From NCBI RefSeq assembly GCF_004299785.2, contig NZ_CP036246.2:496001-560000 (forward strand): 64,000 nucleotides of DNA. The letters are read 5' to 3'. Position numbers and translations under genes: made by a program. Below are positions 1 to 64,000 of this stretch, piece after piece. The stretch's first letter is position 1. The number at the start of each line of letters is the position of its first letter. The notes below the pieces were generated by a model that worked only from the letters and a program-made list of their open reading frames with translations, did not search any database and was not told where the DNA came from. The stretch is from Arcobacter porcinus (GTDB lineage Bacteria > Campylobacterota > Campylobacteria > Campylobacterales > Arcobacteraceae).

Positions 1-1110
1 GCACAAGAACTTACTTTAACTCAAAAATTAAGCAGTACAACTCTTACAAAAAAATTTACTTTCTATCCAGATGGGCATTATGATTTAGCTGTTAGTGCTA
101 CAAATGATAAACAGTTTTTTATAACAAATGGATATAGACCTGAAGTACTTGTTGATATGTATGCTGTTCATGGATTTATGGCAAAATTAAATGATGATAG
201 TTTAGAAACAATTGAAGATGGAGATATAAAAGTTCAAAAAACTATTACAGGAACAAAGTTTATATCAAACTTTGATAGATATTATGCAACTGTAATCTAT
301 AACTTCAAAAACTCAATGCAAGTTACGCTTATGCCTGATAATGATAAAAACCCACAAGCATTTATTCATGCTGGTTCAAGTATAAACTTTAGCGGATGGA
401 TGGGACCAAAAAATCATAAAGAACTAAAAGCTTTAGATCCAGAGCTTGTAGATGTTATTGATTATGGATGGTTTACATTTATTGCAAAACCTATGTTTAT
501 ATTACTTCAATTTTTACAAGGATATATTGGAAACTGGGGTTGGACTATTGTTATTCTTACAATTTTGATTAAACTTGTTCTTTATCCATTATCATACAAA
601 GGTATGATGAGTATGCAAAAACTTAAAGAACTTGCTCCAAAAATGAAAGAGATTCAAGCAAAGCATAAAGATGATAAACAAAAACAATCTATGGCTATGA
701 TGGAACTTTATAAAAAACATGGTGCAAATCCAATGGGTGGATGTTTACCACTTCTTTTACAAATACCAGTATTCTTTGCTATATATAGAGTATTAATTAA
801 CTCAATTGAGTTAAAAGGTTCTGAATGGATTTTATGGATTGATGACTTAGCATTAAAAGACCCTTTCTTTGTATTACCAATTTTAATGGGACTTACAATG
901 TATATCCAACAAAAAATTACACCAAATACAATGCAAGATGAGATGCAAAAGAAAATTTTCCAATTGTTACCAATAATATTTACATTCTTCTTCTTGTGGT
1001 TCCCAGCAGGATTAACACTTTATTGGTTTGTAAACAACGTATTTACTATTGCTCAACAATATACTATAAATAGAATATTTGAGAAGAAAAAAGCTATAAG
1101 TAAAATCTAA
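1..1110 (+). CDS. yidC: Membrane protein insertase YidC (5'-truncated by window edge)
   Basis: The reading frame is open from base 1, so the start lies outside the window and only the C-terminal ~369 residues are present. YidC inserts and folds inner-membrane proteins, alone or with SecYEG. The visible part has the end of the periplasmic beta-sandwich domain and then the conserved five-helix 60KD_IMP domain, with GNWGWTIVILTILIKLVLYPL as its opening helix, the charged cytoplasmic helical hairpin (QKLKELAPKMKEIQAKHKDD), the GGCLPLLLQIPVFFAIYRVL helix and the final FPAGLTLYWFVNN helix. It is followed 12 bases later by jag, as in the conserved yidC-jag-mnmE cluster, so co-transcription is likely. 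Confidence 0.97.
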   Translation, partial: AQELTLTQKLSSTTLTKKFTFYPDGHYDLAVSATNDKQFFITNGYRPEVLVDMYAVHGFMAKLNDDSLETIEDGDIKVQKTITGTKFISNFDRYYATVIYNFKNSMQVTLMPDNDKNPQAFIHAGSSINFSGWMGPKNHKELKALDPELVDVIDYGWFTFIAKPMFILLQFLQGYIGNWGWTIVILTILIKLVLYPLSYKGMMSMQKLKELAPKMKEIQAKHKDDKQKQSMAMMELYKKHGANPMGGCLPLLLQIPVFFAIYRVLINSIELKGSEWILWIDDLALKDPFFVLPILMGLTMYIQQKITPNTMQDEMQKKIFQLLPIIFTFFFLWFPAGLTLYWFVNNVFTIAQQYTINRIFEKKKAISKI

Positions 1111-1122
1111 AGTAGAATAAAC

Positions 1123-1992
1123 ATGAAAAAGTTTGAGGCAAATAGTTTAGAAGAGGTTTATGATCTAGCTAAGCAGGAGTTTAAATGCTCTATTACTGAG
1201 TTGGTTATTGAAGTTATTCAACAACCAACTAAAGGTTTTTTAGGGATTGGAAAGAAAAAAGCAATTATTTGTGCGTATTGTAAAGAGAGCTCTAATGATG
1301 GTTTGAATAGACAAAGAACTTACAAGACAAAAGATATAAAAATTGAAGATCCAAACGAAAAAATAAAAGAGTCTTATTCAAATAATAAAGAGAATTTTGA
1401 GGAAGAAGATAAAAATAGATATGAATATCATGCTCCAAGTGTAGAGAAAAAAGAGAAGATATTTGATAACTTTTATAATAGTGATAGAGATTTAGAAATT
1501 TCAAGAATTATTATAAAAAAGAGCAAAGAAGAGATTGTAAATGAGATAAAAGATGGTGTTGAACTTCTTTTTGCAAAAACTTGTTTTAAAATAGATGAGA
1601 TAAAAGTTGGATTTTATGATGAAGAGACAATTTTTATAGAATTTTATGGAGAAGATTCGGCTTTATTAATTGGTAAAGAAGGATATAGATACAAAGCTTT
1701 ATCATATATTTTATTTAATTGGATAAATGAGAAATATGGTCTAATGTTAAGATTAGAGGTTGCTGAGTTTTTAAAAAATCAAGAAGCGGCTATCTATTTA
1801 TATTTAGAACCAATTATTGAATTAATAAAAGAGAAAGGTAGTTTCAAAACTAAACCTCTTGATGGAATTTTAGTTCATATTGCTCTTAAAAAGCTAAGAG
1901 AAGAGTTCCCTTTAAAATATGTTGCAGTAAAAACAAATATAAAAGGTGAAAAATATGTTCTTGTAAATGAATACAAGAGTAAAGAGGATTAA
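1123..1992 (+). CDS. jag: Jag / KhpB-type RNA-binding protein (Jag_N, KH, R3H)
   Basis: This 289-residue protein belongs to the SpoIIIJ-associated Jag/KhpB family of RNA-binding proteins encoded next to yidC. Residues ~1-50 are the Jag_N domain, including the signature KGFLGIGKKKA. A long, charged, low-complexity linker (~55-130) follows. The KH-type domain is at ~140-210, with LIGKEGYRYKALSYI as its GxxG-containing loop. The C-terminal ~70 residues match the R3H position, but the classic R-x3-H pair is not clearly present. The gene starts 12 bases after yidC and ends 2 bases before the mnmE start. Its role in RNA regulation is known from the family, not from this sequence. Confidence 0.88.
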   Translation: MKKFEANSLEEVYDLAKQEFKCSITELVIEVIQQPTKGFLGIGKKKAIICAYCKESSNDGLNRQRTYKTKDIKIEDPNEKIKESYSNNKENFEEEDKNRYEYHAPSVEKKEKIFDNFYNSDRDLEISRIIIKKSKEEIVNEIKDGVELLFAKTCFKIDEIKVGFYDEETIFIEFYGEDSALLIGKEGYRYKALSYILFNWINEKYGLMLRLEVAEFLKNQEAAIYLYLEPIIELIKEKGSFKTKPLDGILVHIALKKLREEFPLKYVAVKTNIKGEKYVLVNEYKSKED

Positions 1993-1994
1993 AA

Positions 1995-3338
1995 TTGTAT
2001 TTAGATGATACAATTGTAGCTATTGCTACACCTTTAGGAGTTGGTTCTATTAGTATTATTAGAGTTTCTGGTAAAGAAGCTTTAGCTATTGCACAAAGAA
2101 TCTCTAATAAAGATAAAATAACTCCAAGATATGCTACTTTATCATATCTCTATGATGAAAAAAACAATCCAATAGATGAAGCCATTATTATATATTTCCC
2201 AAATCCAAACTCTTTTACTGGAGAAGATGTTGTAGAGTTTCAGCTTCACGGTGGAGTGGCTATAACAGATATTATATTTAATCTAGCATTATTGTATGGA
2301 GCTAGAGTTGCAAATGCAGGAGAGTTTTCAAAAAGAGCTTTTCTAAATGGGAAAATTGATTTAAGTAAAGCAGAAGCTATCTCAAAAATAATTGAAGCAA
2401 AGAGTCAAAATGCTGTGAAACTTCTTGCTAGACAGCTAAAAGGTGAGCTTAAAGAGTTTGTTGAAGAGATTAGAGAAGATTTACTTTTTATGCTTGCATA
2501 TACAGAAGTTTCAATTGATTATGCAGAAGAAGATTTACCCACAGATATTTTTGAGAAAATTGAAGAAAAAATATCAAAGATTGTAATAAAACTTGAAAAT
2601 AGTTTAAGTGCTAGTAAAAGAAGAGAAGGGCTTATTGAAGGTTTTAAAATAGCAATTATTGGTAAGCCAAATGTTGGAAAATCTAGTCTTTTAAATAAAC
2701 TTTTAAACTATGATAGAGCAATTATTTCAAATATAGCTGGAACAACAAGAGATACAATTGAAGAGAGTATAAAAATAGGCTCACATATTATAAAGATTGT
2801 AGATACAGCTGGAATAAGAGAAGAAACAGATGATTTTATTGAGAAAATTGGTATAGAAAAATCAATAAAAAGTATAGAAGATGCAAATATTGTTTTGGCT
2901 CTATTTGATAATAGTGAAAAACAGAGTAAAGAGGATTTAAAAATACTTGAGATTTTAGAAAAAAACAAAGATAAAAAGATAATAAAAATTTTAAATAAAT
3001 CTGATTTAGAAAATAGATTTTCTAAAGAGCTTTTAAAAGATTTTATCTCTTTAAGTGCTCAAAATAATATAGATGAATTAAGTCAAAAATTAGAAAATAT
3101 TTTAAATGAATCTATTGGAGAAGATGAGCTAACTTTGGTATCAAAAAGACAGATAAAAAGTGTTGAAAATACATTAGAAAATATAAATTTGGCTAAAAAT
3201 CCACTTCATAGTGGAGAATTAGAGTTTTTTGCTCATTATATAAATGAAGCTCTACTTGAAATATCAAATATAACAAGACCATATGACAATGATCAAATGC
3301 TAGATGTAATGTTTGGTGAATTTTGTTTAGGAAAATAG
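1995..3338 (+). CDS. mnmE: tRNA modification GTPase MnmE
   Basis: MnmE works with MnmG to place (carboxymethyl)aminomethyl groups on wobble U34 of some tRNAs. The 447-residue length is normal. The N-terminal tetrahydrofolate-binding domain covers ~1-118. The helical domain is interrupted by a G domain with the G1 loop GKPNVGKSS at 223-231, a TTRDT switch near 250-254 and DTAG at 270-273. The C-terminus FGEFCLGK carries the catalytic Cys of the C-(I/L/V)-G-K motif. The start is TTG, two bases after the jag stop, implying translational coupling. This gene family is expected here. Confidence 0.96.
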   Translation: MYLDDTIVAIATPLGVGSISIIRVSGKEALAIAQRISNKDKITPRYATLSYLYDEKNNPIDEAIIIYFPNPNSFTGEDVVEFQLHGGVAITDIIFNLALLYGARVANAGEFSKRAFLNGKIDLSKAEAISKIIEAKSQNAVKLLARQLKGELKEFVEEIREDLLFMLAYTEVSIDYAEEDLPTDIFEKIEEKISKIVIKLENSLSASKRREGLIEGFKIAIIGKPNVGKSSLLNKLLNYDRAIISNIAGTTRDTIEESIKIGSHIIKIVDTAGIREETDDFIEKIGIEKSIKSIEDANIVLALFDNSEKQSKEDLKILEILEKNKDKKIIKILNKSDLENRFSKELLKDFISLSAQNNIDELSQKLENILNESIGEDELTLVSKRQIKSVENTLENINLAKNPLHSGELEFFAHYINEALLEISNITRPYDNDQMLDVMFGEFCLGK

Positions 3339-3339
3339 A

Positions 3340-3825
3340 CTAAATATCACCAAGTTTTATATATTTTACAAGTTTTGCATTTGATTTATCAATATCAATC
3401 CATGAATCACAATCAAAATTTATCTCTAAAATAGCTCCACTTTCAACTCTCTCTTTAAAACCTAAAAGAGTTACTGCAAGTGCAGTTAATGATGGATTGT
3501 GTCCAATTATAAGAAGATTATCAACACTATCATAGGTATATGTAATAGTTTCAATTAACTCATTTACAAAAGCCATATATAATACTTCATTTAGCATTAT
3601 AGTTTTTTTATAATTTAAATTTTCTGCAAAAATATCAGCAGTTTTCCTTGTTCTAACAGCAGGGCTTGAAACAATTAAATCTATATTAGGATTTAATGAA
3701 GAGAAGTAATTAGCCATTTTAATAGTCTCTTCTAAGCCTTTTTGACTTAAAGCAGTATCGTAGTCATAATCTTGAGGATTTTCATCATTTGTAGTTGAAT
3801 GAACTGTTATAAATAGTTTTTTCAT
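3340..3825 (-). CDS. Histidine phosphatase (SixA-like) family protein with altered RHG motif
   Basis: This 161-residue protein has the length and order of SixA-like histidine phosphatases. It has the second conserved element IIGHNPSLTAL (~107-117) and TALSQKGLEE near residue 24, equivalent to LT..G..... . The catalytic N-terminal motif normally reads (V/M)RHAKS, but here it reads ITVHSTTND: His9 is kept while the preceding Arg is replaced by Val. In the family that Arg binds the phosphate, so activity may be reduced, changed or lost. The gene is convergent with mnmE, with one base between the stop codons. Family membership is fairly secure; the substrate is unknown. Confidence 0.7.
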   Translation of the reverse strand: MKKLFITVHSTTNDENPQDYDYDTALSQKGLEETIKMANYFSSLNPNIDLIVSSPAVRTRKTADIFAENLNYKKTIMLNEVLYMAFVNELIETITYTYDSVDNLLIIGHNPSLTALAVTLLGFKERVESGAILEINFDCDSWIDIDKSNAKLVKYIKLGDI

Positions 3826-3907
3826 ATCTTAAGCTTCTCTTAAATAATATAATTTTTTAAATCATATCTATCTTTTCATTAATTAATAATGAAAAAACAT
3901 ATAAGAG

Positions 3908-3982
3908 CTAATTTTTATATGCTATAACTCTATTTTTACCATCTTTTTTATATAAAGAACTATTAATAAACTTTTGATAAAA
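3908..3982 (-). pseudogene. Possible 3' remnant of a GGDEF (diguanylate cyclase) gene
   Basis: On the minus strand a short open frame ends in TAG at 3908-3910 and encodes LYKKDGKNRVIAYKN just before the stop. This matches the usual end of GGDEF domains (ALYxAKxxGRNRVxxY), except that about three residues are missing between LY and KKDG. No upstream GGDEF motif remains: the frame is closed by TGA at 3983-3985, inside the htpX promoter region. I read it as the fossil end of a deleted cyclase gene. The run KKDGKNRV is the main support; chance cannot be excluded. Confidence 0.4.
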
Positions 3983-3998
3983 TCACTAAAAAATTAGG
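3972..3998 (+). promoter_or_regulatory. Predicted htpX promoter -10 and ribosome binding site
   Basis: TTTTGATAAAATC contains a sigma70-like -10 (TAAAAT at 3978-3983). A Shine-Dalgarno-like TAGGAG lies just upstream of the ATG at 4006. The predicted transcript start is about 3990. Campylobacterota promoters typically have a clear -10 and a weak -35, as here. Confidence 0.5.
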
Positions 3999-4005
3999 AG
4001 ATGAA

Positions 4006-4851
4006 ATGGAACAGATAAAAACAGTCTTTTTTCTTACACTTCTTACAGTTCTTTTTGTATTTATTGGATTTAGTTTTGGTGGAACAAATGGAATGCTAAT
4101 AGCATTTTTTATAGCTTTAGCAATGAATTTTTATGCTTATTATTTTTCAGATAAACATGTATTAAAAAGATTTAATGCAATAGAAATTGAAGATACAAGG
4201 CATCCTGTATATAAAATTACTAAGAAACTTGTTCAAAAAGCAAATCTTCCTATGCCAAAAGTTTATATAATAGAAGATAATATCCCAAATGCTTTTGCAA
4301 CGGGAAGAAATTATGAGAATTCTGCAATTGCAGTAACTATTGGGCTTTATGATTTATTGAATGAAGATGAGCTAGAAGGTGTAATTGCTCATGAATTATC
4401 TCATATAAAGCATCATGATATATTAATAGGAACTATTGCAGCAGTTTTTGCAGGTGCAATAGCTATGATTGCAAATATGATGCAGTTTAGTTCTATGACA
4501 GGAAATAATAGACAAAATCAAAATCCAATTATTATGATAATTATGGCTATTTTATTACCTCTTGCTGCTTCTATTATACAAATGAGTGTAAGTAGAAGTA
4601 GAGAATTTATGGCAGATGAAGGAGCTGCAAGGATGACAAGAAATCCAAGTGGACTTCAAAATGCATTAAAAAAGCTAGAAAACTATGCTTCAAGAGGAGT
4701 AGTTTTAAATAATGCAAATGAGGAAACAGCTCATATGTTTATTGTAAATCCATTTAGTGGAGTTAAATCAAGCTTTGGAAACCTTTTTAGAACACATCCA
4801 AGAACAGCTGATAGAATAGCTAGACTTGAAGCATTAAAAAGAGAAATTTAA
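4006..4851 (+). CDS. htpX: Membrane zinc metalloprotease HtpX
   Basis: HtpX is an inner-membrane M48 protease that removes misfolded membrane proteins. Two N-terminal transmembrane helices are seen (~6-25 and ~30-46). The zinc motif HELSH lies at 129-133 ([11 protein letters not shown]). Two further hydrophobic segments (~142-160 and ~174-194) follow, then [10 protein letters not shown] with the third zinc ligand Glu200. [11 protein letters not shown] near the C-terminus is typical of the family. Length (281 residues) is normal. It has its own predicted promoter and convergent neighbours, so it is probably monocistronic. Confidence 0.96.
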
Positions 4852-4855
4852 AATC

Positions 4856-5926
4856 TTAGCTTAATGCCCACTCAAAGAATGAAAATATCTCTATTTTTAT
4901 AGAGCTATTTTTTATTTTTCCACTATTTGAGATAGTTAAAATTTCAAGCTCTTTTATATTAAGTTCTTGACAAGTTTTAATCACTTTTTTCATGAGGTTT
5001 TGAGTTGTAGCTTCATTGAAAAAAGGAATAACTAAAATAGCAGTTGATATTTCAGGAATATAAAAATCAATAAAATCAAGGTAATAGATAGTTTTGAATC
5101 TATCATTTAATTCTAGAAAAATCATATTTGAAAACTCTTGTTTAAATCTTTTTTGAAAAGAGAAAGAGCTTTGTAAAGCATGATTATAAGAGTATATTTT
5201 TTTTGAAGAGTTCTTTTGATTATATTTTTCTACAAAAAAGAATATATTTTTTTCTTCAAAATTTTTGCAAAGTTCATAAAATCTATCTTTAGATATTTTT
5301 ATTTTTGATTTTAAACTATTAAATAGTTGAAATATTGATTTTTTTTCATCGATATTTTCTAAAAGAAGCTTAAAAGCCATAAATTCTGTATTATCTCTTA
5401 ACTCTTGTTTTATAATCTCCTGAACTCTTTGAACTCTTTTATTCTCTTCTAAAAAGATTGTTTCTGCAAAGTTCCCAAATTTTAGAAAACTATTAAAACT
5501 AGAAGTTATATTTAATTGTTTATTATCAAAAAGCAAATACTCTTCAAAATCTAAACTTCCTAAATAAATTTTTGAAAATCCTTCAATGTCAATATCTTTA
5601 TGAGATGAAATTACAATGTTTTCACATTTTAATGGAGAGTATTTATAAGGAAAATTATCTAAAACCAAAGTAGATATGCTTTTTTTATCTATAAACTCTT
5701 GTAAAAGTGTTAATTCCTCTTCAATATTTATATTTCTAAGATCAGAAAAATCAATATATAAAACCTCTTTTTTATCAAAATTTGATATAAAATCCATAAT
5801 AAGATAGCTTTTTCCTACTTTATATGCACCTATTATTAAGGTCTTTTTATTTTCAATTTTCTTTTTTCTTTCTAGAAAATTTATTTTCGCAAAATTTTGC
5901 TCATAGTTTTCACTTAGAAGCTTCAT
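4856..5926 (-). CDS. P-loop ATP-binding protein of unknown function
   Basis: This 356-residue protein has a Walker A-like loop GAYKVGKS (~33-40) and a Walker B-like strand STLVLDNF (~85-92). The layout recalls AAA-type ATPases of the archaeal-ATPase/DUF234 kind: an N-terminal NTPase, a middle helical or winged-helix region (~165-245) and a C-terminal nuclease-like fold. I do not recognise a specific function. The start at 5926 directly abuts the pdxA stop codon, so it is the last gene of the long minus-strand operon. No partner gene in the window points to a role. Confidence 0.6.
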   Translation of the reverse strand: MKLLSENYEQNFAKINFLERKKKIENKKTLIIGAYKVGKSYLIMDFISNFDKKEVLYIDFSDLRNINIEEELTLLQEFIDKKSISTLVLDNFPYKYSPLKCENIVISSHKDIDIEGFSKIYLGSLDFEEYLLFDNKQLNITSSFNSFLKFGNFAETIFLEENKRVQRVQEIIKQELRDNTEFMAFKLLLENIDEKKSIFQLFNSLKSKIKISKDRFYELCKNFEEKNIFFFVEKYNQKNSSKKIYSYNHALQSSFSFQKRFKQEFSNMIFLELNDRFKTIYYLDFIDFYIPEISTAILVIPFFNEATTQNLMKKVIKTCQELNIKELEILTISNSGKIKNSSIKIEIFSFFEWALS

Positions 5927-6856
5927 CTATTTTTTACTCAGATTAATTGCTTCTTTTATTGCATTTATATAACTTGTGTTATTTGGATTTTTATTTTTAT
6001 AAGCTATATCAAAAGCAGTTCCGTGATCAACACTTGTTCTAATTATTGAAAGATTTAAACTTACATTTATACTTTCATCAAAGTATAAAGCTTTTAATGG
6101 AATTAAACCTTGATCATGATACATAGCTATAAAATATTTATAGTTTTTCCTTGAATTAGGACTAAAAGCAGTATCAGGAACTAAAGGATTAGAAAAAATA
6201 TCTTTTTCTAAAATAGAGTTTGCTTTTTTTATAGCTTTTATTATCTTTTTCTCATCATCACCTAAAACTCCACCATCTCCAGCATGTGGATTTAGAGCTA
6301 AAACAGCAACCTTTGAAGCATTTGTGCAAGAGTAAAAATCTAAGAAAAATTTTGTAAGTTTTTTTGTATTTATATTTTTTACGATATCGTTTAGTGCAAT
6401 ATGCTCAGTAAACAAAGCAACATACATTTTAGAGCAACCAAGCATCATAATTGCATCTTTTTTGAATATATCTCTTAAAACTTCTGTATGACCTTTGTAA
6501 GATATCTTGGCTTTACTCCAAGATTCTTTATTTATAGGAAGTGTACAAATAGCATCTACTTCTTTGTTTTTTGCTAGATTTATAGCATCAATAAATGAGT
6601 TAAATGAGTATAAACCTGCATTTTTTGAAACTTGTGAAGGAGTTATTTTAAAAATTCCTTTAGTTCCAAAAGTATAAAAGTCTTTTGGAACTTTTATTTT
6701 TAGAAGCTTAGAAGCTTTTTCTAGTAACTCTTTATTTATACAATAGATTGGAGAACAAAGTTTTTTAATCTCATTATGTGAATTTAGAGCTATTTCTAAT
6801 CCAATTCCATTTAAATCGCCAATACTAATAGCAATTTTAGGAAGATTTTTACTCAT
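5927..6856 (-). CDS. pdxA: 4-hydroxythreonine-4-phosphate dehydrogenase PdxA
   Basis: PdxA oxidises 4-phosphohydroxy-L-threonine in the DXP-dependent pyridoxal phosphate pathway; its product is condensed by PdxJ, encoded just upstream. Visible signatures are the N-terminal ISIGDLNGIGLEI, the metal-binding KGHTEVLRD, LNPHAGDGGVLGDDE and YHDQGLIPLKAL, and DHGTAFDIA near the end. Length (309 residues) is typical. The pdxA start overlaps the pdxJ end by eight bases, which supports translational coupling. Confidence 0.95.
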   Translation of the reverse strand: MSKNLPKIAISIGDLNGIGLEIALNSHNEIKKLCSPIYCINKELLEKASKLLKIKVPKDFYTFGTKGIFKITPSQVSKNAGLYSFNSFIDAINLAKNKEVDAICTLPINKESWSKAKISYKGHTEVLRDIFKKDAIMMLGCSKMYVALFTEHIALNDIVKNINTKKLTKFFLDFYSCTNASKVAVLALNPHAGDGGVLGDDEKKIIKAIKKANSILEKDIFSNPLVPDTAFSPNSRKNYKYFIAMYHDQGLIPLKALYFDESINVSLNLSIIRTSVDHGTAFDIAYKNKNPNNTSYINAIKEAINLSKK

Positions 6857-7631
6857 TTATTAAACTTTTTATCTCTTTTATCGCACTTTCTAAACCTGTA
6901 AAAACAGATCTTGCAATAATACTTTGCCCAATATTTAACTCTATAATATCTTTAATTTCACAGATATTTTTAACATTTTGATAGTTTAATCCATGACCAG
7001 CTGCAACTTTTATACCTAAATTTGAAGCAAAATTTGAAGATGCTTTTATATCTTCTAAACTTTTGTCAAGCATAGATTTTAGCTCTTCTTTACTAAGTTC
7101 AAGCTCTTTTATTGAGTGTTGAGTATTTCTAAGATTTGAGTAAAGCATTGCATAAATATTTGCATAAGTCCCTGTATGAAGCTCCACAAAATCTGTTTCT
7201 AACATATTTGATAACTCTATTGCTTTATGTGTTGGATCAATAAAAAGTGAGACTTCTATATCGTGTTCTTTTAGTTTTTCTATTGTTTTATTGATTTTAT
7301 CAAAGTGATTTTCTAAATCAAGTCCACCTTCTGTTGTAACTTCATCTCTATTTTCTGGAACTAATGTAACTCTAAAAGGTTTTAAAGAACAAACAATATC
7401 AATAATATCTTCATTTATTGAGCATTCAAGGTTAACAGGAAGTGCAGATTGATCTATTATGGCTTTTGCATCAAGATCATGAATATGTCTTCTATCTTCT
7501 CTTAAATGAATAGTAATTTGATCAGCACCTGCAAGTTTGCAAATACTTACAGCATCAAGTGGATTTGGATCATTTATTTTTCTAGCTTCTCTTAAAGTTG
7601 CTATGTGATCAATATTTACACCAAGTAGCAT
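6849..7631 (-). CDS. pdxJ: Pyridoxine 5'-phosphate synthase PdxJ
   Basis: PdxJ joins 1-deoxyxylulose-5-phosphate with 3-amino-2-oxopropyl phosphate to make pyridoxine phosphate. The N-terminus LGVNIDHIATLREAR, the ITIHLREDRRHI strand and AGHGLNYQNV are hallmark TIM-barrel segments. The 260-residue length is slightly long but normal for Campylobacterota. It overlaps pdxA and follows trpE by about 20 bases in the same operon; AAAGGAGAAAG precedes the ATG. Confidence 0.96.
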   Translation of the reverse strand: MLLGVNIDHIATLREARKINDPNPLDAVSICKLAGADQITIHLREDRRHIHDLDAKAIIDQSALPVNLECSINEDIIDIVCSLKPFRVTLVPENRDEVTTEGGLDLENHFDKINKTIEKLKEHDIEVSLFIDPTHKAIELSNMLETDFVELHTGTYANIYAMLYSNLRNTQHSIKELELSKEELKSMLDKSLEDIKASSNFASNLGIKVAAGHGLNYQNVKNICEIKDIIELNIGQSIIARSVFTGLESAIKEIKSLINE

Positions 7632-7651
7632 ATTCTTTCTCCTTTAAATTC

Positions 7652-9064
7652 TTAAGATAAATCTTTTAATGTTGCAATATTTGCTGCAAGTTTATTTTGA
7701 ACTTCTAAATATTCATCATCATTATTTGAATCAGCAACAATTCCAGCTCCTGCTTGGAAAATAATTTTATCTTTTGTGATAAATGAAGTTCTAATAGTAA
7801 TTGCACTATCCATATTTCCATCGAAACCAAAATATGCAACACTTCCTGAGTAGAAGTTTCTTTTTACTCCTTCAAACTCAGCAATTAACTCCATAGCTCT
7901 TATTTTTGGAGCTCCCGTCATTGTTCCAGCTGTAAATACAGCCATAAAAAGATCAAACATATCATATTTTTCATCTAAAATTGCTTCTACATCGCTTACA
8001 ATGTGCATAACATGAGAGTATCTTTCTATTCTCATAAGATCACTAACTTTTACAGTTCCAGCCCTAGCAACTCTTCCCACATCATTTCTTCCTAAATCTA
8101 CAAGCATAAGATGTTCAGCTCTCTCTTTTTTATCATTGATTAGCTCATTTTCCATCTCTAAATCTTTTTCTAAATTTGCTCCTCTTTTTCTTGTTCCTGC
8201 AATTGGTCTTAAAAGAAGATGACCATCAACAAGTCTTACCATAACTTCAGGGCTACTTCCAGCAATAGAAAAATCTTCAAATTCTAGTAAATAAAGATAA
8301 GGGCTAGGATTTTTACTTCTTAATGCTCTATAAAAACTAAGATGATCTACAATAGCTTTTTGAGTAAATCTATTTGACATTAAAAGTTGAAACACATCTC
8401 CACTTAATATCTTCTCTTTGGCTTTTTCTATCATAGAAAAAAACTCATCTTTTGAGAATTGAAATTTACCTTCATCTATTATTTCTGCTTTTTTTAAAGG
8501 AGTATAAATATATGGTTTTAAAAGCTCTTTTTCAATATTTTCTATCTCATTTTTTAAAGAGTACATAGAAGTTAGAATTGTAAGCTTAGAAGTTTTATGA
8601 GAAAATGCTAGTATGATTTTTGGTCTAATTAGATCAAAATCAGGAATATTTAACTCATCTTTCAAAGAGTTCATAGATGCTTTTAGTTTTTTTTCAAACT
8701 CTTTTGATATATCATAGCCAACATTTCCAATAAAACCATCAATTAGACTAATTCCTAACTCTTTTGCTTTATCTTTGTAAATTTGTTTATCAAAATTTTT
8801 ATAATATTTTTTTAAAAATAATAAAGGATTATTATCTACTTTATTTGTTTCTCCATTTTCATCTTTAAAAAAGCATTCATTGTCTTTGTACCAAATTCTC
8901 TCTCTAGCACCAATAATTATATAAGAAAAATTTCCATCATTTTTTGAACTTATTGTGCTCTCAAACAAAAGACTAAGCTCTTTTGGATAAAGAGCTTTCG
9001 TTTTTTCATAAATTGAAACGGGAGTGAATTGATCTAAAAAAAGAGTTTTACTAAAAAAATTCAT
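7652..9064 (-). CDS. trpE: Anthranilate synthase component I (TrpE)
   Basis: A chorismate-binding enzyme of 470 residues. The catalytic half has SSPEVMVRL, the [10 protein letters not shown] loop, a [18 protein letters not shown] segment, [16 protein letters not shown] and [18 protein letters not shown]. The N-terminal half contains LFESTIS, resembling the LLES region that binds feedback tryptophan in TrpE. PabB or another chorismate enzyme is the main alternative; RPIAGTR and the length favour TrpE. No glutamine amidotransferase subunit (TrpG) is next to it, so the partner must be encoded elsewhere. It sits between the SPOR gene and pdxJ in one operon. Confidence 0.85.
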
Positions 9065-9072
9065 AGAAATAC

Positions 9073-10050
9073 TTAATTATAAACTATAAAAGGATTACCA
9101 TTTATATTTAGTTTCTCTTTTATAGATGGCACTTTTGTATTTGCTTCAGCTCTATCTTTAAATGGACCAATTAAAACTTTATTTAAATTTTTTTCATTTA
9201 AAATTTTGTATTCAAATCCATTCTGTTTTATTTTTTGTAAATAAGCACTATTTGGTTGTTTTGAAAAAGCACCAATTTGAACATAGTAAGCTTTTGCAGT
9301 AGAACTACTTGTAGCTTTTGGAGTTGTTGCTTGTATTCCTTGATTGTTTTTACCTTCAACTAAATCTTTTATAGAAGTCTTTGCTTCTACTTTAGTAGGT
9401 TTAGGTTCAACAACTTTTGGAGCAGGAGCTGGTGTTTTTTTCTCTTCAACTTTTTTTATTGTATTATTTATAAGTTCGTCAGGAATTATAATTTCAGGCT
9501 CTTGTTCTATTTGAGTAACACTCTCTTCTACTTGAACAATATCATCTAAACTATTTGAATAATTAGATTTTTCTAAAGTTTCAGTTGCACTTTTTCTATT
9601 TGTTTCATCTAAAATTCTTTTATAATCTTCTTCAATATTACTTGAATTGTTATTTTCAATTACTTCATTTGTAGATTCCATAAAAGGATCTGTTTTTTTA
9701 TTATTATTTGAAAGAAGACCAAAAAGCATAATTGTAAGAAAAAATAGAACTAATAAAATAGCCCCAAGAAGAATATACTTTTTTTTATTACTGCTTCTAT
9801 TTGATCTTTTTTCAAGGATTAGACTATCAAACTCATCTTCACTATCTATTTTAATATTATTTTGAAGTCTTTGAATCTCTTCATAGCTACTATTTGAATT
9901 GCTATTATAAGCACTATTTAGATTATTTGATAGGTTTAAATTTTGCATATTTGATTCAGCTTGATTTAGCTCATTTAATTTTCTTTGTAACTCTTCACCT
10001 TCTTGTTTAAGTTGTACTTTTTTTAAAAAATCATCACCATTTATTTGCAT
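9073..10050 (-). CDS. SPOR-domain membrane protein
   Basis: The 325-residue protein has a cytoplasmic N-terminal region with coiled-coil propensity and many Asn/Ser residues, one transmembrane helix at ~92-113 (ILLGAILLVLFFLTIMLFGL), a long acidic and Pro/Lys-rich periplasmic linker, and a C-terminal SPOR domain (~252-325) with YYVQIGAFSKQPNSAYL and VLIGPFKDRAEA. SPOR domains bind denuded peptidoglycan at the division septum, so a role in cell division or envelope maintenance is likely. It lies between glyA and trpE, an arrangement also remembered from Campylobacter (SPOR gene near glyA). Confidence 0.85.
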   Translation of the reverse strand: MQINGDDFLKKVQLKQEGEELQRKLNELNQAESNMQNLNLSNNLNSAYNSNSNSSYEEIQRLQNNIKIDSEDEFDSLILEKRSNRSSNKKKYILLGAILLVLFFLTIMLFGLLSNNNKKTDPFMESTNEVIENNNSSNIEEDYKRILDETNRKSATETLEKSNYSNSLDDIVQVEESVTQIEQEPEIIIPDELINNTIKKVEEKKTPAPAPKVVEPKPTKVEAKTSIKDLVEGKNNQGIQATTPKATSSSTAKAYYVQIGAFSKQPNSAYLQKIKQNGFEYKILNEKNLNKVLIGPFKDRAEANTKVPSIKEKLNINGNPFIVYN

Positions 10051-10081
10051 AGTCTATCCTTTTTTTAAGTTTTTATCTTCT

Positions 10082-11344
10082 TTAATAAGTTGCGTTAGAG
10101 TAGATAACGAATTGATTAGCAAGATTTTCAAGTTCTTTACTAATTTTAGTTTGTAAAGAAGAATCTTCAATATTATCTAAAACATCACAAATTTTATTTG
10201 CAATAAACTCAAACTCTTTCTCTTTCATACCACGTGCTGTTAGTGCAGGGCTTCCAATTCTAATACCTGAAGTTACAAAAGGGCTTCTAGTTTCTCCTGG
10301 AACTGTGTTTTTATTTACAGTAATACCAGCATTACCTAAAGCAGCATCAGCATCTTTACCTGAAAAAGGTTTATTTAAAAATGATACTAAAACTAAGTGA
10401 TTGTCTGTACCATTACTTACTATATCATATCCTCTTTTAATAAGAACATCTGCTAATACTTTTGCATTTGCTTTTACTTGTTTTGCATAATCTTTCCATT
10501 TTGGATCTAAAATCTCTTTAAATGCAACAGCTTTAGCAGCAATAACATGCATAAGAGGTCCACCTTGAAGTCCAGGGAATATTGCACTATTTACTTTTTT
10601 AGCAATCTCTTCATCATTTGTCATAATAACTCCACCTCTTGGTCCTCTTAGAGTTTTATGAGTTGTTGTAGTTACAACATCAGCATAAGGAAAAGGACTC
10701 ATATGCTCACCTGCAGCAACTAATCCAGCAATATGTGCAATATCAGCAAATAAAATAGCACCAACTTTATCAGCTATTTCTTTGAATCTTTTAAAATCAA
10801 TCTCTCTTGCATAAGCACTAGCTCCACAAACAATGATTTTTGGCATAACAGTTTTAGCAATCTCTTCTAATTTATCATAGTTGATTCTTCCATCAAGTTC
10901 AACACCATAATAAAATGCAGAATAGTTTTGTCCTGAAAATGATGGTTTACTTCCATGAGTTAAATGCCCACCATGAGATAGATCCATTCCTAGAAGTTTA
11001 TCTCCTGCTTTAAGTAATGCTGCATAAACTGCACCATTTGCTTGAGAACCACTATGTGGTTGAACATTTGCAAATTTACAATTAAAGATTTTACAAACTC
11101 TATCAATAGCTAGTTGCTCAACTTTATCAGCTTGCTCACATCCACCATAATATCTTTTATAAGGATAACCTTCAGCATACTTGTTTGTAAAAACTGAACC
11201 CATTGCTTGCATTACTGCTGGGCTTGTAAAGTTTTCACTTGCAATCATCTCAAGATGATTTGTCTGTCTTACTAGTTCAGCTTCAACTATATCAAATACC
11301 TCTTTATCAGCTACCTCTAAATTATCGCTTGTTATGTAGTTCAT
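10082..11344 (-). CDS. glyA: Serine hydroxymethyltransferase GlyA
   Basis: GlyA interconverts serine and glycine with tetrahydrofolate, using pyridoxal phosphate. The start at 11344 (MNYITSDN) was chosen because AGAAGGAA sits just upstream; a longer frame to 11383 would overlap lysS and lacks support. Key features are [28 protein letters not shown], the PLP-lysine motif [14 protein letters not shown] and [14 protein letters not shown]. Length is 420 residues, normal. It lies 19 bases downstream of lysS, and PLP genes pdxJ/pdxA follow in the same operon. Confidence 0.97.
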
Positions 11345-11363
11345 ATCTATTATTCCTTCTCTT

Positions 11364-12890
11364 TTATTTATTTTCTTCTTCAATATCTGCTAATAAATCT
11401 ATCTCTTGCTTGATTGGTTTCATAGCTGGAAATAGTAAAACATCTCTAATTGAGTGTTGATTTGTAAGCATCATTACAAGTCTATCTATTCCAATTCCTT
11501 GACCAGCTGTTGGAGCCATACCATAAGATAAAGCATTTACAAAATCTTCATCCATTTCATGAGCTTCATCATCTCCATTATCTTTTGCAGCCATTTGACC
11601 TTCAAATCTTCCTAATTGGTCAATTGGGTCATTTAACTCACTAAATGCATTTGCAATCTCTTTTCCAGCTATAAATAACTCAAATCTATCTGTAAGATGT
11701 GGTTTACTATCACTTCTTCTAGCAAGTGGAGATATATCAACTGGATACTCTGTAATAAATGTTGGATTTATTAGTTTTGCTTCAACAAACTCATCAAAAA
11801 GTTCTCCTTGAAGTTGTCCTAAGTTCATTCCAGCTTTCGCTTCTAGTTTATTGTCTCTTAAAAATTGTAATATTTTCTCTTTATCTTCCACAATATCAGC
11901 AGGAACTCCACCAATTTTTACTAAAGATTCAATCAAAGGAATTTCTGTAAAATCACTAAAATCAATCTCTAAATCTCCATAAGGAAGCTTTGTAGGAAGA
12001 TTTAAGTTTTTAAATAAGTATTCAAAATACTCTTTTGTTAGAGCAATTAAATCTTTATAAGTTTTATATGCCCAATAAAATTCAATTGAAGTAAATTCAG
12101 GATTATGAGTTGCATCCATACCTTCATTTCTAAAGTTTCTATTTATTTCAAAAACTGCTTCAAATCCACCAACTATTAATCTTTTTAAATATAATTCAGG
12201 TGCAATTCTTAAAAATCTATCTATTCCTAAAGCATTATGATGAGTAACAAATGGTTTTGCATTTGCTCCACCTGCAATTGGGTGCATCATAGGAGTTTCT
12301 ACTTCAAGGAAACCTTTATCTTCAAAAAATCTTCTTGTAAGAGATATAATTTTACTTCTTGTTTGAAAAGTTGATTTAACATCACTATTCATTATTAAAT
12401 CTAAATATCTTTGTCTGTATCTTAGCTCTTTATCTTGAATTCCATGATATTTTTCAGGAAGTGGAGATATCGCTTTTGTAAGAACTTTTAAATCTTGTAC
12501 CAGTAAAGATAACTCTCCATGACCCGTAATAAAAGGGTAACCTTTTACTTCAATAATATCACCAACTTCTACATATTTTTTGAAAATATCATTATAAAAA
12601 TTCTCTTCTAAATTATCTCTAGCTACATAAACTTGAAGCATTCCACTTTCATCTTCTATTTTTAGAAAACTTGCTTTTCCCATAAGTCTGAATAGTTTAA
12701 TTCTTCCTGCAATTGTAAAAGATCTATTTTCATCTCTTTTTGTTTCAAGATTAAAAACATCTTCATTTTTATTTAAATAATCTTGAATACTTAACTCTCT
12801 TTTACTATCATTTGAGTAAGGATTAATTCCTAATCCTCTTAATGCTTCAGCTTTTTCTATTCTTTGTTGTATAAATCTATTTTCAAACAA
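11364..12890 (-). CDS. lysS: Lysyl-tRNA synthetase (class II) LysS
   Basis: LysS charges tRNA-Lys. The N-terminal OB-fold anticodon-binding domain covers ~50-150 ([20 protein letters not shown]), and the class II catalytic core follows with motif 2 around [20 protein letters not shown] and motif 3 [11 protein letters not shown] near the C-terminus. Length (508 residues) is normal. It is 11 bases downstream of cvpA and 19 bases upstream of glyA. In C. jejuni, as I recall, fur lies between the cvpA homologue and lysS; here there is no fur at this position. Confidence 0.97.
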
Positions 12891-12901
12891 TTCTTATTCC
12901 T

Positions 12902-13603
12902 TTAATCCTCATTTTTCTCGTTGTTAATATCATTTTCTCTTTTTTCTTCTACTGTTTTTTCATCTTCAAGCTGTTGAGCTTGTCTTGCATTATCTTCATC
13001 AGTATTCTGATTTTGATTTCCTGACAAAATGTCACTTGTATCTTTTAAAACTTTTGCCTTATCAGCCATTTTATTTACAGATTCTTTTACAGAATCATCT
13101 AAATTGTCAGTAATTACACTAGTGTCTATTTTCATAATAAACTCACCAACGCTAAGTAGATGAGGCATTACAATAGAGTTTTTGAAATTTTCATCAATTG
13201 ATTTTCTAAAAGAATCAATTGAATATAAAGCAGAAGCTATAACTGAGAATATTAGAAATATTTTAGCTGCTCCAAAAACAAGACCAAACAGTCTATCAAT
13301 AACTCCAAGACCACTTAAGCTAAATATCTTGCTTACAAGAATTCCAGCTACATAAACAATAAACCAAACAGCAACAACAGATATTATAAAACCTATAAGT
13401 TTAATAGTAGAGCTATTCTCAATAGCTAAAACAGGTGCTACTATTTGTCCTACATCAAATGATACTCTTGATGCAACAAAAATTGCTCCAATGATTCCTA
13501 AAAGAGCAAAAACCTCTTTTATAAAACCTTTAAAGAAACCTTTTAAACCTAGGAAAAGAGTGATAAGAATTATTATCACATCAAACATTGCAAGATCTTG
13601 CAT
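12902..13603 (-). CDS. CvpA family membrane protein
   Basis: A 233-residue membrane protein with four predicted helices in residues ~5-145, starting MQDLAMFDVIIILITLFLGL and including GLKGFFKGFIKEVF and SGLGVIDRLFGLVFGAAK, which are typical of the CvpA family (colicin V production, envelope function poorly defined). The C-terminal third is charged and rich in Asp, Asn and Glu and probably disordered. The start at 13603 is preferred because AAAGGAATT lies upstream; the longer frame to 13696 adds 31 unlikely residues in the region divergent from ispG. It is the first gene of the minus-strand operon. Confidence 0.85.
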   Translation of the reverse strand: MQDLAMFDVIIILITLFLGLKGFFKGFIKEVFALLGIIGAIFVASRVSFDVGQIVAPVLAIENSSTIKLIGFIISVVAVWFIVYVAGILVSKIFSLSGLGVIDRLFGLVFGAAKIFLIFSVIASALYSIDSFRKSIDENFKNSIVMPHLLSVGEFIMKIDTSVITDNLDDSVKESVNKMADKAKVLKDTSDILSGNQNQNTDEDNARQAQQLEDEKTVEEKRENDINNEKNED

Positions 13604-13683
13604 ATTAATTCCTTTTTTAATAATTCGTGCATAATATCTAAAAAAGTCAAAATAAAAGTTTAAGCAAAATAAATATAGATTTT

Positions 13684-13698
13684 GATAAAATCCCAAAA
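13684..13698 (+). promoter_or_regulatory. Predicted ispG -10 element; possible leaderless start
   Basis: GATAAAAT at 13684-13691 resembles the Campylobacterota -10 sequence. The ATG of ispG begins at 13698, only six bases after it, so the expected transcription start falls on or next to the start codon. No Shine-Dalgarno sequence separates them (CCCAAA). A leaderless or nearly leaderless mRNA is inferred. Confidence 0.4.
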
Positions 13699-14759
13699 TG
13701 ATAAAAAGATACCCAACAAAACAAATAAGTGTAGGAAATGTAAAAATAGGTGGTGATGCACCAGTTTCCGTACAATCAATGACATATACTAAAACATCAA
13801 ATGTAAAAGAGACAGTTGAGCAGATAAATAGACTTCATTTTGCAGGAGCTGATATTGTAAGAGTTGCAGTTCCACATATTGAAGATGCAAATGCTTTAAA
13901 AGAGATTAAAAAACAAGTTAGTTTACCAATAGTTGCTGATATACATTTTCACTATAAACTTGCACTTATAGCTGCCGAAGTTGTGGATTGTATAAGAATA
14001 AATCCAGGAAATATAGGAGATAAAAAAAGAGTAGCAGAAGTTGTAAAAGCTTGTCAAGCTAGAAATATTCCAATAAGAATTGGAGTAAATTGTGGAAGTT
14101 TAGAAAAACAATTTGAAGATAAATATGGTCAAACTCCTGAAGGAATGGTTGCAAGTGCTGAGTATAATATAAAATATCTTGAAGATTTAGGTTTTACAGA
14201 TATAAAAGTATCTTTAAAAGCTAGTGATGTTCAAAGAACTGTGCAATCATATAGACTTTTGAGACCAAAAAATAACTATCCTTTTCATTTAGGTGTAACA
14301 GAAGCTGGAACACAATTTCACTCTACAATAAAATCTTCAATAGCATTAGGAAGTTTACTTCTTGATGGAATTGGCGATACTTTAAGAGTTTCAATGACAG
14401 GAGAACTTGAAGAAGAGATAAAAGTAGGGCGAGGAATTCTAAAAGATGTTGGACTTGTAAAAGATGGTTTAAATATTATTTCTTGTCCAACTTGTGGAAG
14501 AATTGAAGCTGATTTAGTAAGTGCAGTTGCTGAGATAGAAAAAAGAACAGCACATATAAAAACTCCTTTGGATGTTTCAGTTATGGGATGTGTTGTAAAT
14601 GCTATTGGAGAAGCAAAATCTGCTGATGTTGCTATTGCTTTTGGAAAAGGTAGTGGACTTGTGATGAAAAAAGGTGAGATTATTGCTAAATTAAGTGGAG
14701 ATGCTTTAATAAATAAATTTGTTGAAGAAGTTGAATTTGAGGCAAAAAGAAAAATATAA
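13698..14759 (+). CDS. ispG: 4-hydroxy-3-methylbut-2-enyl-diphosphate synthase IspG
   Basis: IspG (GcpE) is the [4Fe-4S] enzyme that makes HMBPP in the non-mevalonate isoprenoid pathway. Visible features are [19 protein letters not shown] at the N-terminus, the TIM-barrel strand [28 protein letters not shown] and the cluster cysteines in ISCPTCGR and [12 protein letters not shown]. The length, 353 residues, is that of the short bacterial form. The stop codon overlaps the dnaB start (TAATG), so the two genes are coupled. Confidence 0.97.
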
Positions 14760-16204
14760 TGGATAGTATTTATAGCATAAACATAGAAAGAGCAGTTTTA
14801 AGCTCAATTTTCTTTAATCCTGAAGAGCTAGAAGATGTTTTGGGAGTTTTAAAGCCAAAAGATTTTTATCTTCCAGCACATAAGGCAATTTTTGAAGCAA
14901 TGATAAAACTTCATGAAGAAGATATGCCAATTGATGAAGATTTTATAAGAAATAAAGTAGATAAAAAACAAGCTGATGATAATGTTCTTTTAGAAATCTT
15001 AAGTGCAAATCCAATTACAAATACAAATGCTTATGTAAAAGAGATAAAAGATAGTTCTGTAAAAAGAGAGCTTGCGACTCTTGCAACTACTATAAAAAAA
15101 GTAGCTATTGAAGATGAAGTAAGTGCAAATGAAGCACTTGATACTATTCAAGGTGAGCTTTATAAAATATCTACAAATAGTGCTACAAGCGAATTAAAAG
15201 ATATGCAAACTGTTACAAGTGATACTTTAGCATATATAGAGAAGATGAAAAAACTTGGAAATAAGTATTTAATAGGACAAACAACAGGTTTTGATACTTT
15301 AGATAAAAGAACAACAGGTTTTAATGAAGGAGATTTAGTAATAATTGCTGCTCGTCCTGCTATGGGAAAAACAGCTATTGTTTTAAATATGGCACTTAAA
15401 AATATTGAAAGAAATAAAGGTGTTATTTTTTTCTCATTAGAGATGCCAGCAGAACAACTTATGTTAAGAATGATTGCTGCTAAAACTTCAATACCTTTAC
15501 AAAATTTAAGAAAAGGTGATATGGATGATAATGAGTGGTCAAGATTAAGCTCAGCTTTTGATGATTTAAATAGTAAGAAACTTTTTGTAGATGATGGTGG
15601 AAGTATAAATATTAATCAACTTCGTGCAAGAGTAAGAAAAATCGCTCAAAATGCTGAAAATAATATTGGACTTGTAATTATTGATTATCTTCAATTAATG
15701 CAAGGAATAGGAAATAAAGATAGACACCAAGAAGTTTCTGATATTAGTAGAGGTTTAAAAATGCTAGCACGAGAGCTTAAAATCCCAATAGTTGCTCTTT
15801 CACAGCTAAATAGAGGACTTGAAAGCAGACCTGACAAAAGACCAATGCTGAGTGATTTAAGAGAATCAGGAGCGATAGAACAAGATGCTGATATTATTCT
15901 TTTCGTTTATAGAGATGATGTATATAAACAAAGAGATGAAGCAAGAAAAGAGAAAGAGGCAAAAGATAGAGGTGAGGATTATAAATCTAAGTTTCAAGAT
16001 AAAGAGGTTGAAGAAGCTGAGATAATAATAGGAAAACAGAGAAATGGACCAATAGGAACTGTTAAATTAGACTTCCATAAATCATTGACTAAATTTGTTG
16101 ATAAAGAGAATGAATATACAGGTTCAGCACCTATTGAAGTAGTTTTTGAATCTATTGCTGATACAAATAAAGAGACAAAAGTAGATTTTCCAAATATATT
16201 TTAA
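14759..16204 (+). CDS. dnaB: Replicative DNA helicase DnaB
   Basis: DnaB is the hexameric fork helicase. The N-terminal DnaB_N helical domain spans ~5-105 (IERAVLSSIFFNPEELEDV). The RecA-like domain has Walker A ARPAMGKTAIV near 198-208, FFSLEMPAEQLMLRM, Walker B VIIDYLQLM, and ALSQLNRGLESRPDKRP with SDLRESGAIEQDADIILF. Length (481 residues) is normal. No intein is present. It overlaps the ispG stop by one base. Confidence 0.97.
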   Translation: MDSIYSINIERAVLSSIFFNPEELEDVLGVLKPKDFYLPAHKAIFEAMIKLHEEDMPIDEDFIRNKVDKKQADDNVLLEILSANPITNTNAYVKEIKDSSVKRELATLATTIKKVAIEDEVSANEALDTIQGELYKISTNSATSELKDMQTVTSDTLAYIEKMKKLGNKYLIGQTTGFDTLDKRTTGFNEGDLVIIAARPAMGKTAIVLNMALKNIERNKGVIFFSLEMPAEQLMLRMIAAKTSIPLQNLRKGDMDDNEWSRLSSAFDDLNSKKLFVDDGGSININQLRARVRKIAQNAENNIGLVIIDYLQLMQGIGNKDRHQEVSDISRGLKMLARELKIPIVALSQLNRGLESRPDKRPMLSDLRESGAIEQDADIILFVYRDDVYKQRDEARKEKEAKDRGEDYKSKFQDKEVEEAEIIIGKQRNGPIGTVKLDFHKSLTKFVDKENEYTGSAPIEVVFESIADTNKETKVDFPNIF

Positions 16205-16271
16205 AAAAACTAGCTTTAAAATAATTTTTATGTAATAATTAAAATTACTAAAATATATTTTGGAGTAAATT

Positions 16272-16676
16272 ATGAAAAATATGAAAAGAGCTTTCTCTTT
16301 GATTGAAATAATATTTGTAATTGTGATTTTAGGAATTATAGTCTCATTTGCTGCTCCAAAACTTATGGATACTAAAGATAGTGCTTTGGTATCAACTTTA
16401 AAAAGAGATATAACTACAACTATTAATGCTGTTCAAAGCTACTATTTATTAAATCAAAAGATTAATAGTCTTGAAGATGTTTTAACAATTGGCACAACAA
16501 ATTGGGATATTGAAAAACTTTCAATGAAAGATAAAAACTCTTGTCTTAGATTAGATGTAATAAATAGTCTAAATGGTATAAAACTAGAACTAATAGTTGA
16601 TCCAATAAAAGATTTGCCTATATGTAAGAAACTTCGTGAAAGTGGAGTTGAGTCAAAAACTTATGATGTATATTAA
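16272..16676 (+). CDS. Type IV pilin-like / type II pseudopilin protein
   Basis: This 134-residue protein carries a class III signal: short basic leader MKNMKRA, cleavage before FSLIE, and a hydrophobic helix of about 20 residues (FSLIEIIFVIVILGIIVSFA) with the essential Glu5 of the mature protein. The rest is a small globular domain with one Cys pair (DKNSCLRL and LPICKKL) that could form a disulfide. No other pilus or secretion gene is nearby. It could be a minor pilin for a type IV pilus, type II secretion or competence system encoded elsewhere. Confidence 0.75.
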   Translation: MKNMKRAFSLIEIIFVIVILGIIVSFAAPKLMDTKDSALVSTLKRDITTTINAVQSYYLLNQKINSLEDVLTIGTTNWDIEKLSMKDKNSCLRLDVINSLNGIKLELIVDPIKDLPICKKLRESGVESKTYDVY

Positions 16677-16758
16677 AAATATGCTATTGATTTAGGAAAT
16701 TAATAGCATAAAATTCTTTTTTTTAACTGCAAAACACAATAATAAAAAATTTTAAAAT

Positions 16759-16777
16759 TTAATTGATAATCATTATT
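16759..16777. promoter_or_regulatory. Fur-box-like operator upstream of the TonB receptor
   Basis: The sequence TTAATTGATAATCATTAT shares 12 consecutive bases, GATAATCATTAT, with the consensus Fur box GATAATGATAATCATTATC. It lies ~130 bases upstream of the receptor start, in an AT-rich 230-base gap that also holds a second, weaker TAACGATTATTAAT-like site near 16839-16852. Iron-dependent repression of the receptor by Fur is inferred. Confidence 0.6.
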
Positions 16778-16906
16778 AAATTAATATTTGCTTAAGTTTT
16801 TATCGTTAATATTCCGTTCATATTTATATCAATATCAATAACGATTATTAATATATAATAGAAAATATTACTATAAATTATAAAGAAGATAGAATAAAGG
16901 AATAAA

Positions 16907-18940
16907 ATGAAAGTAAAAATAGCAATAGGTCTTGCTGCCGTACTATTAGCAGGAGTTAATATTAATGCAAATGAAACTACAAAATTAGATGATGTAAAAG
17001 TTGTAACATCAGCTTCTGGATTTGAACAAAATATATCAGATGCAGCTGCATCTATTTCAGTTATAACAGCAGAAGAGATAGAAAAAAAATCTTTTACAGA
17101 TGTGACAGATGTTTTAAAAAATGTACCAGGTGTTTATGTAAATGGTGGAGGAAGTAATCAATCAATTTCTATTAGAGGTATGAGCTCAGATTATACTTTA
17201 TATTTAATTGATGGAAGACCAATGCAAGATAATCAAGCATTTTCTCCAAATGGAAGTCATGCAGGTAACCCAATAAATTTTTTACCCCCATTGGAAGCTA
17301 TTGAAAGAATTGAAGTAATAAGAGGACCTGCATCTGCACTTTATGGAAGTAATGCAATGGGTGGAGTAATTAATATTATTACAAAAAAACATCAAGATAA
17401 AGTTACTGCAAATATTAGTGTTGAGTATCTTAAAGCAGATAAATCAAATAGAGTGAATAATGATTCTAGAAATACTACTATGTATGTAAGTGTTCCTATG
17501 ATAAAAGATAGATTATCAGTAGAACTTACTGCTGGGCTATTAGATACAGATGAGAGTGATTATGCAGTTGGAGGGGCTTTAAAAGCTGGATCGGATCCAG
17601 ATTATAAAAGACAAAATTTAGGAACTAAACTTATATTTACACCTAATAGTAACAATACAATAACTGCTGGATATAACTATAAAGTTCAAGAAAGGACTTC
17701 AAATCCAGGTAAAAGTTTAGTTTCAACTGGAAAACAATCTTATCAAAAATCTATAAATTATGATTATTTTTTAAATCATGAAGCAAAATATGATAAATAT
17801 TTAATTAATTCATATTTAAATTATGAGAAATCAGAAAATCCAACAAGAAAAAATGCTAATACTGGAAATGGTATTGAGATGGATACTATTACTTTAAATT
17901 CTCAAGGAACATATTTCTTTGATACAAACTCTTTAACAATTGGTGCAAACTATAAAAAAGAGAATCTTGAAGATGGTGCTACAAATGCAATTACTGTTGG
18001 TGGAATAAGAGATGACTCTATTACAAAAATGCAAAGATACCAATTTGCACTTTTTGCAGAAGATACTTGGAATACAAGTGAAGATTTAGCAATAACTTTA
18101 AGTGGAAGATATGATTATAATGAAGATTTTGGAAGTAATCTTTCTCCAAAAGCTTATGCTGTATATAGTCTAACAGATAGTTTAAATTTAAAATGTGGAA
18201 TTACAACTGGATACAAAGCTCCTAGTTTAAGACAAGCAGCACCAGATTTTGCTGGAATTTCTGGAGGAGGTGGACCAGCTGTTGCTATGGTTGGTAATCC
18301 TGATTTAAAACCTGAAAAAAGTTTAAACTATGAGATGGGATTTGCTTATGATAATTCTGATTTAGGATTAGCAGGAAGTTTAATTGTTTTTCAAACAGAC
18401 TATAAGAATAAAGTTCAAACTAGAGATGGTGTAAATCCAGATGGAACTAAACAAACAGTTTATAAAGGAGAAACTTATGCAGGTGGAGTTAAGTTTTATG
18501 AGAATGTTGATAAAGCTGAAATAAGAGGTATTGAGCTAACAACAGATTATAATATTTTAGAAAATTTAAAATATAGACACTCTTATACATATACAAATAG
18601 TGAACAAAAAACAGGTATGAATAAAGGAAAAACTTTAAATAATATTTCAAAACATATGTTTAATGCAGGATTAGATTGGGATCTTACAAGTAAGTTTTTA
18701 TTATGGACTCAAGTAAATTATAGAGGAGAAACAGCAGGTAGTTGGAATAGAAATAATACTATTTTAACTAAAACACCTTCATATACTTTTGTTGATGTAG
18801 GAGCAGTTTATAAATATGATAAAAATTTAAGTTTTAATGTTGGAATGTACAATGTAGGTAATAAAAATGTATTAGAAGATGGAAATACAAATGTTTTAGA
18901 TGGAAGAAAATATAGCTTTGCTATGAATATGAAATTCTAA
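16907..18940 (+). CDS. TonB-dependent outer-membrane siderophore receptor
   Basis: The 677-residue protein has a signal peptide (~1-21, cleaved around NINA/NE), a TonB-box-like segment DDVKVVTSA, and a plug domain with DVLKNVPGVYVNGGG, SIRGMSSDYTLYLIDGRPM and IERIEVIRGPASALYGSNAMGGVINIITK. The rest is a 22-strand barrel ending in a C-terminal aromatic (YSFAMNMKF). The plug and barrel resemble catecholate receptors such as CfrA/FepA/IrgA types, but the ligand cannot be fixed from sequence. Fur-like boxes upstream and the PepSY gene downstream point to iron acquisition. Confidence 0.93.
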   Translation: MKVKIAIGLAAVLLAGVNINANETTKLDDVKVVTSASGFEQNISDAAASISVITAEEIEKKSFTDVTDVLKNVPGVYVNGGGSNQSISIRGMSSDYTLYLIDGRPMQDNQAFSPNGSHAGNPINFLPPLEAIERIEVIRGPASALYGSNAMGGVINIITKKHQDKVTANISVEYLKADKSNRVNNDSRNTTMYVSVPMIKDRLSVELTAGLLDTDESDYAVGGALKAGSDPDYKRQNLGTKLIFTPNSNNTITAGYNYKVQERTSNPGKSLVSTGKQSYQKSINYDYFLNHEAKYDKYLINSYLNYEKSENPTRKNANTGNGIEMDTITLNSQGTYFFDTNSLTIGANYKKENLEDGATNAITVGGIRDDSITKMQRYQFALFAEDTWNTSEDLAITLSGRYDYNEDFGSNLSPKAYAVYSLTDSLNLKCGITTGYKAPSLRQAAPDFAGISGGGGPAVAMVGNPDLKPEKSLNYEMGFAYDNSDLGLAGSLIVFQTDYKNKVQTRDGVNPDGTKQTVYKGETYAGGVKFYENVDKAEIRGIELTTDYNILENLKYRHSYTYTNSEQKTGMNKGKTLNNISKHMFNAGLDWDLTSKFLLWTQVNYRGETAGSWNRNNTILTKTPSYTFVDVGAVYKYDKNLSFNVGMYNVGNKNVLEDGNTNVLDGRKYSFAMNMKF

Positions 18941-19006
18941 AAGATAGAGATAAGAAGTAAGATTCAATAGAAAAATATTTTTTAAATACAGTTATATAAT
19001 AAATTT

Positions 19007-19030
19007 TAATACTAATTATCATTTTATTAA
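19007..19030. promoter_or_regulatory. Weak Fur-box-like site upstream of the PepSY gene
   Basis: AATACTAATTATCATTTTATTAA resembles one arm of a Fur box (AATTATCATTTT). It lies between the receptor and the PepSY gene and could add a second iron-controlled promoter. The match is partial, so this is a suggestion only. Confidence 0.3.
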
Positions 19031-19086
19031 TATAGTGTTAAAATTACTTTGATAATATTCAAAATTAAAAAATAAGAGGAGCTTTT

Positions 19087-19134
19087 ATGAATAAAAGAGC
19101 TTGTTGTAAAGCTATAAGGAAAGAGAATGCATAA
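19087..19134 (+). CDS. Possible 15-residue leader peptide overlapping the PepSY gene start
   Basis: An ATG at 19087 follows a strong Shine-Dalgarno AAGAGGAG with suitable spacing and opens a 15-codon frame, MNKRACCKAIRKENA, ending at TAA 19132-19134. It overlaps the next start codon (19127) by eight bases, the usual arrangement for translational coupling. The downstream gene has its own AAGGAAAGAG site. The CC pair is notable. It may be a regulatory leader or a tiny protein; a chance frame is possible, although the ribosome binding site is one of the best in the region. Confidence 0.4.
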   Translation: MNKRACCKAIRKENA

Positions 19135-20287
19135 GTCAATTTGGTTTCAAATACATTGGTTTTTAGGTTTTATTTTTGGTGTACTTCTTTTAATAATTGG
19201 AGTTAGTGGAGCTGTATTATCTTATGAAAAAGAGATTTTACAAGCAATAAATAAAGATACATATTTTGTAAAAGCTAAAGATAATCAAGTAAGATTAAAT
19301 GAACCAGAGATATTAAAACTTTTTCAAAAGAGTAATCCAGAAGCAAAAATAAATAATATATATTTTTCTAGTAAAGAAGATAGTTCAATTAGATTAAATA
19401 TTGTAAAAGAGGGTGAAAGAAAAGGTGCAAATATCTATTTGAATCCTTATACAGCTGAGGTTTTACCAGAAATTGTAGGAAAAGATTTTTTTATGTTTTT
19501 CTTTACTCTTCATAGATGGTTGGCATTTGATGGAGATTATAGAACAATTGGTAAGAATGCTGTTGCAATTGGAACAATAGTTGCAATATTATTAACAATT
19601 GGTGGAATAATAGTTTATTGGCCAAGAGTAAAAAGTAATTTCTTAAAAAGCTTTACTTTTAGTTTTAAACATAAGAAAAGAGCATTTTTATCAACAATGC
19701 ATAGTGCTATTGGGATGTGGGTTGTACCATTTTTCTTACTTCTATGTTTAACAGGATTATATTGGTCATATGATTGGTATAGAAGTGCAATGTTTAGTGT
19801 AATGCAAGTTGAACAAACAAAAAGAGTTCCTCTTACAAAAGAGCAACAAGCAGAACAAAAAGCTCTACAAGCACAAGGAATTAACTATGAAAATATAGAA
19901 AAAGTAGTTAATATATTTAAAGAAAATGTTTCAAGAGATTATAAAAATGCAGGATTAAGAGTTGTACCAAGTACAGAAGGAACATACACAATAACTTATT
20001 TATATGAAGATGCTTATCATTATAGAGAGACAAATAGTATGGAGATTAATCCTCTTAATCAAGAGATAGTAGAAGAGACAAAATATGATGATAAAAAACT
20101 AAATGAAAAGATGATGAGCAGTATGTTGCCTCTTCATAGTGGAGAGTTTTTTGGTTGGTTTGGACAATTAGCTATGTTTGTATCTTCTGCTTTGATGGCA
20201 CTATTTGTAATAACTGGATATATGCTTTACTATGATAGATGGAAAAAGAAAAAAGCAAAAGCTCAAAAACTAAAATCACAAAACTAA
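19127..20287 (+). CDS. PepSY-associated transmembrane protein
   Basis: A 386-residue inner-membrane protein of the PepSY-associated TM family, commonly encoded beside TonB-dependent siderophore receptors and implicated in ferric-siderophore reduction or uptake. The N-terminal helix (~9-32, FQIHWFLGFIFGVLLLIIGVSG) is followed by a PepSY-like periplasmic part and the conserved FTLHRWLAFDG. Further helices lie at ~143-165, ~190-212 and ~343-366, with AIGMWVVPFFLLLCLTGLYWSYDWYR. The histidines in LHRW, MHSAIGMW and LHSGEFFG could ligate haem. It lies downstream of the receptor and is likely co-regulated with it. Confidence 0.85.
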   Translation: MHKSIWFQIHWFLGFIFGVLLLIIGVSGAVLSYEKEILQAINKDTYFVKAKDNQVRLNEPEILKLFQKSNPEAKINNIYFSSKEDSSIRLNIVKEGERKGANIYLNPYTAEVLPEIVGKDFFMFFFTLHRWLAFDGDYRTIGKNAVAIGTIVAILLTIGGIIVYWPRVKSNFLKSFTFSFKHKKRAFLSTMHSAIGMWVVPFFLLLCLTGLYWSYDWYRSAMFSVMQVEQTKRVPLTKEQQAEQKALQAQGINYENIEKVVNIFKENVSRDYKNAGLRVVPSTEGTYTITYLYEDAYHYRETNSMEINPLNQEIVEETKYDDKKLNEKMMSSMLPLHSGEFFGWFGQLAMFVSSALMALFVITGYMLYYDRWKKKKAKAQKLKSQN

Positions 20288-20316
20288 TTTAGTAAGAGTA
20301 TAACTCTTACTAAATT
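20286..20316. terminator. Hairpin after the PepSY gene
   Basis: A perfect 14-bp inverted repeat (AATTTAGTAAGAGT and its complement, loop ATA) begins at the PepSY stop codon. There is no good U-tract on either strand, so it may be a weak terminator or a 3'-end stabilising hairpin. Confidence 0.55.
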
Positions 20317-20400
20317 TAACTAACTAAACTATCAAAACTTTAACACTTTTTCATCTTTAGATTGATAAAATCAACTCAAAAAAAAATCAAAAGAAATAAT

Positions 20401-21594
20401 ATGACACAGACTCAAAACCGAGCAATTTGGATTTTAATAATATCATCATCTCTTATTCTTGCTATTACAATGGGAGTTAGACAATCTTTAGGACTTTTCA
20501 TATCTCCTATAAATTCATCAAAATATTTAGATATTGTATCTATTAGTTTAGCTTTAGCTATTGGGCAGTTGGTTTGGGGAGTTGCTCAACCAATATTTGG
20601 AGCAATTGCTGATAAAAAAGGTTCTTTTGGAGTTTTGATTTTTGGAGCTTTAATTATGAGTTTAGGACTTATAATAACACCATTTATAGAATCAGAATTT
20701 TCATTGATATTAAGCTTAGGAATCTTAGTTGCAGCAGGAGCAGGGGCTGGAAGTTTTTCAATACTTATTGGTGCAACAGCAAAAAATCTACCTAGCAATA
20801 AACGCTCATTTGCAGGTGGATTTATAAATGCAGGTGGCTCTTTTGGACAATTTGTCTTTGCACCTTTAGCACAATATATAATAAATTTTTTTGGTTGGGT
20901 TTATGCAATGTTTGTTTTAGCTATTAGTACGCTTTTTACTATTCCATTAGCAAAAATATTAACAAAAAAAGAGCTAGTTGAAGAAAAAATTGTAGAAAAT
21001 AGTGATACTAAATTAAAAGAGCAGTTAAAAATTGCTTTAAAAGATAGAAGTTATATATATTTATATATAGGATTTTTTACTTGTGGATTTCATGTTGCTT
21101 TTTTAGTAACACATTTACCATATGAAGTTGCGATGTGTGGACTTAGTGCAAATGTGTCTGCTTATTCTTTAGCATTAATAGGTTTTTTTAATATATTTGG
21201 TAGTTTATATGCAGGATATTTAGGAACAAAATATAAAATGAAATATATCTTGGCTTTAATATATTTCTCAAGAGCTTTAATGATAGTTATATATATTTTA
21301 TCTCCTAAAACAGAGCTTACTTTTTATATATTTTCAATTGCTATTGGTTTTACATGGCTAGCAACTGTTCCTCCAACAGCTGGAATTGTAGGAAAACTTT
21401 TCGGAACAAAATATTTAGCTACTCTTTTTGGATTAACTCTTTTATCTCATCAAATTGGTGGTTTTTTTGGTGCATATTTAGGAGGAGTTTTTGTAGATAG
21501 TTATGGTAGTTTTTTATGGATGTGGTATATTGATATAGCCTTAGCTTTACTTGCTGCTATTATAAATCTTCCTATAAAAGAAGATAAGATATAG
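20401..21594 (+). CDS. Major facilitator superfamily transporter
   Basis: A 397-residue, 12-helix MFS permease. It starts MTQTQNRAIWILII, has GVRQSLGLFISPI and AQPIFGAIADKKGSFGVLI (the loop 2-3 motif), and a central cytoplasmic loop at ~190-215. The upstream TTG at 20362 would add 13 non-hydrophobic residues; the ATG at 20401 is preferred. The fold resembles oxalate/formate or monocarboxylate-type MFS proteins, but no substrate can be named. Its position after the receptor and PepSY genes allows a role in siderophore or metal handling, but a hairpin separates it from them. Confidence 0.8.
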   Translation: MTQTQNRAIWILIISSSLILAITMGVRQSLGLFISPINSSKYLDIVSISLALAIGQLVWGVAQPIFGAIADKKGSFGVLIFGALIMSLGLIITPFIESEFSLILSLGILVAAGAGAGSFSILIGATAKNLPSNKRSFAGGFINAGGSFGQFVFAPLAQYIINFFGWVYAMFVLAISTLFTIPLAKILTKKELVEEKIVENSDTKLKEQLKIALKDRSYIYLYIGFFTCGFHVAFLVTHLPYEVAMCGLSANVSAYSLALIGFFNIFGSLYAGYLGTKYKMKYILALIYFSRALMIVIYILSPKTELTFYIFSIAIGFTWLATVPPTAGIVGKLFGTKYLATLFGLTLLSHQIGGFFGAYLGGVFVDSYGSFLWMWYIDIALALLAAIINLPIKEDKI

Positions 21595-21615
21595 GAAACA
21601 AAACTGTTTCCTATA
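21590..21615. terminator. Hairpin between convergent MFS and ybdD genes
   Basis: TATAGGAAACA and its complement TGTTTCCTATA form an 11-bp stem with loop AAAC, right at the MFS stop codon. It separates two convergent genes and may terminate in both directions, although the U-tracts are poor. Confidence 0.55.
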
Positions 21616-21646
21616 AGTGTTTAGTAGAACTCTACTCTAAAATTAT

Positions 21647-21844
21647 TTAACAGCACTTTTTAAAACCACCACTGTTATATCTTCTATCTAGGCTCTCTTT
21701 AAAGAAATCTCCTCTACTTAGAACCTCTTTGTCTGGATGAGTTCTTTTCATATGCTCAAGATATTTCTCATAACTAGATAGTCCCACAAGGGGATGAAAA
21801 AACTTTTCAGATTTTTCATATAAATTTTTGATATGTTTAAACAT
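21647..21844 (-). CDS. ybdD: YbdD/YjiX family small protein
   Basis: This 65-residue protein matches the YbdD/YjiX family: a GLSSYEKYLEHMKRTHPD core, a FFKESLDRRYN segment and the C-terminal KKCC. These proteins are encoded directly after cstA-type transporters and are needed for, or assist, their function in enterobacteria. Here the start lies two bases after the cstA stop, so the pair is coupled. Confidence 0.9.
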   Translation of the reverse strand: MFKHIKNLYEKSEKFFHPLVGLSSYEKYLEHMKRTHPDKEVLSRGDFFKESLDRRYNSGGFKKCC

Positions 21845-21845
21845 A

Positions 21846-23945
21846 TCAAGCCTTATTTAAACTATCAAGCTTTATATAAGGTGACTCTTTTAAAGGAATT
21901 TTTACTCTTCCTATACAAATACCAATTGTTGCAATAATTACTAAAGAAGTCGCAAACATAAAGAAAATAGCCAAAATAGCATTTACTATATTTGAAGATT
22001 TAATTTGACTAGCAATACTTATACTAGATTCAATTTTCTCTCTTTCTAATTTATCTGTAGTAATTAGTAGTTTAGCTTCAAGCTTTTCAATATTTTGTGA
22101 TTGAATTTGAGCAGTAGCTACGTGACTTACAGCATTATGAACTCTATCTCCTTCTTTATAAGGAAGAACTTTTAAAATTCCACCATAAAGTGTTGCAGTT
22201 AAAACAAAAACAGCTGGAATAAGTGTAACCCAAGTATATTTTGCTTTTCCCATTTTAAATAGTATTGCAGTTGCAAGTAAAAGAGCCATTCCAGCTAACA
22301 TTTGGTTACTTACTCCAAATAGTGGCCAAAGTGAATAAATTCCACCTCTTGGATCAATAGCTCCTTGATATAAGAAATAACCCCATCCAGCAACACTTAA
22401 AAAAGTTGCAATTATACCAGCTAAATAGTTATTTGTGTTTCCTAAAGGTTTATAAACATTTCCTAAAATATCTTGAACCATAAATCTACAAGCTCTTGTT
22501 CCTGCATCAACAGCAGTTAGAATAAACAATGCTTCAAATAAAATAGCAAAATGGTACCAGAATCCCATCATATCAATTCCACCAAATAATTCGTGAAGTA
22601 CAAGTGCAACTCCAATAGCAAATGTAGGAGCTCCTCCTGTTCTTGATAAAATTGTCTCTTCACCAATATTTTTTGTTAGACCAATAATCTCTTCAGGACT
22701 TACAGAGAATCCCCAGCTAGAAATAGTTTGAGCAACTTGAACAATATCAGTTCCTATAAATGCAGCTGGTGAGTTTATTGCAAAATATAATCCAGGATGT
22801 AAAATTGTTGCACAAATTAAAGCCATAATAGCAACTGCACTTTCCATTAGCATTGAACCATATCCAACAGGTAAAGCATGAGTTTCATTTTCTAACATTT
22901 TTGGAGTTGTACCACTTGAAATTAGAGCATGGAATCCGCTAATAGCTCCACAAGCAATAGTAATAAATAAAAATGGGAAAATAGCTCCTGCAAATACTGG
23001 ACCTGAACCATCAAAATATTGAGAGTTCATTTTTGGCATTTGAATTTCAGGTGCAACAATTACAATTGCAATAGCCATAAGAACTATAACACCAATTTTT
23101 AAGAAAGTTGATAAGTAATCTCTTGGTGCAAGTAAAAACCAAACAGGTAAAATTGCAGCAATAAAACCATAAGCCATCATAATAAAAGATAAAGTCACAG
23201 CATCAAAAGTAAATCTAGCTGCCCAAACTGGATCAGCTGCAATAACACTTCCATAGTGAATAGAAAAAATCAGTAAAATAAATCCTATAACTGAAGCTTC
23301 TCCTACTTTACCAGGTCTTATAAATCTCATATAAATACCCATAAAAATAGCTATTGGAATAGTCATAGCGATTGTAAATAATCCCCATGGAGAAACAGCA
23401 AGTGCTTTTACAACAACCATCGCTAAAATTGCAATAATTATTAACATAATTCCAAAAATAGCAAACATAGTTATTCCACCAACAAATGAACCTAATTCAT
23501 CTTTGATAATTTCACCTAATGATTTACCATTTCTTCTTGAAGATATGAATAAAACTACAAAATCATGAACCGCCCCAGCAAAAACTCCACCTACAAGAAT
23601 CCAAAGCATTGAAGGCAAATAACCCATTTGAGCAGCTAAAATTGGACCAACTAAAGGACCAGCTCCAGCAATTGCAGCAAAGTGATGACCAAATAAAACA
23701 GATCTATTTGTTGGAACAAAATCTCTTCCATCATCATTTATCTGAGCAGGTGTTGCTCTATTTTTGTCAAGACCTAAAACTTTATAAGCAACAAATCTTC
23801 CATAGAATCTATATGCAATCATATAGATACAAACAGCAGCTACAACTAAATACATAGCTGAAACAGTTTCACCTTGTTGAAGGGCTAAATACCCAAAACA
23901 AAGAGCACCTAAGATTGCAATTGCAATCCATAAGAGTTTATTCAT
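21846..23945 (-). CDS. cstA: Carbon starvation protein CstA (pyruvate/peptide transporter)
   Basis: A 699-residue inner-membrane protein with about 16-18 helices. Features include RFYGRFVAYKVLGLDKNRATPA near the N-terminus, VLFGHHFAAIAGAGPLVGPI, ISGFHALISSGTTPKML, VDAGTRACRFMVQD and LWPLFGVSNQMLAGMALLLATAIL. CstA proteins import peptides, and relatives such as BtsT take up pyruvate; in C. jejuni CstA supports peptide use. The downstream ybdD gene strengthens the assignment. An insertion of charged residues near the C-terminus (~610-655) is unusual but seen in some long CstA proteins. The divergent gene is ychF. Confidence 0.95.
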   Translation of the reverse strand: MNKLLWIAIAILGALCFGYLALQQGETVSAMYLVVAAVCIYMIAYRFYGRFVAYKVLGLDKNRATPAQINDDGRDFVPTNRSVLFGHHFAAIAGAGPLVGPILAAQMGYLPSMLWILVGGVFAGAVHDFVVLFISSRRNGKSLGEIIKDELGSFVGGITMFAIFGIMLIIIAILAMVVVKALAVSPWGLFTIAMTIPIAIFMGIYMRFIRPGKVGEASVIGFILLIFSIHYGSVIAADPVWAARFTFDAVTLSFIMMAYGFIAAILPVWFLLAPRDYLSTFLKIGVIVLMAIAIVIVAPEIQMPKMNSQYFDGSGPVFAGAIFPFLFITIACGAISGFHALISSGTTPKMLENETHALPVGYGSMLMESAVAIMALICATILHPGLYFAINSPAAFIGTDIVQVAQTISSWGFSVSPEEIIGLTKNIGEETILSRTGGAPTFAIGVALVLHELFGGIDMMGFWYHFAILFEALFILTAVDAGTRACRFMVQDILGNVYKPLGNTNNYLAGIIATFLSVAGWGYFLYQGAIDPRGGIYSLWPLFGVSNQMLAGMALLLATAILFKMGKAKYTWVTLIPAVFVLTATLYGGILKVLPYKEGDRVHNAVSHVATAQIQSQNIEKLEAKLLITTDKLEREKIESSISIASQIKSSNIVNAILAIFFMFATSLVIIATIGICIGRVKIPLKESPYIKLDSLNKA

Positions 23946-24059
23946 ATCCTTTTCCTTTATGTAAAATAATAAAAGAAAAGTATAGCAAAGATAATTTAAA
24001 AAATGAACTTAAAAGATAATTAAATTTAGTTTTTTATCTGTTTTTTTATGATAATTAAG

Positions 24060-24090
24060 TATAATAAAGAATATAAAAAACAAAGGACAA
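24060..24090 (+). promoter_or_regulatory. ychF promoter -10 and ribosome binding site
   Basis: A perfect -10 TATAAT is at 24060-24065 and AAAGGAC lies a few bases before the ATG at 24093. The leader would be about 20 bases. Confidence 0.65.
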
Positions 24091-24092
24091 AA

Positions 24093-25196
24093 ATGGGATT
24101 AGGTGTAGGAATAGTAGGACTTCCAAATGTAGGAAAAAGTACAACTTTTAATGCTTTAACAAAAGCACAGAATGCAGAGGCTCAGAATTACCCATTTTGT
24201 ACTATTGAACCAAATAAAGCAATAGTTCCAGTTCCAGATGTAAGACTTGATGAGTTAGCAAAAATTGTTAATCCAGACAAAATCCAACATTCAACAATTG
24301 ATTTTGTTGATATTGCTGGACTTGTTCGAGGAGCTAGTAAAGGTGAAGGTTTAGGAAACCAATTTTTATCAAATATTAGAGAAGTAGAAGTTATTTTACA
24401 CATGGTAAGATGTTTTGAAGATGGAAATATTACGCACGTAGAAGGAGATGTAAATCCTTTAAGAGATATTGAGATTATAGAAACAGAGCTTATTTATGCA
24501 GATATTTCTCAATTAGAAAAAAAGATAGAAAGACTTAAGAAACAAGCAAAAGGTAGTAAAGAAGCAGCTTCTCAGTTAGTTATTGCTGAAGAGTTATATT
24601 CTCATATAGGAGAATTACAACCTGTTAAAACATTTGAAAAAATTGAAGATGAAGCTTTTGTTAGTTTAGATAAAGAGCTTAGATTTTTATCAAATAAAGA
24701 TGTAATCTATGGAGCAAATGTAGATGAAGATACACTTAGCTCTGGTACAAATAAATATGTAGAGATGGTAAAAGAACATGCTTCAAATGTAGATGCAGAT
24801 GTTATAGTTCTTTGTGCAAAAATAGAAGAAGAATTAGTTGGACTTTCAGATGAAGAAGCAAATGAGTTTTTAAATGAATTGGGAGTTAAAGAATCAGGTT
24901 TAGAGCAAATTATTCAAAAAGCATTTGATAAGCTTGGACTTCAAAGTTATTTTACAGCTGGAAAAGTAGAAGTTAGAGCTTGGACAATCAAGAAAAACAC
25001 AAAAGCTCCACAAGCTGCTGCTGTTATTCATAATGATTTTGAAAAAGGATTTATCAAAGCAGAAGTTATATCATATGAAGACTTCATCAAATATGGTGGA
25101 GAAACAAAATGCAAAGATGCTGGTAAACTAAGATTGGAAGGAAAAGAATATATAGTGCAAAATGGCGATGTTATGCACTTTAGATTTAATGTATAA
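24093..25196 (+). CDS. ychF: Redox-regulated/ribosome-binding ATPase YchF (Obg-like)
   Basis: YchF is a universally conserved P-loop NTPase that prefers ATP and binds ribosomes. The N-terminal G domain has GIVGLPNVGKSTTFNAL, DIAGLVRGASKGEGLGN and a coiled-coil insertion (~125-200); the C-terminal TGS domain includes YFTAGKVEVRAWTIKK and AAVIHNDFEKGFIKAEV. Translation is set at 24093 (MGLGVGIVG), after AAAGGAC; an upstream frame from 24048 adds 15 residues without support and would precede the predicted transcription start. The length is 367 residues. Confidence 0.97.
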   Translation: MGLGVGIVGLPNVGKSTTFNALTKAQNAEAQNYPFCTIEPNKAIVPVPDVRLDELAKIVNPDKIQHSTIDFVDIAGLVRGASKGEGLGNQFLSNIREVEVILHMVRCFEDGNITHVEGDVNPLRDIEIIETELIYADISQLEKKIERLKKQAKGSKEAASQLVIAEELYSHIGELQPVKTFEKIEDEAFVSLDKELRFLSNKDVIYGANVDEDTLSSGTNKYVEMVKEHASNVDADVIVLCAKIEEELVGLSDEEANEFLNELGVKESGLEQIIQKAFDKLGLQSYFTAGKVEVRAWTIKKNTKAPQAAAVIHNDFEKGFIKAEVISYEDFIKYGGETKCKDAGKLRLEGKEYIVQNGDVMHFRFNV

Positions 25197-25217
25197 AAAA
25201 CAAAATAAGGAGTTATA

Positions 25218-26039
25218 TTGAATTTGCATGAAATATTAAAAAAAATTGAAAATTTATCTCCTTTACCTGAAACTATTGTAGAGATAGAAAAATATAAAAG
25301 AAAAGAAGAAAAAGAGATTGATGAGCTAAATGAGATTATCAATAAAGATGCTCTTTTAGTTACAACTATTTTGAAAATAGCAAATTCAGCTATGTTTGGT
25401 TTTAGAAGTAGAGTTGAAACACCTAAAAGAGCAATTAGCCTTTTAGGAATAAACTTTGTAATATCAGTTGCAATATCAACAGCTAGTCAAAAAATTATCA
25501 TATCTAGTTTAAGCTCTTATGGACTTTCAAATGATGATTTTAAAAACTCTTCAAGTCTATCTTTAGCACTCACAAATCTATGGTTAAATAAACTTGATCC
25601 TGAATTAAGAGATAGTTTACTTTTAGCAACTTTACTTCAAGACATTGGAAAATTTATAATAAGTGATGTTTTAATCTCAAATGATAAAGCAAAAGAGTTT
25701 TTAAAAAAGTTAGAAGATAAAACAAAAAGTATTGAAGAGATTGAAAAAGAGTTTTTTGGTTTTTCAAGCTCTTATGTAACTGCACAAATATTTAAACATT
25801 GGAATCTGAGTTCAAATTTAATAAATAGTATAGAATTTATTGATAATCCAAAAAGTGCATCAGAAGATTATAAAAAGAAATCAATGATTTTAGATGTTAT
25901 AAAAACCGCAACAGATATAAGAAATCCATTGAGTAAAGATGCAGTAAATAAAGCAATAGAAAAAGCAAAAGAGTATAATTTAAATTATAAAAGCTTAGAA
26001 AAATCTATAAAAAAATTAAAAAATAGAATAGAAAAATAG
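25218..26039 (+). CDS. HDOD domain protein
   Basis: A 273-residue protein starting at TTG 25218, with AAGGAG just upstream. The region ~10-200 fits the HDOD fold, a degenerate HD domain found in signalling proteins: LPETIVEIEKYK, INKDALLVTTILKIANSAMFG and ATLLQDIGKFIISDVL, where an HD phosphodiesterase would have HDIGK. The metal-binding HD pair is therefore absent, as expected for the family. The C-terminal ~60 residues are helical and lysine-rich. It follows ychF by about 20 bases. IS256 copy 1 begins 11 bases past its stop codon. Confidence 0.8.
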   Translation: MNLHEILKKIENLSPLPETIVEIEKYKRKEEKEIDELNEIINKDALLVTTILKIANSAMFGFRSRVETPKRAISLLGINFVISVAISTASQKIIISSLSSYGLSNDDFKNSSSLSLALTNLWLNKLDPELRDSLLLATLLQDIGKFIISDVLISNDKAKEFLKKLEDKTKSIEEIEKEFFGFSSSYVTAQIFKHWNLSSNLINSIEFIDNPKSASEDYKKKSMILDVIKTATDIRNPLSKDAVNKAIEKAKEYNLNYKSLEKSIKKLKNRIEK

Positions 26040-26050
26040 ATATTTTAAAG

Positions 26051-27361
26051 GGGACCGTTCATAATTTTGTGTCAATTAGGTAAAATAAAAAATACCAAAG
26101 GACACAAAGATGAAAATAGAAATAGATGTAGAGCAATTTGCTAAAGATATAAAAGCTGGTAAAAGTATCGGTGGAGCAAATGGTGCTCTAGGCTCTTTAA
26201 TCAAACAATTAACAGAAGCTGCACTTGCAGCTGAGATAGATTCACATCTTGCTCAAGATTTGAGTAATAATAGAAAAAATGGATATAGCTCAAAGACTAT
26301 GAAAAGTGATCATGGAACATTCGAACTAGATGTTCCAAGAGATAGAAATGGTAACTTTGAACCAGAAATTGTAAAGAAAAATCAAACAACCATGACAAGT
26401 GAAATTGAAGATAAAATATTATCTTTGTTTGCACTAGGTAATAGCTATTCACAAATAGCAAAACATATAGAGGATTTTTATTGTGTAGGCTTCTCAAAAG
26501 CTACAATAAGTGCTGTAACAGATAAAATAATACCAATGCTTAATGATTGGAAAACAAGACCTCTAGAATCAGTATATCCATTTGTGTTTCTTGATGCAAT
26601 TCATTATAAAGTAAAAGAAGATGGGAAATATATCGCTAAAGCTTTTTATACAGTTTTAGGAGTTAGAGTTGATGGTAAAAAAGAGGTATTAGGACTTTAC
26701 TTGAATGAAAGTGAAGGAGCAAAGTTCTGGTTACAAGTTTTAACTGATTTACAAAATAGAGGTGTTAAAGATATTCTTATTGCTTCTGTTGATGGTTTAA
26801 AAGGATTTCCAGAAGCTATAAATTCTGTATTTCCAAATACCGAAGTACAACTTTGTATAGTTCATCAAATTAGGAATTCAATTAAATATGTTGGATCTAT
26901 AAACCAAAAACAATTTGCACAAGAGTTAAAATCTGTATATCAAGCTTTTACAAAAGATGAAGCATTATATGAACTTGATAAACTTGAAGAAAAATGGGGT
27001 AAAAAATACCCTATAGTATTTCAATCCTGGAGAAATAAATGGGAAAATTTAACAGTTTATTTCCAATATCCTGAAGATATAAGAAGAGTAATTTATACTA
27101 CAAATATTATTGAATCAGTACATAGACAATTTAGAACTTTAACTAAGACTAAGGGGGCTTTTCCAAATGATGATAGCTTACTAAAACTACTATTTATGGG
27201 TATAAAAAATGCTCAAGAAAAATGGACAATGCCAATTAGAAATTGGAGTTTAACTTTGTCTCAACTAGCCATCCACTTTGAAGGACGGCTTGATGATAGT
27301 TTAAATTTATGATAGAATTTTAGGACTTATCTGATGATGACACAGAATATTGAACACTACC
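26051..27361 (+). mobile_element. IS256-family insertion sequence, copy 1
   Basis: A 1311-bp element bounded by imperfect ~24-bp terminal inverted repeats (left GGGACCGTTCATAATTTTGT; right end in reverse GGTAGTGTTCAATATTCTGT, about 18 of 24 bases agree). It is flanked by a perfect 8-bp target duplication, TTTTAAAG, at 26043-26050 and 27362-27369. It carries one transposase gene. It appears identical to the copy at 52957-54267, in the same orientation. It separates the convergent HDOD and recO genes without breaking either; the right target duplicate contains the recO stop codon. Confidence 0.95.
26110..27312 (+). CDS. IS256-family (Mutator-type) DDE transposase
   Basis: A 400-residue transposase that looks intact. 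The DDE triad is visible as Asp162 (FLDAIHYK), Asp228 (SVDGLKGF) and Glu335 (TTNIIESVHRQ), with the C-x2-H element CIVH at 249-252 between the second Asp and the Glu. The N-terminal part (~1-140) has the helical DNA-binding region including GTFELDVPRDRNG. The deduced protein is identical to the second copy at 53016-54218. A good ribosome site, AAAGGACAC, precedes the start. Confidence 0.95.
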   Translation: MKIEIDVEQFAKDIKAGKSIGGANGALGSLIKQLTEAALAAEIDSHLAQDLSNNRKNGYSSKTMKSDHGTFELDVPRDRNGNFEPEIVKKNQTTMTSEIEDKILSLFALGNSYSQIAKHIEDFYCVGFSKATISAVTDKIIPMLNDWKTRPLESVYPFVFLDAIHYKVKEDGKYIAKAFYTVLGVRVDGKKEVLGLYLNESEGAKFWLQVLTDLQNRGVKDILIASVDGLKGFPEAINSVFPNTEVQLCIVHQIRNSIKYVGSINQKQFAQELKSVYQAFTKDEALYELDKLEEKWGKKYPIVFQSWRNKWENLTVYFQYPEDIRRVIYTTNIIESVHRQFRTLTKTKGAFPNDDSLLKLLFMGIKNAQEKWTMPIRNWSLTLSQLAIHFEGRLDDSLNL

Positions 27362-27363
27362 TT

Positions 27364-27978
27364 TTAAAGTCCAAGCAAGATAATATCCCAAAGTTTTTCT
27401 ATCTCTTCATTTTCAAGAGAAATTGCTGATTTATTAATAAAAAGCTCTTTTATTTTATTAATATCAAATCTTTTTGCTCTTATACAAGAGTTATGAACAG
27501 GAATAAAGCCTCTAACTAATGATAAATTAAAATCTATATTAATCTCACAGATTAAACACTCAAAATCAATATGTAATCTGCCCTCAAAATCTAAAATATT
27601 TAGATAAGATTCAATTATCGCTCTTAAAACATTTTGTTTATCAATCTTTCTTACGAGTTCTTCAAGATTAGTAAAATAAAATGAATCCAACTCTTCTATA
27701 TCTTTTAAATGATTGTAAAATAGTTTTAGAAATCTTTGCCAAGCATACATTTTTTGGCTATTTAATATCCAAGGAAAACCTAGTTGCATAACATCTTTTA
27801 ATCTTGGAATATTGGCTTTAGTAGTTTCTAGTTCAAAATCAATTTTATAACCAATATTTATATTTGAATGTCTAGCTCCATAAAACCTATAAGAGCTAAT
27901 GAGTTCATTCTCACATAAAATTGTGACAATTAAATCATCGTCTTTTACAGGCTTTACATCAATTATATAACCTTGCAT
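27364..27978 (-). CDS. recO: DNA repair protein RecO
   Basis: RecO helps load RecA in the RecFOR pathway. The protein starts MQGYIIDVKPVKDDDLIVTIL and has the N-terminal OB-fold (~1-75, with YRFYGARHSNINIGYKIDFE) and a helical C-terminal part. This start gives the N-terminus usual in Campylobacter RecO; an in-frame TTG at 28002 would overlap the upstream gene by 20 bases. The protein is about 204 residues, short like other Campylobacterota RecO proteins. The stop codon lies inside the target duplication of IS256 copy 1, so the coding sequence was not changed. Confidence 0.85.
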   Translation of the reverse strand: MQGYIIDVKPVKDDDLIVTILCENELISSYRFYGARHSNINIGYKIDFELETTKANIPRLKDVMQLGFPWILNSQKMYAWQRFLKLFYNHLKDIEELDSFYFTNLEELVRKIDKQNVLRAIIESYLNILDFEGRLHIDFECLICEINIDFNLSLVRGFIPVHNSCIRAKRFDINKIKELFINKSAISLENEEIEKLWDIILLGL

Positions 27979-27982
27979 AAGA

Positions 27983-28243
27983 TTATTGGTTTGCTTCCTC
28001 AATCATCTCATTTATCTCATCGATTAATTCAATAGCTTCTTCATCATCAACTTCATCATTTTCAATATCTTCTAAAAGTTGTTTAAACTCTTTTTTCATC
28101 TCTTGCATATTTTCTAGCTCTTCTTTAGTATCAGCATCATCTTTTTTTGAAGCAATTAACTCTAATAATTCATCTATATAATCATCAATATCATCTAAAA
28201 CAACATTTTCTATTAATGCTTTTAACTCTAATTGTTTACTCAT
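27983..28243 (-). CDS. Small acidic helical protein of unknown function
   Basis: An 86-residue, strongly acidic protein (many Asp and Glu) predicted to be almost fully alpha-helical with coiled-coil character. No family is recognised. It lies four bases upstream of recO, so the two are probably co-transcribed. A ribosome site (AAAGGTTAC) precedes the ATG. Confidence 0.6.
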   Translation of the reverse strand: MSKQLELKALIENVVLDDIDDYIDELLELIASKKDDADTKEELENMQEMKKEFKQLLEDIENDEVDDEEAIELIDEINEMIEEANQ

Positions 28244-28324
28244 TTTTGTAACCTTTTGAAAAATTTTTGTATTATATCAAAAATAGCTAATTTCTTTTCT
28301 ATGAAATTTATATAAACTTTTAGA

Positions 28325-28352
28325 TATAATCATAAAACAAATTTTAAGGAGA
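28325..28352 (+). promoter_or_regulatory. ppnP promoter -10 and ribosome binding site
   Basis: TATAAT at 28325-28330 is a perfect -10, and TAAGGAG precedes the ATG at 28357 with good spacing. Confidence 0.6.
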
Positions 28353-28356
28353 TAAT

Positions 28357-28671
28357 ATGGACTATTTTCAAGGTGTTTCAATAGCAAAAGCAGCAAATAT
28401 TTTATATGATGGGAACATCACTAGTAGAACAATTACATTCCAAGATGGTTCTAAAAAAACTTTAGGAATTATGTTAGAAGGTGAATATGAATTAAATACA
28501 GTTAATAAAGAGATAATTGATATTCAAAGAGGAACTTTAGAGTTACTTTTACCAGCTTCAGATTGGAAAACTTTTGAGGGACCAGCTTCTTTTGAGGTTC
28601 CAGAAAATACAAAATTTAGATTAAAAGTACATTCTTTGGTTGATTATTGTTGTTCTTTTATAAAAAACTAA
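28357..28671 (+). CDS. ppnP: Pyrimidine/purine nucleoside phosphorylase PpnP
   Basis: A 104-residue cupin-like protein of the PpnP (YaiE, DUF1255) family, which phosphorolyses several nucleosides. It has KAANILYDGNITSRTITFQDGSKKTLGIM, QRGTLELLLP, WKTFEGPASFEVPENTKF and the YCCSFI end typical of the family. Length is normal. It has its own promoter and is followed by a hairpin. Confidence 0.92.
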   Translation: MDYFQGVSIAKAANILYDGNITSRTITFQDGSKKTLGIMLEGEYELNTVNKEIIDIQRGTLELLLPASDWKTFEGPASFEVPENTKFRLKVHSLVDYCCSFIKN

Positions 28672-28678
28672 AACTTTT

Positions 28679-28702
28679 TAAATAGTGCACAAGCACTATT
28701 TA
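28679..28702. terminator. Hairpin after ppnP
   Basis: TAAATAGTGC-ACAA-GCACTATTTA, a perfect 10-bp stem with a 4-base loop, starts a few bases after the ppnP stop. U-tracts are weak on both sides. Confidence 0.5.
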
Positions 28703-28769
28703 AACTACAAAACACTTAAATATAAACAAAAAACAAACATTTAAATATTTTTTAGCTAAGCTTCGTTTT

Positions 28770-29612
28770 ATGAATAAAGAAGACTTTTTTATAAAACAGA
28801 TACAAAATAGTAAGTATAATGGTGATGATGGAGCTTTTATTGATGGATATGTTTATTCAATGGATGCTTTTTTTGAAGATATACATTTCAAAAAAGAGTG
28901 GATAAAAGAGGGAAATATATCTTTAAAACAAATAGCTTATAAATCAATGCTTGTAAATATTTCTGATGCAATTGCTATGAATGCAAAGCCAAAATATGCA
29001 CTTATAACTATTGCCATTCCTAAAACCTATACTCAAAATGAGTTAAAAGAGTTAGCAGATGGATTTAAAAAAGCAGCTCGTGATTATGATTTTGAGATAA
29101 TAGGAGGAGATACTATTGAGAATCATAAATTAGATATTAGTATTACAATTATTTCCAAAACAGAAAATCCCATATATAGAAAAGATGTAAAAATAGGGGA
29201 TTTTATTTGCTATACTGGAAAATTAGGCGATAGTAAAAAAGGATTAGAATCCTTACTAAAAGGTCAAAAGATTAAGAAAAACTCAAAATTTATAAAACCA
29301 AAATTAAGAGCAGATTTTTTTTATGAAGCATCAAAATATATAAATTCAAGTATGGATATAAGCGATGGACTCTTTTTGGATTTAGAAAAACTCTCAATTG
29401 CTTCAAATATAGGTTTTGAATTTTTTAAAGATATTAAAGAAGAAATTGGAACTTCAGGAGAAGAGTATGAAATATTGTTTTCTGCTTCTTTGAAAAACTT
29501 AAAGAAAATAGAAAACATTGCAAAAAAGCATAAAGTAAAATTAAATTACTTTGCAAAAGCAGTAAAAGGAAGCTATAAAAGTGGCTTTTCTAATCACCAT
29601 TTTAAAAATTAA
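28770..29612 (+). CDS. thiL: Thiamine-monophosphate kinase ThiL
   Basis: ThiL phosphorylates thiamine monophosphate to the active diphosphate. The 280-residue protein has GDDGAFIDGYVYSMDAFFEDIHF, KSMLVNISDAIAMNAKP, EIIGGDTIE and SMDISDGLFLDLEKL, the AIRS-like ATP and metal-binding segments. It is a little shorter than enterobacterial ThiL, as usual for the phylum. The gene is followed by truD nine bases downstream. Confidence 0.93.
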   Translation: MNKEDFFIKQIQNSKYNGDDGAFIDGYVYSMDAFFEDIHFKKEWIKEGNISLKQIAYKSMLVNISDAIAMNAKPKYALITIAIPKTYTQNELKELADGFKKAARDYDFEIIGGDTIENHKLDISITIISKTENPIYRKDVKIGDFICYTGKLGDSKKGLESLLKGQKIKKNSKFIKPKLRADFFYEASKYINSSMDISDGLFLDLEKLSIASNIGFEFFKDIKEEIGTSGEEYEILFSASLKNLKKIENIAKKHKVKLNYFAKAVKGSYKSGFSNHHFKN

Positions 29613-29621
29613 GGAAAAAAT

Positions 29622-30683
29622 TTGCAAATTCAAAGATATTTAAATCACTCTAAAATTGATGTATATTTTAAACAGAGTAAAGATGATTTTGTTGTTCATG
29701 AAGTACCACTTTATGAGTTTAGTAAAGAGGGTGAGCATCTTATTATAAAATTAAGAAAGAAAGATTTAGCAACTTGGGATGCAATAGAAATCTTAGCTAA
29801 TTTCTTAAAATGTAGTCCAAGAGAGTTTGGATATGCAGGATTAAAAGATAAAAATGCAATGACAGTTCAACATATTTCAGTACATAGAAAATATGAAGAA
29901 GCTTTAAAAGAGTTTACTCATGAAAATATAAAAATTCTTGAAACAACATATCATAATAATAAGATAAAAATAGGGCACTTAAAAGGTAATAACTTTTTTA
30001 TTAGACTAAAAAGAGTTGGTCTTGTAGAGAAACAGAAAATAGAAGAAGCTTTAGGAAAAATTGCTACTTTTGGAATGCCAAATTATTTTGGTTTTCAAAG
30101 ATTTGGAATTGATGGTGAAAACTATAAAAAAGGTAAAGCAATAGTTGAAGGAGAGTTAAAAGAGAGAAATAGAAATCTAAAACAGATGTTTATAAACTCT
30201 TATCAATCATATCTTTTTAATTTATGGTTATCAAAAAGAATAGAGATTTCAAAACTTATTGACTCTTTTGAAGCAAAAGAGATTTATGAAAAATTAAATT
30301 TACCACTTGAAGAAGTAAAAAGAGCAAAAAAACAGCCACACCCTTTTAAGATATTTACAGGAGATTTATTAAGTCATTATCCATTTGGAAGAATTTTTAT
30401 TATTGATGATTTAGAAGTTGAGAGTCAAAAGTTTCTTGATAAAGATAGAGTACCAACAGGTCTTTTATCTGGAAAAAGAGTTAAAAAAAGTGAGGCTTTG
30501 GCACAAGAGATTGAAAAAGATTTTGACATAGAAATGAGTGAAGATGGTGCAAGAAGATTCGCATTTATTTTTCCTGAAAATATTGAGAGTAACTATAAAG
30601 AAGATAAAAATCATATGGAACTTAGTTTCTATCTTCCAAAAGGTTCTTATGCAACAGAGCTCATAGCTGAGATTTTACACTAG
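29622..30683 (+). CDS. truD: tRNA pseudouridine(13) synthase TruD
   Basis: TruD makes pseudouridine 13 in tRNA-Glu. Start is TTG at 29622, with AAGGAAAA just before. Motifs seen are KDDFVVHEVPLYEFS, FGYAGLKDKNAMTVQHIS (the catalytic Asp is in GLKDK), KIGHLKGNNFFIRLK, PNYFGFQRFG and NSYQSYLFNLWL. Length (353 residues) is typical. It forms a two-gene unit with thiL. Confidence 0.95.
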   Translation: MQIQRYLNHSKIDVYFKQSKDDFVVHEVPLYEFSKEGEHLIIKLRKKDLATWDAIEILANFLKCSPREFGYAGLKDKNAMTVQHISVHRKYEEALKEFTHENIKILETTYHNNKIKIGHLKGNNFFIRLKRVGLVEKQKIEEALGKIATFGMPNYFGFQRFGIDGENYKKGKAIVEGELKERNRNLKQMFINSYQSYLFNLWLSKRIEISKLIDSFEAKEIYEKLNLPLEEVKRAKKQPHPFKIFTGDLLSHYPFGRIFIIDDLEVESQKFLDKDRVPTGLLSGKRVKKSEALAQEIEKDFDIEMSEDGARRFAFIFPENIESNYKEDKNHMELSFYLPKGSYATELIAEILH

Positions 30684-30704
30684 CTTAAGAACTTTTAAGC
30701 TAGT
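30679..30704. terminator. Hairpin overlapping the truD stop codon
   Basis: ACTAGCTTAA and TTAAGCTAGT form a perfect 10-bp stem with loop GAACTT; the stop codon TAG lies in the left arm. It is a probable terminator for thiL-truD, with little U-tract. Confidence 0.5.
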
Positions 30705-30734
30705 ATCAATTCTTACAATATACAAGGAAATAAT

Positions 30735-31097
30735 ATGAGATATGAAGAGCTTATTACAGAACTTTGTGAAGTTATAAAAGAGACTGAAAATGATGCACAA
30801 GGTATATTTGATAATAGTGAAGAGATGGAACAAATATTAGAAAGTATGCATCTTCCAAGAAGAAAAAAAGAGAAACTTTTAAAATCAATTTCAAATATTT
30901 ATGGTTTTTTACAAAGGCAAGATTTACATAGACAAAAGATTGAGAGGGTTGTAAATTTTGTTTGTGATAAAAATGATATTGATAAAACACAATATAATTT
31001 AGCTTCAAGTGCAAAAAATATAAGCTATACTTCATGCTGTAATGATAATTTGAGTTCAGAGGAATTAGAAGAACTTATAAAAAGTATGCAAGGTTAA
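30735..31097 (+). CDS. Small CheZ-like protein (putative CheY-P phosphatase)
   Basis: A 120-residue helical protein. Residues 62-71 read QDLHRQKIER, matching the CheZ active site QDLTGQVIKR of E. coli, with Asp63 and Gln67 at the same spacing as the catalytic Asp143 and Gln147. The C-terminal end SSEELEELIKSMQG resembles the CheZ tail that grips CheY, joined by a flexible segment (~80-105). At 120 residues it is about half the E. coli length. The convergent neighbour is a chemoreceptor gene, which fits a chemotaxis role. Assignment rests on the motif and is not proven. ACAAGGAAAT precedes the start. Confidence 0.55.
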   Translation: MRYEELITELCEVIKETENDAQGIFDNSEEMEQILESMHLPRRKKEKLLKSISNIYGFLQRQDLHRQKIERVVNFVCDKNDIDKTQYNLASSAKNISYTSCCNDNLSSEELEELIKSMQG

Positions 31098-31128
31098 AGG
31101 AATAAATTAAAATTATATTCCGATTTTA

Positions 31129-31166
31129 TAAAAAGTATAGATAGAATTCTATCTATACTTTTTTTA
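31129..31166. terminator. Bidirectional terminator between the CheZ-like and chemoreceptor genes
   Basis: A perfect 34-base palindrome, AAAAAGTATAGATAGAA and its complement, centred at 31146/31147, with A and T tracts on its two flanks. It looks like a rho-independent terminator for both convergent genes; the chemoreceptor stop codon lies at its edge (31164-31166). Confidence 0.85.
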
Positions 31167-33335
31167 TGATTTTATTTCATCAATCTTTTTAAAGAACTCT
31201 AAAGTAGTTTTCTCTACAATATTTGCTTTTATATTTAATTGTTCAGCTTTATCTTTATTTGAGTTTGAATCAGCTAAATTTTGTAGATTTTTATTTAAAT
31301 CAGAGTCAATTCTTTTAATATCTTCTATTAGCTCAGTATCAATTACTTTAGAAGATATTTCATTACTATTTAGCCACTCTAAAATTGTGCTAGAGTTATC
31401 TACTTTGAATTTCTTATAATTACCAAGTTGAGAATAAACAGCATCTTTCTTCTTAATAATATCAGTTTTTAATAAAGCTGTATCATAAACTAAATCAACA
31501 TCACTAACCTTGTTTAAACTATCTTCTATAAAAGTAGTTCTTGAAGCAGCAGTTACAAGATAACTAGATGTTGCTGCAATAGAAGATGCCATAACAGATA
31601 TTTGATCAGCTACTTGAGCATTTTTTTGTGTAGAAATATCTAAAGTTCCAATTACATCATTTATTTGTAATATTCCAGTCTCTTGCTCTTTTGAAGCTGC
31701 TGCCACATTCTCTATTGTAATAAGAGTATTTGATATATTATTATTTAATTCTGAATAACCTTCAATCATATTATTAGCAATATTTTTACCTTCATTTGCT
31801 TTAATACTTGCTCTTTCAACAATGTCTTTAATCTCTCTTGCAGCTTCTGCACTTCTTGCTGCAAGATTTCTTACTTCAGCAGCAACAACAGCAAATCCTT
31901 TTCCAGCTTCTCCAGCAGTTGCAGCTTCAACAGCTGCATTTAAGCTTAGAATATTTGTTTGGAATGCTATTTGGTCAATTACTTCAATTGCTTCATTTAT
32001 AGAGTTTACTTGAGAATTAATTGCATCCATAGATTTTGCTGTCTCTTCTGCTAGAGTTTGACCTTTTTTTGCAGAGTTATTTAAATCTTGAGTAAGTTTT
32101 GACATCTCAATAGTTGATTGAGTATTAGCTTGAATTGTTGCAGTAATTTCATCTAAAGCAGCAGCTGTCTCTTCTAAAGATGCAGCTTGTTGACTAGAAG
32201 AGTTTTTCAAGCTTAAAGAAGTTTCTGAAAGAGTTTGTGTACTATCTTTTAATGAGTTACCAGTATTCATAACAATAGCTAACAATTCAGAAGTATTGTT
32301 TCCTACAAGATTTATACCATTTGTAAGAGAAGCTAAATTTCCATAAATATTTTGGTCTTTTAAAATAAAGTCATATTTTGATTCCGCATAGTGTCTTAAT
32401 GCTTCATTAATTTTATCAAGAGTCTCTTTTGTTCTTTCAATCATCTGATTTAATTTATTTTTTAAATCTTCAACATGTGGATTTGCAGCTGTATTATTTA
32501 CTCTATATACGAAGAATCCATTTGCAGTCTTTTCTATTACATCATTTGCTTCTTCAATAACTTTTTCATCTTGCTCTAGACCTTTTCTTACTTTTTCCAT
32601 ATAAGAGTTGAATAGGTGTGCAACTTCTCCTATTTCATCTTCTGTTTTTACTTTTAAAGAGATATTTGTATCGTTTGAGTGAAGTAAATCATCAAAACCT
32701 GACTTAAGATCTTCAATTGGACTTGTAGCTTTTCTAACAATGAAGAAGATTAAAATAATAGTAAATAATCCTAAAATAGTTGAAGATAGAGAAATTTCTT
32801 TTAAAAGAGATTTTATTTTTTTATCAGTTTCATCTAAAGAGAAAGTTAAATCCATTACACCAATAACATCTCCAACAGCTTGATTAGGGTGACATGCCAT
32901 ACATTCATTTGTAGCAATCATTGGTTTAATCATTCTAATTGTATGCCCATTTTCATCATTTTTTTGAATGATTTGATTCTCTTTTGTAGCAAAACTATCT
33001 AAAATTTGTGGATCTTTTGTAAAAGGTGTATCTAAACCATAAAGTTCAATAAGCTCTTTACTCTTTGCAACAGTTAATTGCTTAACTCCTTTTATATCTC
33101 TAGCATCCTCTTCAGCTTTTGCTATTAAATCTCTATCTCCCGTATTCATTGTATTTCTTAAAGTTTGAAATATGGATGCATTTAGCATTGATAGATTATC
33201 TCTAGCATTTGCTATTGAATCTTCTGTCACCTTTGTTGTCGTAGAATAGACAATAAAAGAACTACTTATAAACATAAGAATAAACAGAGCAAAAATGATT
33301 TTATTGCTAACTTTTTTTGTGATAAATTTAAGCAT
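31164..33335 (-). CDS. Methyl-accepting chemotaxis protein with periplasmic CxxCH haem motif
   Basis: A 723-residue chemoreceptor. Transmembrane helix 1 is at ~12-32 and helix 2 at ~183-201. The periplasmic domain between them holds CMACH at residues 145-149 ([23 protein letters not shown]), the covalent haem c attachment motif, as in haem-PAS/DUF3365-like sensors. A HAMP domain (~202-255) and a long helical cytoplasmic domain follow, with the hairpin tip [19 protein letters not shown] and [17 protein letters not shown]. The C-terminal ~120 residues resemble a CZB domain in layout but lack clear zinc-binding His/Cys. It probably senses redox state or a small gas; the signal is inferred. Confidence 0.88.
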
Positions 33336-33460
33336 ACAAACTCCCCAATTTTTTAAGTCGATTTATTATATACTTAAAAAGTTTAAAATATTGTAATAAA
33401 CTTATAAAATTTATAAAATAGCTTTTAAAATAAAAAATATAATAAAAAAAGAGAGTAGAA

Positions 33461-34018
33461 TTGATAGTAGGATTAATAGGAAAAATTATAAAAAAAGAGC
33501 CAACAGTTGTACATTTAAACGTGAATGGAGTTGTATATGAAGTTTTTGTATCTTTAAATTGTAGTTCAAAAATAATAAAAGATGAAGTAAGTTTTGAAAT
33601 AAGTGAAATAATAAGAGAAGATGCTCATAATTTATATGGTTTTATTGATAGTAATGAAAAAAAACTATTTGAAACTGTAATAAAAATAAATGGAATTGGA
33701 CCAAAAGTTGGACTTGCTATTTGTTCAACATTTACACCAAGTTCTTTTGCACAAATTATAAGCTCAAATGATGTTGATATGTTAAAAAGAGTTCCTGGAA
33801 TTGGACCAAAAGGTGCTAGTAGAATACTTGTAGAACTTAGTGGAGTTATAATAGATGTAGAAAATGATAGTGAAGTTTCTAATATAAATTTAGAAGCTTC
33901 TTTGGCTCTTGAAAGTTTAGGTTTCAAAAAAGAGATTGTTTCAAAAATATTAAAAACTTGTACAAGTACAAGCACTAGTGAGCTTGTAAGAGAAGCTTTA
34001 AAAAAATTACAAAAATAG
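33461..34018 (+). CDS. ruvA: Holliday junction branch migration protein RuvA
   Basis: RuvA binds Holliday junctions and recruits the RuvB helicase. Start is TTG at 33461. The N-terminal OB-fold ([19 protein letters not shown]) is followed by two helix-hairpin-helix elements ([14 protein letters not shown] and [16 protein letters not shown]) and a C-terminal RuvB-binding domain (~140-185) including [16 protein letters not shown]. Length (185 residues) is normal. It begins the ruvA-ddl-hydrolase-murF-HIT gene series. Confidence 0.96.
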
Positions 34019-34039
34019 ATAAAAATAGAAGGATAGATT

Positions 34040-35080
34040 ATGAAAATAGCAGTTGTTTTTGGTGGAATAAGTTTTGAGCATGAGATTTCAATAGTTAGTT
34101 CAATTGCTATGAAAGATGTTTTGAAAAATGAATTAATATATATATTTGTTGATAAAAATAGAGAACTTTATGAAATTCCAAGTTCAAAAATAAATTCAAA
34201 ACTGTTTTCAAGTGGAGAATATAGTAAGTTTGATAGAGTTTATTTCAAAAAAGATGGATTCTATAAAGTAGCAGGACTTTTTAAAAAAGAGCAAAATATT
34301 GATTTTGATATTGTTTTGAATCTTTCTCATGGTGGAGATGGAGAAGATGGTATTTTAGCTTCAATGTTTGATTTTTATAATATTCCATTTGTTGGACCTA
34401 GAACAGAAGCTTGTGTGGTGAGTTCAAATAAATTTATAACAAAAGGTTATGCTCAAAGTGTAGATGTGAAAACTCTTTCATATAAATATTTTACTAAAAA
34501 TGACAAAATAGAGATTGATGAATTCCCAGCAATTATAAAGCCTGTGAAACTGGGAAGTTCAATTGGAGTTGCAATTGTAAAAACAAAAGAAGAGCTATCT
34601 TATGCACTTGATGTTGCTTTTGAATTTGATGATGCAATTATTGTAGAACCATTTATAAGCGGAGTTAAAGAGTACAATTTAGCTGGTACAAAAATAGCTG
34701 GAGAGTTTGTATTTTCTATAATTGAAGAGCCACAAAAAGCTGACTTTTTAGATTTTGATAAGAAATATTTAGATTTTTCAAGAACTTCAAAAGCAAAAGA
34801 GGTAGATTTAGGAGAAAAACTAAATAAAGAGATAAAAGATAGTTTTAAAAATCTTTATAATACACTTTTTGAAGGCTCAATAATTAGATGTGATTTCTTT
34901 GTAGTAGATAATGAAGTTTATTTAAATGAAATTAACTCAATTCCTGGATCTATGGCAAATTATCTTTTTGAAGATTTTCAAACAACTTTTGAGAAATTAG
35001 TAAAAAACTTACCAAAAAAGAAGTTTATTCCAATAAATTATGATTATGTAAATAAAATACAAGTTGCAAAAGGAAAATAG
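34040..35080 (+). CDS. ddl: D-alanine--D-alanine ligase
   Basis: Ddl joins two D-Ala residues for peptidoglycan precursors. The ATP-grasp protein (346 residues) shows VVFGGISFEHEISIVSSIAM at the N-terminus, LSHGGDGEDGILASMFDFYNI, FPAIIKPVKLGSSIGVAI and the metal-binding end VYLNEINSIPGSMANYLF. It lies 21 bases after ruvA; the next gene starts right after its stop codon. MurF, which uses the dipeptide, is two genes downstream. Confidence 0.96.
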   Translation: MKIAVVFGGISFEHEISIVSSIAMKDVLKNELIYIFVDKNRELYEIPSSKINSKLFSSGEYSKFDRVYFKKDGFYKVAGLFKKEQNIDFDIVLNLSHGGDGEDGILASMFDFYNIPFVGPRTEACVVSSNKFITKGYAQSVDVKTLSYKYFTKNDKIEIDEFPAIIKPVKLGSSIGVAIVKTKEELSYALDVAFEFDDAIIVEPFISGVKEYNLAGTKIAGEFVFSIIEEPQKADFLDFDKKYLDFSRTSKAKEVDLGEKLNKEIKDSFKNLYNTLFEGSIIRCDFFVVDNEVYLNEINSIPGSMANYLFEDFQTTFEKLVKNLPKKKFIPINYDYVNKIQVAKGK

Positions 35081-35800
35081 TTGGCACTAAAAAGTATAAA
35101 TGTAGATGGAAAAATATTTGATATTGTTTATGATATAAAAAATAGTGAAGCAAAAAGAGATATAGTTTTTTTGCATGGTTGGGGTTCAAATAAAGAGATT
35201 ATGAAACAAGGCTTTGATAAGTTTTTAAAAGATTATAGACATATTTATATAGATATGCCAGGTTTTGGGAAAAGTGAAAATATTTATGAACTTACAACAA
35301 GTGATTATTCAAATATTATAAAAGAGTTTTTAAAAGAGTTAAATTCAGATTTTTATGCAATTGCTGGACACTCTTTTGGTGGAAAAGTTGCAACATTAAT
35401 AAATCCACAAAACCTTATTTTGCTAAGTAGTGCAGGAATTTTAGAGAAAAAACCATTTAAAGTTAGATTTAAAATATTTTTTGCAAAAGTTTTAAATAGT
35501 TTAGGATTATCTTTTATTTCAAAAGCATTTAGAAGTAAAGATGTATCAAAAATGAGTGAAAATATGTATAAAACTTTTAAAAATGTTGTAGATGAAGATT
35601 TTACTCAAGAATTTGAGAAAATAAAAAATAGAACATTGATTTTCTGGGGAATGGAAGATAAAGCAACATCAATGAAAAGTGGAGAAAAAATCTCAGAAAT
35701 AATTGATAGCTCTATTTTATATAAATTAAGTGGAGATCACTATTTTTTCTTAAAACATTCAAAACAAATTGCTGGAATAATTGAAGATGAACTATTTTAA
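35081..35800 (+). CDS. Alpha/beta hydrolase in the ddl-murF gene cluster
   Basis: A 239-residue alpha/beta hydrolase beginning at TTG directly after the ddl stop. The oxyanion segment VFLHGWGSNKEI, nucleophile elbow AGHSFGGK (Ser in GHSFG), IFWGMEDKATS and the final GDHYFFLKHSK with the catalytic His are visible. The substrate is unknown. Its position between ddl and murF, overlapped by the murF start, resembles the C. jejuni arrangement as I recall it (ruvA-ddl-hydrolase-murF), which suggests a link to envelope precursor metabolism. Confidence 0.8.
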   Translation: MALKSINVDGKIFDIVYDIKNSEAKRDIVFLHGWGSNKEIMKQGFDKFLKDYRHIYIDMPGFGKSENIYELTTSDYSNIIKEFLKELNSDFYAIAGHSFGGKVATLINPQNLILLSSAGILEKKPFKVRFKIFFAKVLNSLGLSFISKAFRSKDVSKMSENMYKTFKNVVDEDFTQEFEKIKNRTLIFWGMEDKATSMKSGEKISEIIDSSILYKLSGDHYFFLKHSKQIAGIIEDELF

Positions 35801-37202
35801 TTTTGCTATAAATTTTTTAACAATCCTTGCATTATCTTGGTATTTAATTCTAAATCTACAATGGTATAACTATAAATTAAAAAGAGTTATTTTAAATCAT
35901 CATAAAAGATCATGGCATATTTTGTACTTTGTTTTACCACTTGTTTTATGGATAAATCTTGAAGAAAAGTATTTTTCAATAGCTTTAATAGTTTATATTA
36001 TTGCACTTTTTTTATGGAATAAAAAATTAGATAAAACTTTAGTTTATACAAAAAGAGTAAATAGATTTTTTATAATCTTAACTTTTTTACTTATTTCTAC
36101 ATATTTTACAGATAGTAAGTTTTATGCACTTGCATCTTTATTTATTACTTTAATAGCTTCAAATTTGACAGAAAAACTACTATTTTTAAAATATAAAAAA
36201 GATGCTAGAAGAAAACTTGATAATATAAAAAATTTAAAAATAGTTGCTATTACAGCATCTTTTGGAAAAACATCTATAAAAAACTTTTTATATTATATTC
36301 TAAAAAATAGTTTTAACACTTATAAAACTCCAAGAAGCGTAAATACAATAGCTGGTTTAGTTTTAGATGTAAATAAAGATTTACCAAAAAATATAGATAT
36401 TTATATTGCTGAAGCTGGAGCTAGAGTAAAAGGTGATATAAAAACTATTGCAAATTTTTTAGATCCACAATATGTGATAATAGGAAGTATTGGTGAACAG
36501 CATATTGAATATTTTAAAAGTTTAGAAAATATAAAAAATACTAAAAAAGAGTTACTTTTATCAAAAAGAGTAAAAAAAGCTTTTGTACATCAAAGTACAG
36601 ATTTAAAAGATACAAATGGTATTGAAGTTTTTCCAAAAGATCTTAAAATATTAAAAAGTGATTTAGATGGATTATCTTTCTCTTTTTTAATTAATGATAA
36701 AGAAGAAGAGTTTTTTGCACCAATTCTTGGAAGTTTTAATGCTATAAACTTATCAGCTGTTATATTACTTGCTTTAGAGCTTGGTTTAACTCTTGAAGAG
36801 ATTAGAAAATCTTTGAAAACTTTACCACAAGTTGAACATAGATTACAAAAAATAGAAGCAGGTGGAAAGCTAATTATTGATGACTCTTTTAATGGAAACT
36901 TTGAAGGTATGATGGAAGCTTTTAATATGTGTAAAAACTATAATGGAAGAAGAGTTGTTATAACTCCTGGGCTTGTAGAATCAAATGACGAATCAAATAT
37001 AAAAATAGCAAAAAAGATTGATGAAGTTTTCGATTTTGTAATAATAACAGGTGAATTAAATCTTGAAATATTAGAAAAGAATATCTCTAAAGATAAAGTT
37101 TTTGTCTTAAAAGATAAATCAAAAATGCAAGATATATTAGCAAGTAGTACAAAAAGTGGAGACTTAATTTTATTTGCAAATGATGCACCAAACTTTATAT
37201 AA
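35787..37202 (+). CDS. murF: MurF-type ligase with N-terminal membrane segments
   Basis: MurF adds D-Ala-D-Ala to UDP-MurNAc-tripeptide. The Mur ligase core covers residues ~140-471: P-loop AITASFGKTSIKNF, then IYIAEAGARVKGDIK, IGSIGEQHIEYF, LGSFNAINLSAVILLALELG and LPQVEHRLQKIEAGGKLIIDDSFNGN. Unlike E. coli MurF, the first ~135 residues hold four hydrophobic segments, so the enzyme is probably membrane-anchored; this is a known trait of the epsilonproteobacterial branch to my recollection. Start ATG at 35787 (MNYFNF) lies inside the hydrolase gene; the TTG at 35781 is the alternative. Confidence 0.88.
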   Translation: MNYFNFAINFLTILALSWYLILNLQWYNYKLKRVILNHHKRSWHILYFVLPLVLWINLEEKYFSIALIVYIIALFLWNKKLDKTLVYTKRVNRFFIILTFLLISTYFTDSKFYALASLFITLIASNLTEKLLFLKYKKDARRKLDNIKNLKIVAITASFGKTSIKNFLYYILKNSFNTYKTPRSVNTIAGLVLDVNKDLPKNIDIYIAEAGARVKGDIKTIANFLDPQYVIIGSIGEQHIEYFKSLENIKNTKKELLLSKRVKKAFVHQSTDLKDTNGIEVFPKDLKILKSDLDGLSFSFLINDKEEEFFAPILGSFNAINLSAVILLALELGLTLEEIRKSLKTLPQVEHRLQKIEAGGKLIIDDSFNGNFEGMMEAFNMCKNYNGRRVVITPGLVESNDESNIKIAKKIDEVFDFVIITGELNLEILEKNISKDKVFVLKDKSKMQDILASSTKSGDLILFANDAPNFI

Positions 37203-37212
37203 AAGGTAAAAT

Positions 37213-37701
37213 ATGGAACATCTTTATGCACCTTGGCGATATACTTATGTAAAAGATGAGAAGATAGATACATGTGTTTTTTGTCATATATTAAAAAATA
37301 AAAATGATGAAAAATATGAAGTTTTGTTTTCTGATGAGTTTTGTTTTGTAGTTATGAATAAATATCCATATTCACCAGGTCATATTATGGTTGTTCCAAA
37401 TTTTCATACAGCAAATATTGAAGACTTAGAAGAAAATATTTGGCAAAGAGTTTCACAAAGAGTAAGACAAGGTGTTAAGCTTTTAAAAAACATTATGCCT
37501 TGTGAAGGTGTAAATATTGGTATGAATTTAGGAAAAGCTGCTGGTGCTGGGATTGAAGAGCATGTCCACTACCATTTACTTCCAAGATGGATAGGAGATA
37601 CAAACTTCATATCAACACTTGGTGGAACAAGAGTTTATCCAGCAGATTTCAAAGAGATATTCAAAAAATTAAAAGCTTCTAGTAAAGATTTCTTTTTATA
37701 A
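37213..37701 (+). CDS. HIT-family nucleotide hydrolase
   Basis: A 162-residue histidine triad protein. The signature HVHYHLLPR (H-x-H-x-H) lies near residue 118, with APWRYTYVK and CVFCHIL at the N-terminus and SPGHIMVVPNFHTANIEDL in the middle. The N-terminal CxxC with the downstream His residues suggests a zinc site as in the Fhit/GalT branch. It is 10 bases after murF and last in this series. The cellular substrate, perhaps dinucleoside polyphosphates or AMP adducts, is inferred from the family. Confidence 0.88.
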   Translation: MEHLYAPWRYTYVKDEKIDTCVFCHILKNKNDEKYEVLFSDEFCFVVMNKYPYSPGHIMVVPNFHTANIEDLEENIWQRVSQRVRQGVKLLKNIMPCEGVNIGMNLGKAAGAGIEEHVHYHLLPRWIGDTNFISTLGGTRVYPADFKEIFKKLKASSKDFFL

Positions 37702-38454
37702 AGAAGAACTATTTTTTTTAAACCATAATAGACAGATGTTTTTATAAATACTCTTATAGATTTTTAGTTTTTTCTTTGCATATTTTGGAATAGATTTAAA
37801 ATATTTTTTTAAAAATCTTTTTTCATCTTTTTTACTTAAATTAAACTCTATACAAAGAGTTGCAATATCAAAGAAGATATCATTTGTTCCTGCATATTCC
37901 CAATCTATTATTGTAATTTTTTTATTTTTAAAAAGAATATTTTTTGTATTTAAATCATGATGAACTAAAGCTAAATCTTCTTTAAATTTTTTTGATTTTA
38001 GAATACTTTTCTCTAGTTTTAATAATATTTTTTTACTATTTTCATCTTTTAAAGTATCTTTATAAATCTTCAAATCTTTTAAAAAGTTATATTTTATACT
38101 TTTTATTTTAATTTTATGTATATTTTTAATAGTAAGAGCTAATCTTTTAATATCTTTTTTATTTAAAACAGTTTTATGAAATCCCTTTGCAAATTCATAA
38201 ATCATAAAATTCTTATTTATAAAAATAGTTTTTGCTGCTATACCTTTTTTGTAAGCTTTGCTTTGAACTTTAAACTCAAAATCTCTACTAATATTTACAC
38301 TTTTTTTATTTTTAAAAACTCTTATGACATATGATTTTTTATCTATTTTGAGTAAATAAGAGATATTATTTAAGCCTTGAGATTTTAAAAGATTTAGACT
38401 AAAGTTTTTATTTCTAAAAATATCAAGTGAATTTATAGTTTGGTTTAAATTCAT
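37696..38454 (-). CDS. Aminoglycoside-phosphotransferase-fold kinase (possible thiamine or choline kinase)
   Basis: A 252-residue small-molecule kinase of the choline/aminoglycoside kinase fold: N-lobe with SYVIRVFKNKKS (lysine strand), catalytic loop ALVHHDLNTKNILF (Asp and Asn of HxDxxxxN) and metal-binding TIIDWEYAGTNDIFFDIA. The start overlaps the end of the PnuC-type transporter gene by four bases, so they form a pair. PnuC relatives move nicotinamide riboside or thiamine; a partner kinase would trap the substrate by phosphorylation. Thiamine or nicotinamide riboside salvage is inferred; choline phosphorylation is the alternative. Confidence 0.7.
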   Translation of the reverse strand: MNLNQTINSLDIFRNKNFSLNLLKSQGLNNISYLLKIDKKSYVIRVFKNKKSVNISRDFEFKVQSKAYKKGIAAKTIFINKNFMIYEFAKGFHKTVLNKKDIKRLALTIKNIHKIKIKSIKYNFLKDLKIYKDTLKDENSKKILLKLEKSILKSKKFKEDLALVHHDLNTKNILFKNKKITIIDWEYAGTNDIFFDIATLCIEFNLSKKDEKRFLKKYFKSIPKYAKKKLKIYKSIYKNICLLWFKKNSSSL

Positions 38455-39059
38455 AAACTATCTTTTTTCCATGAGAAATATGCAAAAGTAGCTAAAATAG
38501 TATATATAATAAATAAGAAAGATGTAAAAACTAAATCTTTTTGATAGTATAAATATACCGAAGCACTATCTATAACTATCCAATATATCCAATTTTCTAA
38601 AATTTTCTTTGCTAATAGATATGTTGTGCACAGAGCAAAAACTGTTATAAAACTATCTAAATAAGCAAAAGATGCATCTGTATAATTGTCCATAAAATAG
38701 CCAATAATAATAGCCAAAAATGTAAAAACTAAAATCAATTTAATATGTGTTTTTAAATGAAAAGAAGAGACTTTTAGCTCTTCACTATTTTTAAATCCTT
38801 TTTTCCAAGAATAAAAACCATAAATTGCCATAAGTAAATAGTAAGCATTTAAAAGTGAAGACATAAATAAACTTACATCAAAAAAGATAATTGAGTAAAT
38901 AAGTGTGCTTATAAATGCAGCTAAAAATCCCCAAGCATTTTGTTTAATTGCAAGAAGCAAATATATTATAGATAAAATTACTGCTATAAATTCAAAGTAA
39001 CTTACAAAAGATAAAGCTTCTTTAAAATTTGAAATAAAATTATATATAATAATTTCCAT
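38451..39059 (-). CDS. PnuC-family vitamin transporter (nicotinamide riboside or thiamine)
   Basis: A 202-residue membrane protein with seven to eight helices of the PnuC family, which facilitates uptake of nicotinamide riboside or, in the PnuT branch, thiamine. Features are the conserved AIKQNAWGFLAAFISTLIYS, LNAYYLLMAIYGFYSWKKG and a C-terminal NWIYWIVIDSASVYLYYQK. The W-x-x-W/D motifs fit the fold. It is followed by a kinase gene with overlap. No TPP riboswitch can fit in the 20 bases upstream. A hairpin sits at 39069-39091, before its start. Confidence 0.8.
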   Translation of the reverse strand: MEIIIYNFISNFKEALSFVSYFEFIAVILSIIYLLLAIKQNAWGFLAAFISTLIYSIIFFDVSLFMSSLLNAYYLLMAIYGFYSWKKGFKNSEELKVSSFHLKTHIKLILVFTFLAIIIGYFMDNYTDASFAYLDSFITVFALCTTYLLAKKILENWIYWIVIDSASVYLYYQKDLVFTSFLFIIYTILATFAYFSWKKDSL

Positions 39060-39068
39060 AAGTAGAGA

Positions 39069-39091
39069 AAAGAGTACTCTTAGTACTCTTT
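39069..39091 (-). terminator. Hairpin between RND permease and PnuC genes
   Basis: AAAGAGTACT and AGTACTCTTT form a perfect 10-bp stem with a 3-base loop; on the minus strand it is followed by TTTTCTCT, so it could act as an intrinsic terminator after the RND operon. It contains the permease stop codon region and lies just before the PnuC start. Confidence 0.5.
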
Positions 39092-42000
39092 ATTATTCTC
39101 TTCTTCTTCTTTTCTTATATCATCGTCAATAGGACCCTCTTTTTCTCTACTTAATCTTGAGATTAGTATATAAAAAAGTGGAATAAATAAAATAGCTAAG
39201 AAAGTTGCTGTTAGCATTCCACCAACAACTCCTGTACCAATAGCATGTTTACTAGCAGCTCCAGCTCCACTTCCAAGTGCAAGAGGAAGAACTCCAATAG
39301 TAAATGCTAAAGAAGTCATAATAATTGGTCTTAATCTAACTTTTGCAGCTTCTAGTGCTGAATCTATTAAATTATAACCTTCTCTTCTTTTTTGAAGAGC
39401 AAACTCAACAATTAAAATAGCATTTTTTGCAGCTAATCCAGCAAGAACTAAAAGTCCAATTTGGAAATAGATATTATTATCAAGTCCTCTTAAATTTGTT
39501 GCTAAAATTGCTCCAAATACAGCAAAAGGAACTGCTAATACAACAGATAATGGAAGTAACCATTTCTCATAAAGTGCTGCTAAAATTAGGAATAAAAATA
39601 TTAATCCAAATATAAATGCTTTAGCTGAACTTCCACCAATTTGCTTCTCTTGGTAAGCTGTTCCTACCCAAGAAATTGTGTAACCTTGAGGTAAAATTTC
39701 ATTTGCAACTTCTTCAATAGCACTTAAAGCATCTCCTGAACTATAACCAGGTTTTGGTTGTCCAGATACTTTTGCTGCTTGGAAAAGGTTAAATCTTTCA
39801 ACAATATCAGCTCCAACAGTTTGAGTAAGAGTTACAAAAGCATTTAAAGGGAATAGCTCTCCTGTTGTTGCTGATCTTACATATATATATTGAATATCTT
39901 CTGCATTATCTCTAAATTTATCTATAGCTTGCATGTTTACTCTATAAGTTCTTCCATATAAAGAGAAATCATTTATATAGTAGCTTCCATAACTTGCATT
40001 TACGGTGCTATAAATATCATTTAGTTGAACACCTTTTGCTTTTGCTTTCTCAATATCAATTTTCATATCATATTGAGGAATATTAGAAGATAAAGAAGTT
40101 CTTACTCCCATCAATTCAGGTCTTTGATTTGCTTTTGCAATAATCTCATTTACTATACCTTGTAAATCTTCAACACTTCCACCTGTTCTATCTTGAACAT
40201 ACATATCAAATCCACCTGTAACACTCATACCCATAATAGCAGGAGGTACAACAGCAAAAGAGAAACCTTCACTAGTTCCCATTAATTGACCACTAAATTT
40301 ACCTAAAAGATTCATAGCATGTTGTTCGCTATTTGGTCTTTTACTCCAATCTTTTAACTTAATAATAGTTGCAACTGTATGTGTTCTTTGAGCACTTGTT
40401 GTAAAGTCATAACCAGCAAGAGTAATAACATTTTCAACATTTGGATCTTGAGAAACTATTGAACTAATTTCTTCACTTAAACCAATTGTTCTTGATAAAG
40501 ATGAACCAGGAGGATTAAATCCAAAAATAAAGATTGTTCCTTGATCTTCATCTGGAACTAGACCAGTTTTCATATTTTTAAACATATCCCAAGATACAAA
40601 CACTAATCCACCAAATAAAAGCAATGAGATTAAAGAAAATCTAATAGTTTTTTTAACTAAAAATGAATAACCTTGAGTTGCTTTATCAAACATATTATTA
40701 AACCATCTGAAAAATGCATTTGGTTCATGTTTTTTATTTTTTAATATTCTTACACATAATGATGGAGTTAATGTAAGTGCAACAAAACCAGAAATAGTAA
40801 CGGACATTACAATGGTAACAGCAAACTGTCTATACATTTCACCACTTAAACCACCCATAAATGCAACAGGAATAAACACAGCTCCAAGAACTAAAATAAT
40901 AGCAATTAAGGCTCCTGTTACTTCTCGCATTGCTATAAAAGCAGCTTCTTTAGGGGATTTCCCCATATCCATATGCCGTTCTATGTTTTCAATAACAATA
41001 ATAGCATCATCAACAACAATACCAATGGCAAGAACAAGTCCAAAAAGTGTAAGAAGATTTATACTAAATCCTAACATATACATTCCAGCAAATGCTCCAA
41101 CAATTGAAATTGGAACAGCAATTAATGGAATAACAGTTGCTCTCCAGTTTTGTAAGAATAGATATATAATTAAAATAACTAGAATTAATGCTTCAATAAA
41201 TGTTTTAATAACTTCACTAATTGATGCTGTAATAAAATCTGTACTATCATAAGGAATAGAGTATTTTACATCATCTGGAAAACTTTTACTAGCTTCTTCT
41301 AAAGCTGCTTTTATAGCTTCAGCTGTTTCAAGAGCATTTGCTTCACTTTGAAGAAAAACTCCCATAGGAACAGATGGTGAACCATTTAATTTAGTTTGCA
41401 TACTATAATCAGCACTTCCAAGCTCAATAGTTGCAATATCTTTTAATTTTAAACTACTTCCATCAGGATTTGATCTAATTATAATATTAGAAAATTGTGA
41501 AGGATCATTAAATCTTTCAGGAGTTTGAATTGTATATGTATACATCTGTTTATTTGCAATTGGTTCAGCTGCAATTTTACCAGCAGCATATTGATTGTTT
41601 TGCTCTTTTACAACTGAAATTACATCTGTTGTAGTTAAATTAAATTTAGTTAATTTTTCAGGATCTAACCAAATTCTAATAGAGTAATCTTTTGCTCCAA
41701 AAACAACAGCATCTCCCACTCCATTTACTCTTTTTAATGTTTCAATAATATTTAAAACTGCATAGTTTGATAAATAGATAGAATCATAAGTATTATTTGG
41801 AGATTGAAGCATTGCAAAAAGAAGGATACTAGGAGAGCTCTCATAAACAACAACTCCTAATCTTTGAACTTGTTCAGGCATTGAAGATAGAGCAGCTTGA
41901 ACTCTATTATTTACATCAATTTTTGCTTGATCAGGATCAGTTCCTGTTTCAAAATATACATTTATAGTCAATCTTCCACTATCTTCTGAAAGTGAGTTCA

Positions 42001-42235
42001 TATAAAGCATATTTTTTGCACCATTTATCTTCTCTTCAAGAGGCGCAGCAACTGTTTTTGCAATAGTATTTGCACTAGCTCCTGGATAAGATGTAGATAC
42101 AACTATTTGAGGAGGTAAAACTCTAGGATATTGTTCTATTGGAAGGCTGAACATTGAAACAAGTCCAACCAAAAATATAACAATACTTAGAACACCAGCA
42201 AAAACTGGATTTCTTATAAAAAATGCTGAAATCAT
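39080..42235 (-). CDS. RND-family multidrug efflux permease (AcrB/CmeB type)
   Basis: A 1051-residue inner-membrane RND pump of the hydrophobe/amphiphile efflux-1 group. It has the N-terminal FFIRNPVFAGVLSIVIFLVGL helix, FGLVLAIGIVVDDAIIVIENIERHM with the proton-relay Asp pair in helix 4, and the C-terminal set GLAAKNAILIVEFA. The periplasmic porter and docking domains have normal size. With the adaptor and the outer-membrane gene downstream of the same promoter it forms a tripartite pump; CmeABC is the Campylobacter analogue. Drug range cannot be read from the sequence. Confidence 0.95.
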   Translation of the reverse strand: MISAFFIRNPVFAGVLSIVIFLVGLVSMFSLPIEQYPRVLPPQIVVSTSYPGASANTIAKTVAAPLEEKINGAKNMLYMNSLSEDSGRLTINVYFETGTDPDQAKIDVNNRVQAALSSMPEQVQRLGVVVYESSPSILLFAMLQSPNNTYDSIYLSNYAVLNIIETLKRVNGVGDAVVFGAKDYSIRIWLDPEKLTKFNLTTTDVISVVKEQNNQYAAGKIAAEPIANKQMYTYTIQTPERFNDPSQFSNIIIRSNPDGSSLKLKDIATIELGSADYSMQTKLNGSPSVPMGVFLQSEANALETAEAIKAALEEASKSFPDDVKYSIPYDSTDFITASISEVIKTFIEALILVILIIYLFLQNWRATVIPLIAVPISIVGAFAGMYMLGFSINLLTLFGLVLAIGIVVDDAIIVIENIERHMDMGKSPKEAAFIAMREVTGALIAIILVLGAVFIPVAFMGGLSGEMYRQFAVTIVMSVTISGFVALTLTPSLCVRILKNKKHEPNAFFRWFNNMFDKATQGYSFLVKKTIRFSLISLLLFGGLVFVSWDMFKNMKTGLVPDEDQGTIFIFGFNPPGSSLSRTIGLSEEISSIVSQDPNVENVITLAGYDFTTSAQRTHTVATIIKLKDWSKRPNSEQHAMNLLGKFSGQLMGTSEGFSFAVVPPAIMGMSVTGGFDMYVQDRTGGSVEDLQGIVNEIIAKANQRPELMGVRTSLSSNIPQYDMKIDIEKAKAKGVQLNDIYSTVNASYGSYYINDFSLYGRTYRVNMQAIDKFRDNAEDIQYIYVRSATTGELFPLNAFVTLTQTVGADIVERFNLFQAAKVSGQPKPGYSSGDALSAIEEVANEILPQGYTISWVGTAYQEKQIGGSSAKAFIFGLIFLFLILAALYEKWLLPLSVVLAVPFAVFGAILATNLRGLDNNIYFQIGLLVLAGLAAKNAILIVEFALQKRREGYNLIDSALEAAKVRLRPIIMTSLAFTIGVLPLALGSGAGAASKHAIGTGVVGGMLTATFLAILFIPLFYILISRLSREKEGPIDDDIRKEEEENNKEY

Positions 42236-42237
42236 AT

Positions 42238-43275
42238 TTATTTCTCTTTATTTACTATTTGTACTTTTGTATTTGGTCTTATTTTGGCAATATTAGAGAT
42301 AATTATCTTCTCTCCACCTTTTAAACCACCTTTAACGATAACTCCTTCTTTTATAAGATTTCCAATTGAAATTGGCAATGGATTTGCAATATTATTATCA
42401 TCTGCAACCATTACAACAGTTGCTTGAGCAGTTTTTAAAACAGCTTTTTCAGGAATAACAAAAACATCCCCTAAATCAAGATTAGAGATCTCAATTTGTG
42501 AAAAGTTTCCAACCAAAAGTTCACCATCTTTATTGTCTATTTTTGCTCTTAATAAAAGAGTATCTGTATTTGAATCAATTGTTGGAGAAACAAAATCTAT
42601 CTTTCCAAAATATTTTTTATCATCACTTACAACAGCAACTTTTGCTTTATTCTCTTTAATCTGTTTCAAAAAATTACTCATATCATTTTTAGGAAGAGAG
42701 AACTCTGCATGAATTGGATTATTGTTTGTAATAGTTACAAGAAGAGAATTATTTGGAGTTGTTCCTACTAAATCTCCAATATCTTGTTGTTTGATACCAA
42801 CAATTCCATCAATTGGTGCTTTTACAGATGTATAATTAAATTGAATTCTCGCTTCTTCAAGAGCTGCTTTTGAACTCTCAAATTGGAAAGTATAATCATC
42901 AAATTGTTGTGGGCTAATTGATTTTGATTCAATTAGTGATTTTGCTCTTTCAAAATCTTTTTCGGCTTTTATAAAATTAGCTTTTTTCATATTTAAATTT
43001 GCAAGATAAGTATCTGGTTCAATTTTATAAAGTAAAGTTCCTTTTTTTACAAATGAACCTTCAGTAAAATGTTTCTCTTTTAGTGTTCCTTGAACTCTTG
43101 CAATTATATCAACTTGTTCAACAGCTTTTAAAATTGTTGGATATGTTTTTACAGTTTTAAAATCTTTTTTTTCTACTTTAAAAACTTCAACAGGAAGAGC
43201 TGGAACTTCATTTGCCATAATATTTGAGAAAGCTAAACTTCCTATGAATAGTGAAATTATTGATTTTTTTATCAT
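42238..43275 (-). CDS. RND efflux periplasmic adaptor (membrane fusion protein)
   Basis: A 345-residue adaptor with an N-terminal signal peptide (~1-21, ending SNIMA), the split lipoyl motif (VDIIARVQGTLKEKHFTEGSFVKKGTLLYKIEP in part, and VKAPIDGIVGIKQQDIGDLVG), a short helical hairpin (~95-130) and beta-barrel/MP domains (~195-345). No lipobox Cys follows the signal peptide, so it is likely soluble or anchored in another way. Genes are ordered outer-membrane factor, adaptor, permease; the start overlaps the end of the outer-membrane gene by four bases. Confidence 0.93.
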   Translation of the reverse strand: MIKKSIISLFIGSLAFSNIMANEVPALPVEVFKVEKKDFKTVKTYPTILKAVEQVDIIARVQGTLKEKHFTEGSFVKKGTLLYKIEPDTYLANLNMKKANFIKAEKDFERAKSLIESKSISPQQFDDYTFQFESSKAALEEARIQFNYTSVKAPIDGIVGIKQQDIGDLVGTTPNNSLLVTITNNNPIHAEFSLPKNDMSNFLKQIKENKAKVAVVSDDKKYFGKIDFVSPTIDSNTDTLLLRAKIDNKDGELLVGNFSQIEISNLDLGDVFVIPEKAVLKTAQATVVMVADDNNIANPLPISIGNLIKEGVIVKGGLKGGEKIIISNIAKIRPNTKVQIVNKEK

Positions 43276-44507
43276 CTTATATACTCCTTAATTTTTTCAC
43301 CACTATTATAAATAATAGCTGCTTTTTTTATTTCTAAATCATTTAGAGATTGTTTATGTTGACTTATTGCATCATATTTTTCTGTTAAACTTTGTAAATA
43401 TGCAACATTATCAATCAAACCATTTTCAAATTTTGACTTAATTACTTCATATGCAGTTTGAGCAGCTTTAACTGAAGCTTCACTTGATTTGATCTTAGCA
43501 AGGGCAATATTATAAGCTTTTAAAGACAATTTTAAATCTATACTAGCTTTATTTTTTTCATAGTCATAGTTTGATTTACTTGCTAAATACTCTTTATGTT
43601 TTGCTTCACTTTTAAATTTTGTTTCTCCAAATGAAAATATATTCCAATTTAAGTTTGCACTTGAGATATTTTGATGATAAGGACCGTTTAAAGCGTTATC
43701 ATCTCTATAATCTTTATCATCATAAGTAATTGTATGATTTAATGATATAGTTGGAAGGTAGGCACTTTTTTCTGCTTTTGTAGAGTAAGCTTTAGCTTCT
43801 GAATCATAAAGTAAAGCTTTGATATCAAATCTATCATTTGTTTCAAGATCTTCTTCAAGCGCTTTTACAGTTGAACCAGAAGATATAGTAACAATTGATC
43901 CAGTTATATACTCTAGATTATGTAAAATTGTTACAAGATTTAATTCAACTTCTTGTAACTCTACATTTGCACTCTCTAATCTTGATACAATTTTTTGAAA
44001 CTCATCTTCAGTTGCTGTTCCAGCTTCATAAAATTTCTCAATTCTATTCTTTTGAGCTGTTAATTGTTCAATTTCTCTTTGTTTTGCATCTTTTCTAGCA
44101 TCTAAAGATAAATAATTATAATAATAGTTTACAACACTTAAAGAGATATCATTTTTTAAAGCTTCTAAGGATTGCTCTTGACTCTTTATAGATGATTCAT
44201 AAATATCAAAAGTATCTCCTCTTTTTCCACCATCATAAACAATAAAATCAACACTACCATAAGCATTGAATCCTTTTTTAGAAATTCCTAAAGAACTATA
44301 TTCATTATCATTTATATAATATTTAGCTCCAACATTAAATTGTGGTAAATAAGCACTTTTTGTACCTTTATAATCTTCTTTTAAAGCATCTACTCTTTGT
44401 TTTGTAGATTCAACTAATCTATTTTCTATAGATAAATTAATTAACTCTTCTAAGTTTTGACTATATAAAAAAAGTGGTAACAGGAAAACAAAATATATTT
44501 TTTTCAA
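43272..44507 (-). CDS. TolC-family outer-membrane efflux protein
   Basis: A 411-residue TolC-like channel with signal peptide (MKKIYFVFLLPLFLYS, mature QNLEEL) and the two tandem helical/barrel repeats of the family, e.g. AYLPQFNVGAKYYI and AYLPTISLNHTITYD opening similar segments. Start is the TTG at 44507 because AAAAGGAG lies just upstream and a normal signal peptide results; the longer frame to 44543 would put charged residues before it and extend into the promoter. It is the first gene of the RND operon, which is unusual compared with the cmeABC order. Confidence 0.88.
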   Translation of the reverse strand: MKKIYFVFLLPLFLYSQNLEELINLSIENRLVESTKQRVDALKEDYKGTKSAYLPQFNVGAKYYINDNEYSSLGISKKGFNAYGSVDFIVYDGGKRGDTFDIYESSIKSQEQSLEALKNDISLSVVNYYYNYLSLDARKDAKQREIEQLTAQKNRIEKFYEAGTATEDEFQKIVSRLESANVELQEVELNLVTILHNLEYITGSIVTISSGSTVKALEEDLETNDRFDIKALLYDSEAKAYSTKAEKSAYLPTISLNHTITYDDKDYRDDNALNGPYHQNISSANLNWNIFSFGETKFKSEAKHKEYLASKSNYDYEKNKASIDLKLSLKAYNIALAKIKSSEASVKAAQTAYEVIKSKFENGLIDNVAYLQSLTEKYDAISQHKQSLNDLEIKKAAIIYNSGEKIKEYIR

Positions 44508-44533
44508 ATTTACTCCTTTTAAAATAAATGTGG

Positions 44534-44600
44534 ATTTTATCAATTTTTTACTTAATTCTATCTTGCTAGAAAGATACTTTTATTTTTTTTTTGCTATAAT
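44534..44600. promoter_or_regulatory. Divergent promoters and MarR-type operator for the RND operon
   Basis: Between the RND operon and marR, a near-perfect 18-base palindrome TATCTTGCTAGAAAGATA lies at 44559-44576 (8 of 9 base pairs match). On the minus strand a -10 (TAAAAT, 44534-44539) lies before the TolC-like gene; on the plus strand TGCTATAAT (44592-44600) precedes the regulator. The palindrome covers the -35 position of both promoters, so one bound dimer could repress both. This is inference from position and symmetry. Confidence 0.6.
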
Positions 44601-44606
44601 TTTGGA

Positions 44607-45089
44607 ATGAATAGAAAGTATATTGAAGATTTTTATAAAAGAGTGGAAGAGGAGAAAGGTCGTAAAATTTATTCTCTTTTTTTACCAATGTTGTTGTTGA
44701 CTAAACAGACTTATTATGATGGTGAATCATATTACAAAGAAAATTACGATTTACTAAATTCTGAAGTTGATGTTTTGGCTGCTTTATATTTTAATAGTGA
44801 AAATCATACTTTAAGTCCAACTGAACTTTATAGTGCCATAATTTTTTCTAGTGGTGGAATGACAAAAGTTTTAAAGAAACTTGAAGAGAGAAAACTTATA
44901 AAAAGAATAAGTTGTGAAAAAGATAAGAGAAAAGTTTTAGTTTCTCTTACGAAAGTTGGAGAAGAGATTGTTTTGTCTTGTGTGAATACTACAGCTGAAA
45001 GACTTGAAAAAGTCTATTCAATATTAAATGATAAAGAGAAGATATTTTTAAAAGATATTTTAAAAAAACTTATCTTCTCAAATATTTAA
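44607..45089 (+). CDS. MarR-family transcriptional regulator
   Basis: A 160-residue winged-helix regulator. The DNA-binding region includes LSPTELYSAIIFSSGGMTKVLKKLEERKLIKRISCEKDKRKVLVSLT, the MarR recognition helix and wing with the characteristic DKR...V.LT. N- and C-terminal helices would form the dimer interface. It is divergent from the RND operon and probably represses it and itself through the palindrome at 44559-44576. The -10 ends six bases before the ATG and no good ribosome site is seen, so the mRNA may be leaderless. Confidence 0.9.
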   Translation: MNRKYIEDFYKRVEEEKGRKIYSLFLPMLLLTKQTYYDGESYYKENYDLLNSEVDVLAALYFNSENHTLSPTELYSAIIFSSGGMTKVLKKLEERKLIKRISCEKDKRKVLVSLTKVGEEIVLSCVNTTAERLEKVYSILNDKEKIFLKDILKKLIFSNI

Positions 45090-45808
45090 GCTTTAAATTG
45101 TTTTAAAGCTTTTTCTAAATCCTCTTTTGTATCAATACCAAAAGATTTTGAAACTACTTCAACCATAGCAATTTTAAATCCATTATCAATAGCTCTTAAT
45201 TGTTCAAGTTTTTCAATATCTTCAAGTTTTGAAGAGTTTAAACTACAAAATTTATTTAAAGACTTTTTAGTAAAACCATAAATTCCTAAATGACCAAAAT
45301 AGTTCTCTTCTTTATCTTTTTCTCTATGGAATGGAACTTTTGCTCTTGAAAAATAGATAGCTTCTTCTTTATTATTTAAAACTACTTTTACTAAATTTGA
45401 ATCATCTGCATCAATACTTGATATTTTTTTATAACAAGAAATTATTAAAGTCTCTTCACAGTTTTTTACTTCATTTACTCTTTTTATAACAGCTTTTATA
45501 ACATCAACTTCAATAAAAGGCTCATCTGCTTGAACATTAATAATTATTTCATCATCACTTACATTTAATTTATTTACTGCTTCATTTATTCTATCAGTTC
45601 CACTATTGTGATTTATGCTTGTCATAACTGCTTCAAAACCATACTCTTTTGCTAAATCAAAAACCTCTTTTGTATCTGTTGCAATTACAACTTTATCTAA
45701 AGAAGAGACTTGTTTAGCTGTTTTTATAACCATTGGAAGTCCCATAATATCTGCTAAAATCTTATTTGGAAAACGGCTTGAATTTAATCTTGCTGGAATT
45801 ATTATCAT
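45086..45808 (-). CDS. kdsB: 3-deoxy-manno-octulosonate cytidylyltransferase KdsB
   Basis: KdsB activates KDO with CTP for lipopolysaccharide core assembly. The N-terminal IIIPARLNSSRFPNKILADI, VVIATDTKEVFDLA, SGTDRINEAV and IINVQADEPFIE are the usual nucleotide-binding segments, and YFGHLGIYGFTKKSL is the KDO part. Length 240 residues is normal. The gene overlaps the marR end by four bases in convergent orientation. Confidence 0.95.
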   Translation of the reverse strand: MIIIPARLNSSRFPNKILADIMGLPMVIKTAKQVSSLDKVVIATDTKEVFDLAKEYGFEAVMTSINHNSGTDRINEAVNKLNVSDDEIIINVQADEPFIEVDVIKAVIKRVNEVKNCEETLIISCYKKISSIDADDSNLVKVVLNNKEEAIYFSRAKVPFHREKDKEENYFGHLGIYGFTKKSLNKFCSLNSSKLEDIEKLEQLRAIDNGFKIAMVEVVSKSFGIDTKEDLEKALKQFKA

Positions 45809-45837
45809 CTTTTTTATCCTTTATTCAAAGATATTAT

Positions 45838-45843
45838 TATAAT
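45838..45843 (+). promoter_or_regulatory. Predicted polA promoter -10 element
   Basis: TATAAT at 45838-45843, about 35 bases before the polA start codon at 45878, is a perfect -10 sequence. The -35 is not obvious. Confidence 0.45.
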
Positions 45844-45877
45844 ATAAAAACTATAAACTCATATTGAAAGACTTACA

Positions 45878-48568
45878 ATGAAAAAAACTATTACAATTAT
45901 TGATACATTTGGATTTTTATTTAGAAGCTATTATGCACTTCCACCTTTACGATCTTCAAGTGGATTTCCAACAGGATTACTTACAGGATTTATGAACTTT
46001 ATTGCAGGTATTGGAAAAGATTTTAAAACAGATTATATTGTTTTTGCACTTGATTCAAAAGGAGATACTTTTAGAAAAGAGATTTATGATGCTTATAAAG
46101 CTCAAAGACCAGATGTTCCAGAAGATTTATTAGCTCAACTTCCAATAGCAATATCGTTTATTGAAGATATGGGATTTAAAACAGCAATAAAAACTGGATA
46201 TGAAGCTGATGATATGGTTGCAAGTATCGCAAAAGATGCTGTTTTGAAAGGTTTAGAAGTAAGAGTTGTATCTCATGATAAAGATTTATATCAATTAATA
46301 AATGACAAAGATGGAGTTTATCTATTTGATCCAAGTAAAAGACAAATAATAGATGAGGAAAAATGTCTTGAAAAATATGGAGTTAGAGCAGAAAACTTTA
46401 TTGATTATCAAGCATTAGTTGGAGATACAGCTGATAATGTTCCAGGAGTAAAAGGTGTTGGGGCAAAAACAGCAGAAACTTTAATAAATCAATTTAAAAA
46501 TATTGAAAATATCTATAATAATATAGAAAAAGTTGAAAAGCCAAGAACACAAAAACTACTTCTTGAATCAAAAGAGAATGCTTTTTTATCAAAAGAGCTT
46601 GTTACTTTAAAGACAGATTGTCATTTTATTGATAATCTTGAAGAGTTTGTTTTACCAAAAGAGAATCCTATTTTAAAAATAGCAAGTAGTTTAGAATCTT
46701 ACGATATGCATAGAGTTTTGGATAGAGTAAATAAAAATGGATTAAGTTATAAAACAGAAATTCCAAAAGAGCAAAAAAATGAGCTAAAAAAAGCTGAATA
46801 TATTTTATTAAATGATGAAGCAAGTTTGAGTTTGGCTATAAATAAAATACCAAGAGATAGTATTGTTGCATTTGATACAGAAACAACAGATATAGATACA
46901 GCAAAGGCAAAGATAGTTGGTTTCTCATTTGCTTATGAAGAAAATAGAGCATATTATGTACCAATTGCACACAACTATTTAGGTGTTGAAAATCAGATTC
47001 CACTTGATGTTGCTAAAAAAACTATTGAGATTTTAAATAGATATAAATTAGTACTTCAAAATTTCAAATATGATTGGCAAATCATAAAAAACAACTTTGA
47101 TATTGAACTAAAACTTTATGCTGATACTATGATTTTATCTTGGATTTTGGATACTTCAAGCAAAGTTGGAATTGATTTTCAAATAAAAAAATATTTCAAT
47201 ATTGATATGCTAAGTTTTAATCAAATGGTAAAAAAAGGTGAAGATTTTTCAAGTGTTGAGCTTGAAAAAGCTACACAATATGCAGCTGAAGATGCTTTAA
47301 TGACTTTAAAACTATTTAATAAACAATTAGAAATATTTAAAGAAAAAGGGGAAGAAGAACTTTTAAATATTGCATTTGAATTGGAATTTAATTTTATTTA
47401 TGTCTTAGCAGTAATGGAACAAAGAGGAATAAAAGTTGATGTAAATCTTCTACAAGAGTATAAAGAAAAAAGTCAAATATTTTTAAATGAGCTAAAAGAG
47501 AAAATATTCAAAAGTGTTGGATTTGAGTTTAATATAAGATCTCCAAAACAAGTAGGAGAAGTTTTATTCGAAAAATTAAATCTTCCTCCTTCTAAAAAGA
47601 CAAAAACAGGATACAGCACAGATGAAAGTGTTTTAAATTCTTTATTTGATTTACATTCAGTTGTGCCACTTTTATTGGATTTTAGAGAAGCTGATAAACT
47701 TCATTCAACTTATATAGAGCCACTTTTAGAACTTGGATTAAAAGATGAAGAAAATAGAATATTCACATCATTTTTACAAACAGGTACAACAACAGGAAGA
47801 TTAAGTTCAAAATCACCAAATCTTCAAAATATTCCAACTTTTAGTGCAAATGATATTGATATTAGAAAAACATTTATTGCAAAAGAGGGATACAAACTTG
47901 TGGGAGTCGATTACTCTCAAATAGAGTTAAGATTATTGGCTCACTTTTCACAAGATGAAGCTTTAGTTGAAGCATTTAAAAATAATTTAGATATTCACTA
48001 TCAAACTGCTGTTAAAATTTTTGGAGAAGATGAAGCAAAAAGTAAAAGAGCAGTTGCAAAATCTATAAACTTTGGGCTTTTATATGGAATGGGAGCAAAA
48101 AAATTAGGAGATACTTTACATATTAGTTCAAAAGAAGCAAAAACTTATATTGATTCATATTTTGAAGCATTTAAAAGTGTAAAAGATTATTTAAAATCTA
48201 TTGAAGAGAGAGCCACACAAGAAGGATTTGTGAAAACTTTATTAAATAGAAAAAGATTTTTTGATTTTCAAGGAGCAAGTCCTATGCTAAAAGCTGCATA
48301 TTTAAGAGAAGCTGTAAATACACAGTTTCAAGGAAGTGCAGCTGATTTAATAAAATTATCTATGATAAAAATTGATCAAAAATATAAAGAAAATGAAGAT
48401 ATTAAAATGCTTTTACAAATCCATGATGAACTTATTTTTGAAGTTAAAGATGAAAAAATAGATGAATTTACAAAAGAGATAAAAGATATAATGGAGAATA
48501 TTTTTAAATTAAATGTACCTCTAAAAGTTAGTGTAAATATAGGAAAATCTTGGCAAGAACTAAAATAG
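45878..48568 (+). CDS. polA: DNA polymerase I
   Basis: An 896-residue family A polymerase. The N-terminal 5'-3' exonuclease domain (~1-290) shows IDTFGFLFRSYYALPPL, YEADDMVASIAKDA, DKDLYQLI and QALVGDTADNVPGVKGVGAKTA. The 3'-5' exonuclease domain (~300-490) has VAFDTETTDIDTAKAKIVGF, so its first acidic pair is present and proofreading is likely. The polymerase domain contains FLQTGTTTGRLSSKSPNLQNIP, VGVDYSQIELRLLAHFSQD (motif A), RAVAKSINFGLLYGMGAKKL (motif B) and LLQIHDELIFEV (motif C). It has its own promoter. Confidence 0.97.
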   Translation: MKKTITIIDTFGFLFRSYYALPPLRSSSGFPTGLLTGFMNFIAGIGKDFKTDYIVFALDSKGDTFRKEIYDAYKAQRPDVPEDLLAQLPIAISFIEDMGFKTAIKTGYEADDMVASIAKDAVLKGLEVRVVSHDKDLYQLINDKDGVYLFDPSKRQIIDEEKCLEKYGVRAENFIDYQALVGDTADNVPGVKGVGAKTAETLINQFKNIENIYNNIEKVEKPRTQKLLLESKENAFLSKELVTLKTDCHFIDNLEEFVLPKENPILKIASSLESYDMHRVLDRVNKNGLSYKTEIPKEQKNELKKAEYILLNDEASLSLAINKIPRDSIVAFDTETTDIDTAKAKIVGFSFAYEENRAYYVPIAHNYLGVENQIPLDVAKKTIEILNRYKLVLQNFKYDWQIIKNNFDIELKLYADTMILSWILDTSSKVGIDFQIKKYFNIDMLSFNQMVKKGEDFSSVELEKATQYAAEDALMTLKLFNKQLEIFKEKGEEELLNIAFELEFNFIYVLAVMEQRGIKVDVNLLQEYKEKSQIFLNELKEKIFKSVGFEFNIRSPKQVGEVLFEKLNLPPSKKTKTGYSTDESVLNSLFDLHSVVPLLLDFREADKLHSTYIEPLLELGLKDEENRIFTSFLQTGTTTGRLSSKSPNLQNIPTFSANDIDIRKTFIAKEGYKLVGVDYSQIELRLLAHFSQDEALVEAFKNNLDIHYQTAVKIFGEDEAKSKRAVAKSINFGLLYGMGAKKLGDTLHISSKEAKTYIDSYFEAFKSVKDYLKSIEERATQEGFVKTLLNRKRFFDFQGASPMLKAAYLREAVNTQFQGSAADLIKLSMIKIDQKYKENEDIKMLLQIHDELIFEVKDEKIDEFTKEIKDIMENIFKLNVPLKVSVNIGKSWQELK

Positions 48569-48631
48569 TTTAACCAAAGCATTATGTAATTAAGAATATA
48601 ATGTAAAAAAGCTATTATTTTAGGAATAAAA

Positions 48632-49138
48632 ATGACAAAAGAAAAAATTATGACGGAGCTTTTTGAGTTCTCAGCTCCAACATATTACAAATGGAAAAAT
48701 CAAGACAAAAGAAAGATTATAAAACTTTTGGATTATGCTTTTTCAAATGATGATTTAATTGAGTATCTAAAAACAGAGAAGATATCAAAAGTAGAAGAGA
48801 TGACAAATGGTAACTATTTACTTGATTTATCGATGAAATTTTATAAGTTGTTAAGACATATTACAAATTATAAAGTTGCTAAAAGAGCTTTAGAGATAAT
48901 AGAAGATAATTTTATAGTTAATCAAAATAAAATTATATTAGAAAAAATTGCAGAAGATATCTACAATGAAGAGATGTTTTTTACTTCAATGAAATTAGCA
49001 ATCTTAAATTTAGTTCAAAAACAAGAACCACTTGTACTTGAATATATATCTAGAAATAGAACAAAATTGGAATTAGAATTTACAAAGAAATCTGGACAAC
49101 TTAAAAAAACAGATTTTATTATTTCAAATATTGCATAA
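48632..49138 (+). CDS. Conserved-looking protein with N-terminal HTH-like segment, function unknown
   Basis: A 168-residue, mostly helical, basic protein. The first ~45 residues (KIMTELFEFSAPTYYKWKNQ) look like a helix-turn-helix of the kind seen in transposase-derived and phage-repressor-like proteins, and the rest is alpha-helical without recognisable motifs. I do not recognise the family. It ends with a stop codon directly followed by the modD start, so the two are probably co-transcribed. Confidence 0.55.
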   Translation: MTKEKIMTELFEFSAPTYYKWKNQDKRKIIKLLDYAFSNDDLIEYLKTEKISKVEEMTNGNYLLDLSMKFYKLLRHITNYKVAKRALEIIEDNFIVNQNKIILEKIAEDIYNEEMFFTSMKLAILNLVQKQEPLVLEYISRNRTKLELEFTKKSGQLKKTDFIISNIA

Positions 49139-49984
49139 ATGATAAAATTTACAGATGAAGAGCTTTTAACTCTTCTAAAAGATGATTTACCTTATTTAGA
49201 TCTAACTACATCTTTACAAGAAAAAAATAGTTTAGAAGCGAAACTTGATATCTTCACAAGAGATGATATTGTGGTTTCTTGCAGTGAAGAGTCTTCTTTA
49301 ATCGCTAAACTATTTGATTGTGAAGTATTAAGCTTTATTCCTTCAAAAACAAAAGCAAAAAAAGGTGAATTGGTTCTTAGTTTAAAAGGAAGATATGAGA
49401 ATCTTCATAAAATTTGGAGAACTGTTCAACTAATATTGGAATATAGTTCTAAAATAGCTACATATACAGCAAATATGAAAGAAGAGATAAACTCTGTTAA
49501 TAAAAACTGCCAACTATTAACTACTAGAAAAACTTACCCATTTTCAAAAAAACTTTGTATAAAATCAATATTAAATGGTGGAGCAAATGTTCATAGATTG
49601 AATCTTAGTGAAACTATTTTATTTTTTCCAAATCATAGAGTAGTTTATAAAGATGATTTTGAATTTTATAATGAGATAAAAAACTTTAAAATAAAAATGC
49701 CTGAAAAGAAGATAATAATTGAGAGCTCAAATTTTGAAGATAGTAAAAATTTATTTGAATTTGGTGCAGATGTTTTACAACTTGATAAGATGAAAATTGA
49801 AGATATAAAAAGAGTTGTAAAATTAAGAGATGAAAAATATAAAGATGTAAAGATTATTTGTAGTGGTGGAATAAATATAAAAAATGCAAAAGATTATGCA
49901 AGTTTAAATATAGATGCTATTGTTACAAGTTCTATGTATTCATGTGGAATGGCTGATTTTGGAAGCAAAATAACTATTATTTAG
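49139..49984 (+). CDS. modD: ModD-like pyrophosphorylase (NadC-related)
   Basis: A 281-residue protein of the quinolinate phosphoribosyltransferase fold. TTRKTYPFSKKLCIKSILNG and RLNLSETILFFPNH match ModD proteins rather than NadC, which would have AGGGxNHRxGLYDxxLIKDNH. ModD genes usually accompany molybdate transport genes; none is visible here. It directly follows the HTH-like gene. The biochemical role of ModD is not well defined. A NadC function is the alternative but less likely by motif. Confidence 0.75.
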   Translation: MIKFTDEELLTLLKDDLPYLDLTTSLQEKNSLEAKLDIFTRDDIVVSCSEESSLIAKLFDCEVLSFIPSKTKAKKGELVLSLKGRYENLHKIWRTVQLILEYSSKIATYTANMKEEINSVNKNCQLLTTRKTYPFSKKLCIKSILNGGANVHRLNLSETILFFPNHRVVYKDDFEFYNEIKNFKIKMPEKKIIIESSNFEDSKNLFEFGADVLQLDKMKIEDIKRVVKLRDEKYKDVKIICSGGINIKNAKDYASLNIDAIVTSSMYSCGMADFGSKITII

Positions 49985-50280
49985 ATTTTTATTTTAAGAA
50001 AAACTTACTAAATTTAAATTATAATTTACAAATATCTAAATAAAAGCCTTTTTATAAAGAATAACTTAAAATGAAGAGAAAATTAAAAAAGGCAATATTT
50101 TATTAACAATATATTTTTAAAGAACATTTGCAAGTAAATATTTCTTGCTGATGTTTGATTTTTGAAGTACTATTTTTAATGCAATTATCTAGAATTTTGC
50201 AAATAGTATTTTGATAATCAAACAGTAATGTTTGGTTAAACAATTTAGTAAAGTGATAGCTTTTTTTAATGCTATCTTTT
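49985..50280. other. Non-coding region with inverted repeats beside the IS110 element
   Basis: No supported gene is seen in these ~296 bases. It contains an imperfect inverted repeat at 50152-50224 (arms TGTTTGATT/AATCAAACA exact, with AAGTACTATTT/AAATAGTATTT inside), an 8-bp pair GCCTTTTT/AAAAAGGC at 50046-50053 and 50086-50093, and a weak terminator-like hairpin GATAGC/GCTATC at 50255-50276 followed by TTTT. The sequence TTGAAGTACTA (50162-50172) also occurs in the far end of the neighbouring IS110 element. Confidence 0.5.
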
Positions 50281-50321
50281 AGATTTAAGTACTAACTTGT
50301 GATCTTTTTACAATTTACTGT

Positions 50322-51551
50322 TTATGACTTAGAAAATACACGAGATGGATCATATGGAGTGTTGTATCTAAATATAGAGTAAATTATGGTTGCAAGTTTT
50401 CTAGCAACAGCAATAATTCCCTCCTGTTTGGATTTACCTTGAGACTTTTTTGTATCATAATATTGTTTTAGTTCTTTGTTGTGTAATAAACAACTAACAC
50501 TTGCCATATATAAAGCATGTTTAGCTAAAGAAGAACCTCTTTTGCTTAAATGACCTGTAGATTTGGAATTACCTGAGCTATTTTCTGTTGGAAATAATCC
50601 AAGATAACCAATAAATTTAATAGGTGTTTTAAATCTTGATAGATCTCCACATTCACTAATAACTGCAGCAATAGTTTTAGATGAAACTCCAGGAATAGTT
50701 TTTAAGTTCTCAATCAATGAATTAGTTGGAACATCTTTTTCCTCTTTAATACCATTTTTTTCAAGAAGTGCTAATATCTCTTCTTCTAATATAGATAGTT
50801 CTTCTTGATATATTTTAAGAAGTCTAATAGAACTTTTAATAGCAATAGCTCTTGCATCTTTGGCTTTACCTGAATAAATAGAGTTTTTTGCTAACTCTAA
50901 AACCTCTATAGCCTTTTGGTTATTAAAACTATTTCCTTGAATATGTCTAAAAATTTTAAGTATCCTGTCAACACTACTATGTTTATAGTGGTGTGCAGTT
51001 GGATATTTATCTAAAAGTGCAAGCCCTGTGATGCTAAATATATCAATAAAATTTTCAAGTTCTGGAAATGTAACTGTTACTTGAGTAAGTATTCTCTTCT
51101 TTACTTCTTTCATGTCTGATTGTATAGAAGCACGATTACGATATAAAGTTCTTAAACTCTGATATTCGTCATCAGTTACATAACCTGAACTATATTTACC
51201 ATCTTTTAAAAATAAAGCTATGATCCAAGAATCTATGTTGTCGTTTTTTACTTTCTTCATTGTGTGTTGTTCTCTATATCTAGTTGTTTGAAATGGATTT
51301 AATAGTTTAACATTAAACCCATGAGAATTTAAAAACTCCCAAAGGTTTTCACCATAAATACCAGTTGCTTCAAGACCAATTATAAAATCATTTGTATTTG
51401 ATGAAATAGTTTCAAGTTTAGTAATAAACTTTGAAAATCCATCAATACAGTTTGTAACTCTTATAGGTTTTTGTGTAACTTTTACTTCATTCTCATCAAT
51501 GATAGTAACAACATGAAAGCTTTTAGCAATATCAATTCCAACATAATACAT
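50322..51551 (-). CDS. IS110-family DEDD transposase
   Basis: A 409-residue transposase that looks intact. N-terminal RuvC-like DEDD domain: Asp6 in YVGIDIAK, Glu61 in GLEATGIYGENL, and Asp104/Asp107 in VKNDNIDSW. A helical linker follows (~150-290). The C-terminal transposase-20 domain has LKTIPGVSSKTIAAVISECGD and the SKRGSSLAKHALY region (~336-348), with the candidate catalytic serine. IS110 enzymes use an RNA guide and a RuvC/serine composite site. A GAGG ribosome site lies ~8 bases before the ATG. Confidence 0.94.
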   Translation of the reverse strand: MYYVGIDIAKSFHVVTIIDENEVKVTQKPIRVTNCIDGFSKFITKLETISSNTNDFIIGLEATGIYGENLWEFLNSHGFNVKLLNPFQTTRYREQHTMKKVKNDNIDSWIIALFLKDGKYSSGYVTDDEYQSLRTLYRNRASIQSDMKEVKKRILTQVTVTFPELENFIDIFSITGLALLDKYPTAHHYKHSSVDRILKIFRHIQGNSFNNQKAIEVLELAKNSIYSGKAKDARAIAIKSSIRLLKIYQEELSILEEEILALLEKNGIKEEKDVPTNSLIENLKTIPGVSSKTIAAVISECGDLSRFKTPIKFIGYLGLFPTENSSGNSKSTGHLSKRGSSLAKHALYMASVSCLLHNKELKQYYDTKKSQGKSKQEGIIAVARKLATIIYSIFRYNTPYDPSRVFSKS

Positions 51552-51574
51552 TTTTTTATACCTCGTTTATAATA

Positions 51575-51686
51575 ATCTTTAGTTGCCTAGCCTAAGCTAG
51601 ATTCACAGCCTCGTTAATCTATATGTAGTAAGTGCTATACAGCTACCTCCACAGCTTTTAATAAATGATTAACAACTAAAGATATC
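51575..51686 (-). ncRNA. Predicted IS110 bridge (seek) RNA in the 5' non-coding end
   Basis: Upstream of the transposase on its sense strand, two segments pair perfectly over 11 bp (51575-51585 with 51673-51683, ATCTTTAGTTG). Inside are a second helix adjacent to it (51614-51619 with 51667-51672, TTAATC/GATTAA), a hairpin CTAGC-CTAA-GCTAG at 51587-51600, and a small hairpin closed by GTAG/CTAC at 51625-51646. A TATAAG -10 (51693-51698) would start the RNA near 51686, just before the closing helix. This is a predicted structure; ends and guide loops are not determined. Confidence 0.5.
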
Positions 51687-51692
51687 AACAGG

Positions 51693-51698
51693 CTTATA
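51693..51698 (-). promoter_or_regulatory. Possible promoter -10 for the IS110 guide RNA and transposase
   Basis: On the minus strand the hexamer TATAAG lies about 10 bases before the first base-paired helix of the predicted RNA. A -35 is not clear in the integrated form; in IS110 elements a full promoter is often completed only when the ends join in a circle. Confidence 0.3.
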
Positions 51699-51889
51699 TA
51701 ATGTAGTTTGCTAGAATAAATATAAATTCAATTCCATCATTGCTACAAGGAAAAAAATGTTGTTATATCTAAAGTCATAGACTGTAAAAAGTAAAAGATT
51801 TGAAGTTAGTACTTCAATCTTAAAAGAATATATTTTTTAGCTAAAAGCTAGGTTATATATTCATAAATTTATTATACGAGGAAAAAGAT

Positions 51890-52937
51890 ATGAATAGATT
51901 AATTAAAAGAGTATTTTTACTGTTAGTTTTTTTTCTAGCTACAAGTTTAGCTTTTGCTTGTACAAGAGTTGTATATCACGGTGAAAATGAGATAATGACT
52001 GCAAGATCTATGGATTGGAAAAGTGATATTGGAACAAATCTTTGGATATTTCCAAGTAATATAAAAAGAGATGGAAAAGCTGGAACAAAATCAATAAAAT
52101 GGACTTCAAAATATGGAAGTGTTGTTGCAACAGGATATGATATTTCAACAACAGATGGAGTAAATGAAAAAGGTTTAATGGCAAATTTACTTTGGCTTGT
52201 TGAATCAGAATATCCAAAAATAGAAAAGAGTAATAAAGCAACATTAAGCATATCTTTATGGGCACAATATGTTTTAGATAATTTTGCAACAGTAGAAGAG
52301 ACTGTAAAAGCTTTGAAGAAAGAGCCTTTTGTTGTAGTTACAGATCAGGTTCCAGGAGAAAAAAGATTAGCAACTTTACATCTATCTATATCGGATAAAA
52401 AAGGTGATAGTGCAATTATTGAGTATATAGATGGAAAACAGCTAATTCATCATAATATAAAATATCAAGTTATGACAAACTCTCCAACATTTGATAAACA
52501 ATTAGCTCTTAATACATATTGGCAACAAATTGGTGGAACAACAATGCTTCCAGGGACAAATAGAGCTTCAGATCGTTTTGCAAGAGCATCATTTTATATA
52601 AATGCAATTCCTAAAGATTCAAATAAACAGCATACTTTGGCAAGTATTTTTAGTGTGATTAGAAATGTATCTGTCCCCTTTTGGATTAAACACAGAAGAG
52701 GAACCAAATATATCTTCAACAAGATGGAGAACAGTTTTCGACCATAAAAGAGGATTGTACTTTTTTGAATCAGCAGTCTCTCCAAATATATTTTGGGTAG
52801 ATATTGAAGCGATTGATTTCAAAAAAACAGATATAAGAAAATTAGATTTGGGTGAAAACCAAGAGAATATATTCTCAGGAGATGTAACTTCTCACTTTAA
52901 ACAAGAGAAAGCATTTGAGTTTTTAGGAGCAAAATAG
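51890..52937 (+). pseudogene. Choloylglycine hydrolase/penicillin V acylase family gene, frameshifted
   Basis: The first frame (51890-52747) encodes a secreted Ntn-hydrolase: signal peptide ~1-23, then the nucleophile Cys24 (FACTRVVYHGENEIMTA), with Arg39 and Asp42 in ARSMDW and DGVNEKGLMANLLWL. At CCCCTTTT (52675-52682) the frame shifts; the matching C-terminal part (FGLNTEEEPNISSTRWRTVF to the end) continues in the next frame to 52937. Removing one base would restore a protein of about 349 residues. It could be a true mutation, slippage in a homopolymer, or a sequence error. It is flanked by two insertion sequences. Confidence 0.8.
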
Positions 52938-52956
52938 TTTTTTCTAGAGATAAAGA

Positions 52957-54267
52957 GGGACCGTTCATAATTTTGTGTCAATTAGGTAAAATAAAAAATA
53001 CCAAAGGACACAAAGATGAAAATAGAAATAGATGTAGAGCAATTTGCTAAAGATATAAAAGCTGGTAAAAGTATCGGTGGAGCAAATGGTGCTCTAGGCT
53101 CTTTAATCAAACAATTAACAGAAGCTGCACTTGCAGCTGAGATAGATTCACATCTTGCTCAAGATTTGAGTAATAATAGAAAAAATGGATATAGCTCAAA
53201 GACTATGAAAAGTGATCATGGAACATTCGAACTAGATGTTCCAAGAGATAGAAATGGTAACTTTGAACCAGAAATTGTAAAGAAAAATCAAACAACCATG
53301 ACAAGTGAAATTGAAGATAAAATATTATCTTTGTTTGCACTAGGTAATAGCTATTCACAAATAGCAAAACATATAGAGGATTTTTATTGTGTAGGCTTCT
53401 CAAAAGCTACAATAAGTGCTGTAACAGATAAAATAATACCAATGCTTAATGATTGGAAAACAAGACCTCTAGAATCAGTATATCCATTTGTGTTTCTTGA
53501 TGCAATTCATTATAAAGTAAAAGAAGATGGGAAATATATCGCTAAAGCTTTTTATACAGTTTTAGGAGTTAGAGTTGATGGTAAAAAAGAGGTATTAGGA
53601 CTTTACTTGAATGAAAGTGAAGGAGCAAAGTTCTGGTTACAAGTTTTAACTGATTTACAAAATAGAGGTGTTAAAGATATTCTTATTGCTTCTGTTGATG
53701 GTTTAAAAGGATTTCCAGAAGCTATAAATTCTGTATTTCCAAATACCGAAGTACAACTTTGTATAGTTCATCAAATTAGGAATTCAATTAAATATGTTGG
53801 ATCTATAAACCAAAAACAATTTGCACAAGAGTTAAAATCTGTATATCAAGCTTTTACAAAAGATGAAGCATTATATGAACTTGATAAACTTGAAGAAAAA
53901 TGGGGTAAAAAATACCCTATAGTATTTCAATCCTGGAGAAATAAATGGGAAAATTTAACAGTTTATTTCCAATATCCTGAAGATATAAGAAGAGTAATTT
54001 ATACTACAAATATTATTGAATCAGTACATAGACAATTTAGAACTTTAACTAAGACTAAGGGGGCTTTTCCAAATGATGATAGCTTACTAAAACTACTATT
54101 TATGGGTATAAAAAATGCTCAAGAAAAATGGACAATGCCAATTAGAAATTGGAGTTTAACTTTGTCTCAACTAGCCATCCACTTTGAAGGACGGCTTGAT
54201 GATAGTTTAAATTTATGATAGAATTTTAGGACTTATCTGATGATGACACAGAATATTGAACACTACC
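52957..54267 (+). mobile_element. IS256-family insertion sequence, copy 2
   Basis: 1311 bp, apparently identical to 26051-27361 and in the same orientation. It has the same imperfect terminal inverted repeats and a perfect 8-bp target duplication, GATAAAGA, at 52949-52956 and 54268-54275. It separates the hydrolase remnant from the convergent argC gene. With one target copy removed, the flanks join as TAGAGATAAA...TTTATCTCTA, a 10-bp hairpin, so the element sits inside a former terminator-like structure. Confidence 0.95.
53016..54218 (+). CDS. IS256-family (Mutator-type) DDE transposase, second copy
   Basis: Deduced protein identical over 400 residues to the transposase at 26110-27312, with Asp162, Asp228 and Glu335 as the DDE triad. 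Both copies look intact, so both could be active. The start codon follows AAAGGACAC inside the element. Confidence 0.95.
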   Translation: MKIEIDVEQFAKDIKAGKSIGGANGALGSLIKQLTEAALAAEIDSHLAQDLSNNRKNGYSSKTMKSDHGTFELDVPRDRNGNFEPEIVKKNQTTMTSEIEDKILSLFALGNSYSQIAKHIEDFYCVGFSKATISAVTDKIIPMLNDWKTRPLESVYPFVFLDAIHYKVKEDGKYIAKAFYTVLGVRVDGKKEVLGLYLNESEGAKFWLQVLTDLQNRGVKDILIASVDGLKGFPEAINSVFPNTEVQLCIVHQIRNSIKYVGSINQKQFAQELKSVYQAFTKDEALYELDKLEEKWGKKYPIVFQSWRNKWENLTVYFQYPEDIRRVIYTTNIIESVHRQFRTLTKTKGAFPNDDSLLKLLFMGIKNAQEKWTMPIRNWSLTLSQLAIHFEGRLDDSLNL

Positions 54268-54276
54268 GATAAAGAT

Positions 54277-55227
54277 TTAGATTTTTATCTCTAAACCTTT
54301 TTTCTCTTCAAGTCCAAGCATAATATTCATACATTGAACAGCAGCACCACTTGCACCTTTACCAAGATTATCTAATCTTGAAATTACTACTAAATCAGTT
54401 TTATTATCATAAACTGAGATTTCTAAAGAGTTTGTATTATTACAAGACATTGGATTTAATAAACCATTTTCTAAATAGTTATCATTATCTTCAATAGTTC
54501 TTATAAATAATTCATTGTTGTAATATCTTTTATAGATATTAAGTAATTCTTTACGGCTTAATTGTTTTTTCATTTTTGATTTTTCAATATAAGAAATTAC
54601 TAGCATTCCTTGTTTAAAATTTCCAACACTTGGAGTAAAAATAGGAGCTTTATCTGTTTTAAGAACATATTTCATCTCTGGAAGATGTTTATGATTTAAA
54701 CTTAAAGCATAAGGTCTTTGACCACCAATTGTATCAAAGTTTCCATTTTCATAATCATTTATCATAGAAGTTCCACCACCACTATAACCTGTAATTGAGT
54801 GACAAATTAGTTTAAACCCTTTACCTAATATTTTATTTTTAAAAAGAGGTTTCATAGCTACTATTAAACCACTTGCATGACAACCTGGTACACAAACTCT
54901 TTTTGAGTTTTTTATTTTATCTCTTTGCTTACTTGTAAGTTCAGGTATTCCATAAACCCAAGATGGATTGGTTCTAAAAGCTGTACTTGCATCAATTACT
55001 TTTACATTTTCATTTGTAATTAAACTTACAGACTCTTTTGATGCAACATCAGGAAGACATAAAAATACTAAATCAGCACTATTTAAAAGCTCTTTCCTTT
55101 TATCTATATCTTTTTTATCTTTTTCATCTATTGTAAGAAGTTCCAACTCTTCTCTATCTTTTAACATATCATGGATTTTTAAACCTGTTGTTCCATGTTG
55201 CCCATCCACAAATATTTTGAATTTCAT
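54277..55227 (-). CDS. argC: N-acetyl-gamma-glutamyl-phosphate reductase ArgC (short type)
   Basis: ArgC catalyses the third step of arginine synthesis. The 316-residue protein is of the shorter type 2: N-terminal VDGQHGTTGLKIHDML, LVFLCLPDVASKESV, the catalytic Cys in CVPGCHASGLIVAMKP, and SITGYSGGGTSMINDYE and LDNLGKGASGAAVQCMN. Ten bases separate its stop codon from IS256 copy 2. Its arginine link to speA nearby is by pathway only; other genes lie between. Confidence 0.93.
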   Translation of the reverse strand: MKFKIFVDGQHGTTGLKIHDMLKDREELELLTIDEKDKKDIDKRKELLNSADLVFLCLPDVASKESVSLITNENVKVIDASTAFRTNPSWVYGIPELTSKQRDKIKNSKRVCVPGCHASGLIVAMKPLFKNKILGKGFKLICHSITGYSGGGTSMINDYENGNFDTIGGQRPYALSLNHKHLPEMKYVLKTDKAPIFTPSVGNFKQGMLVISYIEKSKMKKQLSRKELLNIYKRYYNNELFIRTIEDNDNYLENGLLNPMSCNNTNSLEISVYDNKTDLVVISRLDNLGKGASGAAVQCMNIMLGLEEKKGLEIKI

Positions 55228-55291
55228 TTTTTGCCTTAAATATAATATAATTTTTTAGAATTTTATCCAAAACTATCTTTTTTTGAACTTT

Positions 55292-55786
55292 TTATTTACT
55301 CCACCACATTCTTAAGTATAGACCAAAAGTTGATGTATATCCAACTTCACTAAATTTTAGATTTTTTTTATCATCATATATGAAAGTTGTTGGAAAAGCA
55401 TTTACTTTAAAATGATTTGATAAATCTCCATCTTCATCATTTACAACTTTAAAAGAGAGATTGTTTTTTTCTAAATAATCTTTAATCTCTTCATTACTTC
55501 CTGATTGACTTGCTATTGTAATAACTTCAAAATCTTTAGAGATTTTTTCAATATTTTGTTCCTCAAGAGCACAAATAGGGCACCAAGTTGCCCAAAAATG
55601 TATCATAAGAGGTTTATTGGATTTAGCTTCATAAATTGAGCCATCAATTAAACTAAAACTATTTAAATCTAAACTACTATTATTTAAATCTTGAGATTTA
55701 AAATAACTAACTATATTCAATACTAAAATAAAAATAATTGAGTATTTTAGAAGCTCTTTTATAATTTTTTTTAATTTATTACTCAT
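55292..55786 (-). CDS. Membrane-anchored thioredoxin-like protein (TlpA/ScsD type)
   Basis: A 164-residue protein with one N-terminal transmembrane helix (~14-28) and a periplasmic thioredoxin fold. The active site is CPIC at 69-72 (HFWATWCPICALEEQN), with cis-Pro in NAFPTTFIYDD. It fits the protein disulfide oxidoreductases related to TlpA, ResA and ScsD. Substrates are unknown. ATGAGTAATAAATTA is the start, with AAAGGAAAT upstream. Confidence 0.85.
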   Translation of the reverse strand: MSNKLKKIIKELLKYSIIFILVLNIVSYFKSQDLNNSSLDLNSFSLIDGSIYEAKSNKPLMIHFWATWCPICALEEQNIEKISKDFEVITIASQSGSNEEIKDYLEKNNLSFKVVNDEDGDLSNHFKVNAFPTTFIYDDKKNLKFSEVGYTSTFGLYLRMWWSK

Positions 55787-55881
55787 AAATTTCCTTTATA
55801 ATTTTCTAATCTTAACATTTTAAGTTAAACTAACTCTTTTTAATATATGATTTTTAAAATATATCAATATTTAGGATAAAT

Positions 55882-56115
55882 ATGTTTGATTTTATAATAA
55901 AAATATTCTCTAAAAAGAAACAAAAGATAAAAAGAGAGAAAACTTTTGTTTGTAAACATTGTAAACTTACTTGTAATAATTGTACCTCTATGTTTTGTTA
56001 CTCTTGTCATTCAAATATTAATAATCCTTGTCCAAAATGTGGTAAAACCAATCAAATGGAAGTAAAAGAGAGAATTAATACAAATGAATATTTAGTTCCT
56101 ACAAAAAGAAACTAA
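55882..56115 (+). CDS. Small protein with four CxxC motifs (double zinc ribbon)
   Basis: A 77-residue protein with a hydrophobic, basic N-terminus (MFDFIIKIFSKKKQK) and four CxxC pairs (24/27, 31/34, 39/42, 50/53): CKHC, CNNC, CYSC and CPKC. These could bind two zinc ions. No family is recognised. It lies between divergent and convergent unrelated genes. Start follows TAGGATAAAT. Confidence 0.6.
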   Translation: MFDFIIKIFSKKKQKIKREKTFVCKHCKLTCNNCTSMFCYSCHSNINNPCPKCGKTNQMEVKERINTNEYLVPTKRN

Positions 56116-56131
56116 GAAAAACTTAGTTTCT
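56107..56131. terminator. Hairpin between convergent zinc-ribbon and TauE genes
   Basis: AGAAACTAAG and CTTAGTTTCT form a perfect 10-bp stem with an A5 loop, overlapping the stop codon of the zinc-ribbon gene. U-tracts are weak; possible terminator for both genes. Confidence 0.5.
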
Positions 56132-56870
56132 AATCAAAGAAAGTTTTGTAAATAGTTACAATTAAAACTAAAAGATTAAGAATTAAAACAAAATTTTTAT
56201 AAGAAGTAGATTTCGTTTTCTCTTTTATTTTTATACCAAAATATACTCCAATAAGTGAACCAACTCCAATAATTAAACCTTCATAAAAAAGCATATTCCC
56301 AAATAAAGATGTAGAAATAAAACCACCAAAAGATGAGAATATTACAAAAAATAGACCAAGTGCAGTTGCTACTTTTAAATCATACTTTAAAAATCCAACT
56401 AAAATAGGAAGTAAGATTAAAGAGCCACCAATTCCTATACTCATAGCAAATATTCCTACAAGATAACCTATGAAGATTAAAGTAATAACACTCTTTCTTG
56501 GAGCTACAATTTGTGTTGAAGCTGGAGCTTTAAAAAGTGTATAAATTGTATATAATAAAACTGCTATAAAAAGATATTGAAGATAAATATCAGGAACTTT
56601 TGGTAGAAAATAACCACTAGTAAGCCCACCAAAACTTGATCCAATTCCTAAAATAATACCATCTCTTAAAAAGTTTTTAATTTTTTGGAAGTTTAAATAA
56701 GATCCATAAATTGAAGAAAAAACCATTTGCATAATTGATATTGATACAGCTTCCTTCATTCCATAATTTGCAAGAAGAAGTAGGGGAATTAAAATACTTC
56801 CCCCTCCAATTCCAAAAAAACCAGATGAAAAACCAGTAACTAAACCAAAAATAATTAGATTAATATCCAT
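56130..56870 (-). CDS. TauE/SafE family membrane permease
   Basis: A 246-residue protein with about eight helices of the TauE/SafE (DUF81) family, often exporters of sulfite, sulfoacetate or other organosulfur anions. The repeated motifs FSSGFFGIGGGSILIPLLL and VGIFAMSIGIGGSLILLPIL are typical. The gene is four bases downstream of cysE, the first step of cysteine synthesis, so a sulfur-related function is plausible but unproven. Confidence 0.85.
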   Translation of the reverse strand: MDINLIIFGLVTGFSSGFFGIGGGSILIPLLLLANYGMKEAVSISIMQMVFSSIYGSYLNFQKIKNFLRDGIILGIGSSFGGLTSGYFLPKVPDIYLQYLFIAVLLYTIYTLFKAPASTQIVAPRKSVITLIFIGYLVGIFAMSIGIGGSLILLPILVGFLKYDLKVATALGLFFVIFSSFGGFISTSLFGNMLFYEGLIIGVGSLIGVYFGIKIKEKTKSTSYKNFVLILNLLVLIVTIYKTFFD

Positions 56871-56874
56871 ATTC

Positions 56875-57612
56875 TTACTTCTTAATAGTATTTAAAGCTT
56901 CTAAAAAGTCGTCATATTCTTTTTCCAAAGCTTCATTTTTTTCAGCTAAAGTACAATTTGGCTCTTTTTTTATAGAGTGTTCAAGATTTGAAATTCTATT
57001 GATTAGATATCTAAACATCTCTTTACTAACATCAGGTAGTTCATTGTGTGCTAATTTATCTTTTCTTTGATCTTTTTTAATAATTCTTGCAGGAACTCCA
57101 ACAGCAGTTGAATTTTCAGGAACATCAACTACAACAACAGAGTTTGCTCCAATTTTAGAGTTTGCTCCAATAGTAATATCACCTAAAATTTTTGCTCCAC
57201 TTCCTAAAACAACATTTGATTTGATTGTTGGATGTCTTTTCCCTTTGTTTAGACTCACTCCTCCCAAAGTTACGCCTTGATAAATTAATACATCATCTTC
57301 AACAATAGCAGTTGCTCCAATTACAACTCCAATTGCGTGATCTATAAAAACTCTTCTTCCTATTGTACAAGCTGGATGAATATCTGTTTTTGTTAAAAAA
57401 GTTGATATTCCAGAGATTGCACGAGCAATTTTTTTAAAACCTTTTTTATAAAGTCTGTTTGCAACTCTATAATTTATAATTGCCCAAACACCTGGGTAAT
57501 TAAAAAATAGCTCAAAGTTTGAATCAAGAACAGGATCATTTAATTTTGGTACAGAAAAATCCTCTTTGATTAGTTTCCATAAAGATAGTTCTTTATTATT
57601 TTCACTCGTCAT
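56875..57612 (-). CDS. cysE: Serine O-acetyltransferase CysE
   Basis: CysE makes O-acetylserine, the precursor of cysteine. The N-terminal helical domain is followed by the left-handed beta-helix of hexapeptide repeats: DIHPACTIGRRVFIDHAIGV, VIGATAIVEDDVLIYQGVTL, GGVSLNKGKRHPTIKSNV and GSGAKILGDITIGANSKI. A C-terminal coiled extension (~200-245) is added. It overlaps the end of speA by 11 bases; order cysE-speA-hisS-tmk-coaD-ubiX is the same as in C. jejuni to my memory. Confidence 0.94.
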   Translation of the reverse strand: MTSENNKELSLWKLIKEDFSVPKLNDPVLDSNFELFFNYPGVWAIINYRVANRLYKKGFKKIARAISGISTFLTKTDIHPACTIGRRVFIDHAIGVVIGATAIVEDDVLIYQGVTLGGVSLNKGKRHPTIKSNVVLGSGAKILGDITIGANSKIGANSVVVVDVPENSTAVGVPARIIKKDQRKDKLAHNELPDVSKEMFRYLINRISNLEHSIKKEPNCTLAEKNEALEKEYDDFLEALNTIKK

Positions 57613-59413
57613 AATAACTCCAGATTGTTTTTAAATAGCTATTGTCATTTAAATATTTTTTTACTATTTCATATGTTTCAAAAGGTAAACTTCTACTTAA
57701 AATTGTTTGTATCTCTTGTGTATCATAATCTATATCATCTAAAATATCTATAATCTTTTGTGATTCAAGTAGTTTCTCTAAAATCACCTCTTCATCTTTA
57801 AATACAATATTTATCTCTGTTGGATGAGAAAAAAGGTTGTGCTTCATTCCTAATGTATCTTGATAAGCTCCAACATTAAAGAATGCTAAAAAATAATCCT
57901 CTTTATTTAGATTTACATCATGTAAATATAAAGGTTTTTGCATATCAAAAGGAATTTCTCCATCACTATCACAAGTAATATCCCATAAAGATGCTCTTCT
58001 AGTTGGTTTCTTATCCAAATGAGTTATTGGCATAATAGGAAACTCTTGATTTATTCCCCAATAGTCTGGTAATGATTGGAATAAAGAGAAGTTAAGAAGA
58101 TATTTTTCTTGAATATTTTTATCAAATCTTTTTAACTCTTCATAATCTTCAATTTCTAGTAATGAAGTAGCTTTTTTTATAATTTGATGAGTTAAAATTT
58201 CAGCATTTGATCTATCTTGTAAATCTATATAACCTAAATCAAAAAGAGTTAAAAGAGATTCAAGGTGATCTATACTATCGTGCATAAACTCATAAGCTTT
58301 TTTCTTTGTCATATCTTTAAATAGTTCATAAAGTTCTTGAATTAAAGGTGGATTTACCTCTTTTAATTTTAGATGATCTAACTCATATTCAGCTGAAAAT
58401 AGTTCTAAAACAGGAGCTATTAAAACAGTTGAAGCAGCACTTATAAATCTTCCAGATTCTGTAAAAATATTTGGTTCTTCAACACCTTTTTGTCTTGCAA
58501 TCTCTTTTAATGTAAAAACGACATCACTTGCAAACTCATTTAATGAGTAGAAAATTGTTCTTTCATAAGCACTATATTCTACACTTAAACCACCACCAAT
58601 ATTTATAGAACTTAGGTTCTTTGCACCTAAATTTTTAAGTTCAGCATAAATATGTCCAGATTCTCTAAGTGCTTTTTTTAATGGTTTAATTGTATTCATA
58701 GCCGAACCAATATGGAAATGAATCATAGTAAGAAGATCTTCTAATTTATTAGCTTTCATTAGCTCATATGCTTCTAGTATTTCAGTTGATGTAAGACCAA
58801 ATTTTGAGTCAATTCCACCACTTTTTGCCCAAACACCACTTCCTCCACTATGAAGTCTAACTCTAATTCCTACATTTGGTGCTTCAAGTTTTGTTTCATT
58901 AAATACTTCAATTATCATTTCAAGTTCATTTAAACCTTCTATAATAACTGTAATATCATGTCCCATACTTTTTGCAATAAAACAAAGATGAATCATCTCT
59001 TTATCTTTAAAACCATTTACTGTAATTGGGCTTCCCATATTGTTGTAAGTCATAGCAAGAATTAGTTCAGCTTTACTTCCAGCTTCAAGACCATAATTAT
59101 ACTTTTTACCAGCTGCTATTAATGGATGAATAAAGTTTGGTAGTTGATTTACTTTTAAAGGAAAAACAGCATTGAAACTTCCCTTATAATCATACTCTTT
59201 AATACTTGATTGAAATGCATTAAATAGAGTTTTAATCTGTTTCTTTGTGATATGAGGGAATCTTAAAAGTAAAGGACCTTTAAAACCTTGTTTTCTAATA
59301 TCTTTAGTTATAGAGATTAAAGAAGGATAAGGTTTGTAATTTACTTTTACAAGACCATCTTCAACAAAGAAATTATCATTTCCCCAAATATCAATTCCAT
59401 ATTTACTTTTCAT
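57602..59413 (-). CDS. speA: Biosynthetic arginine decarboxylase SpeA
   Basis: SpeA converts arginine to agmatine, the first step of polyamine synthesis. The 603-residue fold-III PLP enzyme has YGIDIWGNDNFFVEDGLVKV at the start, the PLP lysine in NAVFPLKVNQLPNFI, HFHIGSAMNTIKPLKKAL and SINIGGGLSVEYSA, and the late catalytic segment WDITCDSDGEIPFD. Length is normal. It lies two bases after hisS in the operon. Confidence 0.95.
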   Translation of the reverse strand: MKSKYGIDIWGNDNFFVEDGLVKVNYKPYPSLISITKDIRKQGFKGPLLLRFPHITKKQIKTLFNAFQSSIKEYDYKGSFNAVFPLKVNQLPNFIHPLIAAGKKYNYGLEAGSKAELILAMTYNNMGSPITVNGFKDKEMIHLCFIAKSMGHDITVIIEGLNELEMIIEVFNETKLEAPNVGIRVRLHSGGSGVWAKSGGIDSKFGLTSTEILEAYELMKANKLEDLLTMIHFHIGSAMNTIKPLKKALRESGHIYAELKNLGAKNLSSINIGGGLSVEYSAYERTIFYSLNEFASDVVFTLKEIARQKGVEEPNIFTESGRFISAASTVLIAPVLELFSAEYELDHLKLKEVNPPLIQELYELFKDMTKKKAYEFMHDSIDHLESLLTLFDLGYIDLQDRSNAEILTHQIIKKATSLLEIEDYEELKRFDKNIQEKYLLNFSLFQSLPDYWGINQEFPIMPITHLDKKPTRRASLWDITCDSDGEIPFDMQKPLYLHDVNLNKEDYFLAFFNVGAYQDTLGMKHNLFSHPTEINIVFKDEEVILEKLLESQKIIDILDDIDYDTQEIQTILSRSLPFETYEIVKKYLNDNSYLKTIWSYYDE

Positions 59414-59415
59414 AT

Positions 59416-60636
59416 TTAAAATTCCTCTATATTAATATTTTTTTCTTCTTTTGTTTCTATATTCTTTACAAAAACTTGATTATTTTTTAACTCATTTTCT
59501 CCAATAAGTGCAACAATATTACATCCTTGCTTCTCTGCATTTGCAAAATGTTTAGCAAAAGCTCTTGGATTATAATCAAAATAAGTTTTACACTCTTTTC
59601 TTTTTTTATTTACAAGTTTAAAAGCACTATTTAAAGAGTTTTCATCTAAAACTCCAATATAAATAGAGTCATCTTTTTCTTCTTTTTTTACAATTAGTTC
59701 TAAAAGTCTTTCTATTCCAATAGCAAAACCAATTCCAGCAGTGCTTCTTCCACCTAAATATTCAACCAACCTATCATATCTTCCACCACCAGCTATTGCA
59801 CTTTGAGCACCAATTTCAGTGCTAATAAACTCAAAAGCTGTTTTATTATAATAATCAAGACCTCTTACAAGATTTGAATCAATTTCATAAGAGATATTGT
59901 TAAAACTCAAAATCTCTTTTAATTTTTTAAAATCATTATTGCAAGAATTACAAAGATTATCTGTAATTTTTGGAGAGTTCTTTAGTAAAGATTGACATTT
60001 TTCATTTTTACAATCTAAAACTCTAATAGGATTTGTCAATATTCTTCTAGTACAATCTTCGCAAAGCTCTTCTTGAAAACTTGTAAGCTCTTTAACTAAA
60101 TTTTCTTTATATTTTGGCATACAATCATTACATCCAAGAGAGTTTAGTTTTAGTGTAAAGTTTATTTCAAAGAAATCCAAAATATCTTTTATAAGCATTA
60201 TAATATTTGCATCTTCATAAACATTATCTATTCCAAAAACTTCACAACCAAATTGGTGAAACTCTCTTAATCTTCCTTTTTGAGGTCTTTCATATCTAAA
60301 CATAGGTCCAAAGTAGTACCATTTATAAGTTCCACCAGCACGATCAAGCTTTTTTTCTACAAAATGTCTTACAACTCCAGCTGTTCCTTCAGGTCTTAAG
60401 CAAACATCATTTTGACCTTTATCTATAAATTGATACATCTCTTTATTTACAATATCACTACTCTCTCCAACACTTCTTCTAAAAAGTGCAGTCTCTTCTA
60501 AAAGTGGAGTTTCAATATATGAAAAACCATATTTTTGTGCTATTTTTGAAGCATTTTCAATAAAATATGTAAATAATTTACTCTCATCATTTACAATATC
60601 TTTCATTCCTCTTAGGCTTTGAATTGTTTTAGTCAT
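59416..60636 (-). CDS. hisS: Histidyl-tRNA synthetase HisS
   Basis: HisS charges tRNA-His. Class II motifs include LRGMKDI, RPEGTAGVVRHFVEKKL (motif 2 with MFRYERPQKGRLREFHQFGCE) and the histidine-A motif LVRGLDYYNKTAFEFI, with GGGRYDRL and GIGFAIGIERLLEL. A cysteine-rich insert (LGCNDCMP, CEDCTRRIL, LCNSCNND) may bind zinc. Length (406 residues) is normal. The start overlaps the end of tmk by eight bases. Confidence 0.96.
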   Translation of the reverse strand: MTKTIQSLRGMKDIVNDESKLFTYFIENASKIAQKYGFSYIETPLLEETALFRRSVGESSDIVNKEMYQFIDKGQNDVCLRPEGTAGVVRHFVEKKLDRAGGTYKWYYFGPMFRYERPQKGRLREFHQFGCEVFGIDNVYEDANIIMLIKDILDFFEINFTLKLNSLGCNDCMPKYKENLVKELTSFQEELCEDCTRRILTNPIRVLDCKNEKCQSLLKNSPKITDNLCNSCNNDFKKLKEILSFNNISYEIDSNLVRGLDYYNKTAFEFISTEIGAQSAIAGGGRYDRLVEYLGGRSTAGIGFAIGIERLLELIVKKEEKDDSIYIGVLDENSLNSAFKLVNKKRKECKTYFDYNPRAFAKHFANAEKQGCNIVALIGENELKNNQVFVKNIETKEEKNINIEEF

Positions 60637-61195
60637 TTATAAAATCCTCAATTTTTTGTGCAATATTCTCTATAGAATCACTTGCATCTATAAAAATATA
60701 ATCTATTTTTAGTTTTAAAATAGTCTGTTTTAATCTATCTTGAATAGACAAAAGATAATCACTTCCTCTTTTTTCTATACTATCATTCTCTTTTTTGCTT
60801 AATCTTTTTTCTAACTCATTTTTAGTAAGTTCAAGCAAAATTACTTTATTTGGAAAATTATTTGAAGTAGCAAAACGATTAAGTTCGATTAGTTTTTCCA
60901 TATCTTCATTTAAAGCATAAGCAATTCCAGATATAAAAGAACGATCACTTATTATTAGATTATCTTTATTTTTTAAAATAATCTCTTCTGTATGTTCAGC
61001 TCTATCAGCTAAAAACATAAACATCTCTGCTTTGCTACTTTGTGCTTCTCCACTTAAAATCATCTCTCTTAGTTTTATCCCAAGTTTTGTTCCACCTGGT
61101 TCTTTTGTAAAAACTGCTTCTTTAAATTTTGATTTTAAAATTTCAAGTTGAGTTGATTTTCCAGCTGTATCAATACCTTCAAGAACTACATACAT
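60629..61195 (-). CDS. tmk: Thymidylate kinase Tmk
   Basis: Tmk phosphorylates dTMP for DNA synthesis. The 188-residue protein has the P-loop VLEGIDTAGKSTQLE (the usual EGxDGxGKST with Thr in place of Gly), FTKEPGGTKLGIKLR, MFMFLADRAEHTEEI and ISDRSFISGIAYAL. Length is slightly short but normal for the phylum. The start overlaps the coaD end by 10 bases. Confidence 0.95.
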   Translation of the reverse strand: MYVVLEGIDTAGKSTQLEILKSKFKEAVFTKEPGGTKLGIKLREMILSGEAQSSKAEMFMFLADRAEHTEEIILKNKDNLIISDRSFISGIAYALNEDMEKLIELNRFATSNNFPNKVILLELTKNELEKRLSKKENDSIEKRGSDYLLSIQDRLKQTILKLKIDYIFIDASDSIENIAQKIEDFIND

Positions 61196-61680
61196 TCTAT
61201 AACCTCTTTTGGTACAAGATGGTCAAATTTACCTTCAAATCTTATTATTTCTCTAACTATTGTAGAACTCACAAAAGCATGTTCTAAAGTTGGCATTAAA
61301 TAAACTGTTTCAAGATTTTTGTTCAGTGAAGAGTTTGCATATCCCATTTGAAGTTCAAATTCAAAATCACTAACAGCTCTAAGACCTCTTATAATTGTAT
61401 TGATTTTTAAATCTTTTGCTAAATCCACAAGTAAAGTATCAAAACCAATTACTTTTACATTTTCCATATTTCTTGTAGCTGCTTTTACAAACTCTACTCT
61501 TTTATCATGATCATACATAGGTTTTTTTAATTCACTTTTAGCAACACTTATAATAACTTCCTCAAATATATTTGAGGCCCTTTTTATAATATCTAAATGA
61601 CCAATAGTAATTGGATCAAAAGTACCACTATAAATTGCTTTTTTATACGAACCTGAATAGTTGTAAATATCTTTTTGCAC
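61186..61680 (-). CDS. coaD: Phosphopantetheine adenylyltransferase CoaD
   Basis: CoaD forms dephospho-CoA. KKAIYSGTFDPITIGHLDIIKRA holds the nucleotidyl transferase T/HxGH motif, RGLRAVSDFEFELQM and VYLMPTLEHAFVSSTIVREI are typical. The start is uncertain because the residues before KKAIY are extra: GTG at 61680 has AGGTGG eight bases upstream and is preferred, while GTG at 61692 gives a four-residue longer protein overlapping ubiX. Length is ~164 residues. Confidence 0.93.
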   Translation of the reverse strand: MQKDIYNYSGSYKKAIYSGTFDPITIGHLDIIKRASNIFEEVIISVAKSELKKPMYDHDKRVEFVKAATRNMENVKVIGFDTLLVDLAKDLKINTIIRGLRAVSDFEFELQMGYANSSLNKNLETVYLMPTLEHAFVSSTIVREIIRFEGKFDHLVPKEVIECM

Positions 61681-61682
61681 TA

Positions 61683-62237
61683 CTATTTCCACCTTTTGTA
61701 TAAGTTATTTTCAATCTTTAATAGATCCATCCATTTTCCTATTAGGAAATTTTCCATATCTTCTAATTTTTGTTGAGAGCTATAATATCCCAAAATTGGA
61801 GGAGCTATTGTAACTCCAAGTTTTGAAAGTTTTAGCATATTTTCTAAAGATATAGAGTTAAAAGGAAGCTCTCTAGGAGATAAAACTATCTCTCTATTCT
61901 CTTTTAACATTACAGAAAATGCTCTTGTTATTAAACTATCAGCAATTCCAACCGCACACTTTGCTAAAGTATTTTGGCTACAAGGAAGAATAATCATCTT
62001 ATCAACCTTAAAAGAACCAGAAGCAATACTCGCACCAATATTTTTATCTTTAAAAATAGTAATGTTTTCTCTATTTTTAAACATATCTTTTATCTTTATT
62101 CCATTTTCAAGTTTTAAAGCTTTTTTTGAGCTTTTTGAAAAGACTAAAAATAGCTCAATATCTTTTGGAATTTGATTAATAAATTTTAAAGCTAAAGAAG
62201 CTCCACTAGCTCCACTAACTGCAACTGTTAATTTCAA
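61683..62237 (-). CDS. ubiX: Flavin prenyltransferase UbiX
   Basis: UbiX attaches dimethylallyl to FMN, producing the cofactor for UbiD decarboxylases. Visible are the flavoprotein start LTVAVSGASGASLALKFINQ, IASGSFKVDKMIILPCSQNTLAKCAVGIADSLITRA and VLSPRELPFNSISLENML. Length (184 residues) is normal. It is the first gene of the minus-strand operon running to cysE. Confidence 0.94.
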   Translation of the reverse strand: MKLTVAVSGASGASLALKFINQIPKDIELFLVFSKSSKKALKLENGIKIKDMFKNRENITIFKDKNIGASIASGSFKVDKMIILPCSQNTLAKCAVGIADSLITRAFSVMLKENREIVLSPRELPFNSISLENMLKLSKLGVTIAPPILGYYSSQQKLEDMENFLIGKWMDLLKIENNLYKRWK

Positions 62238-62367
62238 AAAAATCCTTAGTTAATCATTATTTATAAAAGCTTCAATAATATCCTAAAAAAACTTTAAAAT
62301 ATATTTTTATTGTTTTTTTGTATAAGCATTTGTTAATTTATTATTAAATAACATTTTGTATAAATTT

Positions 62368-62384
62368 AATAGTTTAAAACTATT
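62368..62384. promoter_or_regulatory. Palindrome at the recombinase promoter
   Basis: AATAGTTTAAAACTATT is a perfect 8-1-8 palindrome placed just after the -10 TATAAA (62359-62364) and over the expected transcription start. The gene product has a helix-turn-helix-like C-terminus, so self-repression at this site is a reasonable inference. AAAGGAAA precedes the ATG at 62401. Confidence 0.45.
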
Positions 62385-62400
62385 ACAATAAAGGAAAAAT

Positions 62401-63039
62401 ATGTCAAAAGTTTTTACCTATATACGAGGTAGTGAAGCTCAACAAGATTATGCACAAAATCAAAAAAAATCTATTGAAAATTACATTTTAAAAAAGAGAA
62501 TAGAAGTTTATAAAGAGATAGTAATTGAGATAAATAGACCACAAGAAGAGAGAAATCTTTTAAAACTTATAGAAAATTGTGAAAAAAATTCAACACTTAT
62601 TGTTGCAAATTTAAATGTATTTGGAAGAACAATAAATGCAATTCTAAAAATTGTAAAATATCTATTATCAAATAATATTAGAATAGTTGTTGTTGAACAA
62701 AATTTAGATTTATTAGATGAAAAAGATCCACTTGCAATTATGGTTTTAAATATAATTAGTGTTGCTGTAAATTTAGAAAAAGAGCTTCAAAGTTTAAGAA
62801 CAAAAGAGGCTTTAAATGCAAAAAAACTAGATGGAATAGCACTTGGAAAACCAATTGGAACTATTCAAAAGTCAAAATTTGATGAACATAGAGATAAAAT
62901 TGAAGAGCTTTTATCAATGGGAATGAGTGTTAGAAAGATTGCAAAACTTTTAGGATATAACAATCATATAGGGCTTAATAATTATGTAAAAAAAAGAGAT
63001 ATAAAAGAGCAAGTCTTAAAGAAGCAAGAGTTAATATAG
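62401..63039 (+). CDS. Serine-recombinase (resolvase) family protein with altered active site
   Basis: A 212-residue protein with resolvase N-terminal and HTH C-terminal domains. Residues YIRGS keep Arg9 and Ser11, equivalent to Arg8 and Ser10 of gamma-delta resolvase, and Arg51 and Arg76 are at expected positions. However LNVFGR replaces the usual LDRLGR, giving Asn72 and Val73 where Asp67 and Arg68 are normally found. The C-terminal LLSMGMSVRKIAKLLGY is a helix-turn-helix. The protein may bind DNA without normal strand exchange. Its neighbours rplI and hslV are housekeeping genes. Confidence 0.8.
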   Translation: MSKVFTYIRGSEAQQDYAQNQKKSIENYILKKRIEVYKEIVIEINRPQEERNLLKLIENCEKNSTLIVANLNVFGRTINAILKIVKYLLSNNIRIVVVEQNLDLLDEKDPLAIMVLNIISVAVNLEKELQSLRTKEALNAKKLDGIALGKPIGTIQKSKFDEHRDKIEELLSMGMSVRKIAKLLGYNNHIGLNNYVKKRDIKEQVLKKQELI

Positions 63040-63104
63040 TATTTTATTAGCCTTTAACAAAATTATAGTAAAATAATGACTTAAAAATAATGGGAGTTTT
63101 ATAA

Positions 63105-63551
63105 ATGAAAGTATTATTAATTAAAGATGTAAAAAGTTTAGGAAAAGCTGGAGAGATAAAAGAAGTAGCTGATGGATATGGAAAAAATTTTTTAATTGCA
63201 AAAGGTTTAGCACTTCACGCAACAAATGAGGTTTTAGCAAGACATAAAGCAGAACAAAAAAGAGCTGCATTAAAAGAAGAAGAAGATATTAAAAATGCAA
63301 AAGAGTTAGCAGAAAAACTAAATGCAACAAAATTAACAATCAAACATAAAGTTGGAGCAAATGACCAATTAATTGGGAGTGTTACAAATAAAGAGATAAG
63401 TGAAGAGTTAGAAAACCAATTTTCTATTATTATAGATAGAAAAAATATCTCTATTGACACAAAAATAAAACATATTGGTATTTTTGAAGTAACTTGTAAG
63501 TTAGGATTTGGAATTAATGCAAGTTTAAAAATTGATATTATTGCAGGTTAA
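63105..63551 (+). CDS. rplI: Ribosomal protein L9
   Basis: L9 binds 23S rRNA in the 50S subunit. The 148-residue protein starts [36 protein letters not shown], the classic N-terminal domain, followed by the long connecting helix and the C-terminal domain with [24 protein letters not shown] ribosome site precedes the start. HslV begins two bases after the stop codon. Confidence 0.97.
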
Positions 63552-63553
63552 TT

Positions 63554-64000
63554 ATGTTTCACGCAACAACGATATTAGCATATAAAGGTAAAAATAGTGC
63601 AGTAATTGGCGGAGATGGACAAGTTTCATTTGGTCACACTGTTTTAAAAGGAAATGCTACAAAAATAAGAACTCTTTATCAAGGTAAGATTTTAGCTGGA
63701 TTTGCTGGAAGTACAGCAGATGCTTTTAACCTTTTTGATATGTTTGAAGCACATTTAGAAGCTTGTAAAGGTGATTTATTAAAATCAGTTATTGCATTTT
63801 CTAAAGAGTGGAGAAAAGATAAATATCTTAGAAGACTTGAAGCTATGATGATAGTTTTAAATAAAGAAAAAATATATATTTTAAGTGGAAATGGTGATGT
63901 AGTTGAACCAGAAGATGGTGCGATTGCTAGTATTGGAAGTGGTGGAAATTATGCAATTAGCGCTGCAAGAGCTTTAGCAAAACACTCAAACTTAAGTGAA
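63554..64000 (+). CDS. hslV: ATP-dependent protease subunit HslV (3'-truncated by window edge)
   Basis: The first 149 codons of hslV are in the window. HslV is the threonine peptidase of the HslUV protease. The N-terminus [20 protein letters not shown] has the catalytic Thr after a short propeptide (MFHA), and [37 protein letters not shown] and [14 protein letters not shown] are diagnostic. The frame is open to base 64000. It overlaps no gene and starts two bases after rplI, so the two are co-transcribed; hslU is expected next. Confidence 0.95.

Follow-up and report, generated by a model that had tools for sequence, protein, structure and literature searches.

A compact putative CheY-P phosphatase of the CheZ family, probably receptor-linked, in Arcobacteraceae

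The window analyzed here is a 64,000-nucleotide stretch of the Arcobacter porcinus genome (NZ_CP036246.2, positions 496,001 to 560,000), which is assembled as one 2.02-Mb contig. Near the middle of the window lies a short gene, here called compact cheZ, that starts with ATG and encodes a protein whose closest named relatives are found in Arcobacter cryaerophilus and Aliarcobacter vitoriensis (Table 1). A chemoreceptor gene does adjoin it, as the first-pass annotation had noticed; the two genes are convergent, 66 bp apart, and compact cheZ lies outside the operon of the receptor. The stem-loop between them is likely a terminator, possibly a bidirectional one. Elsewhere in the window, two 1.3-kb insertion elements (26046-27361 and 52951-54267) are 99.9% identical and each carries the same 400-aa transposase gene; in the relative G143, the genes that flank the first element are adjacent and the element is absent. 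Beside the second element, a choloylglycine-hydrolase-like gene (named by eye; 51890-52937) is apparently split into two overlapping frames, and a further ORF at 50322-51551 looks like an IS110-like transposase.

Table 1. Features of the compact cheZ locus (coordinates are those of the window)
Feature	Position	Strand	Basis
truD, conserved neighbor upstream of compact cheZ (context only)	29622..30683	+	NCBIfam TruD 3e-161; synteny
Shine-Dalgarno-like AAGGAA, five bases 5′ of the compact cheZ ATG	30724..30729	+	sequence itself
Compact cheZ gene	30735..31097	+	120-aa ORF; long-CheZ model E=1e-10; orthologs in 90/104 family genomes
Helix A of hairpin, residues 3-37, aligns with the V-T-K-[DE]-S-E...IFD helix of long CheZ	30741..30845	+	AlphaFold2, pLDDT about 81-92
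Helix B of hairpin, residues 42-79, carries the active site	30858..30971	+	AlphaFold2 model
DLHRQ, residues 63-67, CheZ catalytic Asp and Gln by alignment	30921..30935	+	
C-terminal helix, residues 108-119, after the linker; CheY-binding tail by homology	31056..31091	+	model; alignment with E. coli 200-214 region
Stem-loop with T-run between the convergent compact cheZ and receptor genes	31130..31163	.	15-bp stem; found 1 versus 0.2 expected
Chemoreceptor gene, 723 aa: periplasmic sensor, HAMP, MCP signaling domain	31164..33335	-	Pfam MCPsignal 5e-34, HAMP 1.4e-5
CxxCH heme-c motif, receptor sensor domain, residues 145-149	32889..32903	-	26/26 full-length orthologs

Comparison with long CheZ proteins showed that the compact protein is a CheZ homolog. 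When a model was trained on 19 long CheZ sequences from Campylobacterota families of the same order other than Arcobacteraceae, it detected the compact protein by hmmsearch and gave 0 matches among 2000 shuffled sequences and 154 other ORFs of the window. Profile-profile alignment of the compact and long forms (hhalign) gave a probability of 99.3% over 110 columns, with a large gap midway along the hairpin. The CheZ-like spacing of Asp and Gln, one of the initial clues from the sequence, is borne out by this alignment: D63 and Q67 in QRQDLHRQKIERVV fall in the same columns as D143 and Q147 of E. coli CheZ (AQDFQDLTGQVIKRMM). Their counterparts are invariant in 62 of 62 compact and 37 of 37 long CheZ rows and are also present in E. 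coli CheZ; D63, R66, Q67, and E70 are all four invariant across the 62 compact and 37 long rows. Likewise, the C-terminus, proposed earlier to resemble a CheY-binding tail, reads NLSSEELEELIKSM and aligns with the CheZ tail of E. coli (SQDQVDDLLDSLGF) and of Campylobacterota (VSNDDIEALIASLG).

The curated family models were less informative. Nothing in Pfam scored above cut-off for the compact protein and the CheZ model PF04344 did not match it, while the NCBIfam CheZ model NF041271 matched at 1.3e-4, with 21.5 bits against a curated cut-off of 350. This reflects a limit of the models, because the long CheZ of the same genome also falls short, with no PF04344 match and 118.8 of 350 bits for NF041271. 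PF04344 is therefore of no use as a test for CheZ in this lineage. Weak Pfam matches to YtzH, mRNA_stabil, and other models were all under their curated cut-offs and had no backing from alignments. A phage origin was also rejected, there being no PHROGs match.

An AlphaFold2 monomer model made from 6 aligned sequences (mean pLDDT, 78) predicted the arrangement typical of CheZ, a helical hairpin followed by a flexible linker (residues 91 to 105, disordered) and a C-terminal helix; the second helix of the hairpin bears the catalytic Asp and, four residues on, the Gln. The protein lacks the acidic N-terminal region and retains both the linker and the C-terminal helix. The main departure is in the length of the hairpin. 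From E18 to the catalytic Asp there are 90 residues in 36 of the 37 long CheZs but 45 in the 120-aa protein; all compact rows have 37 to 54, and 42 of the 55 shortest have exactly 45. Judged from these alignments, the halved hairpin is what makes compact CheZ a variant. A full-length hairpin is typical of the CheZ family and is not known as a requirement for catalysis. A Foldseek search of the model against the PDB gave no match below 1e-3, which is unsurprising because the model is a lone two-helix hairpin, yet it lends the assignment no support. In E. coli CheZ, the bundle comprises residues 35 to 168, of which residues about 70 to 133, around the hairpin tip, are enough for polar localization (PMC7750401). 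The part missing from compact CheZ would correspond to this anchoring end and not to the catalytic middle, and the compact form probably has no E. coli-type polar anchor because the distal hairpin containing that region is absent.

A profile of six compact CheZ orthologs was used to survey 104 Arcobacteraceae genomes, and several patterns were apparent. First, compact CheZ was found in 90 of the 104, most of which also show a long CheZ, and among the genomes sampled it was restricted to Arcobacteraceae, where it forms one group. This agrees with the earlier suggestion of a type distinct for the lineage. Second, it tracks CheA: 87 genomes have both, 9 have neither, 5 have CheA only, and 3 have compact CheZ only (Fisher p 1e-7, not a strict probability because the genomes are related). 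Third, it is the second CheZ of the genome and not the sole one, as the flagellar locus encodes an ordinary 278-aa CheZ, alongside a CheY that is called CheYz under the nomenclature of PMC9321776. Fourth, in the tree a 100/99 branch separates every compact form from all the long CheZs of the order and the family. Compact CheZ is an ancient paralog that descends from Campylobacterota CheZ, its hairpin approximately halved and the acidic N-terminal region lost in this branch. Finally, some genera have intermediates of 152 to 171 aa in which the N-terminal MTQEELDALM is still present and the hairpin is already short, which suggests, from sequence comparison, that the hairpin was shortened a single time and the N-terminus was lost on more than one occasion.

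Two further observations concern the ends of these proteins. The N-terminal MTQEELDALM of Campylobacterota CheZ (L036, L010, L026, and other long or intermediate forms) resembles both the C-terminal helix of the same proteins and the CheY-binding motif of FliM/FliN; the shortest compact forms lack it. In G053, which belongs to another family of the order, two cheZ genes encoding 178 and 235 aa lie in tandem (L160:4120-5341). The 178-aa copy was considered as a shortened CheZ outside Arcobacteraceae and rejected, since it keeps the long hairpin and only its N-terminus is gone.

The dN/dS of compact cheZ between close relatives is 0.02 to 0.25, and purifying selection maintains both the Asp/Gln catalytic pair of the second helix and the CheY-binding-type C-terminal helix. 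A decaying, truncated cheZ duplicate or a chance ORF might also give a short protein that scores under curated cut-offs, but this explanation has practically no chance of being correct, as it is refuted by the dN/dS values, the conservation across the family, and the shuffle and decoy controls. The 120-residue reading frame picked out in the first-pass annotation is therefore a real gene, and its product is, as described there, about half the size of E. coli CheZ (120 versus 214 aa, or 56%).

The neighboring receptor provides a possible context for its function. Its sensor domain matches the Tll0287 and Mcp40H-20 models weakly; this sensor family is described as heme-c Cache domains whose signaling members behave as nitric-oxide sensors (PMC12889525, preprint). 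From its sequence, the receptor is a heme-c receptor and may sense nitric oxide. The gene order thiL-truD-compact cheZ-MCP-ruvA-ddl is common to most genera, and there an ortholog of the receptor stands beside compact cheZ. Three genomes of two divergent genera (G191, G212, and G213) have a CheY-receptor-compact cheZ cluster, all on a single strand, whose genes touch, overlap, or stand close together. The CheY of this cluster has 45 to 48% identity to CheYm of the window genome, compared to 25 to 30% for CheYz and the F7-CheY. In another genus (G043, G186, G187, and G190), the best receptor match (42 to 46%) is followed by a CheYm-type CheY. Together, the three-gene clusters and the receptor-CheYm pairs make an association of receptor, CheY, and phosphatase plausible. 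As far as gene order can indicate, compact CheZ most likely belongs with one particular chemoreceptor and one CheY, the link to CheY coming mainly from the three genomes of two genera. In the window genome itself, the CheYm gene directly adjoins the gene of a chemoreceptor that looks soluble and has a zinc-binding CZB domain (L111:3377-5160).

A different function would follow if compact CheZ were an active phosphatase for the motor CheY (CheYz) or the F7-operon CheY, that is, a diffusible backup to long CheZ with no specificity for a receptor. Such a role would suit the detection of three stand-alone CheYs in the genome and no more, the lack of a CheY gene beside compact cheZ in most genera, and the relationship of compact CheZ to F3-type CheZ, whose partner is the F3 CheY/CheYz (tree; PMC9321776). 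However, in the two genera where a CheY adjoins the receptor and compact cheZ, this CheY is of the CheYm type, and CheYz already has a phosphatase in the long CheZ encoded beside it. We regard a backup function as possible but rather unlikely.

The proposal that the protein is a compact CheY-P phosphatase is the best-supported reading, with the activity predicted from CheZ homology, the invariant DxxxQ, the C-terminal helix, and the predicted hairpin. We hold with reasonable, though not full, confidence that compact CheZ is an accessory, receptor-linked putative CheY-P phosphatase of Arcobacteraceae without the distal hairpin, for which we infer catalysis, dimerization, and substrate. By analogy with CheZ biochemistry, two compact hairpins would come together as a short four-helix bundle, phosphorylated CheY would be captured by the C-terminal helix, and D63 and Q67 would then enter the CheY active site and position a water molecule, with removal of the phosphate. 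The polar anchor would probably not be used, as the E. coli localization region is missing with the distal hairpin. Gene order suggests that compact CheZ may act for a CheYm-type CheY and the adjoining heme-c receptor, and that the motor-binding CheYz would be served by the long CheZ of the flagellar locus. In H. pylori CheZ, D189, Q193, and the C-terminus are reported to be needed and the N-terminal region to be dispensable (PMC11237671), which fits the loss of the N-terminus from compact CheZ. Alternatively, the protein could bind CheY-P without hydrolyzing it, acting as an adaptor, a sink, or a regulator of long CheZ, with DxxxQ kept for binding alone. The bundle is of half length, the placement of CheY on it is a supposition, and compact CheZ could in principle pair with long CheZ; nevertheless, both catalytic residues are invariant in 62 of 62 very divergent sequences while neighboring positions vary, and we consider a pure binding role improbable.

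Known CheY-P phosphatases differ from this predicted enzyme in several respects. The remote CheZ of Campylobacterota (H. pylori CheZ, F3 class; NF041271) is homologous in the hairpin, the active-site helix, the SSAxHI linker, and the C-terminal helix and has the same DxxxQ. Compared to it, the compact form has 45 rather than 90 residues from E18 to the catalytic Asp, has neither the N-terminal acidic region nor MTQEELDALM, and is a second genomic copy with other gene neighbors. E. coli CheZ (PDB 1KMI, PF04344) shares the Asp/Gln pair and the order of hairpin, flexible linker, and C-terminal helix, whereas the compact form, 120 versus 214 aa, has no distal hairpin or N-terminal helix and is missed by PF04344. 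A shortened bundle is also found in Azorhizobium caulinodans CheZ, with about 25 residues less than in E. coli (PMC7750401), but that protein, at 236 aa, has a long N-terminal helix and is not a conserved second copy. CheC and CheX also dephosphorylate CheY-P, but with a fold and motif unrelated to CheZ; CheC was not detected in this genome, and CheX gave only a marginal match below the cut-off. The main text of the main comparative study names one CheZ in Arcobacter, at the flagellar locus (PMC9321776), and the literature searched contained no description of a short or second CheZ matching this protein.

A broader and more tentative picture, which we put forward as a possibility of modest likelihood, is that Arcobacteraceae have a receptor-dedicated module, consisting of a heme-c (possibly nitric-oxide-sensing) receptor, a CheYm-type CheY, and a half-length CheZ, beside the motor pathway of CheYz and long CheZ; the half-length bundle would then be the smallest working CheZ, freed from polar anchoring. 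Compact CheZ is the smallest natural CheZ type in this survey and indicates the portions of the bundle that CheY-P hydrolysis may not need. To the hybrid chemotaxis system of Arcobacteraceae it adds a conserved component that appears not to have been described, and, by linking one CheY type with one receptor and one phosphatase, it offers a lead on the role of the extra CheYs of the family.
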